From: Synechococcus sp. BL107
GTDB lineage: Bacteria; Cyanobacteriota; Cyanobacteriia; PCC-6307; Cyanobiaceae
Length of the DNA: 64,000 nt
Direction: 5' to 3'
NCBI RefSeq assembly: GCF_000153805.1
Contig: NZ_DS022298.1
Coordinates: 1,492,827 to 1,556,826 of the forward strand
Every line of letters starts with the position of its first letter. Positions within the stretch are counted from its first letter, which is position 1. The notes below the pieces were generated by a model. It had not been told where the DNA came from. It did not search any database and saw only the letters and a program-made list of their open reading frames with translations. Positions 1-64,000 of the stretch are shown here, one piece after another. Both the position numbers and the translations under genes were made by a program.

Positions 1-1134
1 GATCACCTGACGGACCGCCAATCCATTGGCCTTCGCGAACTGGATGTCCCGTTGGTCGTGAGCCGGTACGCCCATCACCGCACCAGTTCCGTAGTCGGCC
101 AAGACGTAATCGGCGATCCAGACCGGCAGTTGTTCGCCAGTGAGTGGGTTTGTGACGCAGGCTCCAGTGGCAACCCCTTGCTTGGGCATTTCGTCACTGG
201 TGCGTTCAATCGTGCTGAGGCGAGCAACTTGCTTTCGAAACTGATCAACGGAAGCCAGGTGCTCTTCCGTTGTGAGCCCGTCCACCAATTGATGTTCTGG
301 GGCCAACACCACGTAACTAGCCCCCGATAAGGTGTCGGGTCGCGTGGTGAACACCGTGATTGATTGTTGACTCGACCCAGTCACTTGGAATGTGATTTCG
401 GCCCCTTCTGACCGCCCAATCCAGTTGGCTTGCATGGTTCGGACCCGTTCAGGCCAACCCTTCAGCTTGTCGAGGTCGTTCAGCAAGGCTTCGGCGTAAT
501 CGGTAATTCGAAGGAACCACTGGTTGAGCTGGCGTTGTTCGACCAGTGCTCCTGAACGCCAGGAACGGCCATCGGCATCCACCTGCTCGTTAGCCAGCAC
601 CGTCTGATCCACCGGATCCCAGTTCACCGTTGCGTTTTTTCTGTACGCCAGTCCGCCATCGAATAATTCGAGGAAGAGCCACTGGGTCCAGCGGTAGTAA
701 TCGCTATGACACGTGGCTTGTTCGCGATCCCAATCGATGGATAGTCCGAGTCGATCGAGTTGGTCTCGCATTTGGTCGATATTTCGGTCCGTCCATTCAC
801 CGGGGTCAATATTGCGTTCGATGGCAGCATTTTCTGCGGGCAATCCGAAGGCGTCCCAGCCCATGGGATGCAATACGGAATCCCCGCGCATCCGCTGGAC
901 ACGAGCGATGACATCAGTGATCACGTAGTTCCGCACATGGCCCATGTGCAGGCTTCCTGATGGGTACGGAAACATCGAAAGGGCAAAGAAGCCCGGTTTG
1001 TTGGACTCGGCCTCAGTGGTGTCCAGCCCTTGGTCTTTCCATCGGGCTCTCCATCGCTGTTCAAGGGCCGAGGGGTCGTATCGGTTCTCCTGCAGGGGGC
1101 TATTGGCTGAAGCTGAAGAAGAGGCAGCGTTCAC
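1..1134 (-). CDS. leuS: Leucyl-tRNA synthetase, N-terminal part (cut by window edge)
   Basis: Class I aminoacyl-tRNA synthetase that charges tRNA-Leu in the cytosol. Only about 378 N-terminal codons lie in the window; the frame runs off the left edge without a stop. Translation shows [14 protein letters not shown], the class I HIGH motif (HMGH, near residue 63), then the [15 protein letters not shown] stretch typical of LeuS. The CP1 editing region follows, with TTRPDTL and [15 protein letters not shown]. The start is taken as GTG at 1134; an in-frame GTG 14 codons upstream is an alternative. The gene is upstream of and on the same strand as a small Hfq-like gene. Identity is secure; only the start is uncertain. 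Confidence 0.95.
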
Positions 1135-1180
1135 GGGACCCGCATGTGGCTTGGCTGCGATCGTGCCACACACCTGTTGA

Positions 1181-1402
1181 TCAATCGATGGATCGAATCA
1201 AGGTGATGTGCCGGCGAGCGATCAAAACAGGGCGTGTTGAGCCCAGACGTTCGAGGGCCAGAAACTCAGGGTCCTGCCAAATCAGTCGGCCCTCAATGCG
1301 CTCCTGTTCAAGGACAGCAATGCTGACAGCGAGACCTTCACGAATCCAGGTCTGCAGCATCCGTACACCCGGAAGACTCGGATCTAGGGGCGTGGTCTCC
1401 AT
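1181..1402 (-). CDS. hfq: Hfq-like Sm-fold protein (cyanobacterial type)
   Basis: A 73-residue protein. The N-terminal [14 protein letters not shown] and the central [14 protein letters not shown] match, from memory, the cyanobacterial Hfq pattern LPSVRQVQ...I followed by GxIRWQD. The canonical proximal-site YKH motif of enterobacterial Hfq is absent; the Sm2-like end here is [13 protein letters not shown]. Cyanobacterial Hfq is reported to work with the pilus ATPase PilB rather than as a classical sRNA chaperone, so a pilus or motility role is possible here. The gene diverges from dapF with 27 bases between starts, an arrangement I recall for other cyanobacterial hfq genes. Family assignment is from short motifs. 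Confidence 0.7.
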
Positions 1403-1429
1403 AAAATTCAGAACACACGAAGGGGGAGC

Positions 1430-2494
1430 ATGCTGCAGTTCAGCAAATATCAGGGTCTTGGCAACGACTTCCTGATTCTTGAGGGGCGTCAGGATCAGCT
1501 GGATGTTGCTATTTCAGACCCAGATCCCAACTGGGTTCGGCGAATTTGTGATCGCAGGTTTGGTGTCGGGGGTGACGGTGTGATTTTGGCTCTCCCACCC
1601 CAGGCCGATGGCGATCTACGCATGCGGATCTTCAATGCCGATGGCACGGAAGCTGAGATGTGCGGCAATGGCATTCGCTGCCTTGCCCGTTATCTGGCAG
1701 ACACCGATGGAGAGGCCCCAGGTTGTCGATGGGCGATTGAGACTCCAGCTGGAATGATTCGCCCCGAGTTAATGACGAATGGGCAGTTGCGGGTGGATAT
1801 GGGCGCCCCGTTTTTGGAGGCAACGTCGATCCCCACCACCCTGGAGCCTCTGGGAGGGTTGCCGAGAGGGTCGCTCGAGATCGATGGCGTTCCGCTCAAT
1901 GTTGCATCGGTCGGTATGGGCAACCCCCACGTGGTGGTTCCCGTCGATGACCTAAGCCTGATTCCCTTCGAGCAATGGGGGGCTGCCTTGGAAGTGCATC
2001 CCGTTTTCCCTGCCAAGACCAATGTGCATTTCCTCAAGGTCCACTCCCGTCACCGCTTGGAAATACGGGTATGGGAACGGGGTGCTGGCCCAACCCTGGC
2101 TTGTGGCACAGGTGCCTGCGCCACGCTCGTAGCAGCTGTGCTTCTCGACCTTGCCGACGAGCAAGCCGAGGTGATGCTGCCTGGAGGCCCTCTTCTTATT
2201 TCTTGGCCGGGGCGTCGCGGATCAGTTTTGATGACGGGGCCTGCAGAGGCCGTGTTCGATGGGGTGATCACGCCGGAGTTGGTGCCCGCCCCATCCCCTT
2301 CTGAATCAATGGTTCAACCCGAGGCGATCACTCCTGTCGAGACCACATCACCTCCTTCGCCAGAGGATGAAGCGGCAGCCCTGGCAAAGGTGCAAGCGTT
2401 TCTCAACGACACCTCGTTGGACTCGATGTTGAACCTCGCCAGCGATTCTTTAGAGCAGCGCACACGCTCGCGCTTTGAACGTGGTGGAAGCTGA
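1430..2494 (+). CDS. dapF: Diaminopimelate epimerase with C-terminal extension
   Basis: Converts LL- to meso-diaminopimelate for lysine and peptidoglycan synthesis. Both catalytic cysteine motifs are visible: MCGNGIRC (C78) and ACGTGACA (C225), the general acid/base pair of the PLP-independent epimerases. The N-terminus FSKYQGLGNDF is standard. The epimerase fold ends near residue 283. About 70 further residues follow: a Pro/Ser/Glu-rich linker, then a predicted helical segment around AAALAKVQAFLNDTSLDSML. This makes the protein 354 residues against the usual 275-285. Its last codons overlap the start of the cysteine desulfurase gene, suggesting translational coupling. Confidence 0.95.
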   Translation: MLQFSKYQGLGNDFLILEGRQDQLDVAISDPDPNWVRRICDRRFGVGGDGVILALPPQADGDLRMRIFNADGTEAEMCGNGIRCLARYLADTDGEAPGCRWAIETPAGMIRPELMTNGQLRVDMGAPFLEATSIPTTLEPLGGLPRGSLEIDGVPLNVASVGMGNPHVVVPVDDLSLIPFEQWGAALEVHPVFPAKTNVHFLKVHSRHRLEIRVWERGAGPTLACGTGACATLVAAVLLDLADEQAEVMLPGGPLLISWPGRRGSVLMTGPAEAVFDGVITPELVPAPSPSESMVQPEAITPVETTSPPSPEDEAAALAKVQAFLNDTSLDSMLNLASDSLEQRTRSRFERGGS

Positions 2495-3653
2495 GATTTA
2501 TTTGGATGCGGCAGCGACCACTCCGCCTCGGCAGGACGTCATTGAGGCCGTTGTTTGTGCGCAGCAAGAGGCCTGGGGGAACCCCAGCAGCTTGCACAAC
2601 ACAGGTGTGAAAGCTGCTGAGTTGCTGGAGCGGTGTCGCTGGAAGCTCGCGCAGCGATTTGCCGTGGCGCCCGATCAGTTGATCTTTACCTCAGGTGCCA
2701 CAGAGTCGGTTCATCTCGCCATTCTCGGTTCAGCGGCGAGCCATGCCCCCGGTCGCATCGTGGTGTCTGGGGTGGAACATCCGGCTGTTTTTGCCGCTGC
2801 AGATCAATTGAAAAACAAGGGTTGGAGTGTTGTGTTCTGGCCCGTTGATGCGATGGGTCTGATTCGGTTGGAGTTTATGGAGGAGCTTTTGGATGAACCA
2901 ACTCGCATGGTCTCGCTGATTGCTGCCCAGAGCGAGGTCGGTGCACTTCAGCCCACTGCCCTGGTCGGGCGGGCCTGTCGCGACCGGGGCATCACATTTC
3001 ACAGCGACGCCACCCAACTCATTCCTCAGGGTTGTCCTGAATTCAATCGTTTTCATTCCGACTTGATCAGCCTGTCGGCCCATAAGTTCCAAGGCCCTCG
3101 TGGGATTGGCCTCCTAATCCGAGATTCGAGCCATCCGTTAGTGCCGGTTCAAGGGGGTGGTGGTCAGGAGTTTGGCTTGCGCTCGGGAACGGAAGCCTTA
3201 GCTCTGATTGCTGGTATGGCTCAAGCCCTATCCGTACTTCCTGCGTATCACCTGAGTGGCGACACGATTCCACCAGGTTCCGGGCCTGACGTTCGACGTC
3301 AACGGGATGTTCTGCTCGAAGCGCTTTTGGAGATTCCGGGGTTGTCATTGTTGGGCCCCAACGTCGATCAGCGATCGCCAAATCACATCGCTGTTCTTGT
3401 CGGGTCTGCAGAAGGTCAGCCCATTCCTGCTCGGGCGATGGTTCGAGAGTTGGCCCGTCGAGGTGTGGCTTGTAGTAGTGGAAGTGCTTGTCGTTCAGGA
3501 CAGCGGCAAGACAGTTCTGTTCTCACCGCAATGAATATCCCTGAACCGTGGCGACAGTCGGGTTTGCGCTTCACCCTTGGTCCTTGGTTGGATGACAAGA
3601 CTTTGATGCAAGTCCCTGACCATGTTGTTGCCGCTCAGCGAGCCCTCTCCTGA
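2475..3653 (+). CDS. Cysteine desulfurase, NifS/IscS family
   Basis: PLP enzyme that takes sulfur from cysteine for Fe-S clusters or thio-cofactors. The N-terminus (IYLDAAATTPPRQDV) is class V aminotransferase-like. The PLP lysine lies in SLSAHKFQGPRG (about K204) and the persulfide cysteine in ACSSGSACRSG (about C339), the class I NifS/IscS form. TTG at 2475 opens the frame, but GTG at 2481 or 2484 is an equally good start, so the first three residues are uncertain. It overlaps dapF by up to 20 bases. No iscU or suf genes are adjacent, so the sulfur acceptor cannot be told from context. Confidence 0.92.
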   Translation: MNVVEAEIYLDAAATTPPRQDVIEAVVCAQQEAWGNPSSLHNTGVKAAELLERCRWKLAQRFAVAPDQLIFTSGATESVHLAILGSAASHAPGRIVVSGVEHPAVFAAADQLKNKGWSVVFWPVDAMGLIRLEFMEELLDEPTRMVSLIAAQSEVGALQPTALVGRACRDRGITFHSDATQLIPQGCPEFNRFHSDLISLSAHKFQGPRGIGLLIRDSSHPLVPVQGGGGQEFGLRSGTEALALIAGMAQALSVLPAYHLSGDTIPPGSGPDVRRQRDVLLEALLEIPGLSLLGPNVDQRSPNHIAVLVGSAEGQPIPARAMVRELARRGVACSSGSACRSGQRQDSSVLTAMNIPEPWRQSGLRFTLGPWLDDKTLMQVPDHVVAAQRALS

Positions 3654-3665
3654 GATGCTTTTGCC

Positions 3666-4382
3666 ATGACATCGATGAACGACGCAACAAGCTCGCTGCC
3701 AGCTGACCTGTTGATGGCGGAAGCACAACTTCAGGATGCGGTTGTTGCAGCACTTGCCTCCGGTTCAGCACGTCGCTGGTCCGCCAATCTTCGCTTTGAA
3801 AATCTACGGATTCTTCCCGTAGCACTCAGGCTTGCCCGCGCCCTGTTGGCCAAGGATTGTCCAGTTTGCATTGTGTGGCCGGATGCTGGTGCTGCGGCTT
3901 TAGCGCGGCGCGATGCGGACGACCTCAGTGCCATCACGATGGATTTCAATCAGCTGAAGCGGATGGAGTCGAGCAGTCCTGATGAGCGAGTTTTGTTGGC
4001 GGTTGGTCCTCAGCCTTCGGATTACGACGAATTTGAGGCGGTGTGTGAGGACCACGCCGGCCCGGTATTGATGCTCAACGGCCGCTTGGAAGATGCCGCC
4101 GTGGGGATTGGAAGCGTGGCCCGGGAGCGTCGACGCGGTTTTGTTGCCACCTGGCAGCAGGCGTATTGGCTTCAACCGCTGGACGGGGGAGCTCTGTTTA
4201 GGTCCTATCCCGAAACTTGGCAGTTGTTTCGCTTGGATCCGGATGGGTATCGCCCGCTGTCGTCCTTCGAAACTCGCCCAGATCCAGAAACGATTGCTGC
4301 CGTTTTGGCTGGTGAGGATCCAGATGGCTTGAAGCAGCAGCTCAAAAGCGTCGACCGCTTTCTCGATGGGCTTCAAAATTGA
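3666..4382 (+). CDS. DUF1995 family protein
   Basis: A 238-residue soluble protein of the DUF1995 family of cyanobacteria and plastids, recognised by overall pattern. Seen: an N-terminal helical segment (AEAQLQDAVVAAL), a Rossmann-like CPVCIVWPDAGAAALA stretch, and the C-terminal QQAYWLQPLDGGALFRSYPE followed by WQLFRLD, which is the most family-like part. No catalytic motif or membrane segment is evident and the function is unknown. It starts 12 bases after the cysteine desulfurase and 61 bases before the DUF4330 gene, so it probably belongs to the same plus-strand transcription unit. Confidence 0.75.
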   Translation: MTSMNDATSSLPADLLMAEAQLQDAVVAALASGSARRWSANLRFENLRILPVALRLARALLAKDCPVCIVWPDAGAAALARRDADDLSAITMDFNQLKRMESSSPDERVLLAVGPQPSDYDEFEAVCEDHAGPVLMLNGRLEDAAVGIGSVARERRRGFVATWQQAYWLQPLDGGALFRSYPETWQLFRLDPDGYRPLSSFETRPDPETIAAVLAGEDPDGLKQQLKSVDRFLDGLQN

Positions 4383-4443
4383 GCGAAATCCAGCTTGATT
4401 GCTGCACCGACTGTCTTTATGGTTCGTGTCCCCGTGGGGATTT

Positions 4444-4953
4444 ATGACTCGCCTCAACTGGCTTCGCAACCTGTCGCCCATCGATGGTGCAGCGGCAGTG
4501 ATTGCTTGCCTGGCTCTCGTGGGTGTGGTGTGGTCTCCAAAGTTGAATCAGGCCATCGCCAAGGCAACAGGGGCGATGCAACCGGTTGGGGTCAGTGTGG
4601 ATATTCGGCAATTGCAATTGGCTCAGCCCGAACTCTTGCTGCAGTCGATTCGCGATGAAGGGAATGTCGATATCGTGATTCGCAACCAACCGGCGGGTCG
4701 TGTTGAACTTCTCGACGTTGTGAATGTCACCCCGCCATTGATGGCTGTCCACCCGGATGGTCGAATTCTGGAAGCCGAGATTGCTAATCAAACCCAAGGG
4801 CTTCATCTGCGTTTTTTATTGAAGGCAGAGGCTGAAGCTGATGCGTCGGGTGTTGTTTTTGGTGGCACCAAGCTCAAAATTGGCGTGCCAGTGGATGTGC
4901 AAGGACGGCTCTATCGCTTCCGTGGCGTGGTCAGCGGGATCACGCTTCCGTGA
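4444..4953 (+). CDS. DUF4330 family membrane-anchored protein
   Basis: A 169-residue protein. One hydrophobic segment (residues about 12-29, IDGAAAVIACLALVGVVW) serves as signal anchor; the rest is a beta-rich extracytoplasmic domain. This matches DUF4330, a cyanobacterial family of unknown function. ATG at 4444 is preferred over in-frame TTG 15 codons earlier, because the conserved part begins MTRLNWLRNLSPIDG. Its stop overlaps the start of the PBP4 gene, which suggests cotranslation with an envelope enzyme. Envelope location is inference from the anchor and the neighbour. Confidence 0.75.
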   Translation: MTRLNWLRNLSPIDGAAAVIACLALVGVVWSPKLNQAIAKATGAMQPVGVSVDIRQLQLAQPELLLQSIRDEGNVDIVIRNQPAGRVELLDVVNVTPPLMAVHPDGRILEAEIANQTQGLHLRFLLKAEAEADASGVVFGGTKLKIGVPVDVQGRLYRFRGVVSGITLP

Positions 4954-6290
4954 TGCGCTGCTTCACGGCCCTGGTTCTGCTGTCGTCGCTCCACGCCACT
5001 GGAGCTGATGCCACGCCATTACTTGCACCCCCTCCCGTTCAACAACGTCAGGGTCGCGCTCTCCTCGGCATGGGCCCTCTCTGTCCTGCCCTCCAACGAT
5101 CGGTGGAGATTGCAGTGGGATCCGAGAGTCGAGCCTGGAGCATCAGTGTGGTCGACGACCGCGGTCAATTACTGGCGGATCTCAATGGAGGACTCGCACG
5201 GATTCCGGCGTCGAACCAAAAGCTTGTCAGTACTGCCTTTGCCCTCGATCGTCTTGGTCCGGACTTTCGTTTACGCACCCAGCTTCTACGGCATCCCAAC
5301 GGCAGCTTGGAACTCGTCGGCGAAGGGGATCCCGATTTGAGCATTGCTGAGGTGCAACGCATCGCGATGGTGGCACTTGGGCAAGGTGGCTCCCGTGGCG
5401 CATCAGCCTCAACGGCACCGGTCTCCCTGATCGTTCGCGAAGAACCCCGTCAGCGTTGGTGGCCTAGCGATTGGCATCCTTCTGATCGTTCCTACGCCTA
5501 CGGGGCACCCATAACCCGGTTAGCCCTCACGAGTAATGCGCTTCACATGGCTGTGATGAACCCTGTAGCTCGATTACAGAGGGTTCTGGATTTGGCGATT
5601 CGTCGTCAAGGCGGACAAGTCCAGCTTGATTTGGTGGATCACGACCGTTCGGTGGTCGCGGCATCAACCTCACGCAACATTCAAGACAGCACTTTGCAAA
5701 GCAGCACTTTGCAAAACAGCGTTGTGTTGCACAGCGAGGAATCGGCCCCCATGCATGCCTTGCTCAGCCTGGCCAATACCGAAAGTCATAACTTCACGGC
5801 AGAAGTATTGATGCGCGAAGCTGCAAATAGCTGGGATCCTGGACGGGCTTCACTGATCACTACCCGTTGGCTGCAATCCCAAGGTGTTCCAATGGCAGGC
5901 GTGCGTATCCGTGATGGCAGTGGGTTGTCCCGTGGCAATCGTCTGACCAGTCGAGCCATTTCAACCTTGCTTTGGCGCATGGCACAGCATCCACTCGGCA
6001 GCTACTACCAGGCCTCGATGGCGATTGCAGGCCAACGAGGAACCCTCAGAAATCGGTTCAGAACACCATCGCTTTATGGACGTTTCTGGGGAAAAACAGG
6101 AACGTTGTCTGGAGTGAAATCAACCTCAGGGGTTCTTGAAACCCAGAATGGTCCCCGTTACGTGAGCATGATCTCGAACGGGGGTTTAGCCCCCAATGCC
6201 GTGATGGGGGACGTGCTTCTAGCGAGTCAGCGGGTTAGCCAATGCCCTTCATGGAACGGAAACGAGATGATGAACGGCGTCCGCGATTGA
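4950..6290 (+). CDS. dacB: D-alanyl-D-alanine carboxypeptidase/endopeptidase, PBP4 type
   Basis: Peptidase family S13 enzyme that trims or cleaves peptidoglycan stem peptides in the periplasm. All three penicillin-binding motifs are visible: SNQK (S88-K91), SHN (279-281) and KTG (382-384, in GKTGTLSGVK). A signal peptide occupies roughly residues 1-21. The start is GTG at 4950 or ATG at 4953; both overlap the DUF4330 stop. At 446 residues it is of normal length. The insert between motifs 1 and 2 carries a short tandem duplication (STLQ repeat, see 5686-5715). Downstream it converges on a DivIVA-like gene with a 56-base tail-to-tail overlap. Confidence 0.95.
   Translation: MMRCFTALVLLSSLHATGADATPLLAPPPVQQRQGRALLGMGPLCPALQRSVEIAVGSESRAWSISVVDDRGQLLADLNGGLARIPASNQKLVSTAFALDRLGPDFRLRTQLLRHPNGSLELVGEGDPDLSIAEVQRIAMVALGQGGSRGASASTAPVSLIVREEPRQRWWPSDWHPSDRSYAYGAPITRLALTSNALHMAVMNPVARLQRVLDLAIRRQGGQVQLDLVDHDRSVVAASTSRNIQDSTLQSSTLQNSVVLHSEESAPMHALLSLANTESHNFTAEVLMREAANSWDPGRASLITTRWLQSQGVPMAGVRIRDGSGLSRGNRLTSRAISTLLWRMAQHPLGSYYQASMAIAGQRGTLRNRFRTPSLYGRFWGKTGTLSGVKSTSGVLETQNGPRYVSMISNGGLAPNAVMGDVLLASQRVSQCPSWNGNEMMNGVRD
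5686..5715 (+). repeat. Two-unit 15-base tandem repeat inside dacB
   Basis: Two adjacent 15-base units, identical except for the first base (A or G followed by CAGCACTTTGCAAA). A decayed third copy starts at 5716. They add the residues S-T-L-Q/N-x-S in frame, in a loop between the SxxK and SxN motifs of PBP4. This looks like a slippage duplication in a tolerant surface loop. Confidence 0.85.
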
Positions 6291-7167
6291 TGGGCGCAGC
6301 TGCTTGAGGTGGATTCGACTGGTTTGAACCCAAATCGGAACGAATTGATTGGATTTTGACTAATTCTTGGCGGCCACCAATAACGATCTGCGCCATATCT
6401 TTAAGTCGTGCCTCTAGCTCCCCCAGAGTTTGTTCGGCATAGCGGTTGGCGCCGTCTTGTACACCAGCAGCTTCTTGTCGGCTGCGATGGATCAGCGCCT
6501 CACACTGTTGCTGAGTTTGCTGCCGAAATTGCAATGCATCGTTGTGGATGCGCTCGGCTTCATCACGACCTTCTTTTTGAAGACGCAAACCTTCATTGCG
6601 AATGGCTTCCAAATCTTTCTGCGCTTGAGCTCGATTGTTGTCGTGTTGTTCGGCGGCCTGTCGACGTAATTCAACAACTTCCTGTTCGAGTTCCTGACGA
6701 CGCTGCAAGGCCTCTTGTTCAAGCTGCTGCCGGCGGGCGGCAAAGCTTTGCTCCTGTTCGGCAATTTTGGCTTGAACCTCCTGTTCAAAACGGGCCCCTT
6801 GCTGACGGGTTGTTTGAAGGAGCTGTTCGCACTGTTGGCGGGTTTGATCACGAAGGTCATTCACCTGACGTTCAGCCTCTTGCCGAATCGCCGCACTATT
6901 GACGAGCTGCTCCCGCTGACGTTGCGCTTGTTGAACGATTTCTTCTGCTTGCTGCCGGGCGGTATTGATGAACTCATCGCGGCGTTCAATCAGCTTTGCC
7001 GCCCTCTCAATTTCTTTTGGAAGAGCGTCCCGCACGGCATCGAGAACTTCAACGGCATCCCCTTCATTCACGAGTCGGCCACCGGTAAATGGGAGACGAC
7101 TGCCCTCCAGTACGACCTCCTCGAGCTGATCAAGCTGATCGAGAACGGTGAGCCGCACGTCGTCCAT
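6235..7167 (-). CDS. DivIVA-like coiled-coil protein (possible Cdv3 homologue)
   Basis: About 310 residues from the ATG at 7167. The N-terminus (residues 1-75) has a DivIVA-like helical region around LTVLDQLDQLEEVVLEGSRL. A long glutamine/glutamate/arginine-rich coiled coil follows (residues about 75-270, runs such as QQAEEIVQQAQRQREQL). The tail is basic and low-complexity. Cyanobacterial DivIVA-like proteins (Cdv3) act in division-site placement at the membrane; that role is inference here. The start lies 1 base after the coaD stop, so the two are cotranscribed. Longer starts up to 7275 would run back into coaD and are not supported. The 3' end overlaps dacB convergently. Confidence 0.75.
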   Translation of the reverse strand: MDDVRLTVLDQLDQLEEVVLEGSRLPFTGGRLVNEGDAVEVLDAVRDALPKEIERAAKLIERRDEFINTARQQAEEIVQQAQRQREQLVNSAAIRQEAERQVNDLRDQTRQQCEQLLQTTRQQGARFEQEVQAKIAEQEQSFAARRQQLEQEALQRRQELEQEVVELRRQAAEQHDNNRAQAQKDLEAIRNEGLRLQKEGRDEAERIHNDALQFRQQTQQQCEALIHRSRQEAAGVQDGANRYAEQTLGELEARLKDMAQIVIGGRQELVKIQSIRSDLGSNQSNPPQAAAPINRGRRSSSRFRSMKGIG

Positions 7168-7168
7168 C

Positions 7169-7660
7169 TCAGTGGGGTAAGAAAGTTGAATTAAAGAGCC
7201 TGTTGAGGTCGAGCGCCACCTCTTTGGGCACCATGTGGTCAATTGCGCCTCCGAATCGCGCCACCTCTTTGACAACGGAGCTGCTGAGGAAGCTGTGCCG
7301 GGTGGACGTTGCCATAAAAACTGTCTCCAGGGTGTCGTCGAGGGAGCGGTTGGTGTGGGCGAGCTGAAGCTCGTATTCGAAGTCGCTCATGGCGCGTAAT
7401 CCCCGCAGAATCAGATCGGCTCTGTGGTCTTTGGCGCAATTCACCGTGAGTCCGTCAAAGCTGATCACTTCAACGCCCTTGAGGTGATCCGTCGATGATC
7501 GGATTTGCATGATTCGTTGGTCCACGCTGAAGGCTGGCTTTTTGCTCGGATTGCCCAGGACGGCAACAATCACCTCGCCGAATAGGAGGGAAGCCCGTTC
7601 GATCAGGTCCATATGACCATTCGTAAGGGGATCGAAGCTGCCGGGATAGAGCGCCCGCAT
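7169..7660 (-). CDS. coaD: Phosphopantetheine adenylyltransferase
   Basis: Transfers AMP from ATP to 4'-phosphopantetheine in coenzyme A synthesis. The N-terminus [18 protein letters not shown] carries the nucleotidyltransferase (H/T)xGH motif (TNGH), and [12 protein letters not shown] near residue 120 is the expected ISSS-type loop. Its 163 residues are the normal family length. It is the first gene of a two-gene minus-strand unit with the DivIVA-like gene, and diverges from the flavin reductase gene at 7732. Confidence 0.97.
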
Positions 7661-7731
7661 CTGAACAGTTCGCGTTGGTCGAATCCTATGCAGCTGATCG
7701 CTGCCTAGATTTTTGAAAAAGCTTGGGTGCC

Positions 7732-8214
7732 ATGAGCCTCGATACCGACGCCAAGAAAGTTCTGCTTCGTAAAATCCCCCATGGACTGTTTATTTGTGGC
7801 GTGCGGGATGGTGATGACGTGAATGGCTTTACAGCCAGTTGGGTCACCCAGGGTTCATTCGAGCCACCTTTGGTGGTGATGGGTGTTCGGGCCGATGGCA
7901 GCAGCCACGCCATTATTGAGGCCACCAAGCGCTTCTCGCTCAACGTCTTAAGGGCCGACCAGAAGGATTTGGCTGCGGTGTTCTTTAAGCCTCAGAAAGG
8001 CTTGGGCGGTCGTTTTGACGCTGCGCCCTTCACCGAAGGTGAACTCGGACTTCCTTTGCTCGACGATGCAATCGGCGGCGTTGAATGTGAGCTAGTTGGC
8101 TCGCTTAAGCACGGTGATCACACCGTTTTTGTGGGTGCGGTGAAGTCGGCCCGTTTGATTGCAGACGGTGAGGCCCTCAACTTGGCTTCAACGGGGTGGA
8201 ACTACGGCGGCTGA
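7732..8214 (+). CDS. Flavin reductase-like FMN-binding protein
   Basis: A 160-residue protein of the flavin reductase-like/flavoredoxin split-barrel family. Seen: [20 protein letters not shown] near the N-terminus, then [12 protein letters not shown] and FSLNVL, the usual FMN-site strands. It may supply reduced flavin or act as an NAD(P)H:flavin oxidoreductase. A similar domain forms the C-terminus of cyanobacterial flavodiiron proteins, but here it stands alone. ATG at 7732 is chosen over TTG at 7723. The substrate cannot be told from the sequence. Confidence 0.85.
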
Positions 8215-8221
8215 TCAACCC

Positions 8222-10207
8222 TTGGCTGACTCAATCTCAGGCACGCCGCTGCTCACCCAGCCGGAGCGTCTGGAACGACGCTTAAAAGATATTCCTGCTG
8301 AACCCGGTTGTTACCTGATGCGTGATGGTGACGACCGCATTTTATATGTCGGAAAATCAAAAACCTTGCGCAGTCGAGTGCGCAGTTATTTTCGCAGTCG
8401 TCACGATCTTTCTCCGCGTATTCGCTTGATGACGCGGCAGGTTTGTGAAATTGAATTCATCGTTACCGATAGCGAAGCAGAGGCTCTTGCCCTTGAATCC
8501 AATCTCATCAAAAACCATCAGCCCCATTTTAATGTATTACTTAAGGACGATAAGAAATATCCTTATCTATGTATTACTTGGAGCGAAGCTTATCCGCGAA
8601 TCTTCATCACAAGACGTCGTCGTTTTAGGAGCCCCTTGGATCGTTTTTATGGGCCTTATGTGGATGTTGGGCTGTTGCGACGAACATTGTTCCTCGTCAA
8701 ACGTGTCTTCCCATTGCGTCAAAGACCGAGACCTCTGCATCAGGATCGCACCTGTTTGAATTACAGCATTGGCCGCTGTCCTGGAGTCTGTCAGGAGATG
8801 ATCAGCTCCGATGATTACCACCGGACATTGCGCAAGGTTGCAATGGTTTTCCAGGGTCGAAGTGACGAATTACAGCATCTTCTGCAGGAGCAAATGCAGA
8901 AGTATGCCGATCGTACAGATTATGAATCAGCGGCCCGTGTGCGTGATCAGCTTCACGGGTTAGATCAACTCACAGCTGATCAGAAGATGAGCCTCCCCGA
9001 CTCATCGGTCAGCCGTGATGTTCTTGCTTTGGCCTGTGATGAGCGGCTCGCTGCAGTTCAGTTGTTTCAGATGCGCGCTGGGAAACTTGTTGGGCGGCTT
9101 GGCTATACAGCCGATGCCTCTGGTCTGTCTCCTGGACTGATTTTGCAACGTGTCATTGAGGAGCACTACAGCCAAGTGGATGCTGTGGAAGTTCCACCCC
9201 AGCTACTTGTGCAGCATCCTCTGCCTCAACAATTGTTGCTGGAGGAATGGCTCACGGAGCAACGTGAACGCAAGGTTCAAATTCATTGCCCCCAACGTCG
9301 ACAAAAAGCCGACTTAATTGAATTAGTTCAGCGCAATGCTGAATTTGAGTTGCTTCGGGCCAAACAAGGTCAGGAACAACAAGCCCTATCCACGGAAGAC
9401 TTGGCTCAACTTCTTGATCTCCCACTTCCTCCTCGGAGAATCGAGGGATACGACATCAGCCATATCCAAGGCAGTGATGCGGTGGCCTCACAGGTGGTGT
9501 TTATCGATGGTTTGCCGGCGAAACAGCACTACCGCAAATACAAAATTCAAAGCAGCAGCATCCGTGCGGGCCATAGCGATGACTTCATGGCGATGGCCGA
9601 AATTATGCGAAGGCGGTTTCGCCGCTGGGCACGGGCAAAAGCTGATGGGGTTGATCTCGGGGCTTTACGTCAAAAGGGAGGCAGTGCTCTGCAAACGGAT
9701 GGTCTGAACGACTGGCCTGATCTCGTGATGATTGATGGTGGTAAAGGTCAGCTTTCTGCTGTCATGGAGGCTCTCCGAGAACTGAATCTCCATGACGATT
9801 TGAATGTGTGCTCCCTTGCAAAGCAGAGGGAAGAGGTGTTCCTCCCTGGAGAAAGTCAACCGCTTGAGAGTGAAGCCGATCAGCTGGGAGTTGCGTTGCT
9901 TCGTCGACTCCGGGATGAGGCCCACCGTTTTGCTGTGAGCTTTCATCGGCAACAGCGAGGCGAACGGATGAAGCGCTCTCGCTTATCGGACATTCCTGGA
10001 TTGGGCGCCAAGCGTGTGCGCGATTTGTTGTCCCACTTTCATTCGATCGACGCCATACAACTGGCATCCGTCGACACCCTCGCGAAAGCGCCTGGTGTGG
10101 GTCCAGTCTTGGCTCAAGATATTTTTAACTTCTTCCACCCCACGAACGAGAACAACGATTCGCTCCCCTCTCACCTAGAAGAACATCAACTGGAGCACTC
10201 CGCATGA
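8222..10207 (+). CDS. uvrC: Excinuclease ABC subunit C
   Basis: UvrC makes both incisions in nucleotide excision repair with UvrAB. Domains in order: GIY-YIG nuclease ([20 protein letters not shown]), a cysteine-containing linker ([13 protein letters not shown]), a UVR motif ([14 protein letters not shown]), the RNase H-like endonuclease domain ([26 protein letters not shown]), and C-terminal helix-hairpin-helix repeats ([29 protein letters not shown]). No ATG fits. TTG at 8222 gives about 661 residues and starts just before the conserved [16 protein letters not shown]; the exact start is uncertain. A small secreted-protein gene overlaps its stop by 4 bases. Confidence 0.95.
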
Positions 10208-10491
10208 TTCGACTGTTGTGCTGCTGTCTTGCGGTCTGGATTTGCTGGACTCCCCCCGCTTTGGCCTCCCCAGGGCTCTGTACGGGCCCGGTTTGTGCTG
10301 AGGGGATCACGCGCAGCGCCAAAAACCATTGGCAGTTGGTTCTCAAGATCAGCGACCAACAAGGTCATCGCGAAAAAGTCACCATGAATTGCAAGGCTGG
10401 ATTGCTGAGTCCCCTTGATGGGCAGGTCGATCGCGCCTACGCCACATCCCTTGGACGACGAGCTTGTCGCTTGGCAGGAGAAGACGGCTAA
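10204..10491 (+). CDS. Small secreted cysteine-containing protein, unknown
   Basis: A 95-residue protein with a clear signal peptide ([15 protein letters not shown], likely cleavage after PPALA). The mature part has four cysteines ([10 protein letters not shown] near its start, then one in TMNCKAG and one in RRACRL), enough for disulfides in the periplasm or thylakoid lumen. I do not recognise the family. The start ATG overlaps the uvrC stop (ATGA), and the photolyase-like gene follows 3 bases after its own stop, so it lies inside an apparent uvrC-photolyase unit. Any DNA repair link is context only; a secreted protein cannot act on DNA in the cytoplasm. Confidence 0.75.
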
Positions 10492-10493
10492 CT

Positions 10494-11981
10494 GTGGAGA
10501 TCACTCTTGTTTACCCGCATCAGCTGTTTGCGGAACACCCAGCGATTCAACGCGGCCGTGGCGTAGCACTGATCGAGGACCCGCTTTTTTTTGGAACCGA
10601 TCCTTTGTGGCCGATCAAGGTTCATTGCCAACGGTTGTTGCTTCATCGTTTGTCGATGGCGGCCTATGCCGATGAGCTCCGGAATAAGGGTTTTTCAGTG
10701 CAGGTTCAGCGTCATGACAGTGCCGTTGATACGAACGGTCATCTAAGGCTTCTTCATGCTGCTGGTTATCGACGGTTTCACGTAGCGGATCCTGTTGATC
10801 ACCTACTGGAAAAACGTTTAAAGGCTTTCATCGATGAAAACAATTGTCAGCTAGAGGTCGTAGATACTCCTCTACTTCTCACACCTAAGTTGGTTAGTGA
10901 GAAACATTTTGGCAATGGAAAAAAACCGTTGATGGCCAAGTTTTATGAGATGCAGCGTAAAAGGCTAAATATTTTGATCGATGCTGATGGCTCTCCCCGT
11001 GGCGGGCAGTGGAGTTTTGATGCTGATAATCGAAAGAAATTGCCCAAGGGAATCATTGTTCCTCCTGTGCCTGTATCCACGCCATGTGACGATCACGGTT
11101 CGATGCTGGAGCAGCTGAGAACGGAACAATTACCCCTTCTTGGAGATGGGGACCAATTCAATTATCCGATCAATCATGAACAGGCTGCTCTTTGGTTGGA
11201 TCAATTTCTGGATGATCGGTTCAAAGATTTTGGAGCTTATGAAGATGCCATTAGTCGACACCACCGAGTGATGTGGCATGGCGTTTTAACTCCCATGCTG
11301 AATATTGGATTGCTAACACCACGTCAAATCCTCGATCGCACCTTGGAATGTGCGGATAAAAATAATATTCCTCTGAATTCTTTGGAAGGATTTATCCGAC
11401 AAATCATTGGTTGGCGTGAATTTATGGCTGTGATGTATCGCCGTCATGGGGTGGAAATGCGCAATGGCAATTTTTGGCAGTTTGAAGATCGACCGATCCC
11501 TGATGCTTTTTATACGGGTACTACAGGATTGCCTCCAATTGACGATGCCATCAAGCATGCATTGCAAACAGGATATTGCCATCACATTGAGCGATTAATG
11601 CTCCTTGGAAACATGATGCAGCTCTGTGGGTTTCATCCGAATCGTGTTTATGTGTGGTTTATGGAGTTATTTGTTGATGCTTATGACTGGGTGATGGTTC
11701 CAAATGTTTATGGGATGAGTCAATTCGCAGATGGGGGAATCTTCACCACAAAACCCTATGTATCTGGTTCTAATTACGTCCGTAAAATGTCGGATTACCC
11801 GAAAGGTCCTTGGTGCGAGATCTGGGATGGGTTGTTTTGGAGCTTTATCAAGAAGCACGAGACATTCTTTCGAAGCCAATATCGACTCGCCATGATGGCC
11901 CGCAATTTGGACCGAATGGCACCAGAAACCCTGGAAGTCCATCAACGCCGGGCGCATGAGTTTCTTGACGGGTTGAACTGA
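10494..11981 (+). CDS. Cryptochrome/photolyase-related protein (PhrB/FeS-BCP type) lacking most Fe-S ligands
   Basis: A 495-residue flavoprotein of the deoxyribodipyrimidine photolyase-related family; prokaryotic (6-4) photolyases such as Agrobacterium PhrB belong here. Seen: RQIIGWREFMAVMYRRHG, CHHIERLMLLGNMMQLCGF and MSQFADGGIFTTKPYVSGSN, all FAD-domain signatures. PhrB binds a [4Fe-4S] cluster through four cysteines. Here the MSDYCxxC segment reads MSDYPKGPWC, the loop is shortened, and the upstream ligand position (TGTTGLPPID) is proline, so three of four ligands appear lost. Start GTG at 10494 fits the family N-terminus. It sits behind uvrC, consistent with DNA repair. Confidence 0.88.
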   Translation: MEITLVYPHQLFAEHPAIQRGRGVALIEDPLFFGTDPLWPIKVHCQRLLLHRLSMAAYADELRNKGFSVQVQRHDSAVDTNGHLRLLHAAGYRRFHVADPVDHLLEKRLKAFIDENNCQLEVVDTPLLLTPKLVSEKHFGNGKKPLMAKFYEMQRKRLNILIDADGSPRGGQWSFDADNRKKLPKGIIVPPVPVSTPCDDHGSMLEQLRTEQLPLLGDGDQFNYPINHEQAALWLDQFLDDRFKDFGAYEDAISRHHRVMWHGVLTPMLNIGLLTPRQILDRTLECADKNNIPLNSLEGFIRQIIGWREFMAVMYRRHGVEMRNGNFWQFEDRPIPDAFYTGTTGLPPIDDAIKHALQTGYCHHIERLMLLGNMMQLCGFHPNRVYVWFMELFVDAYDWVMVPNVYGMSQFADGGIFTTKPYVSGSNYVRKMSDYPKGPWCEIWDGLFWSFIKKHETFFRSQYRLAMMARNLDRMAPETLEVHQRRAHEFLDGLN

Positions 11982-12016
11982 GCACTGCGTAAGGTCGCTT
12001 TAGTGCGGTTGCGCCA

Positions 12017-12589
12017 ATGACGCTTCCTCCTGAGGCTTACCTCTGGTTCAAAACACTCCACATCGTTGGCGTGGTGGTTTGGTTTGCAGGCCTGTTTTAT
12101 TTGGTGCGCCTGTTCATCTATCACGTTGAAACGGCAGAGCTGGAGCCCGCTCTGCAACAGCCGTTTCGTGATCAGTACACCCTGATGGAAAAACGTCTGG
12201 CCAACATCATCACCACCCCTGGGATGGTCGTTGCTGTGACGATGGCCATCGGGCTTTTGGTGGCCCAGCCGAGTTGGCTCCAGCAGACGTGGATGCACGC
12301 CAAACTTGGTTTTGTGGCGGCCCTATTGGGATATCACTTTTTCTGTTATCGACTGATGGGACAGCTGCACGCTGGCAGCTGTCAATGGTCTGGAAAGCAG
12401 CTGCGTGCACTGAATGAGCTCCCCACATTGCTGCTGGTGATTGTGGTGATGTTGGTGGTCTTTAAGTCGCAGTTCCCAACGGGTGCTGCCACTTGGTTCA
12501 TCGTTGCCCTTGTGGTGTTTATGGCAGCGTCCATTCAGTTCTATGCCCGCTGGCGACGTCTGCGGGCTGAGGCAGAGACGGAGCTTTGA
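12017..12589 (+). CDS. hemJ: Protoporphyrinogen IX oxidase, HemJ type
   Basis: Membrane enzyme for the six-electron oxidation of protoporphyrinogen IX, shared by heme and chlorophyll synthesis in most cyanobacteria. The 190 residues open with FKTLHIVGVVVWFAGLFYL, carrying the conserved membrane histidine. Three more hydrophobic segments follow, near residues 70-90, 97-115 and 135-175. The length is normal for HemJ. The PHP-domain gene starts 1 base after its stop. Confidence 0.93.
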   Translation: MTLPPEAYLWFKTLHIVGVVVWFAGLFYLVRLFIYHVETAELEPALQQPFRDQYTLMEKRLANIITTPGMVVAVTMAIGLLVAQPSWLQQTWMHAKLGFVAALLGYHFFCYRLMGQLHAGSCQWSGKQLRALNELPTLLLVIVVMLVVFKSQFPTGAATWFIVALVVFMAASIQFYARWRRLRAEAETEL

Positions 12590-12590
12590 G

Positions 12591-13238
12591 ATGAGTCATC
12601 CGCTGCGCGAGGTTCTAACCCAAGTGGCGTCGGATAGTTGTCCTGGCTCCTTCAATTTTCATTGCCACACCGTCTGCAGTGATGGAAGCCTCGAACCCAT
12701 CGAGTTGATTCAACAGGCCACCACATTGGGCTTGAGCCATTTGGCCGTTACAGATCACCACAGCTCCCATGCCCACGCACCCATGCAGGCCTGGCTTGAC
12801 CAGCGTCGCAACTTGGGGGATCGCGTGCCGACCCTTTGGAGTGGCATGGAGATCAGTGCCCTGCTGAAGGGCTGTTTGGTTCATGTTCTGGCGCTCGGCT
12901 TTGAGCTGGATCATGGGGCATTAGCCCCTTACAACCAAGGTGATGCCGTGGTCGGAGTGCTCCTGCGCGCCGAAGCTGTTGTGGAAGCGATTCATCAGGC
13001 TGGAGGATTAGCAGTGCTCGCCCATCCAGCTCGCTACCGGTTGAGCCATGGGGTTTTGCTTGAGGAAGCCGCACGGCTTGGCTTCGATGGAGGTGAAGCT
13101 TGGTATGACTACGACATGAATCCAGCCTGGTCTCCTAGTCCTCTGATCTGCGAATCCATTGATCGACAGCTGGCCAACCTTGGCCTTTTGCGTACGTGTG
13201 GCACAGATAGTCATGGAATTGACCTCTATGGCCGCTAA
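12591..13238 (+). CDS. PHP-domain metal-dependent phosphoesterase
   Basis: A 215-residue PHP-family protein. Metal-binding motifs seen: NFHCHTVCSDGSLEP (HxH and SDG), AVTDHHSS, a histidine in AVLAHPARY, and TDSHGIDLYG at the end. This is the YciV/TrpH-like layout found in RNase AM and 3',5'-nucleoside bisphosphate phosphatases, so a nucleotide or RNA 5'-end substrate is plausible but not shown. ATG at 12591 follows hemJ directly, implying cotranscription. A start inside hemJ at 12483 is not supported, because homology begins at SFNFHCHT. Confidence 0.88.
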   Translation: MSHPLREVLTQVASDSCPGSFNFHCHTVCSDGSLEPIELIQQATTLGLSHLAVTDHHSSHAHAPMQAWLDQRRNLGDRVPTLWSGMEISALLKGCLVHVLALGFELDHGALAPYNQGDAVVGVLLRAEAVVEAIHQAGGLAVLAHPARYRLSHGVLLEEAARLGFDGGEAWYDYDMNPAWSPSPLICESIDRQLANLGLLRTCGTDSHGIDLYGR

Positions 13239-13265
13239 ATTCATCACACCACAGCTGTAGTCGGC

Positions 13266-13820
13266 ATGGGCTTATTTGATCGCCTCCTGAAAAAAGATTC
13301 GCAGGACGCGGACGCCTCGCTGAAGCCACGGAAGCCTGCCAAGGACAAACCCGAAGAGTTTTTTCTCGATGCCGACTCCTCGTCGTCCCTCGGTGATGTG
13401 AACTACATGCGGGAGTCGAAAACGATTCGTCGCACCTTTCCCGGCACGGTCGATAGCCCCGGGACGAAGGAACAGATCATGGAAGTCGCTGCGGAAACCG
13501 AGAAACTCGAGAAACGCAGCGAAGGTCTTGGTGGTGAAGTGAAGGTTGAGAAAAGCATCGACCTCACCGCTGGCATTCCAAAACCGGTGAAGAAAACCTT
13601 CGCCGAACAGGTCAGCACCAAAGAAATGGACAAGCGCCTGAAAGGGAGCGCGATTACCGGTGTGAACACTCCAGCACCGGCCAATGCCAATCCCGTCGGT
13701 CGTAAGGAACAGCTGAAGGAAGTGGAAGAGCCCGTTGCCAAGGTGGGGCAATCCAGGGTCTCCGGGAAGCCAGGTTCGATTGATCCCTTCAGGCAGATGG
13801 TTCGGGATCTGAACAAGTAG
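13266..13820 (+). CDS. Hydrophilic lysine/glutamate-rich protein, unknown
   Basis: A 184-residue protein with no membrane segment, rich in Lys, Glu, Pro and Ser and probably largely disordered. The N-terminus MGLFDRLLKK is an amphipathic helix that could touch a membrane or partner. A middle motif, SKTIRRTFPGTVDSPG, looks like an ordered segment, and the C-terminus is SIDPFRQMVRDLNK. I do not recognise a domain. Consistent codon use and a good ATG 27 bases after the PHP gene support a real gene. Its last 32 bases overlap the 3' end of convergent cobN. Confidence 0.75.
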   Translation: MGLFDRLLKKDSQDADASLKPRKPAKDKPEEFFLDADSSSSLGDVNYMRESKTIRRTFPGTVDSPGTKEQIMEVAAETEKLEKRSEGLGGEVKVEKSIDLTAGIPKPVKKTFAEQVSTKEMDKRLKGSAITGVNTPAPANANPVGRKEQLKEVEEPVAKVGQSRVSGKPGSIDPFRQMVRDLNK

Positions 13821-16800
13821 TTAACCCACCGCGTTCGATTTGGCCCTCGCTAGTGGAAACGAGGCTCTGCAACAGGTCGATTTGATCAGGTTCTGCTCCC
13901 TCCCAGAGCCCTCGATTTGAAGCTTCGAGCAACCGCTCCGCCATATCGCGCAGCACCCAAGGGTTGCGTCGTTCAAGGAATTCAACGATCTCTGGAGTGT
14001 TCAGCCATTGATCGCATAAGGCGCCATAACACCAGTCCGGCACACGATCTGTTGCTGCGTCATAGGCAAACAAATAATCAAGGCTTGCGCCCATTTCAAA
14101 GGCTCCCTTGTAGCCGTGTTGCTGCATACCTTCAATCCAGCGGGGATTGAGCAAGCGGCTACGCATCACTTTGTCGAGTTCATGCTCTAACCGATGGAGT
14201 CGAGGACGTTCCCGTCTGGAATGGTCTCCAAACCAAAGCTCCGGACGACGTCCTGAACAGGTTTCGACTGCAGCACTTAAGCCCCCATGGAATTGGTAGT
14301 AATCGTCAGAATCCAGTAGGTCATGTTCCCGATTGTCCTGGTTGTGCAACACCACCTGGACCCGTTGCAGTGCTGATTCGAGCCCTTTTCGATCCTTGGA
14401 TGGTTCCGATGATCCGCCGTAGTTCCACTGACTCCACTGGAGAAATGCTTCACCAAGATCGGAACGGGAGTCCCATGAACCGCTGTCCATGAGAGCTTGA
14501 AGTCCAGCCCCGTAGGCCCCTGGTGCAGAGCCGTAGATCCGACCCTGGGGCCCCTCTAGTTGGGTGAGTGCGGCGAGTGGATTTTGGTCGCTGGGTTCGT
14601 TGAGGGATGCCACCATCGCGATGGCCTGATCAATCCACATCACCAGCTGCGGAAAGGCATCGCGGAACAGACCTGAGATGCGAAGAACAACATCCACCCG
14701 TGGGCGTCCAAGCAGACTCAGGGGGATGACCTCTAGGTCCACCAAGCGGCGTGTGGGGCCATCCCACACCGGTCGGACCCCGATGAGTGCCAGGAGCTGT
14801 GCAATGTCTTCCCCTCCATTTCGCATCGTGGCGGTGCCCCATACGGATAGGGCGAGATGTTTCAGACTTTCCCCTTCCTCCTGGAGGTGTAACTCCAGCA
14901 GCTGTTCGGCCGACCTTCGGCCGAGATCCCAGGCCGCTTCCGTCGGCAAACCTCTGAGATCAACGGAGTAAAAGTTTCTGCCTGTGGGGAGAACATCGGG
15001 TCGCCCACGACTTGGAGCACCGGAAGGCCCTGCTGAAATGCGTCCTCCAGAGATGCCCTCGCAAAAGGCTTTTTTTTCCGAGGGCGCACACTGAATCAAA
15101 CGGGGCCAGAGATCTTGGGTGATCGCAGCCAGGGTTTCATCGTCTGACGCTTGGGGATGGATCCAGTCACGGAAAGGCTTCACCAAATCGGACCCATCGC
15201 CGTTACTCACAAGTGCCGATACGACACCAAAGGCTTGGTCTTCCAACCATGCAACGCCATCCCCCACCCGTTGGCGACGCTCACACCCGAGTTGTTCGAG
15301 CAGGTGTCGATCGTTCTGATCTAATGGCTCGCCGTCCTCTTGCCCCCAAGGATCAAACGCCAAACCCACTTGACGGGCCATGGCCTGAGTGAGACCTGGT
15401 CGCCCATGGGCCGGCGGTCGAGCCAAGGCTAGAAGCAATTCCAATTCAGCTTTTTTGGATGGTCGCTGACCAAATCGATGCAGCCCCGTACGGATTTGAG
15501 CTTCTTTCAGTTCACAGAGATAGGTTTCCGCCGAATCCAAGCATTCATTGATCAAGCTGGGATCGCATTTGAGATCGTCCTTGCTGGGAACCCCAGGCCA
15601 ATTCAGCTCTTGCAACGTCACCAGCACGGCACGTTCAAGTAATTCACTGCGCTCGGCTCCAAGTTGGCGTGCTTCAACGAGTTCGTCGAGCTGGCCCTCT
15701 AACCGTTGCAATGGCCCGTGCAACCCAGCACGCCCCAAGGGAGGCGTGAGGTGATCCAACACAACGGCATGTCCCCGTCGTTTCGCTTGTGAGCCTTCAC
15801 CAGGATCATTCACGATGAATGGATAGAGATGGGGCAGTGGCCCCAGTGCGAGATGGGGGCCACAACTGCTGCTGAGGCCAACCCCCTTACCCGGCAACCA
15901 CTCCGCACTGCCATGTTTACCCACATGCACCATGACCTGGGTCTGGTGAACTTTGTTAAGCCAGAGATACTGCGCCAAATAACGATGGGGTGGCGGTAAG
16001 TCTGGGGAGTGGAGATCAGCGATTTGATCGGGGTCGTAGCCCCGATCTGGCTGAATCAACACCACCACATGGCCGTAGCGAAGCCCATGGATCGCAAAGC
16101 CACGTTTGGGATCAAGATCGCAGGCATCACGGGGCTGACCCCAACGCTTTGCAATCTTGGCCCTTGCCTCAGGCGGCACGTTGCCCCACCACTGTTCGTA
16201 GACGTCCAAAGGCAAGTAATCCAGGGCTGGCCTGTGGAGACCCTCGGGAGAATTGGTTCTTCCCTGCATCAAGGTCTGCATCAGCGAATCGCCGCTGGAG
16301 GGCAACGTCGCTGGGCCGAGGTTGTGACTGGAGTGCTTCAGCCACTGCAGCATTGCGGCACAACTGGCGGGCGTGTCAAGGCCGACACCATTAGCGATAC
16401 GACCGTCTCGGACCGGATAGTTGGCTAGCACCATGGCGATGCGACGATCGCTGTTGTCGGTTTTCCGAAGCGTGATCCAGCGTTGGCTGTGCTCGATCAG
16501 CCATTGGATTCCCTCAAGATCAGGAACCTGGCTGGGTACCGCCGCTCCCAAATCGGGAACCGACATTTGATGCTCGCGAAATGCGCACGGTCGAGTGGTC
16601 AGCCGACCATCCAACTCTGGCATCACCACCTGTAAGGACAGATCAAGTGGATCCAGTCCGCGGGTGCTGTTTCGCCAACTTTCGCGACTTCTGCTGCTGC
16701 TCAACAACTGCAACACCGGAACGTTGAGTTGTTCCCATAACGGACTACCCAGCCCCGCTTCTGCCGTCTTGACGGAGGCAAAGGAGGTCCCTGCAACCAC

Positions 16801-17559
16801 CAGCTCCACCTCCTGGCTTCGAAGCAGGTCGATCACCCCCGCTTGAACCCCTGGATCACGAAGGCTGCTCACCCAAAGCAACCTGGGACAAAGACCGACG
16901 TCACGGCAGGTCAAGCAGAGAGCTTCCGCCAGTGCAACGTCTCCCGCTTGAAGTTGAGCGCGATACAACACCACACCAATCCGTGGGCCGGCGTCCTCCT
17001 GCCAATCCCATGGCGCGGGATCTGGCATTGGCTGAAGACGAAGCTCTATTGGGTTGGGCTGTTGTTTCTGCAACAGCAATTCGATCGCTCTCAGCACCTC
17101 ACCAAGGTTGTCGACGCCTCCTTCCCGCAGCAGTTCGGCAAGACGATCCGCCAAGGCGGCATGGATGGATCCCAAACCATGCAGCTCGTTGTTTTGATCG
17201 TCTGTCCCCGCCAGGATCAGGAGCTGACGTTCTGGTTTTTCCTCCTTCCAGCGTTGGAGCTGCTCTAACCCATAGCTCCAATGACCTCGGCCGCCGAGTA
17301 AGCGCACCAGGACCAACGTTGCGTGATCAGCGGTGGTGGCGAGGTAGTGGTCGAGTTGCGCGGGATGGGACAAACAGTCCAGAGACAGCCCCCGTATTTG
17401 GTTGCGCCAGGTCTCACCACCGGCCGAAGCAAGATGTGCTGCCAGGGTGCTGAGGTCTGTCGCGGCACTGGAAAGAAACAACACATCCGCCGCGGGCTGT
17501 TCCACCAGGACCACGTCCTCGGGGGGGTCAACACCCGGACAGCTGGCTAATCGATGCAT
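13789..17559 (-). CDS. cobN: Cobaltochelatase subunit CobN
   Basis: Large subunit of the ATP-dependent cobalt chelatase for the corrin ring, homologous to magnesium chelatase ChlH. At 1256 residues it is full length. Family segments seen: LANYPVRDGRIANGVGLDTP, VMVHVGKHGSAEWLPGKGVG with the metal-tetrapyrrole histidines, and RNFYSVDLRGLPTEAAWDLG. No cobS/cobT lie nearby; cyanobacteria are thought to use ChlI/ChlD as chelatase partners. Start ATG at 17559. The gene diverges from ilvE and shares a cobalamin theme with metH and cobU in this window. Confidence 0.95.
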   Translation of the reverse strand: MHRLASCPGVDPPEDVVLVEQPAADVLFLSSAATDLSTLAAHLASAGGETWRNQIRGLSLDCLSHPAQLDHYLATTADHATLVLVRLLGGRGHWSYGLEQLQRWKEEKPERQLLILAGTDDQNNELHGLGSIHAALADRLAELLREGGVDNLGEVLRAIELLLQKQQPNPIELRLQPMPDPAPWDWQEDAGPRIGVVLYRAQLQAGDVALAEALCLTCRDVGLCPRLLWVSSLRDPGVQAGVIDLLRSQEVELVVAGTSFASVKTAEAGLGSPLWEQLNVPVLQLLSSSRSRESWRNSTRGLDPLDLSLQVVMPELDGRLTTRPCAFREHQMSVPDLGAAVPSQVPDLEGIQWLIEHSQRWITLRKTDNSDRRIAMVLANYPVRDGRIANGVGLDTPASCAAMLQWLKHSSHNLGPATLPSSGDSLMQTLMQGRTNSPEGLHRPALDYLPLDVYEQWWGNVPPEARAKIAKRWGQPRDACDLDPKRGFAIHGLRYGHVVVLIQPDRGYDPDQIADLHSPDLPPPHRYLAQYLWLNKVHQTQVMVHVGKHGSAEWLPGKGVGLSSSCGPHLALGPLPHLYPFIVNDPGEGSQAKRRGHAVVLDHLTPPLGRAGLHGPLQRLEGQLDELVEARQLGAERSELLERAVLVTLQELNWPGVPSKDDLKCDPSLINECLDSAETYLCELKEAQIRTGLHRFGQRPSKKAELELLLALARPPAHGRPGLTQAMARQVGLAFDPWGQEDGEPLDQNDRHLLEQLGCERRQRVGDGVAWLEDQAFGVVSALVSNGDGSDLVKPFRDWIHPQASDDETLAAITQDLWPRLIQCAPSEKKAFCEGISGGRISAGPSGAPSRGRPDVLPTGRNFYSVDLRGLPTEAAWDLGRRSAEQLLELHLQEEGESLKHLALSVWGTATMRNGGEDIAQLLALIGVRPVWDGPTRRLVDLEVIPLSLLGRPRVDVVLRISGLFRDAFPQLVMWIDQAIAMVASLNEPSDQNPLAALTQLEGPQGRIYGSAPGAYGAGLQALMDSGSWDSRSDLGEAFLQWSQWNYGGSSEPSKDRKGLESALQRVQVVLHNQDNREHDLLDSDDYYQFHGGLSAAVETCSGRRPELWFGDHSRRERPRLHRLEHELDKVMRSRLLNPRWIEGMQQHGYKGAFEMGASLDYLFAYDAATDRVPDWCYGALCDQWLNTPEIVEFLERRNPWVLRDMAERLLEASNRGLWEGAEPDQIDLLQSLVSTSEGQIERGGLTTCSDPEPSA

Positions 17560-17618
17560 CGTTCCATTGTCCTGGTGAGCGGTGGTGAGAAGATTTCAAG
17601 AACCAGGTCGTTTTAGCG

Positions 17619-18533
17619 ATGCATCAGTTCCTGCCTTACGCCTGGTTCCAGAACCAGTGCGTCCCCTTCGAGGAGGCCAGGATCTCCATCGCTACCCACG
17701 CGCTGCATTACGGCACTGGTGCATTTGGTGGCATGCGAGCCATTCCTGATCCACAACAAGCAAGCACGATGCTGCTGTTCCGTGCTGATCGTCATGCCCG
17801 TCGACTTAGTCAGAGCGCGCGCTTATTGCTTACAGATCTGACCGAAGAGACAATTTTGACGTCCCTGACGGCCATGTTGCGCGCCAATCAACCGGATCAG
17901 CCGATCTATCTCAGACCGTTTGTTTACACGAGTGATCTCGGCATCGCACCTCGGTTGCACGACATCGAGACCGACTTCTTGATTTATGGATTAGCTCTCG
18001 GCGATTACCTTTCCCCGGAAGGTGTGAGTTGTCGCATCAGCAGTTGGACGCGCCAGGAGGATCGCTCTTTGCCCCTCAGAGGAAAAATTAGTGGGGCTTA
18101 CATCACGAGTTCCTTGGCCAAGACGGAGGCGGTGCAAAGCGGTTTTGACGAAGCGTTACTTCTCAACAGTCGCGGGAAAATCAGTGAAGCCAGTGGCATG
18201 AACCTTTTTCTTGTCCGGGATGGGGAATTGATCACCCCTGGCGTTGATCAAGACATTCTTGAGGGAATTACTCGAGCGAGTGTGATCGAGCTGGCGAAAG
18301 CCATGGGTATCCCCGTGGTTGAGCGCGCAGTCGATAAAACCGAGCTGTTCATCGCCGATGAAGTGTTTTTGACGGGTACCGCGGCGAAAATCACTCCGAT
18401 TCGCCAGATCGAGTCGACCGTTCTTCGTCATGATCGACCGATCATGCAAAGCCTGAAGAGCAAATTGGTGGCGATTACGGAGGGGCGCGATCCTGCCTAC
18501 GAGCACTGGGTGACACGGATCAAGCTCAACTGA
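17619..18533 (+). CDS. ilvE: Branched-chain amino acid aminotransferase
   Basis: Fold-type IV PLP aminotransferase for the last step of Leu, Ile and Val synthesis. Seen: ISIATHALHYGTGAFGGMRA near residue 22, the PLP lysine in LRGKISGAYITSSLAKTEA (about K157), and the family signature EALLLNSRGKISEASGMNLF. Its 304 residues are normal. ATG at 17619 is well placed, 59 bases from the divergent cobN start. metH begins 47 bases downstream in the same direction. Confidence 0.95.
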   Translation: MHQFLPYAWFQNQCVPFEEARISIATHALHYGTGAFGGMRAIPDPQQASTMLLFRADRHARRLSQSARLLLTDLTEETILTSLTAMLRANQPDQPIYLRPFVYTSDLGIAPRLHDIETDFLIYGLALGDYLSPEGVSCRISSWTRQEDRSLPLRGKISGAYITSSLAKTEAVQSGFDEALLLNSRGKISEASGMNLFLVRDGELITPGVDQDILEGITRASVIELAKAMGIPVVERAVDKTELFIADEVFLTGTAAKITPIRQIESTVLRHDRPIMQSLKSKLVAITEGRDPAYEHWVTRIKLN

Positions 18534-18580
18534 AGTACGGAGAGAGACTTTCTTAGAATCATCGAATTCAGAAGGTTCTC

Positions 18581-21500
18581 ATGGTGGTGACACAAGCAAA
18601 AGCTCCTGTCACTGCCTCGCGTTTTCTCGATTACATCCACGGTCCAACCCGGCCGGTTTTGGTTTTTGATGGCGCAACAGGCACCAGCCTTCAAGATCAA
18701 GGCCTCACAGCTGATGATTTTGGTGGCCCCGATTTGGAGGGCTGCAACGAGAACTTGGTAATCACTCGTCCAGATGCCGTCCAGGCGGTGCATCGGCAGT
18801 TTTTAGACGTGGGCTGCGACGTGATTGAGACCGACACGTTTGGGGCAGCCTCCATTGTTCTGGCTGAATACGGGCTTGAAGATCAAGCCTTTGAACTCAA
18901 CCGTCGTGCTGCCCAGCTAGCCCGCGATGTCGCTGATGAGTACAGCACGCCCGAAAAACCTCGCTTCGTGGCCGGATCCATGGGGCCTACAACCAAGTTG
19001 CCCACGCTCGGACATATCGACTTCGACACCATGCGCGATGGTTTCCGTGAACAGGCGGAAGGACTGATTGCAGGGAATGTCGATCTGATCATTGTCGAGA
19101 CCTGTCAGGACGTGCTGCAGATCAAAGCTGCTTTGCAGGGTATTGAGGCCGCCTTTGAGTCTTGTGGTGAACGTCGTCCTCTCATGGTGTCCGTGACGAT
19201 GGAGACGACAGGGACCATGTTGGTGGGCTCAGATATTGCCGCTGTGGTCGCAATTTTGGAACCGTTCCCCATTGACATTTTGGGGCTTAATTGTGCAACG
19301 GGTCCTGAGCAAATGAAGGAGCATATTCGCTACCTGTCAGAGAATTCTCCCTTCATTGTGAGCTGCATACCCAATGCAGGTCTTCCCGAAAATGTTGGTG
19401 GTGTCGCCCATTACAGGCTCACTCCAACTGAATTAAAGATGCAAATGATGCACTTCGTTGAGGATCTTGGAGTGCAAGTTGTTGGGGGTTGTTGCGGTAC
19501 TACTCCAGCGCATATTGGTGCCTTGGTGGAGTTAGCCCTAGAGCTTAAGCCGGCGGAACGCCTTTCCAGATCAAAGGATCAGAAGGAAAATGTCCGTCCA
19601 AGTTTTGATTATGAACCTTCAGCAGCATCTATTTATGGAGTTACTCCTTACCATCAAGATAATTCATTTTTAATTATTGGTGAGCGGCTGAATGCAAGCG
19701 GCAGTCGCAAAGTACGTGAGCTATTGGCGGAGGAGGATTGGGATGGTCTCGTTGGAGTAGCCCGTGGACAGGTGAAAGAAAATGCACATGTCCTCGATGT
19801 GAATGTTGATTATGTGGGCCGTGATGGTGAAAAAGATATGAACAACTTGGTGAGTCGCCTGGTAACCAATGTGAATCTTCCATTGATGCTTGATTCCACT
19901 GAATGGCAGAAAATGGAAGCCGGTTTAAAAGTGGCCGGTGGTAAATGTATTCTAAATTCCACTAATTATGAAGATGGTGACGAACGATTCTTCAAGGTTT
20001 TAGAGCTGGCTCGGCGTTATGGCGCTGGGGTTGTTGTCGGCACCATCGATGAAGATGGCATGGCGAGAACAGCAGATAAGAAATTTGCGATTGCTCAACG
20101 GGCTTATCGTGATGCCCTCGAATTTGGGATTCCGGCCCGCGAGATTTTCTACGACCCTCTAGCACTCCCAATTTCGACAGGTATTGAAGAAGATCGATTA
20201 AATGCCAAAGCAACAGTTGACTCGATACGGATGATCCGAGAGGGCCTGCCTGGAGTCCATGTTGTGCTTGGAGTAAGCAATGTGAGTTTTGGTTTATCTC
20301 CTGCTGCACGAATCAATCTCAACTCTGTGTTCCTGCACGATTGCTGCGAAGCAGGAATGGATGCAGCCATTGTGAGTCCTGCCAAGATTCTTCCATTAGT
20401 TAAAATCAGTGAAGAACATCAACAGGTATGTCGTGATCTAATCAACGATAATCGGCGTTTTGAAAACAATATTTGTGTTTACGATCCTCTCACTGAGCTG
20501 ACAAAATTATTTGAAGGGGTCTCTGCAAAGGAAGCTCGTGCTTCTGGACCTTCGCTGTCCGACCTTCCCATTGAGAAGCGTCTAAAGCAGCACATCATTG
20601 ATGGCGAGAGGATTGGATTGGAGCCTGCCCTTGATCAGGCCATGAATGACTACGCCCCCCTCCACATCATCAATACCTTTTTATTGGATGGAATGAAAGT
20701 TGTGGGTGAGTTATTTGGTAGCGGCCAGATGCAGCTCCCATTCGTACTTCAGAGTGCTGAAACAATGAAATCCGCAGTGGCTCATCTCGAGCCTTATATG
20801 GAAACTATAGAGGGCGAAAGCACTAGCAAAGGAAAATTCTTGATCGCAACAGTCAAAGGGGATGTGCATGATATTGGAAAAAACCTTGTGGATATTATTC
20901 TTACAAATAATGGCTATGAAGTTGTCAATCTTGGAATCAAGCAGAGTTGCGATGCAATTGTTGATGCTCAAAAAGAGCATCAAGCAGATTGTCTCGCCAT
21001 GAGTGGGCTATTGGTTAAATCAACGGCCTTTATGAAGGATAATTTATCAGCTTTTAATGATGCAGGAATTGATGTTCCTGTGATTCTTGGTGGCGCTGCT
21101 CTTACTCCGCGTTTTGTACAAAAAGATTGTCGTGATGTTTACAACGGAAAAGTGATTTATGGGCGTGATGCATTCGCAGACTTGAGATTCATGGATGCCT
21201 TGATGGACGCTAAGAAAAATGCCAATTGGAATAATTTGACAGGTTTTTTGGCGGACGCTCCAGAGGGTGTCGGCCTCGATGAGGTGGTGTCGAACGAATC
21301 CGATCAGGCTTCGGCTCAGGCGGAGGTTTCTGAACCAGCACAGCCACAAAATCAAGAACCGGTCACAACCGAACGCTCCAGCGCCGTTCCCCCAGAGCCG
21401 ATTCCCGCAGCTCCCTTCCTGGGGTCAGCGGTTTTAACCGAGGCCGATTTAGATCTGCAAGAGGTGTTCACTTACCTCGACCGCAATGCTTTGTTTGCGG

Positions 21501-22207
21501 GTCAGTGGCAGTTCCGTAAAACGAAAGACCAGAGTCGAGACGACTACGAGGCGATGCTCGCTGAAAAAGCCGAGCCCGTGCTGAAGCATTGGATCGAACG
21601 CTGCCTCAATGAATCCTTACTCGCCCCAGGTGCCGTGTACGGATACTTTCCTGTGGGTCGGGATGGAAATGCCTTGAGAGTGTTCTCATCCGATCAATCA
21701 ACAGAGCTCGGACGTTTCGATCTGCCACGCCAGCGATCAGGGAATCGCTATTGCATCGCCGATTTCTTTTCTGACATTTCGGCTGATGGTGCTCCAACTG
21801 ATGTGCTGCCGATGCAGGCGGTCACCATGGGCGAAAAGGCCAGCATCGTGGCTCAGGAGCTGTTCAAAGGCGACCAATACAGCGATTACCTCTACTTCCA
21901 TGGTCTGGCGGTTCAGATGGCCGAGGCGCTGGCTGAGTGGGTGCATGCACGGATCCGCCAGGAACTGGGCTTCGCTGACCCGCTGGGGATGCCGTTGCGT
22001 GATGTCTTAGCTCAGCGATATCGAGGTAGCCGCTATTCCTTCGGATACCCAGCGTGTCCCAATGTTGCCGATTCTCGCCAGCAGCTCCTTTGGCTGGATG
22101 CCGATCGCATTGGTCTAACGATGGATGCCAGCGACCAGTTATCTCCTGAACAGAGCACGACGGCTCTGGTGGCTCTTCACAGCAAAGCCCGTTACTTCAG
22201 TGCATGA
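18581..22207 (+). CDS. metH: Cobalamin-dependent methionine synthase
   Basis: Transfers methyl from 5-methyl-tetrahydrofolate to homocysteine through B12. Domains: homocysteine-binding barrel with zinc cysteines in GLNCATGP (about C236) and VGGCCGTTP (about C303-304); pterin-binding domain ([17 protein letters not shown]); B12 cap; cobalamin domain with [11 protein letters not shown] (DxHxxG near residue 760); a Pro/Glu/Gln linker of about 50 residues; and the AdoMet reactivation domain ([11 protein letters not shown]). At 1208 residues it is complete. I see no B12 or SAM riboswitch in the 47-base upstream gap. A small gene overlaps its stop. Confidence 0.97.
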
Positions 22208-22524
22208 GTCTTGCGATCTCCCATAGCCTTAATCGCTTCTCAACAACAACCATGGCGATTTCGGGACCGGATGGCGTGGATGCGTCCATCAAGGCTGGTG
22301 TGGATTTGGATGGAAGTCCGATCCCAGAAGGGATGCTCAGCCTTTACAACGAGGTCATGGACCTGGAGAGCCAACGAACCCGTAGTGGAGTTTTGAAGTC
22401 GATGCGGAACCGGATCGTCAAGACCGGTGCAAAGCACTTCGATCAAGCCACATTGAATGAACGACTTGTTTCAGCCGGCTGGGATGGCCTGAAGGATAAA
22501 GAAATCGCCTTCTTTTACAGCTAA
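22204..22524 (+). CDS. Small unknown protein coupled to metH
   Basis: A protein of 106 residues from ATG at 22204, which overlaps the metH stop (ATGA), or 90 residues from ATG at 22252. The second start is attractive because the conserved-looking part begins [16 protein letters not shown]. It is hydrophilic, has no cysteine motif or membrane segment, and ends [21 protein letters not shown] do not recognise the family. The overlap suggests cotranslation with metH, but no functional link can be read from sequence. Confidence 0.7.
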
Positions 22525-22557
22525 CTCGACTCAAGCCATGGCGATGTTCAAAGGCCT

Positions 22558-22788
22558 TCAGTCCTGGCAGAACTTCTCCATGGTTTCGATCACTTCCTGC
22601 TGAAAGGAATCCAACGCATTGGATTCACTCAGGTCGATTCCCTCTCCCGCAGCATTCTGCGCAAGGTCTTGGAAGTGAAACGCACCTTCCCCATTGGCTA
22701 GGAACTCGATCGCCGAGCTTTCTCCGCTCTCGCGAAAGGCATCGCAGAGCGCCAGAAAAGCGGCGTCTTCAGTGAACTCCCAATCCAT
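22558..22788 (-). CDS. Small acidic protein, unknown
   Basis: A 76-residue acidic protein (MDWEFTEDAAFLALCDAF at the start, ETMEKFCQD at the end), predicted mostly helical, with no membrane segment or known motif. It converges on the small gene after metH (33-base gap). A possible smaller gene overlaps its 5' end by 20 bases. It is kept because the frame is clean and the composition protein-like. It may be specific to marine picocyanobacteria, which I cannot check. Confidence 0.55.
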   Translation of the reverse strand: MDWEFTEDAAFLALCDAFRESGESSAIEFLANGEGAFHFQDLAQNAAGEGIDLSESNALDSFQQEVIETMEKFCQD

Positions 22789-22906
22789 CGAGTGGACATA
22801 ACTGAAAGACCTTTAACGCCTGCCCCCAGGGGTTCGTCAACCACTTGACGTCAAAATGTGCCACTCCGTCGTCAGACACCCACCCTTTTTTTTCCCCGAT
22901 GTCCAC
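22769..22906 (-). CDS. Possible 45-residue protein, unknown
   Basis: From GTG at 22906 this frame gives about 45 residues: an aromatic-rich stretch (KKGWVSDDGVAHFDVKWL) followed by NPWGQALKVFQL. It overlaps the divergent DUF2237 start by only 8 bases and the next minus-strand gene by 20, a layout typical of this compact genome. The pattern looks like a folded strand-turn-strand rather than random translation. The frame can be read open up to 22996, but that would lie antisense to DUF2237. I do not recognise a family. Confidence 0.35.
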   Translation of the reverse strand: MDIGEKKGWVSDDGVAHFDVKWLTNPWGQALKVFQLCPLDGLGVH

Positions 22907-23294
22907 TAACAGCCCTGTGGGTCCAGTCACTTTCAATGTTCTTGGTGAGCCATTGTTGATTTGCGGATGTGAACCAAAAACCGGCTGGTATCGCAACGGC
23001 TTCTGCGAAACCGATCCATCCGATCGTGGTCAACACAGCATCTGTTGCGTGATGACGGAAGCCTTTCTCCGTTACAGCAAAGCTTTGGGGAATGACCTGT
23101 CAACGCCCGTTCCAGCATTTCAATTTCCCGGACTTCAACCTGGAGATCATTGGTGCGTCTGTGCCCCGCGCTGGAAGCAGGCTTATGACGACGGAGTGGC
23201 ACCTTTGGTCCGTCTGGAGGCAACGGAGGACACAGCCTTGTCTGTGGTGAGCCTGGAGCAGCTGAAGCAGCATGCTCACCAATCGATCGGCTGA
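22899..23294 (+). CDS. DUF2237 family protein
   Basis: A protein of about 131 residues. The family pattern is clear: FNVLGEPLLICGCEPKTGW, then RNGFCETDPSDRGQHSICC, LRYSKALGNDLSTP, FPGLQPGDHWCVCAPRW and VSLEQLKQHA. Conserved cysteines (CGCEP, FCET, CC, CVC) suggest a metal or redox site, but the function is not established. ATG at 22899 is chosen over 22845, since homology starts at VTFNVLGEP. It converges on a short-chain dehydrogenase gene with a 19-base overlap. Confidence 0.88.
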   Translation: MSTNSPVGPVTFNVLGEPLLICGCEPKTGWYRNGFCETDPSDRGQHSICCVMTEAFLRYSKALGNDLSTPVPAFQFPGLQPGDHWCVCAPRWKQAYDDGVAPLVRLEATEDTALSVVSLEQLKQHAHQSIG

Positions 23295-24004
23295 CCATCC
23301 CAAGCTAAAAATGAACCGCTTTGTTCAGGGGTTTGTTGGAGCAGTAAGGCAACGAGTTGTTCCGCAGCCCTTTGTGGGCTGAAGAGTTGCTCCGCTGGTA
23401 CAAACGTTTGGAAAGGTTTGGAGAGGTCGGTGTCCGTCGTTCCAGGGTGGAGAAGTGTCACAGTGGCCTTCGGCCATCGCCTTGCCCACTCAATGCTTAA
23501 ACAGCGCAGCAATTGATTTTGAGCGGCCTTTGCGGCTCGGTAGGCGTACCAACCGCCGCTCCGGTTATCTCCAATACTTCCCACGCGCGCACTCAGGCTT
23601 GCGAAATGAAACGGTTGGTCTCGGCGTAACAGTGGCTCTACCGCTTTGGCCAGAAGCACAGGGGCAATGGAATTGATCGAGAACTGTTCCATAAGCTGGC
23701 GACGTTCCACTTGTTTGAGACGTTTTTCTGGCTGCAGGTGCGGACCATGCAATCGCCCGCTGCAGTTGATCACCAATCGAAGCGGTTTGTTCCGCGTCGA
23801 GAGTTCCTCACTGAGACGATCCAGATCGTGGTCTGATTCCAAATCCAATGGCAGGTCATAGCCGTGGTGCTCCCGACGGCCCGCAGTCAAAACCGTGAGT
23901 GAGGGACACCGCTTCTGCAACTCCGAGGCCATGGCGCTTCCGATGCCCCCTGCCCCGCAAACAAGAGCAAGCCCACTCCATGCTTCTGGATTCTGAGGAT
24001 GCAT
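23276..24004 (-). CDS. Short-chain dehydrogenase/reductase
   Basis: A 242-residue classical SDR. The Rossmann glycine motif appears as VCGAGGIGSAMASEL near residue 15, with NCSG (about residue 79) as the NAG-like motif. The catalytic serine region is FASLSARVGS and the Tyr-x3-Lys is YRAAK. The C-terminus has the LLHPGTTDTDLSKPF loop of CsgA/YciK-type SDRs, with an unknown oxidoreductase substrate. ATG at 24004 fits the family; in-frame starts up to 24124 overlap the divergent SpoIID-like gene. Confidence 0.9.
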   Translation of the reverse strand: MHPQNPEAWSGLALVCGAGGIGSAMASELQKRCPSLTVLTAGRREHHGYDLPLDLESDHDLDRLSEELSTRNKPLRLVINCSGRLHGPHLQPEKRLKQVERRQLMEQFSINSIAPVLLAKAVEPLLRRDQPFHFASLSARVGSIGDNRSGGWYAYRAAKAAQNQLLRCLSIEWARRWPKATVTLLHPGTTDTDLSKPFQTFVPAEQLFSPQRAAEQLVALLLQQTPEQSGSFLAWDGQPIDW

Positions 24005-24071
24005 ATCCGCACTAGCAGCTTCTTGTCGTCTAAAGGATTTCGGGGATGATTGAGGGGAATACAGGGGGTTC

Positions 24072-24974
24072 ATGGTGCGGGCAGTGGGGATCCTTCGTTG
24101 GAGCGCCATGGGCTTGCTGGGCACAGGTGTGATCTGTGGAACCTTTTTGGCCCTGGATCGTTACGACGCCGATGCAAAATCCCGTGACACCATGCACTTG
24201 CTCGATTTGCTTGACGAATCGCCTTTGTCTGTGGACAAAAGCAAGACTCGCAATCGCTCGTTAACGGCCATCAGACCTCCTTCCGAGCTCGCCCTCTCGA
24301 TCAGGGTTGGGTTACTGAGTCGGAGCCCGATTCAATCCCTTCGAACCTCACCAACGACGACGTGTCGACTCGCCAATGGCTCTTTCATTGAGGTGGATCA
24401 ACTGCTCGTCGTCAACGTTGACTCCTCAAACTCCACCAGGTACTGCAAAGGTGGAGTCGTGGACATCAATGGCGACTCCTATGAAGGATCGCTTGAGTTG
24501 ATTCGAAGCGATAACGGTTGGTTAGCCGTCAACGAAGTGAGCCTTGAAAACTATGTGGCATCGGTTGTGGGTGCTGAAATGCCAAGTCATTGGCATGGTG
24601 AAGCGCTTAAGGCACAAGCGGTGGCTGCTCGCTCCTATGCCGCAACGCATCTCGCTCGCCCTGCATCGCAGACATATCACCTCGGAGACACGACGCGATG
24701 GCAGGTGTTTTCAGGGCCATCGAGCTTGAGTAAGCAAACCCTGCGTGCAACCGATGAAACGCGGGGAATGGTGTTGAGTTATCGAGGAGGGCTCGTCGAA
24801 AGTTTGTATGCGTCAACGCAAGCAATCAGTGAGGAGGCCCATCGACATTTAGGCGCGAGCATGAGCCAACACGGTGCTCAGCGTCTAGCGACGCAAGGCC
24901 TTCGTTTTGATGAGATTCTTGGGAGGTACTACCAAGGAGCGTCTCTCGCTCAACTCCAGCGTGATGGGTCGTGA
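24072..24974 (+). CDS. SpoIID/LytB-domain protein
   Basis: A 300-residue protein with an N-terminal signal anchor (residues about 10-28). The SpoIID domain is clear: VSLENYVASVVGAEMP, then HGEALKAQAVAARSYA, and MSQHGAQRLATQG near the end. In Bacillus, SpoIID is a lytic transglycosylase and LytB a modifier of cell-wall amidase; in non-sporulating cyanobacteria a peptidoglycan role is likely. The glutamate of GAEMP corresponds to the SpoIID active-site position. The usual S-x-S-G-G segment is replaced by YASTQAISEE. The stop overlaps the following Ap4A phosphorylase gene by 11 bases. Confidence 0.88.
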   Translation: MVRAVGILRWSAMGLLGTGVICGTFLALDRYDADAKSRDTMHLLDLLDESPLSVDKSKTRNRSLTAIRPPSELALSIRVGLLSRSPIQSLRTSPTTTCRLANGSFIEVDQLLVVNVDSSNSTRYCKGGVVDINGDSYEGSLELIRSDNGWLAVNEVSLENYVASVVGAEMPSHWHGEALKAQAVAARSYAATHLARPASQTYHLGDTTRWQVFSGPSSLSKQTLRATDETRGMVLSYRGGLVESLYASTQAISEEAHRHLGASMSQHGAQRLATQGLRFDEILGRYYQGASLAQLQRDGS

Positions 24975-25809
24975 TCACTTGTGGGAACAAGCTTTGGTTT
25001 GTACGGAACACGCCCTGCGGTCCGGAGCCATCGTTCCACTCGCCACAACGCTTGAAGATCTTCCAGGCGAAGATGCCACAACATTTGAGCTCAGGCATTT
25101 AGCTGGAGCCACGCCGAAACATCTCCAGCAGGCAGGGCCTAAGCCGAATCCTTTTCGACCATGGGATCAACGTTTGGAGGTCGAACAGATCGGAGACGAT
25201 CACGTGGTGATTCTGAACAAATTTCCTGTTCAGATCGGACACATGTTGTTAATTACCAGAGAATGGGCACCTCAGAATGGTTGGCTCAATGCATCAGATT
25301 GGTCTGCACTTACTTCGGTAGATCGAAACACGACCGGCCTTTGGTTTTTCAATAGCAATCCCAATGCTGGTGCCAGTCAACCCCATCGGCATCTGCAATT
25401 GCTGCCAAGACATGATGGAGAAAGGGTCTGCCCTAGAGAGGAATGGTTTCTTCGTTTTTGTAGCGATGATAATGATCAAAATCGTCTTCGGCAATTAATC
25501 CGTGTTGAGCAATTAGTCGAGTTCAATGCATCTGTTTTACAAGCAACCTATGAACGGCTATGTGAAAATTTGAGTCTTGGCTCTCCGAGCAATGACTCTT
25601 TACCACGATTTGCATACAATATATTATTAACTCGGTCTTGGATGGCTGTGATTCGTCGAAAACGAGAAGGGGTGCATGGATTTAGTGTGAATGCCTTGGG
25701 TTTCGCGGGATGCTTATTGAGTACAGATGTTTCTAACTTGTCTTGGTTGAAAGAAGCAGGTCCTGATGAACTTCTGCGTGCTGTCATTGGTCTAGAGGAT
25801 TCAAACTAA
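24964..25809 (+). CDS. ATP adenylyltransferase (Ap4A phosphorylase)
   Basis: A protein of about 281 residues that phosphorolyses diadenosine tetraphosphate to ATP and ADP. It belongs to the GalT branch of the HIT superfamily: the nucleotide-transfer motif is SQPHRHLQLLPR (about residue 138, HxHxQ), preceded by NKFPVQIGHMLLITREW and FFNSNPNAGAS. ATG at 24964 lies inside the SpoIID-like reading frame, so translation is probably coupled. An ATG 19 codons upstream is possible but overlaps further. Confidence 0.88.
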   Translation: MGRDHLWEQALVCTEHALRSGAIVPLATTLEDLPGEDATTFELRHLAGATPKHLQQAGPKPNPFRPWDQRLEVEQIGDDHVVILNKFPVQIGHMLLITREWAPQNGWLNASDWSALTSVDRNTTGLWFFNSNPNAGASQPHRHLQLLPRHDGERVCPREEWFLRFCSDDNDQNRLRQLIRVEQLVEFNASVLQATYERLCENLSLGSPSNDSLPRFAYNILLTRSWMAVIRRKREGVHGFSVNALGFAGCLLSTDVSNLSWLKEAGPDELLRAVIGLEDSN

Positions 25810-25893
25810 AAATCTGTGGAACCACTGATGCGATAAGTGTCGATTGGTGCATTGATGGCAAGAGAGGTCAATGTTCACCCTCCTGCTTAATGA

Positions 25894-26523
25894 ATGACGA
25901 ATGTTCAGCAAAAACAACGAAATTCTCGCGTTCAGAAATATCTTTCACTGGTACAACCAATCGCCAAGCGATATGCCCAACGAAGTGGTTGTGATTGTGA
26001 TGATCTAATACAAGTTGGTTGCTTGGGATTGATCCAAGCTTCACAACGTTTCCAACACACAGAAGGAACATTGTTCCACGTTTTCGCTAAACCCCATATT
26101 CGAGGGGCAATTCTTCATTATCTCAGGGATAATGCAAGCCTAATTCGTTTACCGAGACATGTTGAAGAGCGAGCATTACTTCTTAGAAACAAGAATGAGC
26201 AAACAATCAGCGCTGCTGATAGTTTAGTCCAACAGAGCTACAGGTACAAAACAACATGGGTCGAATTCGAAGATGAATTCATGACAGGAAGATATTATGG
26301 ACTTAAAAATATTGAACGATGTGAACAAGCCGCCAAAATAAATAGCGCCCTACAAAAGTTGCACAAGAACGATCAGAAAATCATCCGTTTAGTGATATTT
26401 GAAGGAAACAGCCTGAGATTGGCGGGTAAAAACATCGGAGTTTCAGCCATGACTGTTCAGCGACGCCTAAAACGAGCATTAGCGACTCTCAGGGATCGCT
26501 TGAAGCTGGATCAATCAGTTTGA
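25894..26523 (+). CDS. Alternative RNA polymerase sigma factor, sigma-70 group 3 type
   Basis: A 209-residue sigma factor. Region 2 is seen as YLSLVQPIAKRYAQRSG followed by CDDLIQVGCLGLIQASQRF (DLIQxGxxGL, the core-binding helix) and HVFAKPHIRGAILHYLRDN. Region 4 is at the C-terminus with a helix-turn-helix (LAGKNIGVSAMTVQRRLKRA). Region 1.1 is absent and region 3 is short or degenerate, as in group 3 factors. It is visibly AT-richer than the neighbouring 22-25 kb stretch. No anti-sigma gene is adjacent. Which regulon it serves is unknown. Confidence 0.88.
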   Translation: MTNVQQKQRNSRVQKYLSLVQPIAKRYAQRSGCDCDDLIQVGCLGLIQASQRFQHTEGTLFHVFAKPHIRGAILHYLRDNASLIRLPRHVEERALLLRNKNEQTISAADSLVQQSYRYKTTWVEFEDEFMTGRYYGLKNIERCEQAAKINSALQKLHKNDQKIIRLVIFEGNSLRLAGKNIGVSAMTVQRRLKRALATLRDRLKLDQSV

Positions 26524-26651
26524 TTCGAAGCCCTGTTCATCTGTTTTTCCAAGGTGTCAATCGCAGCATTCAAGGCGGAAAGCTGACGCTCAACACCATC
26601 GCGCCACATTGAAAGCATGGCGTGCTTGCGTTGCTGATGCTGACGCTTCAT
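26511..26651 (-). CDS. Possible small basic protein, unknown
   Basis: About 46 residues from ATG at 26651 (MKRQHQQRKHAMLSMWRDGV...), with a basic N-terminus and a helical C-terminal half (LSALNAAIDTLEKQMNR) that could form a short coiled coil. An upstream ATG at 26696 adds a less protein-like 15 residues. It overlaps the end of the sigma factor gene by 13 bases in convergent orientation. The heptad pattern favours a real peptide, but nothing else supports it. Confidence 0.45.
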   Translation of the reverse strand: MKRQHQQRKHAMLSMWRDGVERQLSALNAAIDTLEKQMNRASNQTD

Positions 26652-26850
26652 ACCATCCATATCTGTGGATGGGCTGCAGCAGAATGGAGGAAGCATTGAG
26701 ATTCAAAAGCTAATCAAGCTTGACTGATTTTCTTCCCTGATGTGACCCCTGTGGCGGATTGGCGGTTGTTGTTGTTGGCATTAGCGTGAGTAGTCAATGC
26801 AGGCCTGTGCTGGTGGAGCCGCAAAGCAAACGAATGCGGCAACAGTGTTC

Positions 26851-28395
26851 ATGAGTCTCAAAAAAGTCCCATTACTAGTCCTGGCTTGCGTCTCATTTGC
26901 CTCTGCCTCGCTCGAACTTTGCGGTTCAGCCGATAGCCGTGCCTATGTCGCCATCTTGGCTGGCCAGCGGGCGCGACCTCTCAATGGCACCTTCAATAAC
27001 GTTCCCGTCTTGCATTCAAATCAGCCCGAGATCGTGACGGGTCCAGGAATCCTTGTGAATACGGCCCCAGGAGCAGGGATCGCAATGGAAAACAATCGTC
27101 CGTTGAACAACGCAACTTATACATTTAATGGTTCATTTGGTGTTCATATGCATCACAAGTATTATCCAAGTGATGCTTCGAAATTGGGAGGAAGTCGCTC
27201 CCGAGGGTTGCTCACATTAGCTCTTATTGCTTCTAACCCAGGCAAGACATCTGTTACCTTAAAGTTTAAGCGTGGTTCGGTTAAAAATAGCTTCGAAGCC
27301 CCATATCACAGTAATAAATTGATGGGAGTTAAACCCCTTGGAAAGCGACCATGGAATACAGGACCAGGTGACGCCACTGCTGTTCAGCTTTTGCGCAACG
27401 AATTAGATCGCAAAGTTCCAGATACTGTGACCATACCTGCGGGAAGTCGTGTCGTCGTGGTTCGAACTGTTTTACCAGCCCGAGGAATTGCCAATGGATT
27501 GCTGCAAGGTCAAAGTAATGGCCCGTTTACCATGGCAGTTGTGGCCTCAGAGCAGACGAGTTCAGATCAAAATCTTTTTTCTGTTCTTGATAATGGACGT
27601 CTAGCACCTGGTCGAATCTATTTAAATCGGATCCGGGAAATTCAACTAGGGAGGGTATTCTCCAGGGTTGCAGGCGTGGCACTTGGGGATGAATACCGTG
27701 CTTCAATCAGCCACGATCTTTCCCAGGGTGCCTTGCACGTCCCACTGACTAGTACTCCTCGACATCATTTTGGAACGCGGGAAATTCAGGTTAATCCCCT
27801 AGCTGTTCGGATGATTGATTCCGCTCTCAATAATATTGGTACCTATGGTGTTCGTTATGCTGTTACCTTAAATCTTGTTGGCAATGGTAATTATCAACTG
27901 GTCATGAGCCATCCAGTGGTGTCAGGTAAAAAACCTTTTACTGCATTTCGTGGCTCGATGCAGATAGAACATCAGAATTCTTTGAAAGAGATTCATGTTG
28001 GGTTGCGTTCTGGGGAAAGTTTGGCTCTTACAGATATCAATCTTTTACAGGGTCAAGACTCACCCGTCAAAGTCACACTCGTGTATCCAGCGGATGCCAC
28101 CCCTGGTCATCTCCTAAGTGTCGTTCCGGTTGATCAGTTGGCTCTGTTACATCAACGGCAACGACAACAGCGGACCGCTCAACAGAACAGCACGATCACA
28201 AAAACCAAGCTTGTTGTTCCAAACTCACCCCCTCCGCTACCCGAACTTCAGCAGAAAGTTCCTCCTAAACCTGTCTCCAGTCTGCAGCCGGCCATCATGG
28301 CTCCAAGGCCTTCAACCTCCCACACGAACGATCCTCGTTACACAGATGCAATTCGATCCCAGCAACAGTGGTTACGTCAGCTTCAGGGTCGATAG
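26851..28395 (+). CDS. DUF3370 family exported protein
   Basis: About 514 residues from ATG at 26851. A signal peptide (MSLKKVPLLVLACVSFASAS) is followed by a beta-rich domain typical of DUF3370, a cyanobacterial family of unknown function (GQRARPLNGTFNNVPVLHSN, FNGSFGVHMHHKYYP). The last 70 residues are a Pro/Gln/Ser-rich tail, probably disordered. Two in-frame starts lie up to 18 codons upstream, but a signal peptide fits only the ATG at 26851. Envelope location is inferred from the leader. The J-domain gene follows after 24 bases. Confidence 0.8.
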   Translation: MSLKKVPLLVLACVSFASASLELCGSADSRAYVAILAGQRARPLNGTFNNVPVLHSNQPEIVTGPGILVNTAPGAGIAMENNRPLNNATYTFNGSFGVHMHHKYYPSDASKLGGSRSRGLLTLALIASNPGKTSVTLKFKRGSVKNSFEAPYHSNKLMGVKPLGKRPWNTGPGDATAVQLLRNELDRKVPDTVTIPAGSRVVVVRTVLPARGIANGLLQGQSNGPFTMAVVASEQTSSDQNLFSVLDNGRLAPGRIYLNRIREIQLGRVFSRVAGVALGDEYRASISHDLSQGALHVPLTSTPRHHFGTREIQVNPLAVRMIDSALNNIGTYGVRYAVTLNLVGNGNYQLVMSHPVVSGKKPFTAFRGSMQIEHQNSLKEIHVGLRSGESLALTDINLLQGQDSPVKVTLVYPADATPGHLLSVVPVDQLALLHQRQRQQRTAQQNSTITKTKLVVPNSPPPLPELQQKVPPKPVSSLQPAIMAPRPSTSHTNDPRYTDAIRSQQQWLRQLQGR

Positions 28396-28419
28396 TCTTT
28401 CGGCAGCAAGGTTGAACTG

Positions 28420-29421
28420 GTGAGCGCCGAGGAGTCCAACCATCAGCAAAAAATTACCGTCACCCTGTCGAAACGGTTGGTGACGCTGATTGATCAGCTC
28501 AAGCGTGAGTATGGCGTTCGCTCGAGGGGTCTCGTTCTCGAGTCGGTTCTCGAACAATTGATCCAGCCCGAAGATCAGTCGGAGCTGTTGGATCCAAACG
28601 ACCATGATGCCGCTGTGGTCACCCCTGAGGGGTCACCCCCTGAAGCAAGCAGCTTGGTGTTAATCCGCAACACGGAGGCGGACACAGCGATTGATGAGCC
28701 TGAACCGCAACTGCAGCAACAAAGCTCCGTTGGCATTGATTTACCAGGTTTCGTAAGTCGACGCACCACGCAGCTCCGCGACACGCTGTCCCAGCGTTCA
28801 GAGGTCGATTCCTTAGACAAGTCCGTTTCTGGAGAACCCCTACTCTCTTCGGTGTCGCACGCTGATCTAGTCGCTGCTACGCAAGCAGTCAACGAGCACT
28901 GGCGTTCTCTGTATGGACAACCGCCAGGAGACACCGTTGTGGAGGCTTCGATGCTTTGGTTGGCACGGGATGTTTGGTCGACGACAGATGCCAGTGATGG
29001 TCGACCTTTCACCTGGTCTGCTGCCAATGCCTCGATGAAGGAACTCTGTTCTGACTGGGAGCAGGGTGATCCTTCGCTTGGGCGGGTGATGGTGGTCGCT
29101 GGAACATTGGAAGATCCCTTTGCAACGGCTGCTCTCGCTGAGCGAATGCCGACGTTAATTCGACGATTCGTTAACCGCTTTCGTCGAAGTCGTCAGGTCA
29201 CGTCCTTTGAAACGCTGGAGTCCACCATGACCGTGCATGGTGCACTCAAACTCTTGGGCTTGTCGACAACAGCCGGAGCGAGTGTGACGTTGGTTTCCAT
29301 TCGAGAGGCGTTCAAGACAAGAGCCCTAGAGGTTCACCCTGATGCTGGAGGCTCGACAGATGCCATGCGTCGACTTAACGAGGCCTATCGACTATTACGC
29401 GAGCTTTACCGCAATCGTTAA
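28420..29421 (+). CDS. Ribbon-helix-helix-like N-terminus fused to a C-terminal J domain
   Basis: A 333-residue protein in three parts. Residues about 10-49 (KITVTLSKRLVTLIDQLKRE, then SRGLVLESVLEQLI) match the beta-helix-helix outline of CopG/Arc-type DNA-binding domains. A Ser/Glu/Gln-rich linker follows, then a helical middle domain (residues 145-255). The C-terminal 62 residues form a J domain with the diagnostic HPD (306-308, in ALEVHPDAGG) and RRLNEAYRLLREL. J domains stimulate DnaK ATPase; the N-terminus could bring DnaK to DNA or to a dimer partner. The start is GTG at 28420. The RHH call rests on pattern only. Confidence 0.75.
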   Translation: MSAEESNHQQKITVTLSKRLVTLIDQLKREYGVRSRGLVLESVLEQLIQPEDQSELLDPNDHDAAVVTPEGSPPEASSLVLIRNTEADTAIDEPEPQLQQQSSVGIDLPGFVSRRTTQLRDTLSQRSEVDSLDKSVSGEPLLSSVSHADLVAATQAVNEHWRSLYGQPPGDTVVEASMLWLARDVWSTTDASDGRPFTWSAANASMKELCSDWEQGDPSLGRVMVVAGTLEDPFATAALAERMPTLIRRFVNRFRRSRQVTSFETLESTMTVHGALKLLGLSTTAGASVTLVSIREAFKTRALEVHPDAGGSTDAMRRLNEAYRLLRELYRNR

Positions 29422-29491
29422 TTTGTCCCAATCAAGTCTCGTCTTGTGACTATTAATGAGACCAAAACTAGACCAGCTGATCAAATTATTT

Positions 29492-29530
29492 GTCTTAGGC
29501 AAGACGCAGACTAAGACTCATTATGCGTCT
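29492..29530 (+). promoter_or_regulatory. Two interlocking 7-bp stems, possible H-type pseudoknot
   Basis: GTCTTAG (29492-29498) is complementary to CTAAGAC (29511-29517). The loop between them contains AGACGCA (29502-29508), which is complementary to TGCGTCT (29524-29530). Both 7-bp stems are perfect, and the order (5' arm 1, 5' arm 2, 3' arm 1, 3' arm 2) is that of an H-type pseudoknot if transcribed. They could equally be overlapping protein operators, since the arms share the AGAC/GTCT motif. They lie about 40 bases before the candidate small gene. Confidence 0.4.
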
Positions 29531-29533
29531 CAT
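29512..29533 (+). repeat. Imperfect direct repeat, copy 1
   Basis: A 22-base element beginning TAAGACTCAT, matched at 19 of 22 positions by the copy at 29844-29865. This copy lies upstream of the candidate small membrane peptide gene. Confidence 0.7.
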
Positions 29534-29571
29534 CTTGAATTAGTGAGTAGGGGTAAACATCTACTTTTTTC

Positions 29572-29730
29572 ATGTTTTTAATTGATTCGCTCACTCAACT
29601 GATCCTTCCCTCCGCGGTCGGAATGGCTTGTCATGCTCCGCTGTTCTTTGGCTCCTTGTTCATGCTGCTGTCCATCACCTGTCCATTCCTAGGGAGTTTG
29701 ATCCAAATCCAGCTGCAACAGCCTTTTTGA
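29572..29730 (+). CDS. Candidate 52-residue hydrophobic peptide, unknown
   Basis: ATG at 29572 opens a 52-codon frame starting MFLIDSLTQLILPSAVGM, followed by a long hydrophobic stretch (FFGSLFMLLSITCPFLGSLI) that could cross a membrane once, and ending QLQQPF. A second ATG at 29623 would give 35 residues. A perfect 9-bp hairpin followed by five Ts begins 6 bases after the stop, as expected at the end of a short transcript. A weak purine-rich AGGGG lies about 19 bases before the first ATG. It could be a small photosystem- or membrane-associated peptide, but I recognise no family; a non-coding RNA ending at the same hairpin is the alternative. Confidence 0.4.
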   Translation: MFLIDSLTQLILPSAVGMACHAPLFFGSLFMLLSITCPFLGSLIQIQLQQPF

Positions 29731-29735
29731 ATGAG

Positions 29736-29770
29736 GCGTACCTGCTATAGACACAGGTACGCACATTTTT
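29736..29770 (+). terminator. Rho-independent terminator-like hairpin
   Basis: Perfect 9-bp stem GCGTACCTG/CAGGTACGC with a 9-base loop, followed by ACATTTTT. The T-run lies only on the plus-strand side, so it would end a plus-strand transcript such as the candidate small gene at 29572-29730 or an unannotated small RNA. Confidence 0.65.
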
Positions 29771-29831
29771 GGGCTGCCAATTTGGATGGATATCACCCGC
29801 ATAGCAAATCGCGCCTCTCACCGGACTTTCA

Positions 29832-29875
29832 TAAGTCTCGCCATAAGACTCATGATGCATCACATACGAGACTTA
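29832..29875. repeat. 9-bp inverted repeat with the AGTCTCG core
   Basis: TAAGTCTCG (29832-29840) and CGAGACTTA (29867-29875) are perfect complements separated by 26 bases. The spacer contains most of the second direct-repeat copy. There is no T-run, so it is not a terminator; a dimeric regulator site is possible. Confidence 0.6.
29844..29865 (+). repeat. Imperfect direct repeat, copy 2
   Basis: Partner of 29512-29533: the first ten bases (TAAGACTCAT) are identical and 19 of 22 match overall. The two copies bracket the candidate small gene and its terminator. Confidence 0.7.
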
Positions 29876-29977
29876 CGAGAAGCAGGCGAGACGAGGGTTG
29901 CTCTCTAGAGTCTTGCTTGGGAATTGATATTAGACCAATACTGAGTCTCGTTTGAGACATGCAAAGTTTGCGGTCAA

Positions 29978-30007
29978 TGAAAAACCGGGCCATTAACGAC
30001 CCGGTTT
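29978..30007 (-). terminator. apcD terminator
   Basis: AAACCGGG (29982-29989) pairs with CCCGGTTT (30000-30007) around a 10-base loop. Read on the minus strand, the stem is followed by a run of Ts (complement of the As near 29980). It lies about 30 bases past the apcD stop. Confidence 0.85.
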
Positions 30008-30036
30008 CTTCCTTGGTGCACCGTGCTGGTGTTAGC

Positions 30037-30531
30037 TCAGGTGGAGGTCTGCATGCCTTGAATCAAGAAATCAAAGTAAGGGGAAGAAAGCTTGGCTTGT
30101 TGGTCGGAAAGCAAGGCCAGCGAAGCATCCTTCATCGTTTTCATCGCTTCGACCATTCCAGGCATTGGTACGCCAAGACTGTTGTACATCTCCCGAGCAC
30201 CCACCAATCCGATGTCTTCAATCATCTCTGTGCTTCCAGCGAGGACGCCATAGGTCACAAGCCGTAAATACCAGCTGTAATCACGCAGGCATTGGGCGCG
30301 TTGACGTTGTCCGTAAGAGTTCCCACCTGGGGCTACATATTCTGGTTTTCGACTAAACAGCTGCTTAGCCGATTCGTCGACGATCTTTTTCTCGTTATCG
30401 GTCAGGACTTTGACGACCGAAACGCGCATCGCGCCTTGATCAAGAAAATCCACCATCGAGCGAAGTTCGCCGCTGGTGGGGTACCGCAGATCATCATCGG
30501 CTTGAAGGATGAGATCCCGGACAACGCTCAT
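30037..30531 (-). CDS. apcD: Allophycocyanin-B alpha subunit ApcD
   Basis: A 164-residue phycobilisome core protein. ApcD is one of the terminal emitters that pass excitation from the phycobilisome to the photosystems, notably photosystem I. The sequence fits ApcD rather than ApcA: it starts MSVVRDLILQADDDLRYP, carries the bilin-binding cysteine in RQRAQCLRDYSWYLRLVTYG, and has EMYNSLGVPMPGMVEAM near the end. It is monocistronic: its terminator lies 30 bases downstream and the rRNA methyltransferase gene diverges upstream across about 98 bases. That short gap must hold both promoters. Confidence 0.93.
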   Translation of the reverse strand: MSVVRDLILQADDDLRYPTSGELRSMVDFLDQGAMRVSVVKVLTDNEKKIVDESAKQLFSRKPEYVAPGGNSYGQRQRAQCLRDYSWYLRLVTYGVLAGSTEMIEDIGLVGAREMYNSLGVPMPGMVEAMKTMKDASLALLSDQQAKLSSPYFDFLIQGMQTST

Positions 30532-30629
30532 GGAACTTGGCAGGCTGTATGGAGTTTAGTGGTCTTAAGTGAGGCTCCACGCCATTGCGGCCTCTGGTGT
30601 TACGCCTTTGCAATGGCAGGAGTTCAGAC

Positions 30630-32039
30630 ATGGAAGAACAAATGGTTGGAAACGAGCCCGCGCCAAGGCCTGGCTTGACGATCAATGTGGAATGCTCTGA
30701 TCTCGATCGGGATGGAAAAGGCATTTCTCGATGGAACGGTTGGGTCGTCGTTGTTGATGATTTACTGCCTGGCGAACAAGCTCAGGTGCAGCTGCAGCAG
30801 CGTCAACGCTCGCGTTGGTTGGCTCGACGGGGCGAGCTCATTCAACCGTCGGACGACCGTCGCCGACCTCCATGCATTCTTGCTGCGGACTGTGGTGGTT
30901 GCACCCTGCAATCCCTCAAGGAATCGGCCCAAAACAGTTGGAAATTTTCCTCTCTTCAACAAACGATGCAACGCATCGGTGGCATTGAAGCCACGCCACA
31001 ACCGCTTTTAGCGGATAACAGCCGCGCGTTTGGCTATCGCAACCGTGCCTTGATTCCACTGAAGCGAGAAGGTGATGGCCGTTTGCGCGCGGGTTATTAC
31101 CGCCCACGAAGCCATCGCATTGTCAACTTGAATCACTGTCCTGTTCTTGACCCACGGCTCGATCAACTCATCGAACCGATTAAGCAGGATTTGGATTCAA
31201 CCGGTTGGGCTGCCGACCATGATCTGATTCAAGCCAAGGGTTTACGCCATCTTGGTTTGCGTCTAGGTCACCACAGCGGCGAGGTGTTGATCACCTTGAT
31301 CAGCTCCCATGATCGCTACCCCGGTTTATTAGAGCTGGCGGAAGAGTGGATGGATCGTTGGCCCATGGTGAAAGGTGTTTGCCTCAATCTCCAACCAAAG
31401 CCCAATAATTTGGTGTTAGGAGCTCAAACTCTTCTGGTTGCTGGGTCTGAAACGATCGCGGAAGAGTTTTGTGGAATTCATCTTCAACTCAGCAGCACGA
31501 CCTTTTTTCAAATCAACACTCCTCAGGCCGAGCGCATCGTTCGCGTGCTTTGCGACTGGTTATCGACTGACATGGGTAGCGGCACTGTTGTCGATGCCTA
31601 TTGCGGAATTGGCACGATCAGTCTCCCCCTCGCAGCAAAGGGATTTGATGTGATCGGACTGGAGCTGCATCAGGGATCTGTTGACCAAGCCCTGCTTAAT
31701 GCCATGCGAAATAACTTGTCCAAACAGTGTCGTTTCCGGGCTGGAGATGTCGTGGACCTATTGGAGGCGGCCTTGTTTGGTGCAGATGCCTTGGTGCTTG
31801 ATCCCCCCAGGCGTGGCCTTGACGCTCGCGTGATTCAAACCATTCTTGATACGCCCCCCCAGCGTCTGGCATATCTCAGTTGTGATCCTGCAACGCAGGC
31901 AAGAGACTTGAAAATGTTGATGGAGCCGGCTGGCCCTTATCGCTTGAAGAAGCATCAACCCATTGACTTTTTTCCCCAAACCACGCATTTGGAGTCGCTA
32001 GCCCTGTTGGAACGCACTAGCTACGAAGCTCGGCTTTGA
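30630..32039 (+). CDS. 23S rRNA (uracil-5-)-methyltransferase, RlmD/RumA family
   Basis: SAM-dependent enzyme forming 5-methyluridine in RNA. Domains in order: N-terminal TRAM domain (residues about 15-70, NVECSDLDRDGKGISRWNG), Fe-S cysteines (CILAADCGGCTLQ), and the Rossmann methyltransferase domain (VVDAYCGIGTISLPLA). Also seen are VLDPPRRGLD and the catalytic cysteine in LSCDPATQARDL. About 469 residues from ATG at 30630. Whether the target is U1939, U747 or a tRNA uracil cannot be told. It ends in a 23-base convergent overlap with pheT. Confidence 0.9.
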   Translation: MEEQMVGNEPAPRPGLTINVECSDLDRDGKGISRWNGWVVVVDDLLPGEQAQVQLQQRQRSRWLARRGELIQPSDDRRRPPCILAADCGGCTLQSLKESAQNSWKFSSLQQTMQRIGGIEATPQPLLADNSRAFGYRNRALIPLKREGDGRLRAGYYRPRSHRIVNLNHCPVLDPRLDQLIEPIKQDLDSTGWAADHDLIQAKGLRHLGLRLGHHSGEVLITLISSHDRYPGLLELAEEWMDRWPMVKGVCLNLQPKPNNLVLGAQTLLVAGSETIAEEFCGIHLQLSSTTFFQINTPQAERIVRVLCDWLSTDMGSGTVVDAYCGIGTISLPLAAKGFDVIGLELHQGSVDQALLNAMRNNLSKQCRFRAGDVVDLLEAALFGADALVLDPPRRGLDARVIQTILDTPPQRLAYLSCDPATQARDLKMLMEPAGPYRLKKHQPIDFFPQTTHLESLALLERTSYEARL

Positions 32040-34440
32040 ATTGCTTCGACAGCGCGGCTCTAACTTTCTCGTGCACTGGCTGAATCTTGTCGTCCGTCAG
32101 GGTCTCATTTGGACTCCTGTATCGCAACCGGAATGCCTGTGACACCTTTTGATCCCCGAGTTGGTCGCCTTCGAAACGGTCGATCAATTCGACATGTTCT
32201 AGTAAAGGTTTTCCCGCTTTTCTGATGGCTTGGATCAAATCCCCAGCCCTGCTGTTTCGATCAACGACAACAGCCAAGTCGCGTTCACTAGCGGGCACTG
32301 TCGGGAATGATTTGTAGATCGGAGTCCAACGGTTGCTGCGTGTTGCTGCATCCAGCAAACGGTCTAAATCCAGCTCAAATAGGTACGTGCACTCCGGCAG
32401 GGATAGGTCATCAGCTAGGGCTGGATGCAACTGGCCAAAACAGCCCAGGGGGCGTCCCTCTAGCACCAAGGTTGCGGCTCTCCCGGGGTGCAGTCGCTCA
32501 TCATTCGTGAGGGGGCGATCACTGAGATCAAGTTGCATGGCCCCCATCACCCGGGAGAGAACACCGCGAGCCTCGTAGTAGTTGGGTGCCTGGTACTTAC
32601 CACTGGTGCTCCAACGTTCCAGCCGACGGTCGCCACAGATCACTCCGGAGACCACCCCTGATTGCTCAACCGACTCAGGCGAACCGCTGTAGGTATTCCC
32701 AACCTCAAAAATCGAACAACCAGCCATGGAGGCTTTGAGGTTGCGAACGCAAATTTGAAGATGTTCTTCCCACAGGTTGGTACGCAAGTGGCTGGTTTCG
32801 GCCAAGAGCGGGTTACTGATCGCGATCCGCCCATCCCCATCGGAGCTGCCAACCAACGACAAGGTGGTGATTTCCTGGAGTCCGGCGGAACAGAACAGCC
32901 GTCTTAATCGACGTTCTGCCTGTTGGCGGGGTGTCAGTGATCCAGGGGCAACGGGGTCAGGGAGGTGCGATCCAAACTTGTCAAAGCCCACAAGACGCGC
33001 CACTTCTTCGATTAGGTCGACTTCTCGATGCAGGTCTTGGCGGCGAGACGGTGGTGTCATGACCGCCCACCCCTCGTCTGTCGACTCCATCTCACATCCA
33101 AGGGCGGTTAAGCACTGTTCGATGGTGTGATCGGCCAAATCCACTGGACTTGAATCGGTGTCAATCGGCCCTAAAAGTTGATGCAGTGCGTCTCGACGTA
33201 ATTGAAGTGGAACAGGCGTTTTGGGCCCCTCTCCACCCACCCAACGTCCGTTCACGCGGCAGGCAAATTGATCACTGAGTAAATCAATAGCTCGTTGAGA
33301 ACAGGCCAAGGTGACTTCCGGTGGCAATCCCTTCTCAAAGCGGCTGCTGGCATCCGTTCGTAATCCCACAGCCCTCGAGGACTGGCGAACTCGGATGGGT
33401 GAAAACATGGCGGATTCCAACCAGATTCTCGTCGTGGAGTCGCTTACAGCGCTATCCCGGCTTCCCATCACACCTGCAATCGCAATGGCACGGTCATGGC
33501 ATGTGACGACCTGGACTCGAGGATCAAGACAGAGGGATTGATCGTCGAGACCGATGAAGGTTTCTTGATCCTTTGCTGGCCGCACAGCAAAACTGGCAGC
33601 ATCCACCGACTGCCCGGTAAGGGATTCCAGGGCTTCCGCATCAAAGGCATGCAAGGGCTGTCCCTGTTCGAGCATCACCAAATTTGTGATGTCCACCACA
33701 GCATTCACGGCGTTGATTCCGGCACGGCTGAGTCGCTGCTGGATCCACTGCGGTGATTCTTGATCTCCTCGGACACCCTCAACACAAGCGATGCCGTAAT
33801 AGCTGCCATCGAGCTCTGTTTGGAGCTGTTCTTGATCCGGTGTGTGATTGAGCGATGGCAGTGAGAGTGAGGCGTTAGTGAGGGCTGCCACCTCCCTTGC
33901 AATCCCCACCATCGACATCCCATCGGGACGATTGGCTGTTATTGCTAACTCCAACACCGTGTCGTCTAAGCCAAAGAGTGCCGCCACGGGTGTCCCCACA
34001 GGGGGCACCTCCTCGGTGCTGTCTTCAAGAATGGCGATACCGGACGAGTCGGCGGTCAGACCCAATTCAGAAAGGGAGCAGATCATTCCATCACTGGTGA
34101 CTCCCCGAAGTTCGCCGGCCTTGATCGTGAGATCCACAGCCGGCAGAACGGCACCAACCGTGGCGACGGGAACATAGATACCCGCCCGCACATTGGCGGC
34201 TCCACAGACGATTTGAACAGGCTCTTCCGCGCCGATATCGACGCGACAGACACTGAGTTTGTCGGCATTGGGATGCTTATCTCGGGTGAGAACGTGGCCG
34301 ACGACGACCCCCTTTGATTGGGCGCTGAGATCATCGACGTTTTCCACCTCAAACCCAGCCATAGACAGGCGTTCGGCCAGGTCGTCTACCGCGTCATCCA
34401 CCTGGACCAGTTCTTTCAGCCAGGACAAAGACACCAGCAT
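32017..34440 (-). CDS. pheT: Phenylalanyl-tRNA synthetase beta subunit
   Basis: Beta chain of the alpha2-beta2 PheRS. The 807 residues are full length. Seen: an EMAP-like tRNA-binding domain ([21 protein letters not shown], near residues 45-65), B3/4 editing-domain segments ([20 protein letters not shown]), the B5 region, and a C-terminal anticodon-binding domain ([18 protein letters not shown] onward). pheS is not in the window. The start ATG at 34440 diverges from rpmG. Confidence 0.96.
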
Positions 34441-34482
34441 CGGAAGTCGACCGAATAGCTCGCGATCTTAGGAACAGCCTCT

Positions 34483-34513
34483 TCGATAAATCGAGGGGTC
34501 AACAAGGTAAGAT
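34483..34513 (+). promoter_or_regulatory. Possible rpmG promoter region with a 12-base palindrome
   Basis: In the 116-base gap between divergent pheT and rpmG, TCGATAAATCGA (34483-34494) is a perfect palindrome. A -10-like TAAGAT follows at 34508-34513. A short GCACC/GGTGC hairpin (34534-34546) lies just before the rpmG start. The assignment is by position and consensus only. Confidence 0.3.
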
Positions 34514-34556
34514 CTTTGTTTGTCATTCACTTCGCACCTGCGGTGCAACGTCCTTT

Positions 34557-34757
34557 ATGGCTAAGAACAAGGGCGTCCGGATTGTGGTCACTCTCGAGTG
34601 CACAGAATGCCGGTCCGCTTCCGCTAGCGAAAAACGTTCACCGGGCGTTTCGCGCTACACAACAGAGAAGAACAGACGGAACACCACCGAGCGGCTGGAG
34701 ATCATGAAGTTCTGTCCACAACTCAACAAAATGACTCTCCACAAAGAGATCAAGTGA
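34557..34757 (+). CDS. rpmG: 50S ribosomal protein L33
   Basis: A 66-residue basic protein of the large subunit with the L33 pattern [35 protein letters not shown] and HKEIK. The CxxC pair (ECTEC) is kept, although the second pair is reduced to a single Cys (KFCPQLN), an intermediate between zinc-binding and zinc-free forms. It is followed after 38 bases by rpsR, an arrangement common in cyanobacteria and plastids. Confidence 0.97.
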
Positions 34758-34795
34758 GCCTGCAGACCTTCCAACCTTTCAACCGTTTCTGATTC

Positions 34796-35017
34796 ATGTC
34801 GAGCTCCTTTTTCAAGAAGCGTCTTTCTCCGATTAAGCCTGGCGATCCCATCGATTACAAAGATGTGGATCTGCTCAAGAAATTCATCACAGAGCGTGGC
34901 AAGATCCTTCCCCGTCGTCTGACTGGCTTGACTGCCAAGCAACAGCGGGATCTCACTAATGCCGTGAAGCGAGCACGGATTGTGGCCTTGCTGCCATTCG
35001 TAAATCCCGAAGGTTGA
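34796..35017 (+). CDS. rpsR: 30S ribosomal protein S18
   Basis: A 73-residue small-subunit protein. It has the S18 core [20 protein letters not shown], then [20 protein letters not shown] and ARIVALLPF. Its length is normal for cyanobacteria. It lies between rpmG and the RNase II-like gene, all on the plus strand with short gaps, so they probably form one transcript linking ribosome synthesis with RNA turnover. Confidence 0.97.
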
Positions 35018-35041
35018 TTCCACGCTTAGTCACTCAGCGAC

Positions 35042-37066
35042 GTGGTGAAAGCCTCAGTTAAGGCCAACGACATTGTTGCTGTTGTTTTAAAGGGTGTCCC
35101 CCTGATCGGCCGTCTTCTGTCTCTCAAGGGCAGTAAGGCGGTTATTTCTTTTGGAGGACAACGACGGGATCAGGACCTCCCACTTCGAGAGCTCGTGGCC
35201 GTCGGTCATGTGTCGGACCAACCTCTGCCGACACCTGACGAGCTTTCGGAGTTGATGCCCGATCGCAAAACGGCTGCGGAAGCTTGGTCGATTTTGGCTG
35301 CCGATGCTGAGGCAATGCAGCAGAACCAAGCTCTCCTTGAGTTAACGGATCTCCTGAAAGCCAACGTTGATACTCCTGACATAGCAGCCACTTGGGCTTG
35401 GTTGCATGGTGATCAACCCTGGTTCCGCTGGCGACGGGATCAGTCGATTTCTGTGGTGCCCTTGGACGAGATCCAACGCAAAAGGAAGCTTCAAAAACAA
35501 CAGCGATTAGCGGAGGACCACAGTCAGCAGCAGATCGCAGTTCTTGCTCCATCGTCTCCACTGACCCCAGAACAGTTGGAAACGCTTGATCCTGAATGGC
35601 GCAAGCGATTGGAATGCTTGGTTGATCGAGCTCGTGATGATGCTTCGAACTTGAAGGATGATCCCGATGTGGCCCATTGGGCGCAAGTGTTTTCGCTGAG
35701 TCCTGATCAGGGCAGCCTGCGGCAGTGGTGTATTCAAAGAGGGCTTTTGGATCCGCATCAGCCCCGTGCCCTGCACGGCAGTGTCTGGTCCGGAACGTTT
35801 GCCATGGAGTTGGAGCACGAGGCCCAACGACTGATCTCGTCTGCGGCGCAACCGCATCCTGGAGACGACGACCGGCTGGACCTGTGTCATCTGGCGACCT
35901 ACACCCTCGACGATGCCGGGACCCGTGAAATTGATGACGCTGTTTCCCTCGACGTTCAAAACGGTGAAGTTTGGATTTGGGTTCATATCGCTGATCCAGC
36001 ACGCCTGATCAGCCCTGGTAGCCCGTTGGATCAAGAAGCCCGTCGTCGTGCCACCAGCCTTTACCTTGCCGATGGCGTACTTCCGATGCTTCCCCTCGGA
36101 CTAGCCGCCGGCCCCCTAAGCCTTCGTGCCGGACAACGCACCGCGGCAATCAGCGTTTCTGTGCGGTTGGACAGTGCTGGAGCGATCGCTGAGCGTCGTA
36201 TTGCGAGGAGTTGGGTGCAGCCTCGCTATGGCCTTACCTATGCGGATGGCGACGAGCTGATCGAATTGGCCCCTCCTGGTGACGAAACGTTGGCGGATTT
36301 ATCCCAGTTGATGCAGCTGCGCAGTCGATGGCGTCGCCAACAAGGAGCCCTGATGTTTGATCGAATGGAAGGACGCTTTCGGCGGAGTGACGGTGCGTTA
36401 TTCCTTCAATTGGTGGAACCCAGTCCGGCGCGTTTGATGGTGAGTGAAGCGATGCTGTTGATGGGTGCAGTTGTCGCGGAGTTTGGTTGTCAACATGAGT
36501 TGGCTCTGCCATTTCGAAGTCAGCCGCCCGCTGAACTTCCGTCGCAGACTGAACTCGACCAATTGCCTGAGGGGCCAGCCCGCGATGCTGCGATCAAGCG
36601 ATGTTTGAGTCGTGGGGTACAGGGAACCCAGCCCATGGCGCACTTCAGCCTTGGACTGTCTGCCTATGTGCAAGCCACGTCTCCCATCCGTCGTTATGCC
36701 GACCTGGCCTCCCACCGTCAGATCATTGCTCAACTGGAGAACACCACCCCGTTAAGTGAACCTGAAATGGGTGAATTAATCGACGACTTAGACGATCCGC
36801 TCCGTCAGTCGATTCAAATCAGCCGTGAAGACCAGCGCCATTGGCAACAGGTGTGGTTTTCTCAATATCGAGATCAACGCTGGGATGCCGAGTTTCTTCG
36901 TTTTTTAAGACCGCAAGACGGCTTAGCCCTTGTCCATCTTGCTGACTTAGCCATGGATGTTGTCGGTCGCGTCGATCAAGGCAATCCGAATCCAGGAGAT
37001 CGGATGACGATGACGGTGAAGCTGGCGGATCCTGACCGGGGCGAATTGCAGCTTCAGCTGACTTAA
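35042..37066 (+). CDS. RNase II/R family exoribonuclease (RNB domain)
   Basis: A 3'-5' hydrolytic exoribonuclease of 674 residues. The RNB catalytic aspartates are present in YTLDDAGTREIDDAVSLD (about residues 287-304), followed by WIWVHIADPARLI. The nucleotide-site motif TSPIRRYADLASHRQI is intact. The N-terminal 200 residues resemble plastid RNR1-like proteins rather than classic cold-shock domains. GTG at 35042 or 35045 is the start, 24 bases after rpsR. The contrast with the second, degenerate RNB-like protein at 58205 suggests this gene supplies the active enzyme. Confidence 0.92.
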   Translation: MVKASVKANDIVAVVLKGVPLIGRLLSLKGSKAVISFGGQRRDQDLPLRELVAVGHVSDQPLPTPDELSELMPDRKTAAEAWSILAADAEAMQQNQALLELTDLLKANVDTPDIAATWAWLHGDQPWFRWRRDQSISVVPLDEIQRKRKLQKQQRLAEDHSQQQIAVLAPSSPLTPEQLETLDPEWRKRLECLVDRARDDASNLKDDPDVAHWAQVFSLSPDQGSLRQWCIQRGLLDPHQPRALHGSVWSGTFAMELEHEAQRLISSAAQPHPGDDDRLDLCHLATYTLDDAGTREIDDAVSLDVQNGEVWIWVHIADPARLISPGSPLDQEARRRATSLYLADGVLPMLPLGLAAGPLSLRAGQRTAAISVSVRLDSAGAIAERRIARSWVQPRYGLTYADGDELIELAPPGDETLADLSQLMQLRSRWRRQQGALMFDRMEGRFRRSDGALFLQLVEPSPARLMVSEAMLLMGAVVAEFGCQHELALPFRSQPPAELPSQTELDQLPEGPARDAAIKRCLSRGVQGTQPMAHFSLGLSAYVQATSPIRRYADLASHRQIIAQLENTTPLSEPEMGELIDDLDDPLRQSIQISREDQRHWQQVWFSQYRDQRWDAEFLRFLRPQDGLALVHLADLAMDVVGRVDQGNPNPGDRMTMTVKLADPDRGELQLQLT

Positions 37067-38880
37067 TCAATCACCCCAATCAAACGAAGCCAGGGCCCCC
37101 ACGGATTCCGAACCACGCGTACACGAACCATCCCAGTTGGGCGATCTTGTTGGTGGAGCCATGCGTTGATGGCTGGCTCCAGCGTGATGAGAGGCCAATG
37201 TTCATCATCGGAGCTGAACTGAAAGCCACCGTCTGCCGTCGAGGACACCCTGCCCTTTAAGAACTCTTCGTGGCGATCAATATGGGCTTCATTCAGGCCA
37301 GGTTGATCGAGGTGAACGGATCGCGATGGGGCCAACAAACCCATGGCATCAACTTGCTCTGGTGCGGCTAATCCTTGTTCTTGAGCTGTTCTCCAGTGGG
37401 GATGCCATGCCGGCCACTGCCAAAGTGGCAACACTGCTGCTGGGGCCGTCGGGTCATGAAGGAGATGGGTCTGAAGCACGCTCACCGGTACCTCAGTGGG
37501 TAGGCAGGAGCGATGGACCGATAACGCCGCTGCCAAACCAGCTGCTTGACCGATGTTGAGAATTAAGGGTTGCAACCTCGTCGCGCCATTCGCCATGTGA
37601 CTCACGCTGAAGCCTTTATCTGCCATCAAGAGATTTGGCACGGTTTCGCTGACTAATGCGCCGTAGGGGATGCAAAAGGGAGTACCGGTCCACCGCCCCC
37701 CCCATCGACAACTTTTGGAAGCAAGGGGCCAGTCCTCCCCTGGGTAGTGATGGTCGTTGGCGTAGGTGCCGACCGCAATGCTGGTGCATTGACCGTCGTC
37801 ATCCAAGGGAATCGATCCACGACGGGCGCCGGCTGATACGGGTAGCAATTCGTTTTCTGTCACGGTGGTCGTCCCGATCAGTCGACGACTTTCTCGCCAG
37901 TAGGGCATCAGGGCAACACTGGGGTTGGCCCCTGGGAAAGCCTTCCCTGGAGTGATCCAACCGTCCGAACATTCTTGAAGGGCCGATAAAAATGATGCGC
38001 TATGCGCTTTCATCTCATTGGCCAGCTCCGTTCTGTCCAGAGGATCAGAGCTCACTGCCCTGTGCAGTCCGTGATGCCAATCGTTGCCGTGAAGTGGCCA
38101 ATTGAGCATGACCAAACCACCGGGCAAGCGGCCGTAGGTGATCGTCCGCTCCAACCCAAAGGCAGCGGTGCTGTATTCAAAAGGCTGTGATGGCAGAAGG
38201 GGTTTGGATGGAGGGCCTGATTGTTTCAGCTGTCCCATCACAACCCATGTGGGGGATTGAACAGGTTGGTGTTTGAAGAACGCTTCGTTGATCAGTCGGT
38301 GTTGGGTTGGAGCACTTGGCTCATCCCACTGTTCCTTGGCCTCCCATCCCCAGCGGTAGGGCACGTCCGTTAGGGCAAGGAGGTCTCCGAGGTCACTCCC
38401 ATCAATAAAAATGTCTGCCTCAACAAAGAGGCGTTGTTGTTGTGAAGCGGGTCCCTGCTGAACCTCGAGACGTTGAATCAGCCCGTCTCGCTGGGAAAGG
38501 TTTCGCAGTTCACAATCCCCACACCACTGCAACAACGGCTCGTTATGGACCCATCGCTGAAGGATGTCCTCGGCCTGTTGGGGCCGATAGCCAAAACAAC
38601 TCACCCAGTTTTGATCGAGCCCAGAGGGTTCACTGCAATGAAGCTCCCGCAAGAAAGCACCCCACATCCCCGTTTGCCAGCAACTCAGTTCATGACCATC
38701 CGGTGCACAGACCCCAGCAGCGCTAACCATTCCCCCAAGCCATGGCCCGGGCGTTAACAACATGGTGGAAGCACCGCTGCGTGCTGCTTGCAGAGCAGCG
38801 GCAACGCCTCCGGTTCCACCGCCCCAAACCAGCACGTCTTTCCGAATCATGGGGTCTGAGGGAATGGGGATATGGATCAC
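37063..38880 (-). CDS. FAD-dependent oxidoreductase, unknown substrate
   Basis: About 605 residues. The FAD Rossmann motif is at the N-terminus: DVLVWGGGTGGVAAALQAARSG (GxGxxG variant), followed by LTPGPWLGGMVSAAGV. FIDGSDLGDLLAL in the middle and ANGATRLQPLILNIGQAAGLAAAL at the C-terminal end are typical of the FAD-dependent oxidoreductase family of PF12831 type, recalled from memory. No signal peptide is obvious. The start is ATG at 38880, or 38850 directly before the FAD motif. Its stop overlaps the RNase II gene by 4 bases. The substrate is unknown. Confidence 0.8.
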   Translation of the reverse strand: MIHIPIPSDPMIRKDVLVWGGGTGGVAAALQAARSGASTMLLTPGPWLGGMVSAAGVCAPDGHELSCWQTGMWGAFLRELHCSEPSGLDQNWVSCFGYRPQQAEDILQRWVHNEPLLQWCGDCELRNLSQRDGLIQRLEVQQGPASQQQRLFVEADIFIDGSDLGDLLALTDVPYRWGWEAKEQWDEPSAPTQHRLINEAFFKHQPVQSPTWVVMGQLKQSGPPSKPLLPSQPFEYSTAAFGLERTITYGRLPGGLVMLNWPLHGNDWHHGLHRAVSSDPLDRTELANEMKAHSASFLSALQECSDGWITPGKAFPGANPSVALMPYWRESRRLIGTTTVTENELLPVSAGARRGSIPLDDDGQCTSIAVGTYANDHHYPGEDWPLASKSCRWGGRWTGTPFCIPYGALVSETVPNLLMADKGFSVSHMANGATRLQPLILNIGQAAGLAAALSVHRSCLPTEVPVSVLQTHLLHDPTAPAAVLPLWQWPAWHPHWRTAQEQGLAAPEQVDAMGLLAPSRSVHLDQPGLNEAHIDRHEEFLKGRVSSTADGGFQFSSDDEHWPLITLEPAINAWLHQQDRPTGMVRVRVVRNPWGPWLRLIGVID

Positions 38881-38942
38881 CTTTAGGAAAACAGACCCAA
38901 GCGTGGTCGTTGTTGAGAGACATGGTCGTTAAACTCTGGCGT

Positions 38943-38965
38943 CGCTGCGGTGCAGCGGAGTTTTT
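38943..38965 (+). terminator. Possible hairpin plus T-run upstream of metG
   Basis: CGCTGC/GCAGCG stem (38943-38957) with a 3-base loop, followed by GAGTTTTT. It lies 10 bases before the metG ATG, so it could attenuate metG or be fortuitous. The stem is short and the T-run is not immediately adjacent. Confidence 0.25.
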
Positions 38966-38974
38966 CTCCCGACG

Positions 38975-40519
38975 ATGTCTTACACACTTACGACTCCGCT
39001 TTACTACGTCAACGACAAGCCGCATCTCGGCAGCACGTATACGACCCTGGCCTGTGATGCCCTGGCCCGTTTTAAGCGACTGACCCAAAACGACGTGCTG
39101 TTCATCACCGGTGTGGATGAACATGGTCAGAAAATTCAACGCACGGCTGAACAAAAAAACATCAGCCCTATGGCTCACTGCGACCAAGTCAGCGAGCGTT
39201 ATCAAGACCTTTGGTCACGTTGGGACATCAGTCAGGATCGTTTTGTCCGTACCACTAATCCTCGACACCTTGAGCTTGTAGAACAGTTCTACGAGCGCGT
39301 TAAAGCCTCTGGCGACATCGTTACCGGTCGACAGACGGGGTGGTATTGCGTTGGATGTGAGGAATTCAAAGATGATCCTGATGATGCAGTCGATCCCCAA
39401 TGCCCGATTCATCAAAAAACCCTTGAGTGGCGCGACGAGGAGAACCTATTTTTCCGCTTATCCCGTTATCAACGTGAGATTGAAGAGTTGATCGCAAATG
39501 ACGACTTCATTGCACCTGCAAGTCGGCGACAGGAAGTTCGTAATTTTGTAGCACGCGGACTTCGTGATTTTTCAATTTCACGGGTCAATGTGTCATGGGG
39601 CATACCAGTTCCAGGACATCCAGGACATACGTTTTATGTGTGGTTCGATGCACTGCTCGGTTACCTAACTGCACTCTTGGATGATGGTGGTTCCGTTGAT
39701 CTAGATCGATTAGCCGACAGCGGATGGCCAGCTTCAGTCCATGTGATCGGTAAAGATATTTTGAGATTTCATGCTGTTTTTTGGCCAGCAATGTTGATAT
39801 CTGCTGGTCTATCTCTTCCAAAGCGTGTTTTTGGTCATGGATTTCTCACCCGCGAGGGACAAAAAATGGGCAAGTCTTTGGGAAATGTTCTTGATCCAGA
39901 ATTGTTATTAGAAAAGTGTGGTACTGATGCTGTGCGATGGTATCTGTTAAGGGATATTCAATTTGGCGATGATGGCGATTTTCAACAACAACGTTTTTCC
40001 GACTTAGTCAATAATGATTTGGCTAATACCATCGGAAATCTTTTGAATCGCACGTCATCAATGGCGCGAAAGTGGTTCGATGATTCAGTCCCCCCTCATT
40101 CAGTCGAAAGCCATATCAATCATCCCCTTGCGCTAAAAGCACAAGCCACAATTGCAACTGTGATGCGTTGCATGCCTGAACTTGGTTTCAAGGCCGCATC
40201 TGAGTCTATTTTACAATTAGCGATTGCCGCCAATGGTCATCTCAATGACACGGCTCCCTGGAGTCGGATGAAGCAGCAAGGTGAGGAACAATCTGTTGCG
40301 AATGATCTTTATGTGGTATTGGAGTCAACTCGGATTGTTGGGTTACTACTAGCACCTTTACTACCCGACCTAAGTTCTCGTATTTTGAATCAACTGAATT
40401 GTTCTTTAGATCCTGAACACTGGCTGGACCAGCTTCATTGGGGTGGGTTGACATCTGGAACTGAGCTGCCAAAACCTGAGCCGGTGATGGCGCGTCTCGA
40501 ATTGGATGACGATCTTTGA
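38975..40519 (+). CDS. metG: Methionyl-tRNA synthetase
   Basis: Class I synthetase charging initiator and elongator tRNA-Met. Seen: TTPLYYVNDKPHLGSTYTT (HIGH-type motif as HLGS), a zinc-knuckle region (WYCVGCEEF ... CPIH), and the KMSKS loop as KMGKSLGN near residue 298. At 514 residues it lacks the C-terminal dimerisation domain of longer MetRS forms, as is common in cyanobacteria. The middle and 3' part are AT-richer than the start. lptC begins 2 bases after the stop. Confidence 0.96.
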   Translation: MSYTLTTPLYYVNDKPHLGSTYTTLACDALARFKRLTQNDVLFITGVDEHGQKIQRTAEQKNISPMAHCDQVSERYQDLWSRWDISQDRFVRTTNPRHLELVEQFYERVKASGDIVTGRQTGWYCVGCEEFKDDPDDAVDPQCPIHQKTLEWRDEENLFFRLSRYQREIEELIANDDFIAPASRRQEVRNFVARGLRDFSISRVNVSWGIPVPGHPGHTFYVWFDALLGYLTALLDDGGSVDLDRLADSGWPASVHVIGKDILRFHAVFWPAMLISAGLSLPKRVFGHGFLTREGQKMGKSLGNVLDPELLLEKCGTDAVRWYLLRDIQFGDDGDFQQQRFSDLVNNDLANTIGNLLNRTSSMARKWFDDSVPPHSVESHINHPLALKAQATIATVMRCMPELGFKAASESILQLAIAANGHLNDTAPWSRMKQQGEEQSVANDLYVVLESTRIVGLLLAPLLPDLSSRILNQLNCSLDPEHWLDQLHWGGLTSGTELPKPEPVMARLELDDDL

Positions 40520-40520
40520 T

Positions 40521-41699
40521 ATGAAGGAACTGAAGTTTTTACGGTCAAGATGCATTATTGCTGTGATAGGTAGCTCTTGCTTCCTTTCAGCGTGCGCCTC
40601 AAATCCTTCTAGTCAAATTAAGAATCAGGCATCCACCCCTTTTGTCTTTCGGTCGCTAGATCTAAAACAACGTCGACCTAATGGTATTCGAGATTGGGAA
40701 CTGACAAGTCCTGAGGCTCGCTACAACACAGCTGCAAGAACAGTGAGGGCAAGAATTCCTAAGGGGATTCTTTATTTTGAAGACAAGCCTTCATTCATGA
40801 TCAGTGCAGAGCATGCAACCGTACTTAATGATGGCGAGCTTGTTGTGCTGGAAGGCTCTGTGCGGCTGAAACGTTTAGGGGCAGAACCTCTTCTTATTCA
40901 GGGTGATCGTTTGATATGGAGACCGGCTTTGTCGACAATGGTGATCAATCAAAGGCCTACTGCTTTAAACAGGAATTCAAAAATTATTTCCAGTTCTCTT
41001 ACTTTTCAGCAAGAAAGTGGTCAGCTTCTATTCAAAGGTCCGACAACACTTTTGCGATGGCAGAACAACTATAGTTCAACCATTGATCCACAAACGGTGA
41101 TCACGGCTGGGAATAGTCGATGGAATTTAAATAGTGGGATCATTGCTGCTCTTGGTCCCATTATTGCAAATCAAATGGATGGCCGTCGTCTTACGGCTGC
41201 TTCGGTTCAGGGCAATACAAAGAAAAATTTTATTGACTTAAAAGCTCCTGTTCAATTCAAGCTTGAGGAGGACGATGCTGTTGTGGATGCAGGCGAAACT
41301 CGCTGGTACTTTGAACGTGATCAGCTTTCATCAAAAGCTCCGGTTTCTGCATCACTTCCCAAGAGTGATGTCCGTGGTGTTGGATTTGTTATTGATATAC
41401 CAAGCCATACCTTCACTATCTCCAATTCGTGTCAAGTCAAACAACCAGATAAGAATTTGAGAGCCCAAAGCTGTACTTGGAACTGGCGCGATGATCTTCT
41501 CACTGCTGCCGGTAATACAAACCCTAAAGAATCTAATGCCGGGCAAATAAAACGTGCTGAACAGATGGAAGCTGGCTTTAATTCTAATGGTTCGATACAG
41601 TTTTCACCATCCAGAAATCGCGTAAAAACTCAGATTAAATTCGAAGACAAAAACAATAAAGATGTTAATCAGAAGAATTCTTCTCAAGTGAAGTTTTAA
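40521..41699 (+). CDS. lptC: LptC-like lipopolysaccharide transport lipoprotein
   Basis: About 392 residues, with a lipoprotein-type leader (CFLSACAS, lipobox LSAC) and a beta-rich OstA/LptC-like domain that includes WELTSPEARYN, a typical LptC entry strand. Later parts carry repeated beta segments (ISAEHATVLNDGELVVLEG, LIQGDRLIW). Cyanobacterial LptC proteins are longer than the roughly 190-residue enterobacterial form. It would bridge the inner-membrane LptBFG transporter to LptA. ATG at 40521 is chosen over an ATG inside metG. It is AT-rich and overlaps the CCB gene by 35 bases at the 3' end. Confidence 0.72.
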   Translation: MKELKFLRSRCIIAVIGSSCFLSACASNPSSQIKNQASTPFVFRSLDLKQRRPNGIRDWELTSPEARYNTAARTVRARIPKGILYFEDKPSFMISAEHATVLNDGELVVLEGSVRLKRLGAEPLLIQGDRLIWRPALSTMVINQRPTALNRNSKIISSSLTFQQESGQLLFKGPTTLLRWQNNYSSTIDPQTVITAGNSRWNLNSGIIAALGPIIANQMDGRRLTAASVQGNTKKNFIDLKAPVQFKLEEDDAVVDAGETRWYFERDQLSSKAPVSASLPKSDVRGVGFVIDIPSHTFTISNSCQVKQPDKNLRAQSCTWNWRDDLLTAAGNTNPKESNAGQIKRAEQMEAGFNSNGSIQFSPSRNRVKTQIKFEDKNNKDVNQKNSSQVKF

Positions 41700-42333
41700 G
41701 TCTCTGAGTCCAGCCTTCTAACCAGCGTTCATCGGACTGGCTGAAACAACGTTTCGACCACCCACCCACAACAACAACACCATTTTTTCCCAGGGGAGAT
41801 ATCACGACGGCTGGAAGATTTTCCACAACAGAATCAAACTCAGTTCGTCCTGGAAATAGTTCTGTATTGACGAGCGAGATGGTCGTCTCCCGTTCCATCA
41901 CTCGATTGCAAATGTCTCCTGGTTTAAACGTGACAGCACGAATCAAGCCGCGACGCAGGATGACCTGCCCTCTCCAATACACCAGCACCGTTGACGCTGG
42001 TGTTGCGGTTAGCAGCATGTGACTCCCCCACCCCAATTCCTCGCGAAGATCCGCTGAAGTCTGTTGATCCATCACGAGTCCCTGCTCTCCTTGCAGATCC
42101 ACCTGGTCCGCCGATCGAGGATTGGCCCTCGTCCACAGCACGGCAACCAACATCAGTCCTACCGCCGCCAGTCCGGCCAAGACCTCCGCCCGTTGAAGGT
42201 CTGGCGTAATCCGATCAGCTGTCGATGCATTCGTGACAGCCAAAACCAGGACCAGCAACCCACTGAACAAAACAACACGGGCCGGTGTTGGCATCGATGC
42301 GGACTGCTGCAGGAACGGGAACATCTTGCTCAA
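41665..42333 (-). CDS. Cytochrome b6 cofactor assembly factor of the CCB2/CCB4 type
   Basis: A 222-residue membrane protein with two hydrophobic segments (residues about 18-38 and 52-68). A soluble domain follows, with a GWGSHMLLTATPASTVLVYW strand and an ending like NGVVVVGGWSKRCFSQSDERW. The pattern matches proteins annotated as cofactor assembly of complex C subunit B (DUF2930), needed to attach heme ci to cytochrome b6. CCB2 and CCB4 cannot be separated by eye. The gene diverges from the TerB-like gene and overlaps lptC tail to tail. Confidence 0.8.
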   Translation of the reverse strand: MSKMFPFLQQSASMPTPARVVLFSGLLVLVLAVTNASTADRITPDLQRAEVLAGLAAVGLMLVAVLWTRANPRSADQVDLQGEQGLVMDQQTSADLREELGWGSHMLLTATPASTVLVYWRGQVILRRGLIRAVTFKPGDICNRVMERETTISLVNTELFPGRTEFDSVVENLPAVVISPLGKNGVVVVGGWSKRCFSQSDERWLEGWTQRLKTSLEKNSSD

Positions 42334-42356
42334 ATATGGGCAATCGTGTTGCGCCC

Positions 42357-42764
42357 ATGAACTGTGCAGAGGCTTTTGCCGCAGTGGCCCTAGCTGCGGT
42401 GGGGTGTGATGGTGTGTTGGGGCGAGATGAAGCCCATGCTCTTCGACTGCAGTTGGAGTACCGATCGCTTTACAGCAGCAGCAGCGAAGCCGTCATGGGT
42501 GAACTCTTCGATCAGCTGTTAGCGGTGCTTAGGGAGCGGGGCGTCACGGGACTCGTCGACGAAGCCTTGCCTGTGTTGAGCCCCCGTCAACAACAGTCCG
42601 CGCTGGCCCTTGCCGCGCACCTTGTCCATGCCGACAAGAAAGTGACCAGCGAGGAGGAGGATTTCCTTAAGCAACTGGCGGCCAAGGTGGACCTTCCAGA
42701 AAACGAAGCGAACATGATTGTTGTGGCTATTGAGGCCTTAAATCGAGACATGCTCGACAGCTAA
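42357..42764 (+). CDS. TerB-like (tellurite resistance TerB family) protein
   Basis: A 135-residue all-helical protein. The family pattern is AEAFAAVALAAVGCDGVLGRDEA near the N-terminus and AALAAHLVHADKKVTSEEEDF in the middle, with acidic residues that may bind metal. No tellurite genes are nearby, so the name reflects only the fold. ATG at 42357 is chosen; ATG at 42336 would add seven residues. It precedes psb32. Confidence 0.78.
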   Translation: MNCAEAFAAVALAAVGCDGVLGRDEAHALRLQLEYRSLYSSSSEAVMGELFDQLLAVLRERGVTGLVDEALPVLSPRQQQSALALAAHLVHADKKVTSEEEDFLKQLAAKVDLPENEANMIVVAIEALNRDMLDS

Positions 42765-42795
42765 GGGCAGACTGCAGTGAGTTCCGCTTGAGGTG

Positions 42796-43467
42796 ATGCC
42801 GCTGTTCCCCCGCCGTTTTGTTGCCGCGCTTCTGGCAATCAGCCTCTGTTTGTTTGTTTGGGTGCCCGTTGGGCTAGCCATTTCGCCATCAGAACTGGGG
42901 TCGTCTCCTCCTCAGGAGTTGATTGTTGATGAAGCCAATGTCTTTAGTCGCGCGAGTCGCAATGAGCTCGAATCGAAGCTGAAGGGCTTGGAGGATCAAC
43001 GCGTTGATGCACGTTTGATCACATTGCGGCGTCTTGATTACGGATACAGCTTGAAGAGCTTCGGTGAGGAACTGATGGCGTCCTGGTCTGGAAAAAGCGA
43101 GGTGCCCCTTTTATTGATTTTGATCGAAACACAAAACAAACGTGCCGCGCTTCTCGCCGACTCTGCGTTGCAAAGTCAACTGCCGGAGTCGTTACTCACG
43201 AGTACTGCTCGCACAACGATGACCCTTCCACTTCGTGATGGTGATCGCTACCGACAGTCATCGATCGATGGACTAGCTCGGTTGTCCACCGTTCTTGCAG
43301 GTGGTGAAGATCCAGGTCCTCCGGAGGTCCTCGAGCGGGTGGCGCTTCCAACCAACATCCCCACAAAGGCGGAAACGGAAGAAAGCGATGCAACGACATG
43401 GATCATTGTTTTACTCGTACTGGGAACGATCATCCCGATGGCCACCTGGTGGGTCTTTTCCCGCTAG
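42796..43467 (+). CDS. psb32: Psb32, TPM-domain thylakoid protein
   Basis: About 223 residues. A signal peptide (cleaved near VGLA) is followed by a TPM domain (QELIVDEANVFSRASRNELESKL, then VPLLLILIETQNKRAALLADSA), and a C-terminal transmembrane helix (TTWIIVLLVLGTIIPMATWW). In Synechocystis, Psb32 protects photosystem II from photodamage and speeds recovery. The domain would lie in the lumen. ATG at 42796 is preferred to the GTG just before it. pxcA follows after 12 bases. Confidence 0.85.
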   Translation: MPLFPRRFVAALLAISLCLFVWVPVGLAISPSELGSSPPQELIVDEANVFSRASRNELESKLKGLEDQRVDARLITLRRLDYGYSLKSFGEELMASWSGKSEVPLLLILIETQNKRAALLADSALQSQLPESLLTSTARTTMTLPLRDGDRYRQSSIDGLARLSTVLAGGEDPGPPEVLERVALPTNIPTKAETEESDATTWIIVLLVLGTIIPMATWWVFSR

Positions 43468-43479
43468 GACAACGCTGTC

Positions 43480-44631
43480 ATGAGTCGCAGAAACTGGATC
43501 AACATTTTTTCGCGTGGGCAGGGATTCGATCTCAGCAACGACCTTGAGCGTGGCTATGAATCTGCGCTGTTGATCCAGAATTTCGAATTGGAATTTTATG
43601 GCGATCGTTTGGTTAGGCCCGACGTTGATTTAGCCGTTCCAAAGTCTGTTCAGGCCAGCATCTTGCGGAGGTTCCGTGCTGCCTTATTGATCTGCCGAAC
43701 CACCCTGGAGTCGGTGGAACGCAATCGTGGTCAACTTGATACTCAGGAGCTCAGGCAGCTGCAGCTGATTGAGGCTGTGGTGAGTCGCTACGGATATCAA
43801 CTACCAAGCGGTGGATCCCCTGCAATTAGTCGTAGTCCGGAGGCTTTGCCGAGATCCTTGCTCGGCTTCTTTGACACGGTTCGGCGTCAACTTGATCCTG
43901 CATCTGAAGAGACGGTTGTTGCCGGGTTTCGACGACGTCGCAACAGCACGCTGATTTCGTTGCGCATTCTGTTGCTTTTAATCTTGGTGCCGTTATTGAT
44001 CCAACAAATAGCCGGGGCGTACGTCATTTCCCCTGCTGTTGATCGATTATCACCAGAACTACCATTTTTAAGTTATCCAAAACCAAAGCTTGAGGAACAA
44101 GCTGTTGAGAAATTGCGCGTCTATAAGCAAGAACTTGAATTTGATGCTTTTCTCAATTCCGATCAACCAATGGAGGAGGATCAGTTACGTCAAAAATTAG
44201 TTGAAAAAGCCATTGAGCTTAAGGATGAGGCTGATGGTCTAAGTGTTCAAGCTGTTAAAAATGTATTTTCTGATTTAAGTGCTCTTATAGCCTTCACGGT
44301 TGTTTGTTTTGTCAGTCGAGATGATTTACGAGTGATGCGCGGATTTTTTGATGAGGCTGTTTATGGCTTGAGTGATTCTGCAAAGGCATTTGCAATTATT
44401 TTATTCACAGATATCTTTGTTGGCTTTCACAGTCCTGAAGGATGGACTGTTCTACTCAATGGGATTGCGAAACATTTAGGATTACCTTCTCAGGAAAATT
44501 TTGTGATGTTATTCATAGCCACTTTCCCCGTTATATTGGCAACAATATTTAAGTATTGGATTTTCCGTTATCTCAACCGAGTTTCGCCATCCTCTGTGGC
44601 CACACTCAAAGGGATGAATGGTTCTGGTTGA
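43480..44631 (+). CDS. pxcA: Proton extrusion protein PxcA (CemA/Ycf10 family)
   Basis: A 383-residue inner-membrane protein involved in light-induced proton release and support of CO2/HCO3- uptake. The N-terminal half is soluble. Hydrophobic segments lie near residues 160-185 (LISLRILLLLILVPLLIQQ), 263-282 (LSALIAFTVVCFV), 305-322 (AFAIILFTDIFVGFH) and 345-365. The family segment FHSPEGWTVLLNGIAKHLGL is clear. It overlaps cobU by 14 bases. The 3' half is markedly AT-richer than the 5' half. Confidence 0.92.
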   Translation: MSRRNWINIFSRGQGFDLSNDLERGYESALLIQNFELEFYGDRLVRPDVDLAVPKSVQASILRRFRAALLICRTTLESVERNRGQLDTQELRQLQLIEAVVSRYGYQLPSGGSPAISRSPEALPRSLLGFFDTVRRQLDPASEETVVAGFRRRRNSTLISLRILLLLILVPLLIQQIAGAYVISPAVDRLSPELPFLSYPKPKLEEQAVEKLRVYKQELEFDAFLNSDQPMEEDQLRQKLVEKAIELKDEADGLSVQAVKNVFSDLSALIAFTVVCFVSRDDLRVMRGFFDEAVYGLSDSAKAFAIILFTDIFVGFHSPEGWTVLLNGIAKHLGLPSQENFVMLFIATFPVILATIFKYWIFRYLNRVSPSSVATLKGMNGSG

Positions 44632-45178
44632 TCCACAAGTGAACAATTCGCAGCTAATCCTTGTCAGTGGACCCTCCCGTGGCGGCAAGAGTCGATGGGC
44701 TGAATCCCTGCTTACCAATGATCCTTTTGTGATTTATGTCGCAACCGGCATGAAGCGTGATGATGATTCTGCTTGGGTTGAGCGATTGCGCATTCATCGC
44801 GAACGGCGTCCATCGCATTGGAGCTTGCTGGAGCCAGGCCCAGATTTGATTCAATCGCTCCAAACCATTGAGCCAAGGCAATCTGTTTTGGTCGACTCAT
44901 TGGGTGGATTTGTTGCCACCCATCTGGATATGGATGGTCCGGCTTGGACCAAGCATTCCGACGATTTGATCACCACCCTTGCTCATCTCTCTTCTAAATG
45001 CGTTGTGGTGATCGAAGAAACTGGATGGGGTGTCGTTCCTGCCACCCAAATCGGCGGCTTATTCCGAGATCGACTTGGTCAGATAGCACAACAGCTGGAT
45101 CAGATTGCTGATCTGAGTTGGCTGGTCTTGCAAGGACGAGCTGTTGATCTTCGCGCCATCAGTCACCCCGTGCCATGA
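44618..45178 (+). CDS. cobU: Adenosylcobinamide kinase / guanylyltransferase
   Basis: Bifunctional enzyme of nucleotide-loop assembly in cobalamin synthesis. The P-loop is SGPSRGGKSRWAE near residue 18. The conserved VATGMKRDD, RIHRERRPSHW (with the catalytic histidine region) and EETGWGVVP complete the CobU signature. The 186 residues are normal. It overlaps pxcA upstream and trmL downstream (ATGA). With cobN and metH this gives the window a B12 theme, although the genes are not clustered. Confidence 0.93.
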   Translation: MVLVDPQVNNSQLILVSGPSRGGKSRWAESLLTNDPFVIYVATGMKRDDDSAWVERLRIHRERRPSHWSLLEPGPDLIQSLQTIEPRQSVLVDSLGGFVATHLDMDGPAWTKHSDDLITTLAHLSSKCVVVIEETGWGVVPATQIGGLFRDRLGQIAQQLDQIADLSWLVLQGRAVDLRAISHPVP

Positions 45179-45675
45179 GCATCGTCAACCCAGAAGCCCC
45201 ATTGCGGGTTGCTTTGTTTGAACCTCGAATTCCTCCGAATACTGGAAACATCGCTCGAACTTGTGCAGCATTCCAGCTCCCCCTTTCGCTGATCGAGCCG
45301 CTGGGGTTTCAAATTGACGACCGCAGCCTCCGTCGAGCCGGACTTGATTATTGGCCCCATGTCCAGGTCTCGACGCATGGGAGTTTTGATGCCTTGAAAG
45401 ATGGGTTGCTTCCCCATAACCGGATCATTGGTTGCAGCCGTCGAGGTGGTAGTTGCCTAAGCGAATTTGAATTTCAACACGGAGATGTATTGCTCTTCGG
45501 GCGCGAAGACACAGGTCTTCCTGAGGACATTCGCGACCAGTGCCATTCCATTGTCACGATTCCAATGCCAGGTGCGGCGGCCCCCAGTGGTCAAGGTGGT
45601 GTCAGAAGCCTCAATTTGTCTGTTGCTTGTGCCCTCGTGACGTATGTGGCGGGCCATCGGTTGCAGTTGTGGTGA
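45175..45675 (+). CDS. trmL: tRNA (cytidine/uridine-2'-O-)-methyltransferase, TrmL/SpoU family
   Basis: A 166-residue SPOUT enzyme that 2'-O-methylates the wobble base of tRNA-Leu. The trefoil-knot motifs are visible: FEPRIPPNTGNIARTC near the N-terminus, LLFGREDTGLPEDI in the middle and IPMPGAAAPSGQGGVRSLNLS at the knot. It has the minimal SPOUT length without extra RNA-binding domains, as in TrmL/YibK. Start ATG at 45175 overlaps the cobU stop by 4 bases. Confidence 0.92.
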   Translation: MSIVNPEAPLRVALFEPRIPPNTGNIARTCAAFQLPLSLIEPLGFQIDDRSLRRAGLDYWPHVQVSTHGSFDALKDGLLPHNRIIGCSRRGGSCLSEFEFQHGDVLLFGREDTGLPEDIRDQCHSIVTIPMPGAAAPSGQGGVRSLNLSVACALVTYVAGHRLQLW

Positions 45676-45748
45676 TCACAGGACTGCGCCAACCCCCCTT
45701 GCGCCAACTGCATCGATTCGTTACTTTCAGCGGATCTTCTGAGGTTGT

Positions 45749-46825
45749 ATGCGCGCACTGCTCCTACTAGCAAGTGCCACTACTCCTTTATTGGCACTCT
45801 CCGCTTGGAGTGGCTTGCCAGGGCATGCAGATAACAACGTTTTCAATCTGGCGGAGCTTCCTCCCCTTCCTGTCGAGATTTCAAAACGACCCACTACCCA
45901 GTCTTTAACAGAGCTTTCATCGCCCACAGACGATGCGTCAGCCTTAGATCGGTCCCTTTGGTTTCAGCTCACCCGTTCGTTATCGCTCACCCGGCTCGCC
46001 AAATCACTTGATCTTGATCCCGTACAACTGGCCGAGTTGAATGGTCATCCAACCACCCACCGCTTTTTAGTCGATAGTTGGGTCGTGGTGCCTGAGTCCC
46101 TTGGTGATTCAGCGGAATCCATCATCGGACTCAACAAGAAGTCACGTCGAGATACGGCTCCACTTTCAACACCCCCTCCCGTTTCAGAGGTTGCTGCTTT
46201 TCAAAAGGGCGATTCATTGGCATCGTTTTTGGCCCGTAATGGTGTTTCTCGCGCAGAACTAAAAACCTTCAACCCCGGACTTCAGCTGAATGAGCTAACA
46301 GTCGGGCGCGAGTTACGAGTGGTTCAAGCTTCACCGGCGCAATCCATGCTGGCCATTCGTCCAACAATGAGCGGTGGTGCTGCTTGGCCTATTCGATCAA
46401 CGTTCAATCCTGGGAGCACACCTACAGAACGATTGAAATTTAGTCGCCATTACCTCTGGCCTACAAAGGGTGTTTTCACCTCTGGTTTTGGTTGGCGTTG
46501 GGGTCGCATGCACAAGGGAATTGATATTGCCAATAACACCGGAACACCAATCTTCGCTTCCCGTGATGGCGTTGTGGCTTTTGCTGGGTGGAGCGGAGCC
46601 TATGGCTATTTGGTTGAGATCTCCCATGCGGATGGAGATTCGACCCGCTACGCCCACAACAGCCGAATCTTGGTGAGAAAAGGGCAAATCGTTCCCCAAG
46701 GTTCTCGTATTTCTTTGATGGGAAGCACTGGACGCAGCACAGGTCCACATCTTCACTTCGAAATACGCCGCGCTGGTGGTGCGGCGCTTAATCCGTTGAG
46801 CAAGCTTCCAACACGAAAAGCCTGA
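45749..46825 (+). CDS. M23-family metallopeptidase with LysM-like region
   Basis: A 358-residue exported protein. A signal peptide (residues about 1-27) is followed by two LysM-like stretches (SLSLTRLAKSLDLDPVQLAELN and KGDSLASFLARNGVSRAELK). The C-terminal LytM/M23 domain has GWRWGRMHKGIDIAN (first zinc histidine) and GPHLHFEIR (HxH), so the endopeptidase is probably active. It would cleave peptidoglycan cross-bridges. It stands alone, 73 bases after trmL and before a tRNA gene on the other strand. Confidence 0.92.
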   Translation: MRALLLLASATTPLLALSAWSGLPGHADNNVFNLAELPPLPVEISKRPTTQSLTELSSPTDDASALDRSLWFQLTRSLSLTRLAKSLDLDPVQLAELNGHPTTHRFLVDSWVVVPESLGDSAESIIGLNKKSRRDTAPLSTPPPVSEVAAFQKGDSLASFLARNGVSRAELKTFNPGLQLNELTVGRELRVVQASPAQSMLAIRPTMSGGAAWPIRSTFNPGSTPTERLKFSRHYLWPTKGVFTSGFGWRWGRMHKGIDIANNTGTPIFASRDGVVAFAGWSGAYGYLVEISHADGDSTRYAHNSRILVRKGQIVPQGSRISLMGSTGRSTGPHLHFEIRRAGGAALNPLSKLPTRKA

Positions 46826-46911
46826 AATTGTTAAGTCTGTCCGTGCATTGTTGATCAATTCAAGAAAACAAATCAATCGATTGAATTGACTTGATCCATG
46901 GTGACTAAAAA

Positions 46912-46985
46912 TGTCAGAGGGGAGACTTGAACTCCCGACCTCAGGGTTATGAATCCTGTGCTCTAACCAGCTGAGCTACTCTGAC
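46912..46985 (-). tRNA. tRNA-Met (anticodon CAT), elongator type
   Basis: A 74-base cloverleaf. The 7-bp acceptor stem is GTCAGAG/CTCTGAC with discriminator A. The D arm contains AGCTCAGCTGGTTAGAGC, the anticodon loop reads TTCATAA (CAT), and the T arm is GGGAG/CTCCC around TTCAAGT. The paired G1-C72 argues against the initiator tRNA. An isoleucine tRNA with lysidine-modified CAT cannot be fully excluded. One weak pair (A-C) closes the anticodon stem next to the loop. No CCA is encoded. Confidence 0.93.
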
Positions 46986-47032
46986 AAACGGCCTTTAGGC
47001 CAGTCACCATCATACATCTCAAGGTTGACCGA

Positions 47033-47326
47033 TTAGCGCATTTCAATCGCATTCAACCGGTCTCGAAACGATTGTGGATTCTCTGATTGGCCGAGATCTA
47101 CCGTTTCGCTGATGATCTGAGTTGGAATCTTGCGTTGTACTGGTCCCCGGCGCGTTGTGTTGCTCCGTGAGCCACTGCCTGGACGACGAAGACCACCCGT
47201 GCGCTGATCTCGCTCGAGGGGCTTTTTTTTCAAATCTCCCCTCAATTGATTTAGAAGCCTGAAGTGCCCCGTCGCACTGAATTTGCGGAGTAGGGAGGGG
47301 TCCCAACGAGAAGTCTGTTCAGTCAT
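47033..47326 (-). CDS. Small basic protein, unknown
   Basis: A 97-residue, strongly basic protein. The N-terminus (TSRWDPSLLRKFSATGHFRL and LLNQLRGDLKKKPL) looks ordered and conserved, while the middle is Arg/Gly/Ser-rich and probably disordered. It could bind RNA or another nucleic acid, by composition only. I have the impression that this N-terminal motif is common in marine picocyanobacteria, but the family has no name I can give. It diverges from the peroxiredoxin gene. Confidence 0.72.
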   Translation of the reverse strand: MTEQTSRWDPSLLRKFSATGHFRLLNQLRGDLKKKPLERDQRTGGLRRPGSGSRSNTTRRGPVQRKIPTQIISETVDLGQSENPQSFRDRLNAIEMR

Positions 47327-47379
47327 TGGCTCAGTTTATGGCGTGACATCTACGAAGACGTGATAATTTGATACGTAAG

Positions 47380-47425
47380 ACTGGAAGTCGTTTCGACTAC
47401 GGGTTAGTCCATCTCGACTTCCAGT
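47380..47425 (+). promoter_or_regulatory. Long nested stem-loop before the peroxiredoxin gene
   Basis: ACTGGAAGTCG (47380-47390) and CGACTTCCAGT (47415-47425) are perfect 11-base complements. Inside, GACTA (47395-47399) pairs with TAGTC (47405-47409) around CGGGT. Together they give a two-tier hairpin with a small internal loop, ending 13 bases before the peroxiredoxin ATG. There is no T-run, so it is not a terminator. It would lie at the 5' end of the mRNA if transcription starts near 47375, where AT-rich TGATAATTTGATAC could hold the -10 element. It may be an mRNA-stabilising or regulatory leader, or an operator. Confidence 0.6.
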
Positions 47426-47438
47426 TATTCCTCACTGT

Positions 47439-48050
47439 ATGACGACTATGACCGATAACGGTTGCCTGCGTGTGGGCCAAAAGGCCCCTGATTTCACTGC
47501 TACCGCCGTGGTGGATCAGGAATTCAAGGAGATCTCCTTGTCTCAGTACAAAGGGAAGTACGTGGTGTTGTTCTTCTATCCGTTGGACTTCACGTTTGTT
47601 TGCCCTACGGAGATCACCGCGTTTAGCGATCGCTACTCAGATTTCTCCAGCAAGAACACTGAAGTTCTAGGCGTTTCTGTGGACAGTCAATTCAGCCATC
47701 TGTCCTGGATTCAAACTGCTCGTAACCAGGGTGGTCTTGGCGATATCAACTATCCCTTGGTCTCTGATCTGAAGAAGGAGATCGCAACGGCCTACAACGT
47801 GCTTGATGATGCTGAGGGTGTTGCCTTGCGTGGCCTGTTCATCATCGATCCAGATGGTGTGATCATGCATTCCACGATCAACAACTTACCCGTTGGTCGC
47901 AATGTTGATGAAACTCTGCGTGTGTTGCAGGCCTTCCAGTACGTTCAGGCCAACCCTGACGAAGTGTGCCCAGCCAACTGGACACCTGGTGAAAAAACAA
48001 TGAAACCCGATCCCGAGGGTAGCAAAGAATATTTTTCTGCTATCAGCTAA
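47439..48050 (+). CDS. Typical 2-Cys peroxiredoxin
   Basis: Thiol peroxidase of 203 residues that reduces H2O2 and organic peroxides with thioredoxin. The peroxidatic cysteine is in FTFVCPTE (C55) and the resolving cysteine in EVCPANW (C177). Both GGLG (98-101) and a C-terminal YF (in SKEYFSAIS) are present, the pair that marks hyperoxidation-sensitive 2-Cys peroxiredoxins. The start is ATG at 47439, or 47448 three codons later. It is preceded by a strong hairpin and followed by a terminator-like hairpin inside the opposing UPF0182 gene. Confidence 0.96.
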
Positions 48051-50841
48051 CTAACTGTTCACTCGGTTTTTCAAGTCGATCAGTTGATAACCCCTTCGGT
48101 TTTTCCGTTGGGGTTTTTTTAATTAGACGATTAATCGCCGCTGACAAGTTCACATCCATTGCGATACCACGTCCATCACTCACGACAATACGTACTAATG
48201 ATGGAAGTCCACCCTTTGTTGCCTTTAGGTAAACAGGTTCTACATATAGAAGGCTCGTGCCAACTGGCAAAACCAACAGATTTCCTTGGATAAGTTCTGA
48301 ACCCCCACCATCCCAAAGGCTAAACACTTTACTAACTTCTGGATCTTGATTAATCAGCGCTTGGATTTGTTCAGGCCCAAGAATTGGTCGGTCTTTTGGG
48401 AAATCGATCAACAATAATTCTCCAAAATGCTCAGCATCATTCCTTGCCGCCAACCAAGCGGTGAGATTCGGCCTCGCCAACGGCGTAAGGGGTTGAAGCA
48501 ACAAAAATTCAGAACTGTTATTCCCCTCTATTTGTGCAGTTATATGATACGGCTCCACCGATATCTGTTGTCCTCCATATACCTCCAGTGGCACTTGCCA
48601 TACATCGTCACCACTGTAAAAAATCCGAGGATCTTCGACGTGATATCTCTGCAGTTGACTGACTTGTACCTTGAAAAAATTCTCCGGCACTAATAGATGC
48701 GATTTAAGAGTATTCGGCATGTTCTCGATTGATTCAAAAAGTTGTGGAAATAAGCTTTGCCAGGCTTGAATAAGCGGGTCATTTGGTTCATTGACGAATA
48801 GACGCATACTTCCATTGTATGCATCGACTACGATTTTAACTGAGTTGCGTAAGTATCGATCAGAATCAGTATTGCTTACAGCAGCACTATAGGGATATGT
48901 TGCACTATGAGTATATCCTTCTACAATCCAAAATTGATTCTGGGTACGAGGATTAGCGACTCCTAGTTTACGTTTTTCACCAGGTACAGAAACTAGATAA
49001 GGATCACCTCGAAGATCCAAGAATGGAGCAATCGCCCGTATGCGTTGTCTTACTTCGCGGCGTAGAAGTACCCTTGAATCCTTCTGTATTGCTTTTGTTG
49101 TAAGTAGTCTCGGTTCTGCAAGATAAATCGAAGCAGACAGTCTTTGTATCAATGACCCTATCGATACGCCAGCAGATCCTTCGTAGTGGGAATAAACATT
49201 GAGATCGCCGTCTGGATAATCGAATTCATCAACATCAGTTGGGACAACTGCATAGGGTGAGGGAAGCATTCCGAAATAAAGCGCTGCATTTTGGGCGGGA
49301 ATTGCAGCTTCCACATCTTTACGCTTGATGCCCAGGTCTTGATTTCCTTCGATTCGTGTATTTGAACCTAAATCACTGATCACATAAGAGGGAAGTCCAT
49401 CATTTCCCCTTGTATTCACAGGGCTGACAGTAAATCCGTTCCCGTGGGTGAAAACAAAGTGTCTGTTCTGCCATGTTTTTGAACGACGTGGAAGTGCTGA
49501 TTGATCTAACTCTCGTGCTGAGATAATTACCTGCTGTGATGTATCACTATCTGGAATTAATGGATAACGGTCAACAGCAGCATTTGAAAAACGATAATAA
49601 ACTCTTAGTTGTTGAAGCTGGCGGTTGGTTTCTAAAAGAGGTCCGCTATCCCAAAGGCGAACATTGCGCAGGGTGCTAGCTCCAGACTCCAAATCTTCTT
49701 CAGTGAGATCAACATTTGGCTCAGTACGCCGCCGTTGGATTCGATCCAATTGAAAACCATGCCGGGTTAATCGAATGGCGGTTTCAAGGTATGGCGATTG
49801 AAGATTCAATTCTTGTGGTCGTACCACCAGCCAACGCGTTAGTGGCGTCAGGGTGAATTCAATGATCACGATTGCAGCAACACAAAGGAGGAGAAGTCGT
49901 TGGACACGACCAAACCCACTGACGATGCAGCTCACGGCTAAAACCAGCAGAACTAAGGCCAGCAGGCTTCGAAAAGGAAGGGTGAGGTGGTGTTGCAACC
50001 AGCCGGCCCCCGCCACTAAGCCGTGCTGATGCCAGAGCAATTGGTGTCGTGATAACCAAACCAGGCCAGCCACACCAATCAAATTGGTGCCGACCCCAAT
50101 CGATAGCCATCGGTAGGAGCGACAGCCAAGGGCTGGCATCGACCAGTCCGATAGGTGGGGAGCGACTGTTACCCGTCCCCACAGAGCATGTGCGGTGGTG
50201 AACGTGCCTGAGAGAACTAATAGCTCTAGGCCTAACTGGAGTGCAGAAAATCGACCGAGACCAAAACTGAGATCCGTATCAAGTAATGGCTCACGGAGTC
50301 CTTCATCAGGGATCAACCAAGCCAAACTCCACACTCCCCAAGCTCGGGATACCACCAACAGCAGTGCAAATCCCATTGCAATGGCAAGCCATCGTCTCCA
50401 CTGCGGTCGGCATAACGACACTCCCGCGATGGCCAATTGCACGGGGAGCATGGCTTTCCACTCCGAAGCCATGGAGTGACTTGACTCGTGCCAGTGACTC
50501 AGGCTGAAGGGTTGTTTCCAAGCCAGGATCGCAAGATCCGTCAGCACAACGCTGCAGGCGAGAAATGCCAAGCCACTCAACAACAGCACGAGGCTGAATC
50601 GCACCCCTTCGATGGGGCGCATCTGTTGCCGTGGTGGATCGTCGATTCGATCGAAGGCTCTCAGCCAAAGCACCGCTAAAGCAACTGGTATGGAGCCAAT
50701 TCCTGCGAAAAGCAGCTGAAGCATCCAGCGTTGAAACAGAACCGACTGCCAGTTGAATTGGGAAAACCAAACCCACTCCACGTGCATCCGTGCCACCACA
50801 ACCAAGAGCGGTGGCAACAGAATCCAGAGCAAGCGTTTCAT
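48043..50841 (-). CDS. UPF0182 family membrane protein
   Basis: A 932-residue protein of unknown function. The N-terminal 330 residues hold about seven hydrophobic segments (first [19 protein letters not shown]). The large remainder is soluble, with family segments such as [20 protein letters not shown] and [20 protein letters not shown], and likely faces the periplasm. The tail is charged and variable. It follows ftsH by a single base, so the two are cotranscribed and perhaps linked in membrane protein quality control (inference). The membrane part is GC-richer than the soluble part. Confidence 0.92.
48089..48120 (+). terminator. Peroxiredoxin terminator within the opposing gene
   Basis: AACCCC (48089-48094) pairs with GGGGTT (48110-48115), with an inner CGG/CCG pair around a T-rich loop, then seven consecutive Ts end at 48120. 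It begins 39 bases after the peroxiredoxin stop, inside the 3' coding part of the convergent UPF0182 gene. Confidence 0.8.
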
Positions 50842-50842
50842 G

Positions 50843-52642
50843 TCAGTTCAGTTCAGCCAGGCTTCGAAATCGCTCACCGCTCAATGTTTCCTCCTCGATC
50901 AACGCTTCCACAAGCTGATCCATGAGTTCACGCTTTGATTCCAACAGCGACACCGCTTGCGATAAGGCGTTTTTCGCCAAAGTGCGAATTTGCCCATCGA
51001 TGGCTTGGCCTGTTGTTTCGGCATAACCAGGCCGTTGACTGAACCAATCACGTCCCAAGAACACTTCAGATCCAGCTCCTTCAAGAGCCTGTGGACCGAG
51101 GCTTGAGAAGCCAAACCGGGTGACCATTTCTCGGGAGAGTTGGGCCACCATTTGTAAATCGCCACTGGCCCCCTGAGTGACTTCCAACGGCCCGAACACC
51201 ACCTGTTCTGCCGCTCGGCCGCCAAGGGCGACCACCAAGTCCGCCATACACGACGATCGGGTCACTAAACCCGAATCCAATTGCTCTTCATCGGGCATGA
51301 ACCTGGTGTAACCACCGGCCCCTCCACGGGGGAGGAGGGTCACTTTATCGACGTCATTTGCGGCGGGGAGAAGCGTTGCCACCAGGGCATGGCCAATCTC
51401 GTGGTAAGCGATCAATCGCTTTTTAGCGCTGTCTTGCAAGGGACGATTACTCAATCCCATGGTGATGCGTTCCAGAGCACCTTCCAGGTGGCTGTCATCA
51501 ATTTCAGTTTTGTTCTGACGGGCGGCCAAAATGGCCGCTTCGTTCAGCAAATTGGCTAGGTCGGCACCTGAAAAGCCAGGAGTTCGACTCGCCCATTGCT
51601 CCAAGTTGACGGCGAGAGCAAGGGGGCGACTCCTAGCGTGAACAGCGAGAATGGCTGCGCGGCCTCGTCGATCAGGAAGGCCCACATCAATCCGTCGATC
51701 AAACCGACCTGGCCGCGTTAGAGCTGCATCCAGTACATCGGCCCGGTTGGTTGCCGCTAAAAGGATGACCCCGGAGTTTTCCTCGAAGCCATCCATCTCA
51801 GTAAGCAGTTGGTTCAGGGTTTGTTCGCGTTCGTCGTTCCCGCCACCGATCCCGGCTCCCCGTTGTCGACCAACGGCGTCGATTTCATCAATAAAAACAA
51901 TGCATGGGGCTTTCTCTTTGGCCTGACGGAATAAATCTCGAACCCGGCTGGCGCCGACCCCCACAAACATTTCGACAAACTCCGAAGCCGCCATTGAGAA
52001 AAACGGAACCCCCGCCTCGCCGGCAATGGCTTTGGCCAATAACGTTTTGCCCGTGCCCGGTGGGCCAACCAACAACACGCCACGGGGAATCTTTGCGCCG
52101 AGCCGGATAAATGTTTCTGGTTGCTTGAGAAAGGTCACCACTTCCTCTAACTCTTGACGCGCATCATTGATGCCTTCCACATCTTCGAAACGAACTTGCA
52201 AGTCTTCCTGTGGTTTTAAGCGTGGCTTGCTGCGGCCGAACCCAAGTGCGCGGTTGGCCATTTGTGCTGAACGACGCAGCAATAACGACAATCCGATCAC
52301 TACAAGAAGCACCACAAATAAGGTGCCGGCGAGATCTCTATTCGCCTGTTCTCGCCGGCCATCCACCACGGTTAAGGGGGTATCAGAGCTTTCAGCGGCC
52401 CGCAGAATACGGTCATCATTTGGGAAAATCGGGACGCTCACCTTGCGTCCGTCGTCGTACAAAACTCGAACCTCCCGTTGAGCTGGGACAAGATCCAATT
52501 GCTTAATTTTTTTGTTGTCGATATCCCTGATCAACGTCGAATAGCTGACGCCTTCCTCTTTCTTCCACAATTTTTGGAAGAACGGTTCTGCCACCTGCTG
52601 GTTCGCGGGTGAATTCGTTGACTGCTTCGAACCTGGAGCCAC
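50843..52642 (-). CDS. ftsH: FtsH-family AAA+ zinc metalloprotease lacking the first membrane helix
   Basis: A 599-residue membrane-anchored protease. Seen: Walker A GPPGTGKT (193-200), Walker [15 protein letters not shown], second region of homology [21 protein letters not shown], and zinc motif HEIGH (414-418). Only one transmembrane helix is visible (residues about 106-122). The expected N-terminal helix is missing: residues 1-30 are hydrophilic, and the frame meets a stop shortly upstream of the GTG start at 52642. The periplasmic segment still begins with the usual [12 protein letters not shown]. It is the first gene of a unit with UPF0182. Confidence 0.93.
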
Positions 52643-52729
52643 AACAACACAATGCTGAAATGAGCCTAGCTATTTGACGCAAGGCCTCTTCAAGCGAGAG
52701 AATGTTTTTTTGACGATCTCTCAGCCGCG

Positions 52730-52906
52730 ATGGCCGTTCCGAAGAAGAAAACATCGAAGGCCAAGCGCAATCAGCGCAGTGCCACTTGGAAAGGCAAGGC
52801 CGCCGTAGCCGCTCAGCGCGCCATGTCGATCGGTAAGTCCGTCCTGAGCGGTCGTGCTCAAGGATTTGTATACCCCGTCAGTGATACAGACGAGGCCGAG
52901 GCCTAA
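52730..52906 (+). CDS. rpmF: 50S ribosomal protein L32
   Basis: A 58-residue basic protein beginning [16 protein letters not shown], the universal L32 start, then [20 protein letters not shown] and an acidic tail (DTDEAEA). The zinc-binding cysteines of some L32 proteins are absent, as is usual in cyanobacteria. ATG at 52730. It diverges from ftsH and its stop overlaps the convergent glycerate kinase gene by 4 bases. Confidence 0.96.
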
Positions 52907-53898
52907 GAGGCACGACTGAGATGGATTCGGGTCAGATCACGACCCGGATCCACCTCGAAAACGACATCAGCAGGAATGTTTTGGATGATTTCTGAGGGAA
53001 TCGCACTCAAAATCATTCTGATAAAACCATCCAATTCGCTTCCGTTTAGGGAACTTCCTCGAGTCGTCCGCATGGCATCTTCTTGTTGACGCTTCCAAAG
53101 CTGCGGCGATTGATGATCGGTGGCCCGAAGTTGCCAAAGCTGATCAAGTTCAGTCCACACCGGTTGATAGCTCCGCAAGATCTCCTCAGTTTGTTTGCGG
53201 TAGGCCAATTCACTCGCCGTGACGGGTGGTTCCAGACCCTCCTCCTTCCTTTCGGCTTCGTATCCCGCTGGGCAGCCGACAAACCAGCCTTCCAGAACAA
53301 GGAGATCGGCATGGCAAGCACGCCAGCCTGAGCGATCTCCCCGTCCGTTACGCAAGGCCTTGTCAAAACGAGGACATTGAATCGACTGCCCTTTTCGCCA
53401 AAGCTCAAGGGTGCGTTGAAGCAGTTGCAAATCATGGCTTCCAGGCAAAGCGCGAGGCACTCCCCATGGATTTCCTTTCATCGATCGCTCTAATTGGTCG
53501 GCCGGGAAATAAAAGTCGTCAATTGAAATCACCTGCAAGGACAATCCCAAATTGTGGGCAGCGGTTTCAAGCCATTGCCCCAAACTCGACTTCCCGCAAC
53601 CGGGGAGTGCACTCAAGCCAATCAACTCTTTTCTGGCGGGTTGACTACGGGCCAGGCTCAAGATCGGTAGTCCGAGAGACCAGAGCCAATCAGCACTGCT
53701 GTTTGGATGCCAAGCATCAAGGCCAAGATTGATGGATGGGCTGATCCAAGACCGTCTCCACTGATCGGGGTCGTCGATCCCAAGGAAATCGAGCAATTTG
53801 CGCTGATCTTCCCTAGGTATGAGCTGACGACCGTCAAGATCCAACTTTGAAGGCCTCCAAAACAACGGCGTAGATGAATCCCAATCTGAGGGAGTCAA
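52903..53898 (-). CDS. glyK: D-glycerate 3-kinase (plant/cyanobacterial GLYK type)
   Basis: Phosphorylates glycerate to 3-phosphoglycerate, the last step of photorespiration that returns carbon to the Calvin cycle. P-loop [12 protein letters not shown] (94-105), then [29 protein letters not shown] and [14 protein letters not shown], all typical of GLYK in the uridine-kinase-like P-loop group. At 331 residues from ATG at 53898 it overlaps the DUF565 gene by 65 bases. TTG at 53844 would cut the overlap to 11 bases, so the start is open. It is the last gene of a three-gene minus-strand operon. Confidence 0.9.
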
Positions 53899-54145
53899 GC
53901 AAGGGATATCGTCGCCGAATTAACACGAGCAACTCGCAAGCCAGTAAGGCAAAAAAGGCACTAAACGTCCGAGCTCCTGTGGCGTTATCGAGATGCACCG
54001 TGAGATTGCTTCCTATAAAGAAGCCAGTAAGTAACAACAGAATTCGAGAACTTCGTCTCCACCAGGGTCCGCCAAAACTGGCTTTGAGCTGTTGACCAGC
54101 CGTGCGTTGAAGTGCCGCTAAACGGGTGCGCTGCAGCGTGCTCAT
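53834..54145 (-). CDS. DUF565 (Ycf20-like) membrane protein
   Basis: About 103 residues from ATG at 54145. An N-terminal amphipathic region (TLQRTRLAALQRTAGQQL) is followed by three hydrophobic segments (RILLLLTGFFIGSNLTVHL, TFSAFFALLACELLVLI and a C-terminal [14 protein letters not shown]). This matches the DUF565/Ycf20 family of cyanobacteria and plastids, implicated in photoprotection in algae and plants. Its ATG overlaps the HAD phosphatase stop, and its 3' end overlaps glyK, so all three are cotranslated. Confidence 0.82.
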   Translation of the reverse strand: MSTLQRTRLAALQRTAGQQLKASFGGPWWRRSSRILLLLTGFFIGSNLTVHLDNATGARTFSAFFALLACELLVLIRRRYPLLDSLRLGFIYAVVLEAFKVGS

Positions 54146-54897
54146 GAACCTGAGTAGAGCAACAACGACTTCATATAGTTCAGCGTCAACATGCCTTCTA
54201 GACAAGGGGGGCCTTGCTGAAGCAAGGAAGGATTGTGCTCGTCCCCAAGATGATCAAAAACAGCTGCGGCGAGATGGATTGCGCCCACAAGATCTCGATC
54301 CCAAGGGGAAGGGGTCAAAACACAGGACAAACCCGCGGCTGTTGCAGCCTTGAGCCCTGCAGCTGAATCCTCCAAGGCCACAACACAGTCGGACGGCAGG
54401 CCGCTCTGCTTGAGCGCCAACCGATAACCATCCGGATTGGGCTTGCCAGTCGCCACATCATCTGACGACACCACACCATCAAAGGCTGGCATAACTCCTT
54501 GGGCTTGATTCAACAGTGCTTGAACAGATGGACCACCACTGGAGGTCACGATCCATTGCTTGATCTGGCCGTTGTGCAATTCGTTCACAAGCCTCAAGAC
54601 ACCCGGCCGCCACTGCACATGGCCCTCACAAACGCGGGATAAATAATGCTCGCGTTTCACATCACGCAAACGCTTCAGTTGGTCTTGCGTGAGGTTGATC
54701 CCCTGATCCTTTGCGTAGATCGCAACACGGGGAATGCCACCGGCAATGGACAGCAGTTCGGCATACAACTCTTTGTTCCAATGAAATGGGAGGCCTAAAT
54801 CACGAAAGGCCTGATTGAACGCTGGACGATGTCCCTCCATCTCCGTGTCAGCCAGGGTGCCGTCTACATCCCAGAACACAGCCCTTAGAGCAGTCAT
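54142..54897 (-). CDS. HAD-superfamily sugar phosphatase, CbbY-like
   Basis: A 251-residue haloacid dehalogenase-type phosphatase. Motif I is VFWDVDGTLADTE with the nucleophilic aspartate, motif II is WIVTSSGG, and motif III/IV is GKPNPDGYRLAL followed by VVALEDSAAGLKAATAAG. The cap domain is of the helical CbbY/phosphoglycolate phosphatase type. Candidate substrates are 2-phosphoglycolate or xylulose-1,5-bisphosphate. Its operon with glycerate kinase favours a photorespiratory or Calvin-cycle metabolite (inference). ATG at 54897 fits; a start seven codons upstream is possible. Confidence 0.88.
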   Translation of the reverse strand: MTALRAVFWDVDGTLADTEMEGHRPAFNQAFRDLGLPFHWNKELYAELLSIAGGIPRVAIYAKDQGINLTQDQLKRLRDVKREHYLSRVCEGHVQWRPGVLRLVNELHNGQIKQWIVTSSGGPSVQALLNQAQGVMPAFDGVVSSDDVATGKPNPDGYRLALKQSGLPSDCVVALEDSAAGLKAATAAGLSCVLTPSPWDRDLVGAIHLAAAVFDHLGDEHNPSLLQQGPPCLEGMLTLNYMKSLLLYSGS

Positions 54898-54954
54898 CAA
54901 TCGCCAAGCCAAGGGCACAATGCAGCAATCATCCTGCTCAAGGTCAGCGCACAG

Positions 54955-56853
54955 TTGCCGTTAGATCCCCCGAATTGGTGCTGGTCCTTGCCAGCAGTGG
55001 TTGATCCAAACCCATTGCCGGGTCTTGAACTTCCCCTACCGCTTCGTGCCCTATTGCGCCGTCGTGGATTTCGTTCAGTCGAAGAAGCCAAACAATTCCT
55101 GATCCCAACATCACTGCCGGAGGCAGAACTTCATTTTCCCGATCTGAAAAAAGCAACGAATCGTTTGGTGAAAGCGTGTCAGAACCACGAAACCGTGGCG
55201 ATCTGTGGCGACTACGACGCCGATGGAATGACGAGCACCGCGTTGCTATTGCGGGCCCTGGCTCCCTTAGGAGCTGCCCCTAGGGCAGCCATCCCCTCTC
55301 GCATGGAAGAGGGCTATGGACTCAATCCGTCCATGGTGGATCGACAGCACCGCGATGGTGTTCAAATTCTCGTCACCGTGGATAACGGGGTGGCAGCGTC
55401 GGCAGCACTTCAACGAGCCGCGGAATTGGGCATGGAAGTGATCGTGACGGACCACCACACCATTCCGGACAACCCAGCACCGATGACGGCTTTGATTCAC
55501 CCGGCGACAACGCCCAACGGATCTCCCTACCGAGGTTTGGCCGGCGTTGGTTTGGCCTACGTCCTGGCGCGAGCCGTTGCTGAACAACTGAATCAACCTG
55601 CTGCTATCTGCTCAGCCCGAGACCTTTTCTGCGTTGGCACCGTCGCCGATATGGCTCCCCTGATTGGTGCCAATCGCGCTTGGTTGTTGGAGGGACTTGG
55701 TCACCTCCATCACACCGAATGCTTCGGGTTACAGGCACTTCAACGTCTTGCCGGTTTGGGTGAGAACCCAATCACAGCCGAAGACATTGGTTTTCAACTC
55801 GCCCCACGCATCAATGCGGTTGGACGCTTGGGTGAACCTCGGCTCGTTGTGGATTTATTGACAGCGTCGGAACCCTCATCAGCGATGGCCTTGGCCCGAC
55901 GTTGTGATGATTTCAATCGTCAACGCCGTGATCTTTGCGATGCGATTGAGGCAGAGGCTGTTGCTTTGGTCGAAGCCGATTCATCAGATCAGTTGCCGTC
56001 GTTTCTTCTTTTAGCCCAGAGTCATTGGCACCATGGCGTGATCGGCATTGTTGCTGCTCGGCTGGTGGAGCGGTATCACCGCCCGGCTGCGCTCCTTGCC
56101 GGCGATGGCGAGGGACTGATGCGCGCCTCCGTGCGATCGCCTCGCGGGTTTGCCGTTGACCAAGCACTTAATCACTGCGCCAAGCTTTTGGAGCGCTTTG
56201 GTGGTCATCCAGCTGCAGGAGGATTTACCGTCCGAGCCGAGAATGTTCATGCCCTGCATGAACAACTGTGTGTTCAAGCGGATTCGTGGTTGACCCAACA
56301 GGGCCAGGGATTGCCCATCCAACCCGATGCTTTACTCCGATTGGATGAAGTGAATTGGGATCTCTGGAAGGCCCTGCAATCCTTGGCACCCTTTGGAATA
56401 GGCCATGAAGTGCCCTTGTTCTGGTCGCGGGGATGCAGTGTTGAGGAAAAACGTGATTTAAAGGGTGGACATCTTGCCCTGAGGTTGCGTCAAGGTGAAA
56501 CCGAGCGCAGAGCGATTGCCTGGAGATGGGATCCAGCTAGCCATGTTCCAGATCACTGTGATGTGGCATATCGCGTCAGTTTGAATCGCTGGCAGGGCGA
56601 GCAGAGGCTCCAGTTGGAACTCAAGGCGATCCGTATTCACAGCGACTCAGTGATGTTGCAAAGGGGTCCTAGAAATTACGTTGCAAAGCAGATATCAAGC
56701 TCAGAATTCACCCTCACCAACAGCGACGGGCGATCATTGCAAGCCGCGATCAACGACGACAATTCACTCGTTAGCAACGATGAGCTTGCCAATGATGCAA
56801 GGGTGAGTCAGTTGCTTGAAGAGGCTGTCCTAGGCCTAGGACTACGTCCTTAA
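54955..56853 (+). CDS. recJ: Single-stranded-DNA-specific exonuclease RecJ
   Basis: A 5'-3' ssDNA exonuclease of recombination and mismatch repair. The DHH phosphoesterase motifs are present: CGDYDADGMTSTALLL (about residue 84), TVDNGVAASAAL, VTDHHTIPDN (about 165) and GTVADMAPL. The DHHA1 part includes FGGHPAAGGF, followed by an OB-like C-terminal domain. About 632 residues from TTG at 54955; no ATG fits upstream of the conserved region, so the start is provisional. It converges with psb30, 11 bases apart. Confidence 0.93.
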   Translation: MPLDPPNWCWSLPAVVDPNPLPGLELPLPLRALLRRRGFRSVEEAKQFLIPTSLPEAELHFPDLKKATNRLVKACQNHETVAICGDYDADGMTSTALLLRALAPLGAAPRAAIPSRMEEGYGLNPSMVDRQHRDGVQILVTVDNGVAASAALQRAAELGMEVIVTDHHTIPDNPAPMTALIHPATTPNGSPYRGLAGVGLAYVLARAVAEQLNQPAAICSARDLFCVGTVADMAPLIGANRAWLLEGLGHLHHTECFGLQALQRLAGLGENPITAEDIGFQLAPRINAVGRLGEPRLVVDLLTASEPSSAMALARRCDDFNRQRRDLCDAIEAEAVALVEADSSDQLPSFLLLAQSHWHHGVIGIVAARLVERYHRPAALLAGDGEGLMRASVRSPRGFAVDQALNHCAKLLERFGGHPAAGGFTVRAENVHALHEQLCVQADSWLTQQGQGLPIQPDALLRLDEVNWDLWKALQSLAPFGIGHEVPLFWSRGCSVEEKRDLKGGHLALRLRQGETERRAIAWRWDPASHVPDHCDVAYRVSLNRWQGEQRLQLELKAIRIHSDSVMLQRGPRNYVAKQISSSEFTLTNSDGRSLQAAINDDNSLVSNDELANDARVSQLLEEAVLGLGLRP

Positions 56854-56864
56854 CTTTGCCTTGT

Positions 56865-56972
56865 TCAGAGTGCTCCGCGGCGATAGAAGAGGATGAACAC
56901 AACGGCCGGACCAGCAAGAGCGATGAGGGCGAGGGCAGCGAAGTTGGCGATCAGGTGGAAATCGAAGCCCAT
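56865..56972 (-). CDS. psb30: Photosystem II reaction centre protein Psb30 (Ycf12)
   Basis: A 35-residue single-helix thylakoid protein found by translating the minus strand: [20 protein letters not shown], then [15 protein letters not shown]. The GPxVV...RRGxL ending is the Psb30/Ycf12 signature. Psb30 sits at the edge of photosystem II near cytochrome b559 and stabilises the dimer under strong light. ATG at 56972, stop at 56865. It is monocistronic and lies convergent to recJ. Confidence 0.9.
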
Positions 56973-57080
56973 GGCAAATGCGTGCGTTCTAACGAAAAGT
57001 TTGACACCAGGCTACGGGGCATTCGGCCCGAGCCGACCACTCTTTCATTTTGACTGTGATGGCTTGTCACAGCCACACCC

Positions 57081-57455
57081 ATGAACAAGCAATCCCCTTC
57101 ATGGCACTGCATCCATCAGTGCGGAGCCTGCTGCAGGCTTTGTCCCGAAGAACGTGGTGAAGCACTCGCGGCTTTGAGCGAAAATCAACGAACCAAATAC
57201 CTATCCATGGTTGGAGACGATGGATGGTGCATTCACTACGACAGCGGGGGACAACGCTGCACTATTTATTCCGATCGTCCTGATTTTTGTCGCGTTAGTG
57301 AGTTGGGAGCGTTGTTCGATGTCCCCACTGATGACATCGATTCATTCGCAATTGCTTGTTGCAGGCAACAAATCCGCGCAACCCATGGCGGGCGGAGTGG
57401 CGTAATGCGAAGGTTTAATCGTGCCCACCGAGCGAAAGGTGACAGACATGACTGA
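57081..57455 (+). CDS. YkgJ-family cysteine-cluster protein (UPF0153-like)
   Basis: A 124-residue protein with a metal-binding-type cysteine set: HCIHQCGACCRLCPEE near the N-terminus, then GWCIHY, RCTIYSDRPDFCR and ACCRQQ. This is the CxxxCxxCC ... C ... CxxY ... RPxxCR layout of the YkgJ family, thought to bind zinc or iron, function unknown. It overlaps the first GDT1-type transporter gene by 8 bases, so a role tied to metal handling is possible (inference). A 6-bp inverted repeat (57054-57072) precedes the start. Confidence 0.85.
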   Translation: MNKQSPSWHCIHQCGACCRLCPEERGEALAALSENQRTKYLSMVGDDGWCIHYDSGGQRCTIYSDRPDFCRVSELGALFDVPTDDIDSFAIACCRQQIRATHGGRSGVMRRFNRAHRAKGDRHD

Positions 57456-57786
57456 GTCAGGTGAAAAGCCCTCTGGCCGCCCTGGCTTCTTTGCTGTTTT
57501 ATTCAGCACTTTCACAACTGTTTTTCTTGCCGAGCTTGGCGATAAAACACAGCTCGCCACGCTCCTTCTCTCGGCTCAATCCGGTTCGCCTGGCCTTGTT
57601 TTTCTGGGTGCAGCGCTTGCTTTGATTTGCTCAAGCCTTGTCGGTGTTTTGGTTGGGCAATGGCTTGCTAAAACCCTGCCCCCAGAACGCCTTGAATTCA
57701 TGGCGGGCGTGCTCATGGTTTGCCTCGGTTTATGGCTTGGACTCCAAGCCAGCCGCTCGCTCATCGTCATCGGATCCCAGGCTTAA
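57448..57786 (+). CDS. GDT1/UPF0016 half-transporter, first of pair
   Basis: A protein of about 112 residues with three hydrophobic segments and one copy of the family motif ELGDKTQLA (E-x-G-D-K-T), the cation site of GDT1/TMEM165 exchangers. Full-length GDT1 proteins carry two such halves; here each half is a separate gene. In cyanobacteria the family exports or compartmentalises manganese (Mnx), and split hemi-exchangers are known (Hmx1/Hmx2, from memory). ATG at 57448 overlaps the YkgJ-type stop. It probably pairs with the product of the next gene. Confidence 0.88.
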   Translation: MTESGEKPSGRPGFFAVLFSTFTTVFLAELGDKTQLATLLLSAQSGSPGLVFLGAALALICSSLVGVLVGQWLAKTLPPERLEFMAGVLMVCLGLWLGLQASRSLIVIGSQA

Positions 57787-57789
57787 GCC

Positions 57790-58107
57790 ATGGATTTTGC
57801 TCTTCTCCTCTCCACATTCGTCACCGTTTTTCTTGCGGAACTTGGTGATAAAACCCAGTTAGCAACGGTCGCGATAAGTGGCACATCCGATCGTCCACTG
57901 GCGGTGTTTCTTGGGTCGTCATCCGCTCTTGTCGTGGCGAGTCTGCTGGGAGCATTGGCGGGTGGTTCTGTCGCCACTGTGATTCCCAGTGATCTGCTGC
58001 AACTTGTCGCGTCATTTGGTTTTTTAGTGATCGGATTTCGTCTTCTGTGGCCATTACTGGCAAACCAAGCAAAGGAGCCCGACGAAACCGATCCATCGAA
58101 CTCTTAA
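57790..58107 (+). CDS. GDT1/UPF0016 half-transporter, second of pair
   Basis: A 105-residue membrane protein with three hydrophobic segments and its own FLAELGDKTQLATVA motif. It starts 3 bases after the first half, so the two should be made in similar amounts and form a heterodimer of antiparallel halves. The tail is acidic (EPDETDPSNS). A role in manganese or calcium transport at the thylakoid or plasma membrane is expected from the family; the ion is not readable from sequence. Confidence 0.88.
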   Translation: MDFALLLSTFVTVFLAELGDKTQLATVAISGTSDRPLAVFLGSSSALVVASLLGALAGGSVATVIPSDLLQLVASFGFLVIGFRLLWPLLANQAKEPDETDPSNS

Positions 58108-58204
58108 GCTGGTCTGAGGTTGGGGTTCTCTGCAGGTTTGACGGCTGCGTCAGCCGCTCCATCCTTCCCCCCGGTTCTGTTAGCCGGTTTCTTCCTCCAT
58201 TTCG

Positions 58205-60559
58205 ATGAAATTCACGGTCGCCGATCTGCTCGACCAGTTGTCCACCAACGATTCGGTTGAGACAGCTGTTATCGCAAAAATTCTGAAGCTGACAAATAAA
58301 TCAGATAAGCAATCTCTGGACATCGCGATTGAAGCCCTCTCAAAAATTGGCGTTCTGACTCGCGGTGAAGGAGACGTTATCGCCCGCACGCGCAACGACG
58401 AATTTATAGATGCTCGACTTCGATGTAGCAGTAAGGGATTTTGTTTTGCGATTCGGGATGACGGCGGAGACGATATCTATGTCCGAGATCATCAACTCAA
58501 TCACGCCTGGAACGGTGATCGCGTCCTTGTGAGGATTACGCGCGAGGGAGGGCGTCGTCGTTCCCCAGAAGGGGGTGTGCAATGCATTTTGGAGCGTTCC
58601 ACGACGTCGCTGCTTGGACAGGTTGAACGTCGAGACGATCAATTGTTTGCCGTTCCCCTAGACGATCGGATGCTCACCACAATCCGACTGCCGAACGAAG
58701 CTGAGGAATATCTATCCAGTGAGGACCCAACTGCGGTGGTTGAGGTGCTTGTGGATCGCTATCCGATTGCTCAACATCCGGCCCTGGGTCAAGTGGTTCG
58801 TCCACTCCCACTGAATGGCGGTCCAGCCGCCGATCGCGATCTTCTGCTCACCAAAGCAGGACTTCACCAACGCCCCTCTCCCCCCCGTGGAAGTGGCAAG
58901 GTGCCTGCCGCGAAAGGTCGTATCGACCTCACAGATCAACCCGCTTTGTTGTTGAGAAGTTGGACTGATCCCAGTTCACCAGGGCTTCCAGCAGTTCATG
59001 TGGAAGCGCGCGATGGGGGTTGTCGTCTGTGGGTCCATGCTCCTGCGGTGGCAGAACGCATCTTGGGGAGCAATGCCCTCGACGTTTGGTTGAGGGAACG
59101 GATGGAAGCCCTTTGCCTAGGAGAAAATTGGCAATCCTTGCTCCAACCCTCCCTCAACACAACCACCTGCTTTCAACCTGGTGAAGTCGGCGAGGCCGTC
59201 ACCGTATGCATGGATGTGTCCCATATTGGAGAACTCACGCACTGGGAGTTCAGTCTTTCAACGGTCAAGCCGGTGGCCTCCGTTGGTGTTGCACAACTCA
59301 AGGCACTCGATGAACGCAAACCCAAATCGCGAAGCATTCCCGTTGCTCTCAAGGGGATCAAGGATTATTTAGGTCAACTTGAAACGCTCCGCTTTTGTGA
59401 AAGTTGCTTGAGAAAGCATGAACAGGCTCAAGGCTTTGTTCAGTTGGACCTATGTCCACCACAATTAGAAAGCCTGGGTGATTTGCGCTGGGTAGACCCG
59501 ATTGGATTGCGTCATCGCTGGATTGATGCATCTGTTTCTTCGGATCCCCAATCTCTGCTGCAGCCTCTGATTCGAGCTGCAGATCGTGCCTGGCAACTTC
59601 ATCGAGAAGCACTGAATCTTCCAGGCATCACCACTCAAACAGGAGATCCAGATCCTTCAACTCTTACCGATGTGGCTAAAAGTGCGATCGCGCTTGAGTT
59701 GCCCTTGGAATTGGATGAAGAAGGGAGTCCTTCTGCTCAGGAGTTGATCGGTGTCTTCACTGATTCACCGCATCGACGGGTTCTTGAACAGCAACTCAGC
59801 CATGCTTTGCCTGCACTCAATTTTGAGGCTGTTGTCCCAACGTCTGAATCACCTGAGACAGAGCAAACTTCACCCGAAGATTCCCCCTTGGAACCTGGCA
59901 ACGCGGCTGTTAAGACCGTCGAAAAGACGCCTTCCGCGCCTTGGTGTTGCCCCACGCTGAGTTATGCCCATCTGGTGAATCAGCAAATCTTGGTGTCATT
60001 GCTTCAAGACGGCAAAGATCGACCAACAGTGCGCCAGAAGGAACGATTGGTGCTTGGCCGTAAGGGTTCCGAGCAAGATCTCAACTGGGCTTTATTCACT
60101 GGAAGTCAAAACGACAAACTCAAGTCGTTGGTGAGTGATCGCTTAGTCCAACGACTGAATGGACGCCGCCGGCAAGTGCTGGAGCTTGAAAAAGACCTCT
60201 TATCCATGGTTCAGGCACGCGCTGCCCAACCTTTGGTGGGGTTGACGACCGATGGTCGCATTAGTGGAGTTCAAAGCTACGGATTCTTCGTTGAAGTTGG
60301 AGAAAGTCGTGTGGAAGGCTTGGTGCATGTCAGCTCCCTCAACGACGACTGGTATGAGTATCGATCTCGCCAAAACCGACTCGTAGGTCGGAAGAACAAA
60401 CGTGTCTATCAACTGGGAGATACTGTTCAAGTTCGAGTGATCAAAGTAGATGTTTTACGCAATCAAATAGATCTGGAAGTCAATCCTGCGGATGTAGATG
60501 GTTCCCACGATGAAACCGAGACGAATCCAGCTCTATCAGTCACTATGAGTGATCAATAA
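58205..60559 (+). CDS. RNase R-like protein without RNB catalytic residues
   Basis: A 784-residue RNase R/RNB homologue. Seen: an N-terminal winged-helix-like region, a cold-shock domain (SSKGFCFAIRDDGGDDIYVR, about 75-95), a degenerate RNB domain, and a C-terminal S1 domain (673-760, GRISGVQSYGFFVEVGESRV). DLTDQP (241-246) aligns with the RNase R segment before the active site. The DxxxxxDxDD aspartates that should follow are absent (LRSWTDPSSPGLP), and SPIRRYPDL is replaced by CPTLSYAHL. It is therefore probably an RNA-binding, catalytically inactive paralogue. The following gene, ubiX, begins 3 bases downstream. Confidence 0.85.
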   Translation: MKFTVADLLDQLSTNDSVETAVIAKILKLTNKSDKQSLDIAIEALSKIGVLTRGEGDVIARTRNDEFIDARLRCSSKGFCFAIRDDGGDDIYVRDHQLNHAWNGDRVLVRITREGGRRRSPEGGVQCILERSTTSLLGQVERRDDQLFAVPLDDRMLTTIRLPNEAEEYLSSEDPTAVVEVLVDRYPIAQHPALGQVVRPLPLNGGPAADRDLLLTKAGLHQRPSPPRGSGKVPAAKGRIDLTDQPALLLRSWTDPSSPGLPAVHVEARDGGCRLWVHAPAVAERILGSNALDVWLRERMEALCLGENWQSLLQPSLNTTTCFQPGEVGEAVTVCMDVSHIGELTHWEFSLSTVKPVASVGVAQLKALDERKPKSRSIPVALKGIKDYLGQLETLRFCESCLRKHEQAQGFVQLDLCPPQLESLGDLRWVDPIGLRHRWIDASVSSDPQSLLQPLIRAADRAWQLHREALNLPGITTQTGDPDPSTLTDVAKSAIALELPLELDEEGSPSAQELIGVFTDSPHRRVLEQQLSHALPALNFEAVVPTSESPETEQTSPEDSPLEPGNAAVKTVEKTPSAPWCCPTLSYAHLVNQQILVSLLQDGKDRPTVRQKERLVLGRKGSEQDLNWALFTGSQNDKLKSLVSDRLVQRLNGRRRQVLELEKDLLSMVQARAAQPLVGLTTDGRISGVQSYGFFVEVGESRVEGLVHVSSLNDDWYEYRSRQNRLVGRKNKRVYQLGDTVQVRVIKVDVLRNQIDLEVNPADVDGSHDETETNPALSVTMSDQ

Positions 60560-60562
60560 TCC

Positions 60563-61171
60563 ATGCATCCTTATGTACTCGCTGTTACTGGTGCGTCTGC
60601 ACAACCTTTGGCTGAACGATCCCTACAGCTTCTTTTGGAGAACGATCGGAAAGTTCATTTTGTATTGAGTCGAGGTGCTCATGAAGTTTTTCGGGCTGAG
60701 CAGGGATTGTCAATTCCCGTCGATCCGGAGCAACAAATTCCCTTTTGGAGAGAACGTTTAAAGGTTGAAAGCGGCGAACTGATCTGTCATCGATGGAATG
60801 ATCAAAGTTCATCAATCGCCAGTGGGAGTTATCGAACGAAAGCGATGGTGATTGTTCCTTGCAGCATGGGAACTGTTGGACGGATTAATGCAGGTATTGC
60901 TACGGACTTAATTGAACGATGCGCCGACGTTCATCTGAAAGAACGGCGTCCCCTTGTGATTGCTCCAAGAGAAACTCCTTGGAATCTCATTCACTTACGC
61001 AACCTCACCGCCTTGGCTGAGGCCGGTGCCACCATTGCGCCGCCGACCCCTGCTTGGTACACCCAACCCAAATCGTTGAGCGACATGGTGGACTTTTTGG
61101 TCGTTCGTTTATTCGATGGCCTTGATGAAGACCTAGCTCCGCTTCAACGTTGGACAGGCCCGCTTCAATGA
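60563..61171 (+). CDS. ubiX: Flavin prenyltransferase UbiX
   Basis: Makes prenylated FMN, the cofactor of UbiD-type decarboxylases used in quinone synthesis. Pattern: LAVTGASAQPLAERSLQLLL at the N-terminus, VIVPCSMGTVGRINAGIATDL in the middle, and RPLVIAPRETPWNLIHLRN near residue 135, all UbiX signatures. The 202 residues are normal. It starts 3 bases after the RNase R-like gene and overlaps the next gene by 4 bases, so this is a run of cotranslated genes. Confidence 0.94.
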   Translation: MHPYVLAVTGASAQPLAERSLQLLLENDRKVHFVLSRGAHEVFRAEQGLSIPVDPEQQIPFWRERLKVESGELICHRWNDQSSSIASGSYRTKAMVIVPCSMGTVGRINAGIATDLIERCADVHLKERRPLVIAPRETPWNLIHLRNLTALAEAGATIAPPTPAWYTQPKSLSDMVDFLVVRLFDGLDEDLAPLQRWTGPLQ

Positions 61172-61698
61172 CGCTTCTCCAGCGAATTCTGCTGATTCCA
61201 AGTTTGCTTCCCCTCGTGGTTGTTCTTGTGTTGTCGGTGCTTCATCGGGGGGAACCAACCCGTCTGCATTTATTGGGATGGTCATCTCCAGAAGTTCCCC
61301 TTGGTGTGTGGACAGCTCTTGCGGCAACGGGTGCAGCAGGTCTTGCAGCCTCGAGTTCCATCTTGATCACGACACGCAAGCAACCATTAAGACGACGGTT
61401 GCATCGGTCTTATGAGCCTGTTTCCCCATCAAATAGGCAGGAAGACTTCACTACTCCGCATATCCCCGTTCCAGCTCCGCCGCAACGAGATCTGCGTGAG
61501 CCTGCTCCAACAGTCGCCGTTGCCTATCGCGTCATCAAACGAGGAGTCCCACCCCAGCACAGCAGCCATGCAGCCGATGTGGACTCAGTTCAAAGGGTCA
61601 ACGAGCCTGCCCCTCGAAGCGTTTCCGACCCACTTGCCTCAGAATCAAAACCCGAAGAAGCCTCTGAGTGGGGAGATGATCCCAATCGCGACTGGTAG
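61168..61698 (+). CDS. Two-helix membrane protein with disordered tail, unknown
   Basis: About 176 residues from ATG at 61168, which overlaps the ubiX stop. Two hydrophobic segments (residues 7-25, LLIPSLLPLVVVLVLSVL; 44-68, GVWTALAATGAAGLAASSSI) form a hairpin resembling LapA/DUF1049 proteins. A basic stretch and a Pro/Ser/Glu-rich tail of about 100 residues follow, ending EASEWGDDPNRDW. Family membership is tentative. The tail is probably cytoplasmic by the positive-inside rule. Confidence 0.72.
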   Translation: MTLLQRILLIPSLLPLVVVLVLSVLHRGEPTRLHLLGWSSPEVPLGVWTALAATGAAGLAASSSILITTRKQPLRRRLHRSYEPVSPSNRQEDFTTPHIPVPAPPQRDLREPAPTVAVAYRVIKRGVPPQHSSHAADVDSVQRVNEPAPRSVSDPLASESKPEEASEWGDDPNRDW

Positions 61699-61743
61699 AC
61701 GGTCGGTGGATCTGCGTACAGTTACCGCAGAGACCATGATCCG

Positions 61744-62151
61744 GTGAGCGAAGCGCCAGCAAACAAACCAGCTGCCAAGCCAAAACCACCAAAACCCGAG
61801 GACAAGCCCTTCCCGGAATTCATCGACACTTTGTTTTTGCCTGCAGTCGCAAAACAGTTGTTGGAAAACGGAATTACGGCTGATCGTCTCGAGCGCATCG
61901 ACGGTGATCGCCCTGTCGTTGGTGGTCGTTGCCCGATGGTGGTGGGTGATCTCCCCGGTGGTCGCCGATTTTGGCTTTGTTTTGCCAAGGAAGATATCAG
62001 TAGTGGCAAGGTGATTGCGTTGGCTGATCCCGGAAGTGAACCAACCTTATTGGAGAGTTTTTTAATCGACGAGAAACGCATGTCATTGCCGTTGCTCGTC
62101 TCCCGTCTGTTGCAGCGGTTAAATGGCCAAAAATGGCTGGGGGGTAATTAA
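61744..62151 (+). CDS. DUF2996 family protein
   Basis: A 135-residue protein from GTG at 61744. A Pro/Lys/Ala-rich leader (residues 1-24) precedes a compact domain: FIDTLFLPAVAKQLLENGI, GRCPMVVGDLPGGRRFWLCF and FLIDEKRMSLPLLVSRLLQR. This matches DUF2996, a cyanobacterial family of unknown function. It lies 71 bases before acsF in the same direction, so it may share a transcript with it. Confidence 0.82.
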   Translation: MSEAPANKPAAKPKPPKPEDKPFPEFIDTLFLPAVAKQLLENGITADRLERIDGDRPVVGGRCPMVVGDLPGGRRFWLCFAKEDISSGKVIALADPGSEPTLLESFLIDEKRMSLPLLVSRLLQRLNGQKWLGGN

Positions 62152-62171
62152 GTCCAGAGTTACAGGCGCCC

Positions 62172-62204
62172 CTTTCAATGCGCTAACACGCCTACATTGG
62201 AAAG
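62172..62204 (+). promoter_or_regulatory. Imperfect inverted repeat upstream of acsF
   Basis: CTTTCAATG (62172-62180) pairs with CATTGGAAAG (62195-62204) with a single bulged base. It lies 19 bases before the acsF ATG, in the 71-base gap after DUF2996. There is no T-run. It could be a leader hairpin or a binding site for a light- or oxygen-responsive regulator. Confidence 0.3.
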
Positions 62205-62222
62205 ATCGCGATATCGAAGCTG

Positions 62223-63302
62223 ATGGTCCCTCCCACCGCTGTAGCTAGTCAGACGGTAGACAGTGCTGTTGCCACCAAGGTTCCAGTCAAGGACACAATC
62301 TTGACGCCACGCTTCTACACCACAGATTTCGAGGCCATGGCGGCCATGGACCTGCGTCCTAATGAAGCAGAGTTAGAAGCTATTTGCGAAGAGTTCCGGA
62401 AAGATTACAACCGTCATCATTTTGTAAGAAATGATGAATTCGACGGAGCTGCGGACAAACTTGATCCTGAAACTCGAAAAGTTTTTGTTGAATTCCTTGA
62501 GCAAAGTTGTACCTCAGAGTTTTCGGGCTTCCTTCTCTATAAAGAGCTGAGCCGTCGGATCAAGAAAACAAATCCCCTCTTGGCTGAATGTTTTGGTCAC
62601 ATGGCGCGCGATGAAGCTCGCCATGCAGGATTCCTAAATAAGTCGATGAGCGATTTTGGAATGCAACTCGACCTTGGTTTCTTGACCGCCAGCAAGAATT
62701 ATACTTTCTTTAAACCTAAATTTATTTTTTACGCTACATATCTTTCTGAAAAAATCGGATATTGGCGCTACATTGCTATTTTTCGTCACCTAGAAAAGAA
62801 TCCTGATAGCAAGATTTTTCCGATCTTTAATTTCTTCGAAAACTGGTGCCAAGACGAAAATCGTCACGGTGATTTCTTCGATGCATTAATGAAGGCCCAA
62901 CCCGACACAGTTCGTGGCCCTATCGCCAAACTTTGGTGTCGATTCTTCTTGTTGGCTGTCTTCGCAACGATGTACGTCAGGGACGTTGCTCGGAAAGAGT
63001 TCTATGAATCACTAGGGCTCGATGCACGCACCTACGACAAGATGGTGATTGAAAAAACCAACGACACGTCAGCAAGGGTGTTTCCGGTGGTTCTTGACGT
63101 CAACAACCAAAAGTTTTGGGTACGGCTTGAACGATTAGTGAATAACAATGCCGCACTTAATGCTGCTGATGCAAGTGACTCTCCAGCTCCGATCAAGGTG
63201 ATCCGCAAACTCCCCTTCTGGATCGCCAATGGTGCTGAGATGGCAAAGCTCTTCTTGATGCCAGCCATCGATAGTTCTAAATATCAGCCAGCAGTGCGCT
63301 GA
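62223..63302 (+). CDS. acsF: Mg-protoporphyrin IX monomethyl ester (oxidative) cyclase
   Basis: Aerobic di-iron cyclase that forms the fifth ring of chlorophyll. The 359 residues include ferritin-like iron motifs: [10 protein letters not shown] (E-x2-H near residue 132) and [13 protein letters not shown] (near 212). The conserved [12 protein letters not shown] follows, and [19 protein letters not shown] lies in the helical core. It associates with the thylakoid membrane, and its Ycf54 partner is not in the window. ATG at 62223. tldD starts 34 bases downstream. Confidence 0.97.
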
Positions 63303-63336
63303 TAACTCCGCCTTTCGTTACCTTTACTTCAATCCA

Positions 63337-64000
63337 TTGACTGACGTTTTTTCAAATCAGTGGAGGGATCTTCTTGAGACCCTTCTGAACCGCGGAGCTA
63401 GGGCTGGATCCGACCTCGTTGAGGTATTCCTTGAACGTACGAATCATGTCGGTGTTTTAGCTGAGCAGGATCAGATCACCAGCGTGAATCCTTCATTCGC
63501 GAAGGGTGCAGGATTGCGTGTTTTTCTTGGGGGGAGAGATGGCTTTGTCAGCACAAACGACTTGAGCCAAGAAGGCTTAACCCGCGCTCTCGATCAAGCC
63601 TTGGCCATGTTGGGGCTTGAGGTGCAGTCGCTGTCGAGCAGTGCTGATCGTTTCAATGGTTTGAATTCACTCATCGATCATGGTGATACCAAGAACGATT
63701 GGTTAAATCGCTGTCCCACCCTTGTCAGTGCCAGTCAGCGACTCTTAGAAGGAACAAGCGAACTTGACCGAATCGGACAACACCTACAAGTTCGTCGTGG
63801 CAGTTACTCACGGGACTGGCAGGAGGTTTTAGTCGCTGCTTCTGATGGCACATTTGCTCGCGATATACGCCTCCATCAATCCACGGGGCTCTCGGTCCTG
63901 GCCGCTGATGGCGATCATCGTTCAAGCGTTGGTCGTCGTTATGGCAGTACAGACCGGCCCGACGATCTCCTGCAATGGAACGTAGAAACCAGTGCAGCGG
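63337..64000 (+). CDS. tldD: TldD-family metalloprotease, N-terminal part (cut by window edge)
   Basis: TldD and TldE form a protease that processes modified peptides and unfolded substrates. Translation from TTG at 63337 gives MTDVFSNQWRDLLETLLNRG, then GSDLVEVFLERTNHVGVLAE, GLRVFLGGRDGFVSTNDLS and SYSRDWQEVLVAASDG, the TldD N-terminal domain. The HExxxH catalytic motif would lie beyond the right edge (about 221 codons are visible). The start codon is provisional, since no ATG fits between the acsF stop and the conserved region. Confidence 0.85.
   Translation, partial: MTDVFSNQWRDLLETLLNRGARAGSDLVEVFLERTNHVGVLAEQDQITSVNPSFAKGAGLRVFLGGRDGFVSTNDLSQEGLTRALDQALAMLGLEVQSLSSSADRFNGLNSLIDHGDTKNDWLNRCPTLVSASQRLLEGTSELDRIGQHLQVRRGSYSRDWQEVLVAASDGTFARDIRLHQSTGLSVLAADGDHRSSVGRRYGSTDRPDDLLQWNVETSAA

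Follow-up and report, generated by a model that had tools for sequence, protein, structure and literature searches.

A candidate dif-like chromosome-terminus site with a phased accessory array in Synechococcus and its relatives

The gap between the RHH-J and apcD-like genes

The window, by which we mean the whole 64-kb stretch of Synechococcus sp. BL107 DNA that was analysed, contains a gap of 615 bases (29422-30036), the size already given in a preliminary description of this sequence. The two flanking genes converge on it: a gene for a protein with a ribbon-helix-helix (RHH) and a J domain, referred to here as RHH-J, ends at 29421 on the plus strand, and an apcD-like gene runs from 30531 to 30037 on the minus strand (Table 1). 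The latter is probably outside the system described below, and the inverted repeat at 29982-30007 is, judging from its sequence, likely to be its terminator.

Table 1. Features in and around the gap (window coordinates).
Feature	Position	Strand	Basis
RHH-J gene (333 aa; ribbon-helix-helix at the N-terminus, J domain at the C-terminus); candidate array-binding protein	28420-29421	+	Pfam, linkage, predicted structure
Left AGAC/GTCT block, 9 tetramers	29436-29530		counted positions and phased spacing
Direct TGTCCA pair starting at 29669 and 29680 (11-base step), 50 bases ahead of the core; putative accessory/arm sites	29669-29685	+	GTCCA distance fixed in relatives
Core, 27-base near-palindrome GCGTACCTG-CTATAGACA-CAGGTACGC; candidate dif-like recombination site	29736-29762	+	conservation, position opposite dnaN, GC-skew switch
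Right AGAC/GTCT block, 8 tetramers	29835-29958		counted positions and phased spacing
Inverted repeat, then T run on the minus strand; candidate terminator of the apcD-like gene	29982-30007	-	sequence
Allophycocyanin-family gene (apcD-like), convergent neighbour	30037-30531	-	Phycobilisome E 7.4e-59

The motif density reported for this gap was counted correctly: the 523 bases between 29436 and 29958 hold 18 AGAC/GTCT tetramers and 8 GAGAC/GTCTC pentamers, where 523-base means across the window are 2.8 and 0.8, and they have the highest motif density in the window. One tetramer lies inside the core, at 29749, and the others form the two blocks of Table 1. In the shuffle test that had been called for, neither 18 nor 8 was reached in any of 5000 dinucleotide-preserving shuffles. 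Beyond the window, this was also the densest of 23,580 overlapping 500-base intervals from 600 kb of the same chromosome (15 motifs, with 9 for the runner-up). Within the gap, AGAC is the tetramer pair with the strongest over-representation (18 vs 3.3 expected). Across the Synechococcus sp. BL107 genome the 8-mer GAGACTYA is not enriched, being found at 50 places, fewer than the 93 of its reversed control. The inverted repeats described earlier are indeed present in the gap, but the small gene suspected at 29572-29730 (52 aa) could not be upheld: tblastn found the genome's own loci only, with a best E of 0.81 elsewhere, and the frame has no Pfam match at E <= 0.01 and is not conserved.

The motifs are common to relatives: AGAC reaches 2.42 times its shuffled expectation in 22 same-genus loci, ranks first of 12 letter permutations and has a positive z in all 22 (1.0 to 6.3). 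BLAST of the whole gap against 59 genomes matched 20 (Synechococcus sp. BL107 included), mostly with the core alone aligned; the exceptions were a longer alignment in two genomes (G004 and G027) and an extra piece near the apcD end in a third (G006). Because the alignment is mostly limited to the core, the array is not kept by alignment, and its density and spacing were therefore tested instead.

The AGAC/GTCT sites are a helically phased array with orientation-specific spacings. Copies on the same strand prefer spacings of 12, 23, 32 and 35 bases, and those on opposite strands 10, 22 and 34 (GTCT then AGAC) or 13 and 25 (AGAC then GTCT). Vector strength was 0.41 for a period of 10.5 and 0.43 for a period of 11, whereas 500 draws from shuffled sequence reached at most 0.12 and 0.19. 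In the same-genus set 220 of 245 motif pairs were in phase, in distance bins chosen after viewing the spacing histogram. The 66 host loci outside that set, some of them from named records with no assigned genus, served as an out-of-sample check and repeated the pattern, with 28.0 pairs per base at distances of 10-13, 5.5 at 14-19, 15.2 at 20-25 and 4.5 at 26-29; since the loci share descent, these pair counts are not independent events. Four further tetramers composed of these letters served for comparison; GACA was weakly rhythmic (0.20 at period 11, same-genus set), and the remaining three were not rhythmic. Motif positions do not align between species, so what is kept is a spacing rule and not a sequence.

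A conserved palindrome opposite dnaN

The conserved centre of the gap, missed by the preliminary description, is a single palindromic terminus site with phased accessory repeats. Its core has two arms of 9 bases, or of 11 if the looser outer pairs are counted, that enclose a variable centre of 9 bases. Relatives in Synechococcus, Cyanobium and Prochlorococcus carry the pattern GCGTACCTG-N9-CAGGTACGC roughly once per genome. At up to 3 mismatches it was found at 61 places in 60 of the 201 family genomes, and the reversed control pattern at no place in the same 201. A covariance model built from 72 sites, which counts palindromes on both strands and gives weak extra matches in some genomes, matched 149 of the 201 family genomes and 111 of the 131 good genomes at E <= 0.5. 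Additionally, a search for exact arms in the named genome collection returned at least 80 stretches; 65 of the 80 listed have a cyanobacterial title (Synechococcus, Cyanobium, Vulcanococcus, Prochlorococcus and MAGs), and the 15 with a non-cyanobacterial title were excluded.

Among 88 distinct host sites (duplicate 43-mers and 31-mers excluded from the site sets, and one 31-mer, L135, left out of A1) the arms are nearly invariant, partly as a product of the search patterns, and the centre is variable, with 43 distinct versions; the two outer base pairs flanking the arms also match above expectation. Invariant arms with a variable centre are expected where the arms are what protein subunits read and the centre need only match that of the partner site. 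The covariance model, which demands no arm invariance, found two loci with altered arms, GTAACTG/CAGTTAC (L310) and ATAACTG/CAGTTAT (L311), both with a J-domain gene orthologue next to them. The changes are symmetric in both arms, as expected if two identical subunits read them. Among 59 class genomes the core was not credibly found outside the family: the model matched 8 of the 59, and the 4 matches outside the family (E 6.7e-4 to 0.096) were rejected as chance, having no RHH-J gene within 1.5 kb on either side and no TGTCCA pair in the flanks listed.

The direct GTCCA repeats keep a fixed relation to the core. At least two lie on one side of it, 45-110 bases away, in 68 of 87 host loci, and at least one in 82 of 87, whereas three control intervals held two or more in 1 of 85, 0 of 79 and 0 of 73 loci. 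The pair at 29669 and 29680 is the only direct TGTCCA pair spaced 4-14 bases in the 400 kb around the core, and one more appears when the gap limit is raised to 24. Successive GTCCA copies are most frequently 23 and 11 bases apart. Some GTCCA-GTCT spacings fall at 13 and 25 or at 23, 35 and 12, although their mutual phasing is weak overall (0.16-0.17, with 0.14 for a GTCG-GTCT control), so that reading of all GTCY by one protein is only suggested.

Several other palindromes deserve mention. In Prochlorococcus sp. AG-363-O16 (L127, 603-629) the arms are lengthened to about 25 perfectly palindromic bases each. One of the 60 site-bearing genomes has two copies, on separate contigs. In Synechococcus sp. 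Cruz-7E5 a second copy (L135, 3306-3332) lies on a 10.4-kb contig with neither an RHH-J nor an apcD-like gene, and is possibly from a plasmid or phage. Four Pseudomonas stretches (L079 at 4410, L101 at 5763, L104 at 1183 and L145 at 2511) carry a palindrome with core-type arms, common flanks and near-identical centres (tgcctggca/tgcctggcc), which is a separate conserved Pseudomonas element.

The core lies opposite dnaN, which we take as a marker of the origin side. In 34 complete genomes of 11 genera (single contigs with both core and dnaN located, several sizes being rounded to 0.1 Mb) their median distance is 0.479 of the circle; it is at least 0.45 in 29 of the 34 and at least 0.40 in 32. 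The two cores off the antipode are those of G125 (0.334) and G185 (0.389). G125, with its core at C1:802288-802318, is the only listed complete genome in which the core is just a third of the circle from dnaN; a rearranged terminus, the assembly or a different site are the explanations we consider. Furthermore, in Synechococcus sp. BL107 the GC skew flips at the core, G minus C per base being +0.0122 in the 200 kb before it and -0.0127 in the 200 kb after it, and the cumulative maximum lies 15.4 kb away. Of 20 further 10-kb stretches sampled, all but one, at 220 kb, agree with a chromosome of two replichores. Like dif, the core is one conserved site on the chromosome that lies in the terminus region, although the terminus position may belong to the neighbourhood and not to the core itself, since neighbouring genes are conserved along with it.

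These observations bear on the earlier proposal of a regulatory or small-RNA locus for the neighbouring genes. Part of it stands: the locus is real, its gap is large, the motif density is conserved in relatives, and the core could form an RNA hairpin. Neither of the two refuting outcomes named in the preliminary description, similar motif density elsewhere or a lack of the motifs in close relatives, was obtained. However, the flanking genes converge, so neither promoter is expected within the gap; an Rfam search of the locus gave no match at E <= 1; no consistent T-run lies 3' of the core in relatives; the 52-aa frame is not conserved; and the core is kept at L310 and L311, which have no apcD-like gene within 1.5 kb of it. 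Of the readings considered here, we give this one the least credence, and regard it as very unlikely.

Candidate protein partners

Of the 149 host loci with a core, counted with their duplicates, 132 also have the RHH-J gene. For most of the other 17 the sequence stops within 2 kb of the core on one side, the exceptions being L075 and L135. An alignment of 40 members has an N-terminus reading RRRISLxLS...IDxLKxEWGxRSRGxxLERLL and a C-terminal J domain with the HPD motif, whose residues H306, P307 and D308 are invariant. Pfam DnaJ matches all 40 at E <= 1, which supports the J-domain assignment, and the window's own member scores 22.2 bits, below the cut-off of 27.8. RHH_1 matches 24 of the 40 (best 9.4e-6), the window's own member not among them, and the profile of the family matches NikR (E 0.0033) and CopG (E 0.4), in agreement with a ribbon-helix-helix domain. 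The predicted structure has a mean pLDDT of 73, with the RHH helices (18-31 and 36-48) mostly near 90; a fold search with this model returned nothing at E <= 0.001, and J-domain and VapB/MazE entries at E 0.76-6 only. As an RHH protein tied to the core, RHH-J is the natural candidate for binding the phased array.

An RHH protein at the terminus also recalls MatP, which is itself an RHH protein that acts there, and the locus might organise the terminus or arrest forks with no recombination, the palindrome and array anchoring a MatP-like, condensin-loading or fork-stopping complex. The terminus position of the core and the phased array beside an RHH gene would fit such a role. matS sites, however, are scattered, whereas the core is present about once per genome and the surrounding 400 kb has no second AGAC cluster of such density, so that neither core nor cluster forms many sites across the terminus region. 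A variable centre between invariant arms also suits strand exchange better than pure binding. We therefore consider a pure organising or fork-arrest role unlikely.

Strand exchange at the core would need a recombinase, and our candidate is a 384-aa protein encoded at G000:C1:1040691-1041842 on the minus strand. It is present in 190 of the 201 family genomes and 130 of the 131 good ones, with 51-74% identity among the matches listed (self excluded). The protein belongs to the tyrosine recombinases: it scores 28 bits with PF00589, above the cut-off of 27.1, and all 20 aligned members match. R238, K265, R330, H353 and Y362 are invariant in these 20, and Tyr327 replaces the usual His. Membership of the XerC, XerD, XerS or XerA families was rejected, because scores with the curated NCBIfam models were far under their cut-offs (XerS 17.1 of 267, XerD 16.8 of 329.6 and XerA 16 of 220 bits). 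The catalytic end weakly resembles integron IntI4 (E 5e-5) and a XerC-like protein (E 0.004), and a putative N-terminal arm-binding domain, PF12167, is weakly matched in 3 of the 20 members (best E 0.022).

The gene lies away from the core: in 12 genomes its distance from dnaN is about 0.28-0.34 of the circle. We infer its link to the core from its near-universal presence. Relatives occur in 42 of the 59 class genomes, 5 of those 42 within the family; the recombinase is thus broader than the core, which, if the link is right, would be the family-specific site of a broader enzyme. Two more tyrosine recombinase matches (L063 and L064), one of them stop-interrupted, lie close by each other at G000:C1:2212874-2218871, adjoining a frame with glycine/aspartate-rich repeats, in what looks like a genomic island.

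Viral copies, proposed function and known systems

The core with exact arms was also found in 50 viral contig stretches (IMG/VR, L148-L197), where chance would give about 1 for 18 fixed bases, a rough estimate as the total length of the collection is not given. These copies have 38 distinct centres, with several near-duplicates among them, and share a host centre in 3 of 50. TGTCCA/TGGACA lies within 110 bases of the viral core in 33 of 50 and at least twice in 29, often 11 or 22 apart. Of two viral proteins tested, an RNA polymerase is 47% identical to that of Prochlorococcus podovirus P-SCSP1d and a terminase 42% identical to that of cyanophage KBS-S-2A. tblastn found no recombinase or RHH-J relative in the 50 stretches, the recombinase matches being at chance level only, and a search for recombinase relatives in the viral collection gave 9 pattern stretches and 0 confirmed. 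Four isolate cyanophages had no core at E <= 1, and one viral site region gave only chance matches against 50,697 phage records. Separately, a stretch of a Bacteroidetes MAG (L128, 36-62) has the same core and flanks as viral contigs L171 and L187, and is probably a viral contig binned into that MAG.

The abundance of viral copies, two thirds of them or so with nearby TGTCCA motifs, could mean that the core serves phages or other mobile elements for attachment and has been retained through their recurrent integration at the terminus. Yet just 3 of the 50 carry a host centre, two host copies occur in a single genome and on separate contigs, and no recombinase relative was found on the viral contigs. 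Excerpts of PMC8776855 moreover describe the attP of T7-like cyanophages as matching tRNA-Leu. Phage use alone would also hardly explain near-universal retention of the core, and we consider an attachment site very unlikely. Instead, we tentatively read the viral cores as sites through which phages draw on host proteins, a use that might be multimer resolution.

All these data lead us to regard the locus, with fair though not full confidence, as a dif-like chromosome-terminus site of the Synechococcus/Prochlorococcus/Cyanobium family, served by a single recombinase and a phased accessory nucleoprotein array. One tyrosine recombinase, the 384-aa candidate, would bind both palindrome arms as identical subunits, and strand exchange in the variable centre would resolve chromosome dimers to monomers. 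An oligomerising DNA-binding protein would use the TGTCCA repeats and the phased GTCY motifs (AGAC/GTCT) as accessory sites; this protein is most likely RHH-J, encoded next door, and the nucleoprotein complex that it builds would control or place recombination. More tentatively, and with rather more doubt than belief, we suggest that this is a new variant of dimer resolution, in which a GTCY array filled by RHH-J draws a DnaK-type chaperone partner into terminus recombination by one recombinase at a palindromic site, and in which cyanophage copies of the core and TGTCCA with other centres recruit or divert the host machinery.

Searches of the literature on the site, the recombinase and RHH-J, mostly outside subscription papers, gave no description of the core or of the RHH-J protein among the matches listed. 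According to excerpts of Kono et al. 2011 (PMC3025954), dif was predicted in 578 of 592 single-chromosome genomes and in 0 of 5 cyanobacteria, which left open the route of dimer resolution in these abundant phototrophs. The word 'cyanobacteria' is absent from the excerpted main text of a review of single-recombinase systems (PMC5357621), excerpts of a paper on cyanobacterial replication (PMC7198777) make no mention of 'dif', and those of PMC13342612 concern the dif of other bacteria.

In marine cyanobacteria the core is probably where fused sister chromosomes are separated, a site that had long been missing. Now that a conserved candidate site has been located precisely and both a recombinase and an accessory protein have been named, dimer resolution becomes directly testable in cultured marine Synechococcus. 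Additionally, the core marks the replication terminus, suggests a possible role for the near-universal recombinase and for RHH-J, and draws attention to viruses that may exploit it.

Several known systems share parts of this arrangement. MetJ is an RHH repressor whose boxes read AGACGTCT, and MetJ, Arc and omega are RHH proteins that fill tandem or phased short operators. Our locus resembles these and MatP-matS in pairing an RHH protein with phased short GTCY motifs that it may recognise, and in its terminus location; it differs in that the RHH domain is fused to a J domain and in the GTCY spacing of 10-13/23/35. The XerCD plasmid sites cer and psi have a core, a block of accessory protein-binding sites on one side (PepA/ArgR/ArcA) and variable centres. 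The core described here likewise has a one-sided accessory block and variable centres, but it is chromosomal, its arms are alike, and the candidate accessory protein is RHH-J. In AB-domain integrases (lambda, Tn916) short direct arm-type repeats lie at a distance from the core, to which the distant direct repeats and the possible, weakly matched N-terminal arm-binding domain correspond; here, however, the recombinase gene is conserved and chromosomal, and there is one site copy and no element to integrate.

Regarding the enzyme, excerpts of Smyshlyaev et al. 2021 (PMC8138268) report a lack of Xer in Oscillatoriophycideae, together with a 'Cyan' group of simple tyrosine recombinases. The 384-aa recombinase might belong to this cyanobacterial group, which is said to occur where Xer is missing; the excerpts name Oscillatoriophycideae and give no site. 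Lastly, there is a parallel with XerS-difSL, XerH-difH and archaeal XerA-dif, in which, according to excerpts of PMC5357621, one tyrosine recombinase acts at one terminus site of about 30 bases. Our locus is similar in having one candidate recombinase and a site at the GC-skew switch. In contrast to XerS and XerH, the candidate gene is not near the site; it falls under the cut-offs of the Xer models; the arm and centre lengths (9+9+9 or 11+5-7+11) do not quite coincide with those of dif; and the site, whose arms form a nearly perfect palindrome, is surrounded by a phased accessory array and a linked RHH-J gene.
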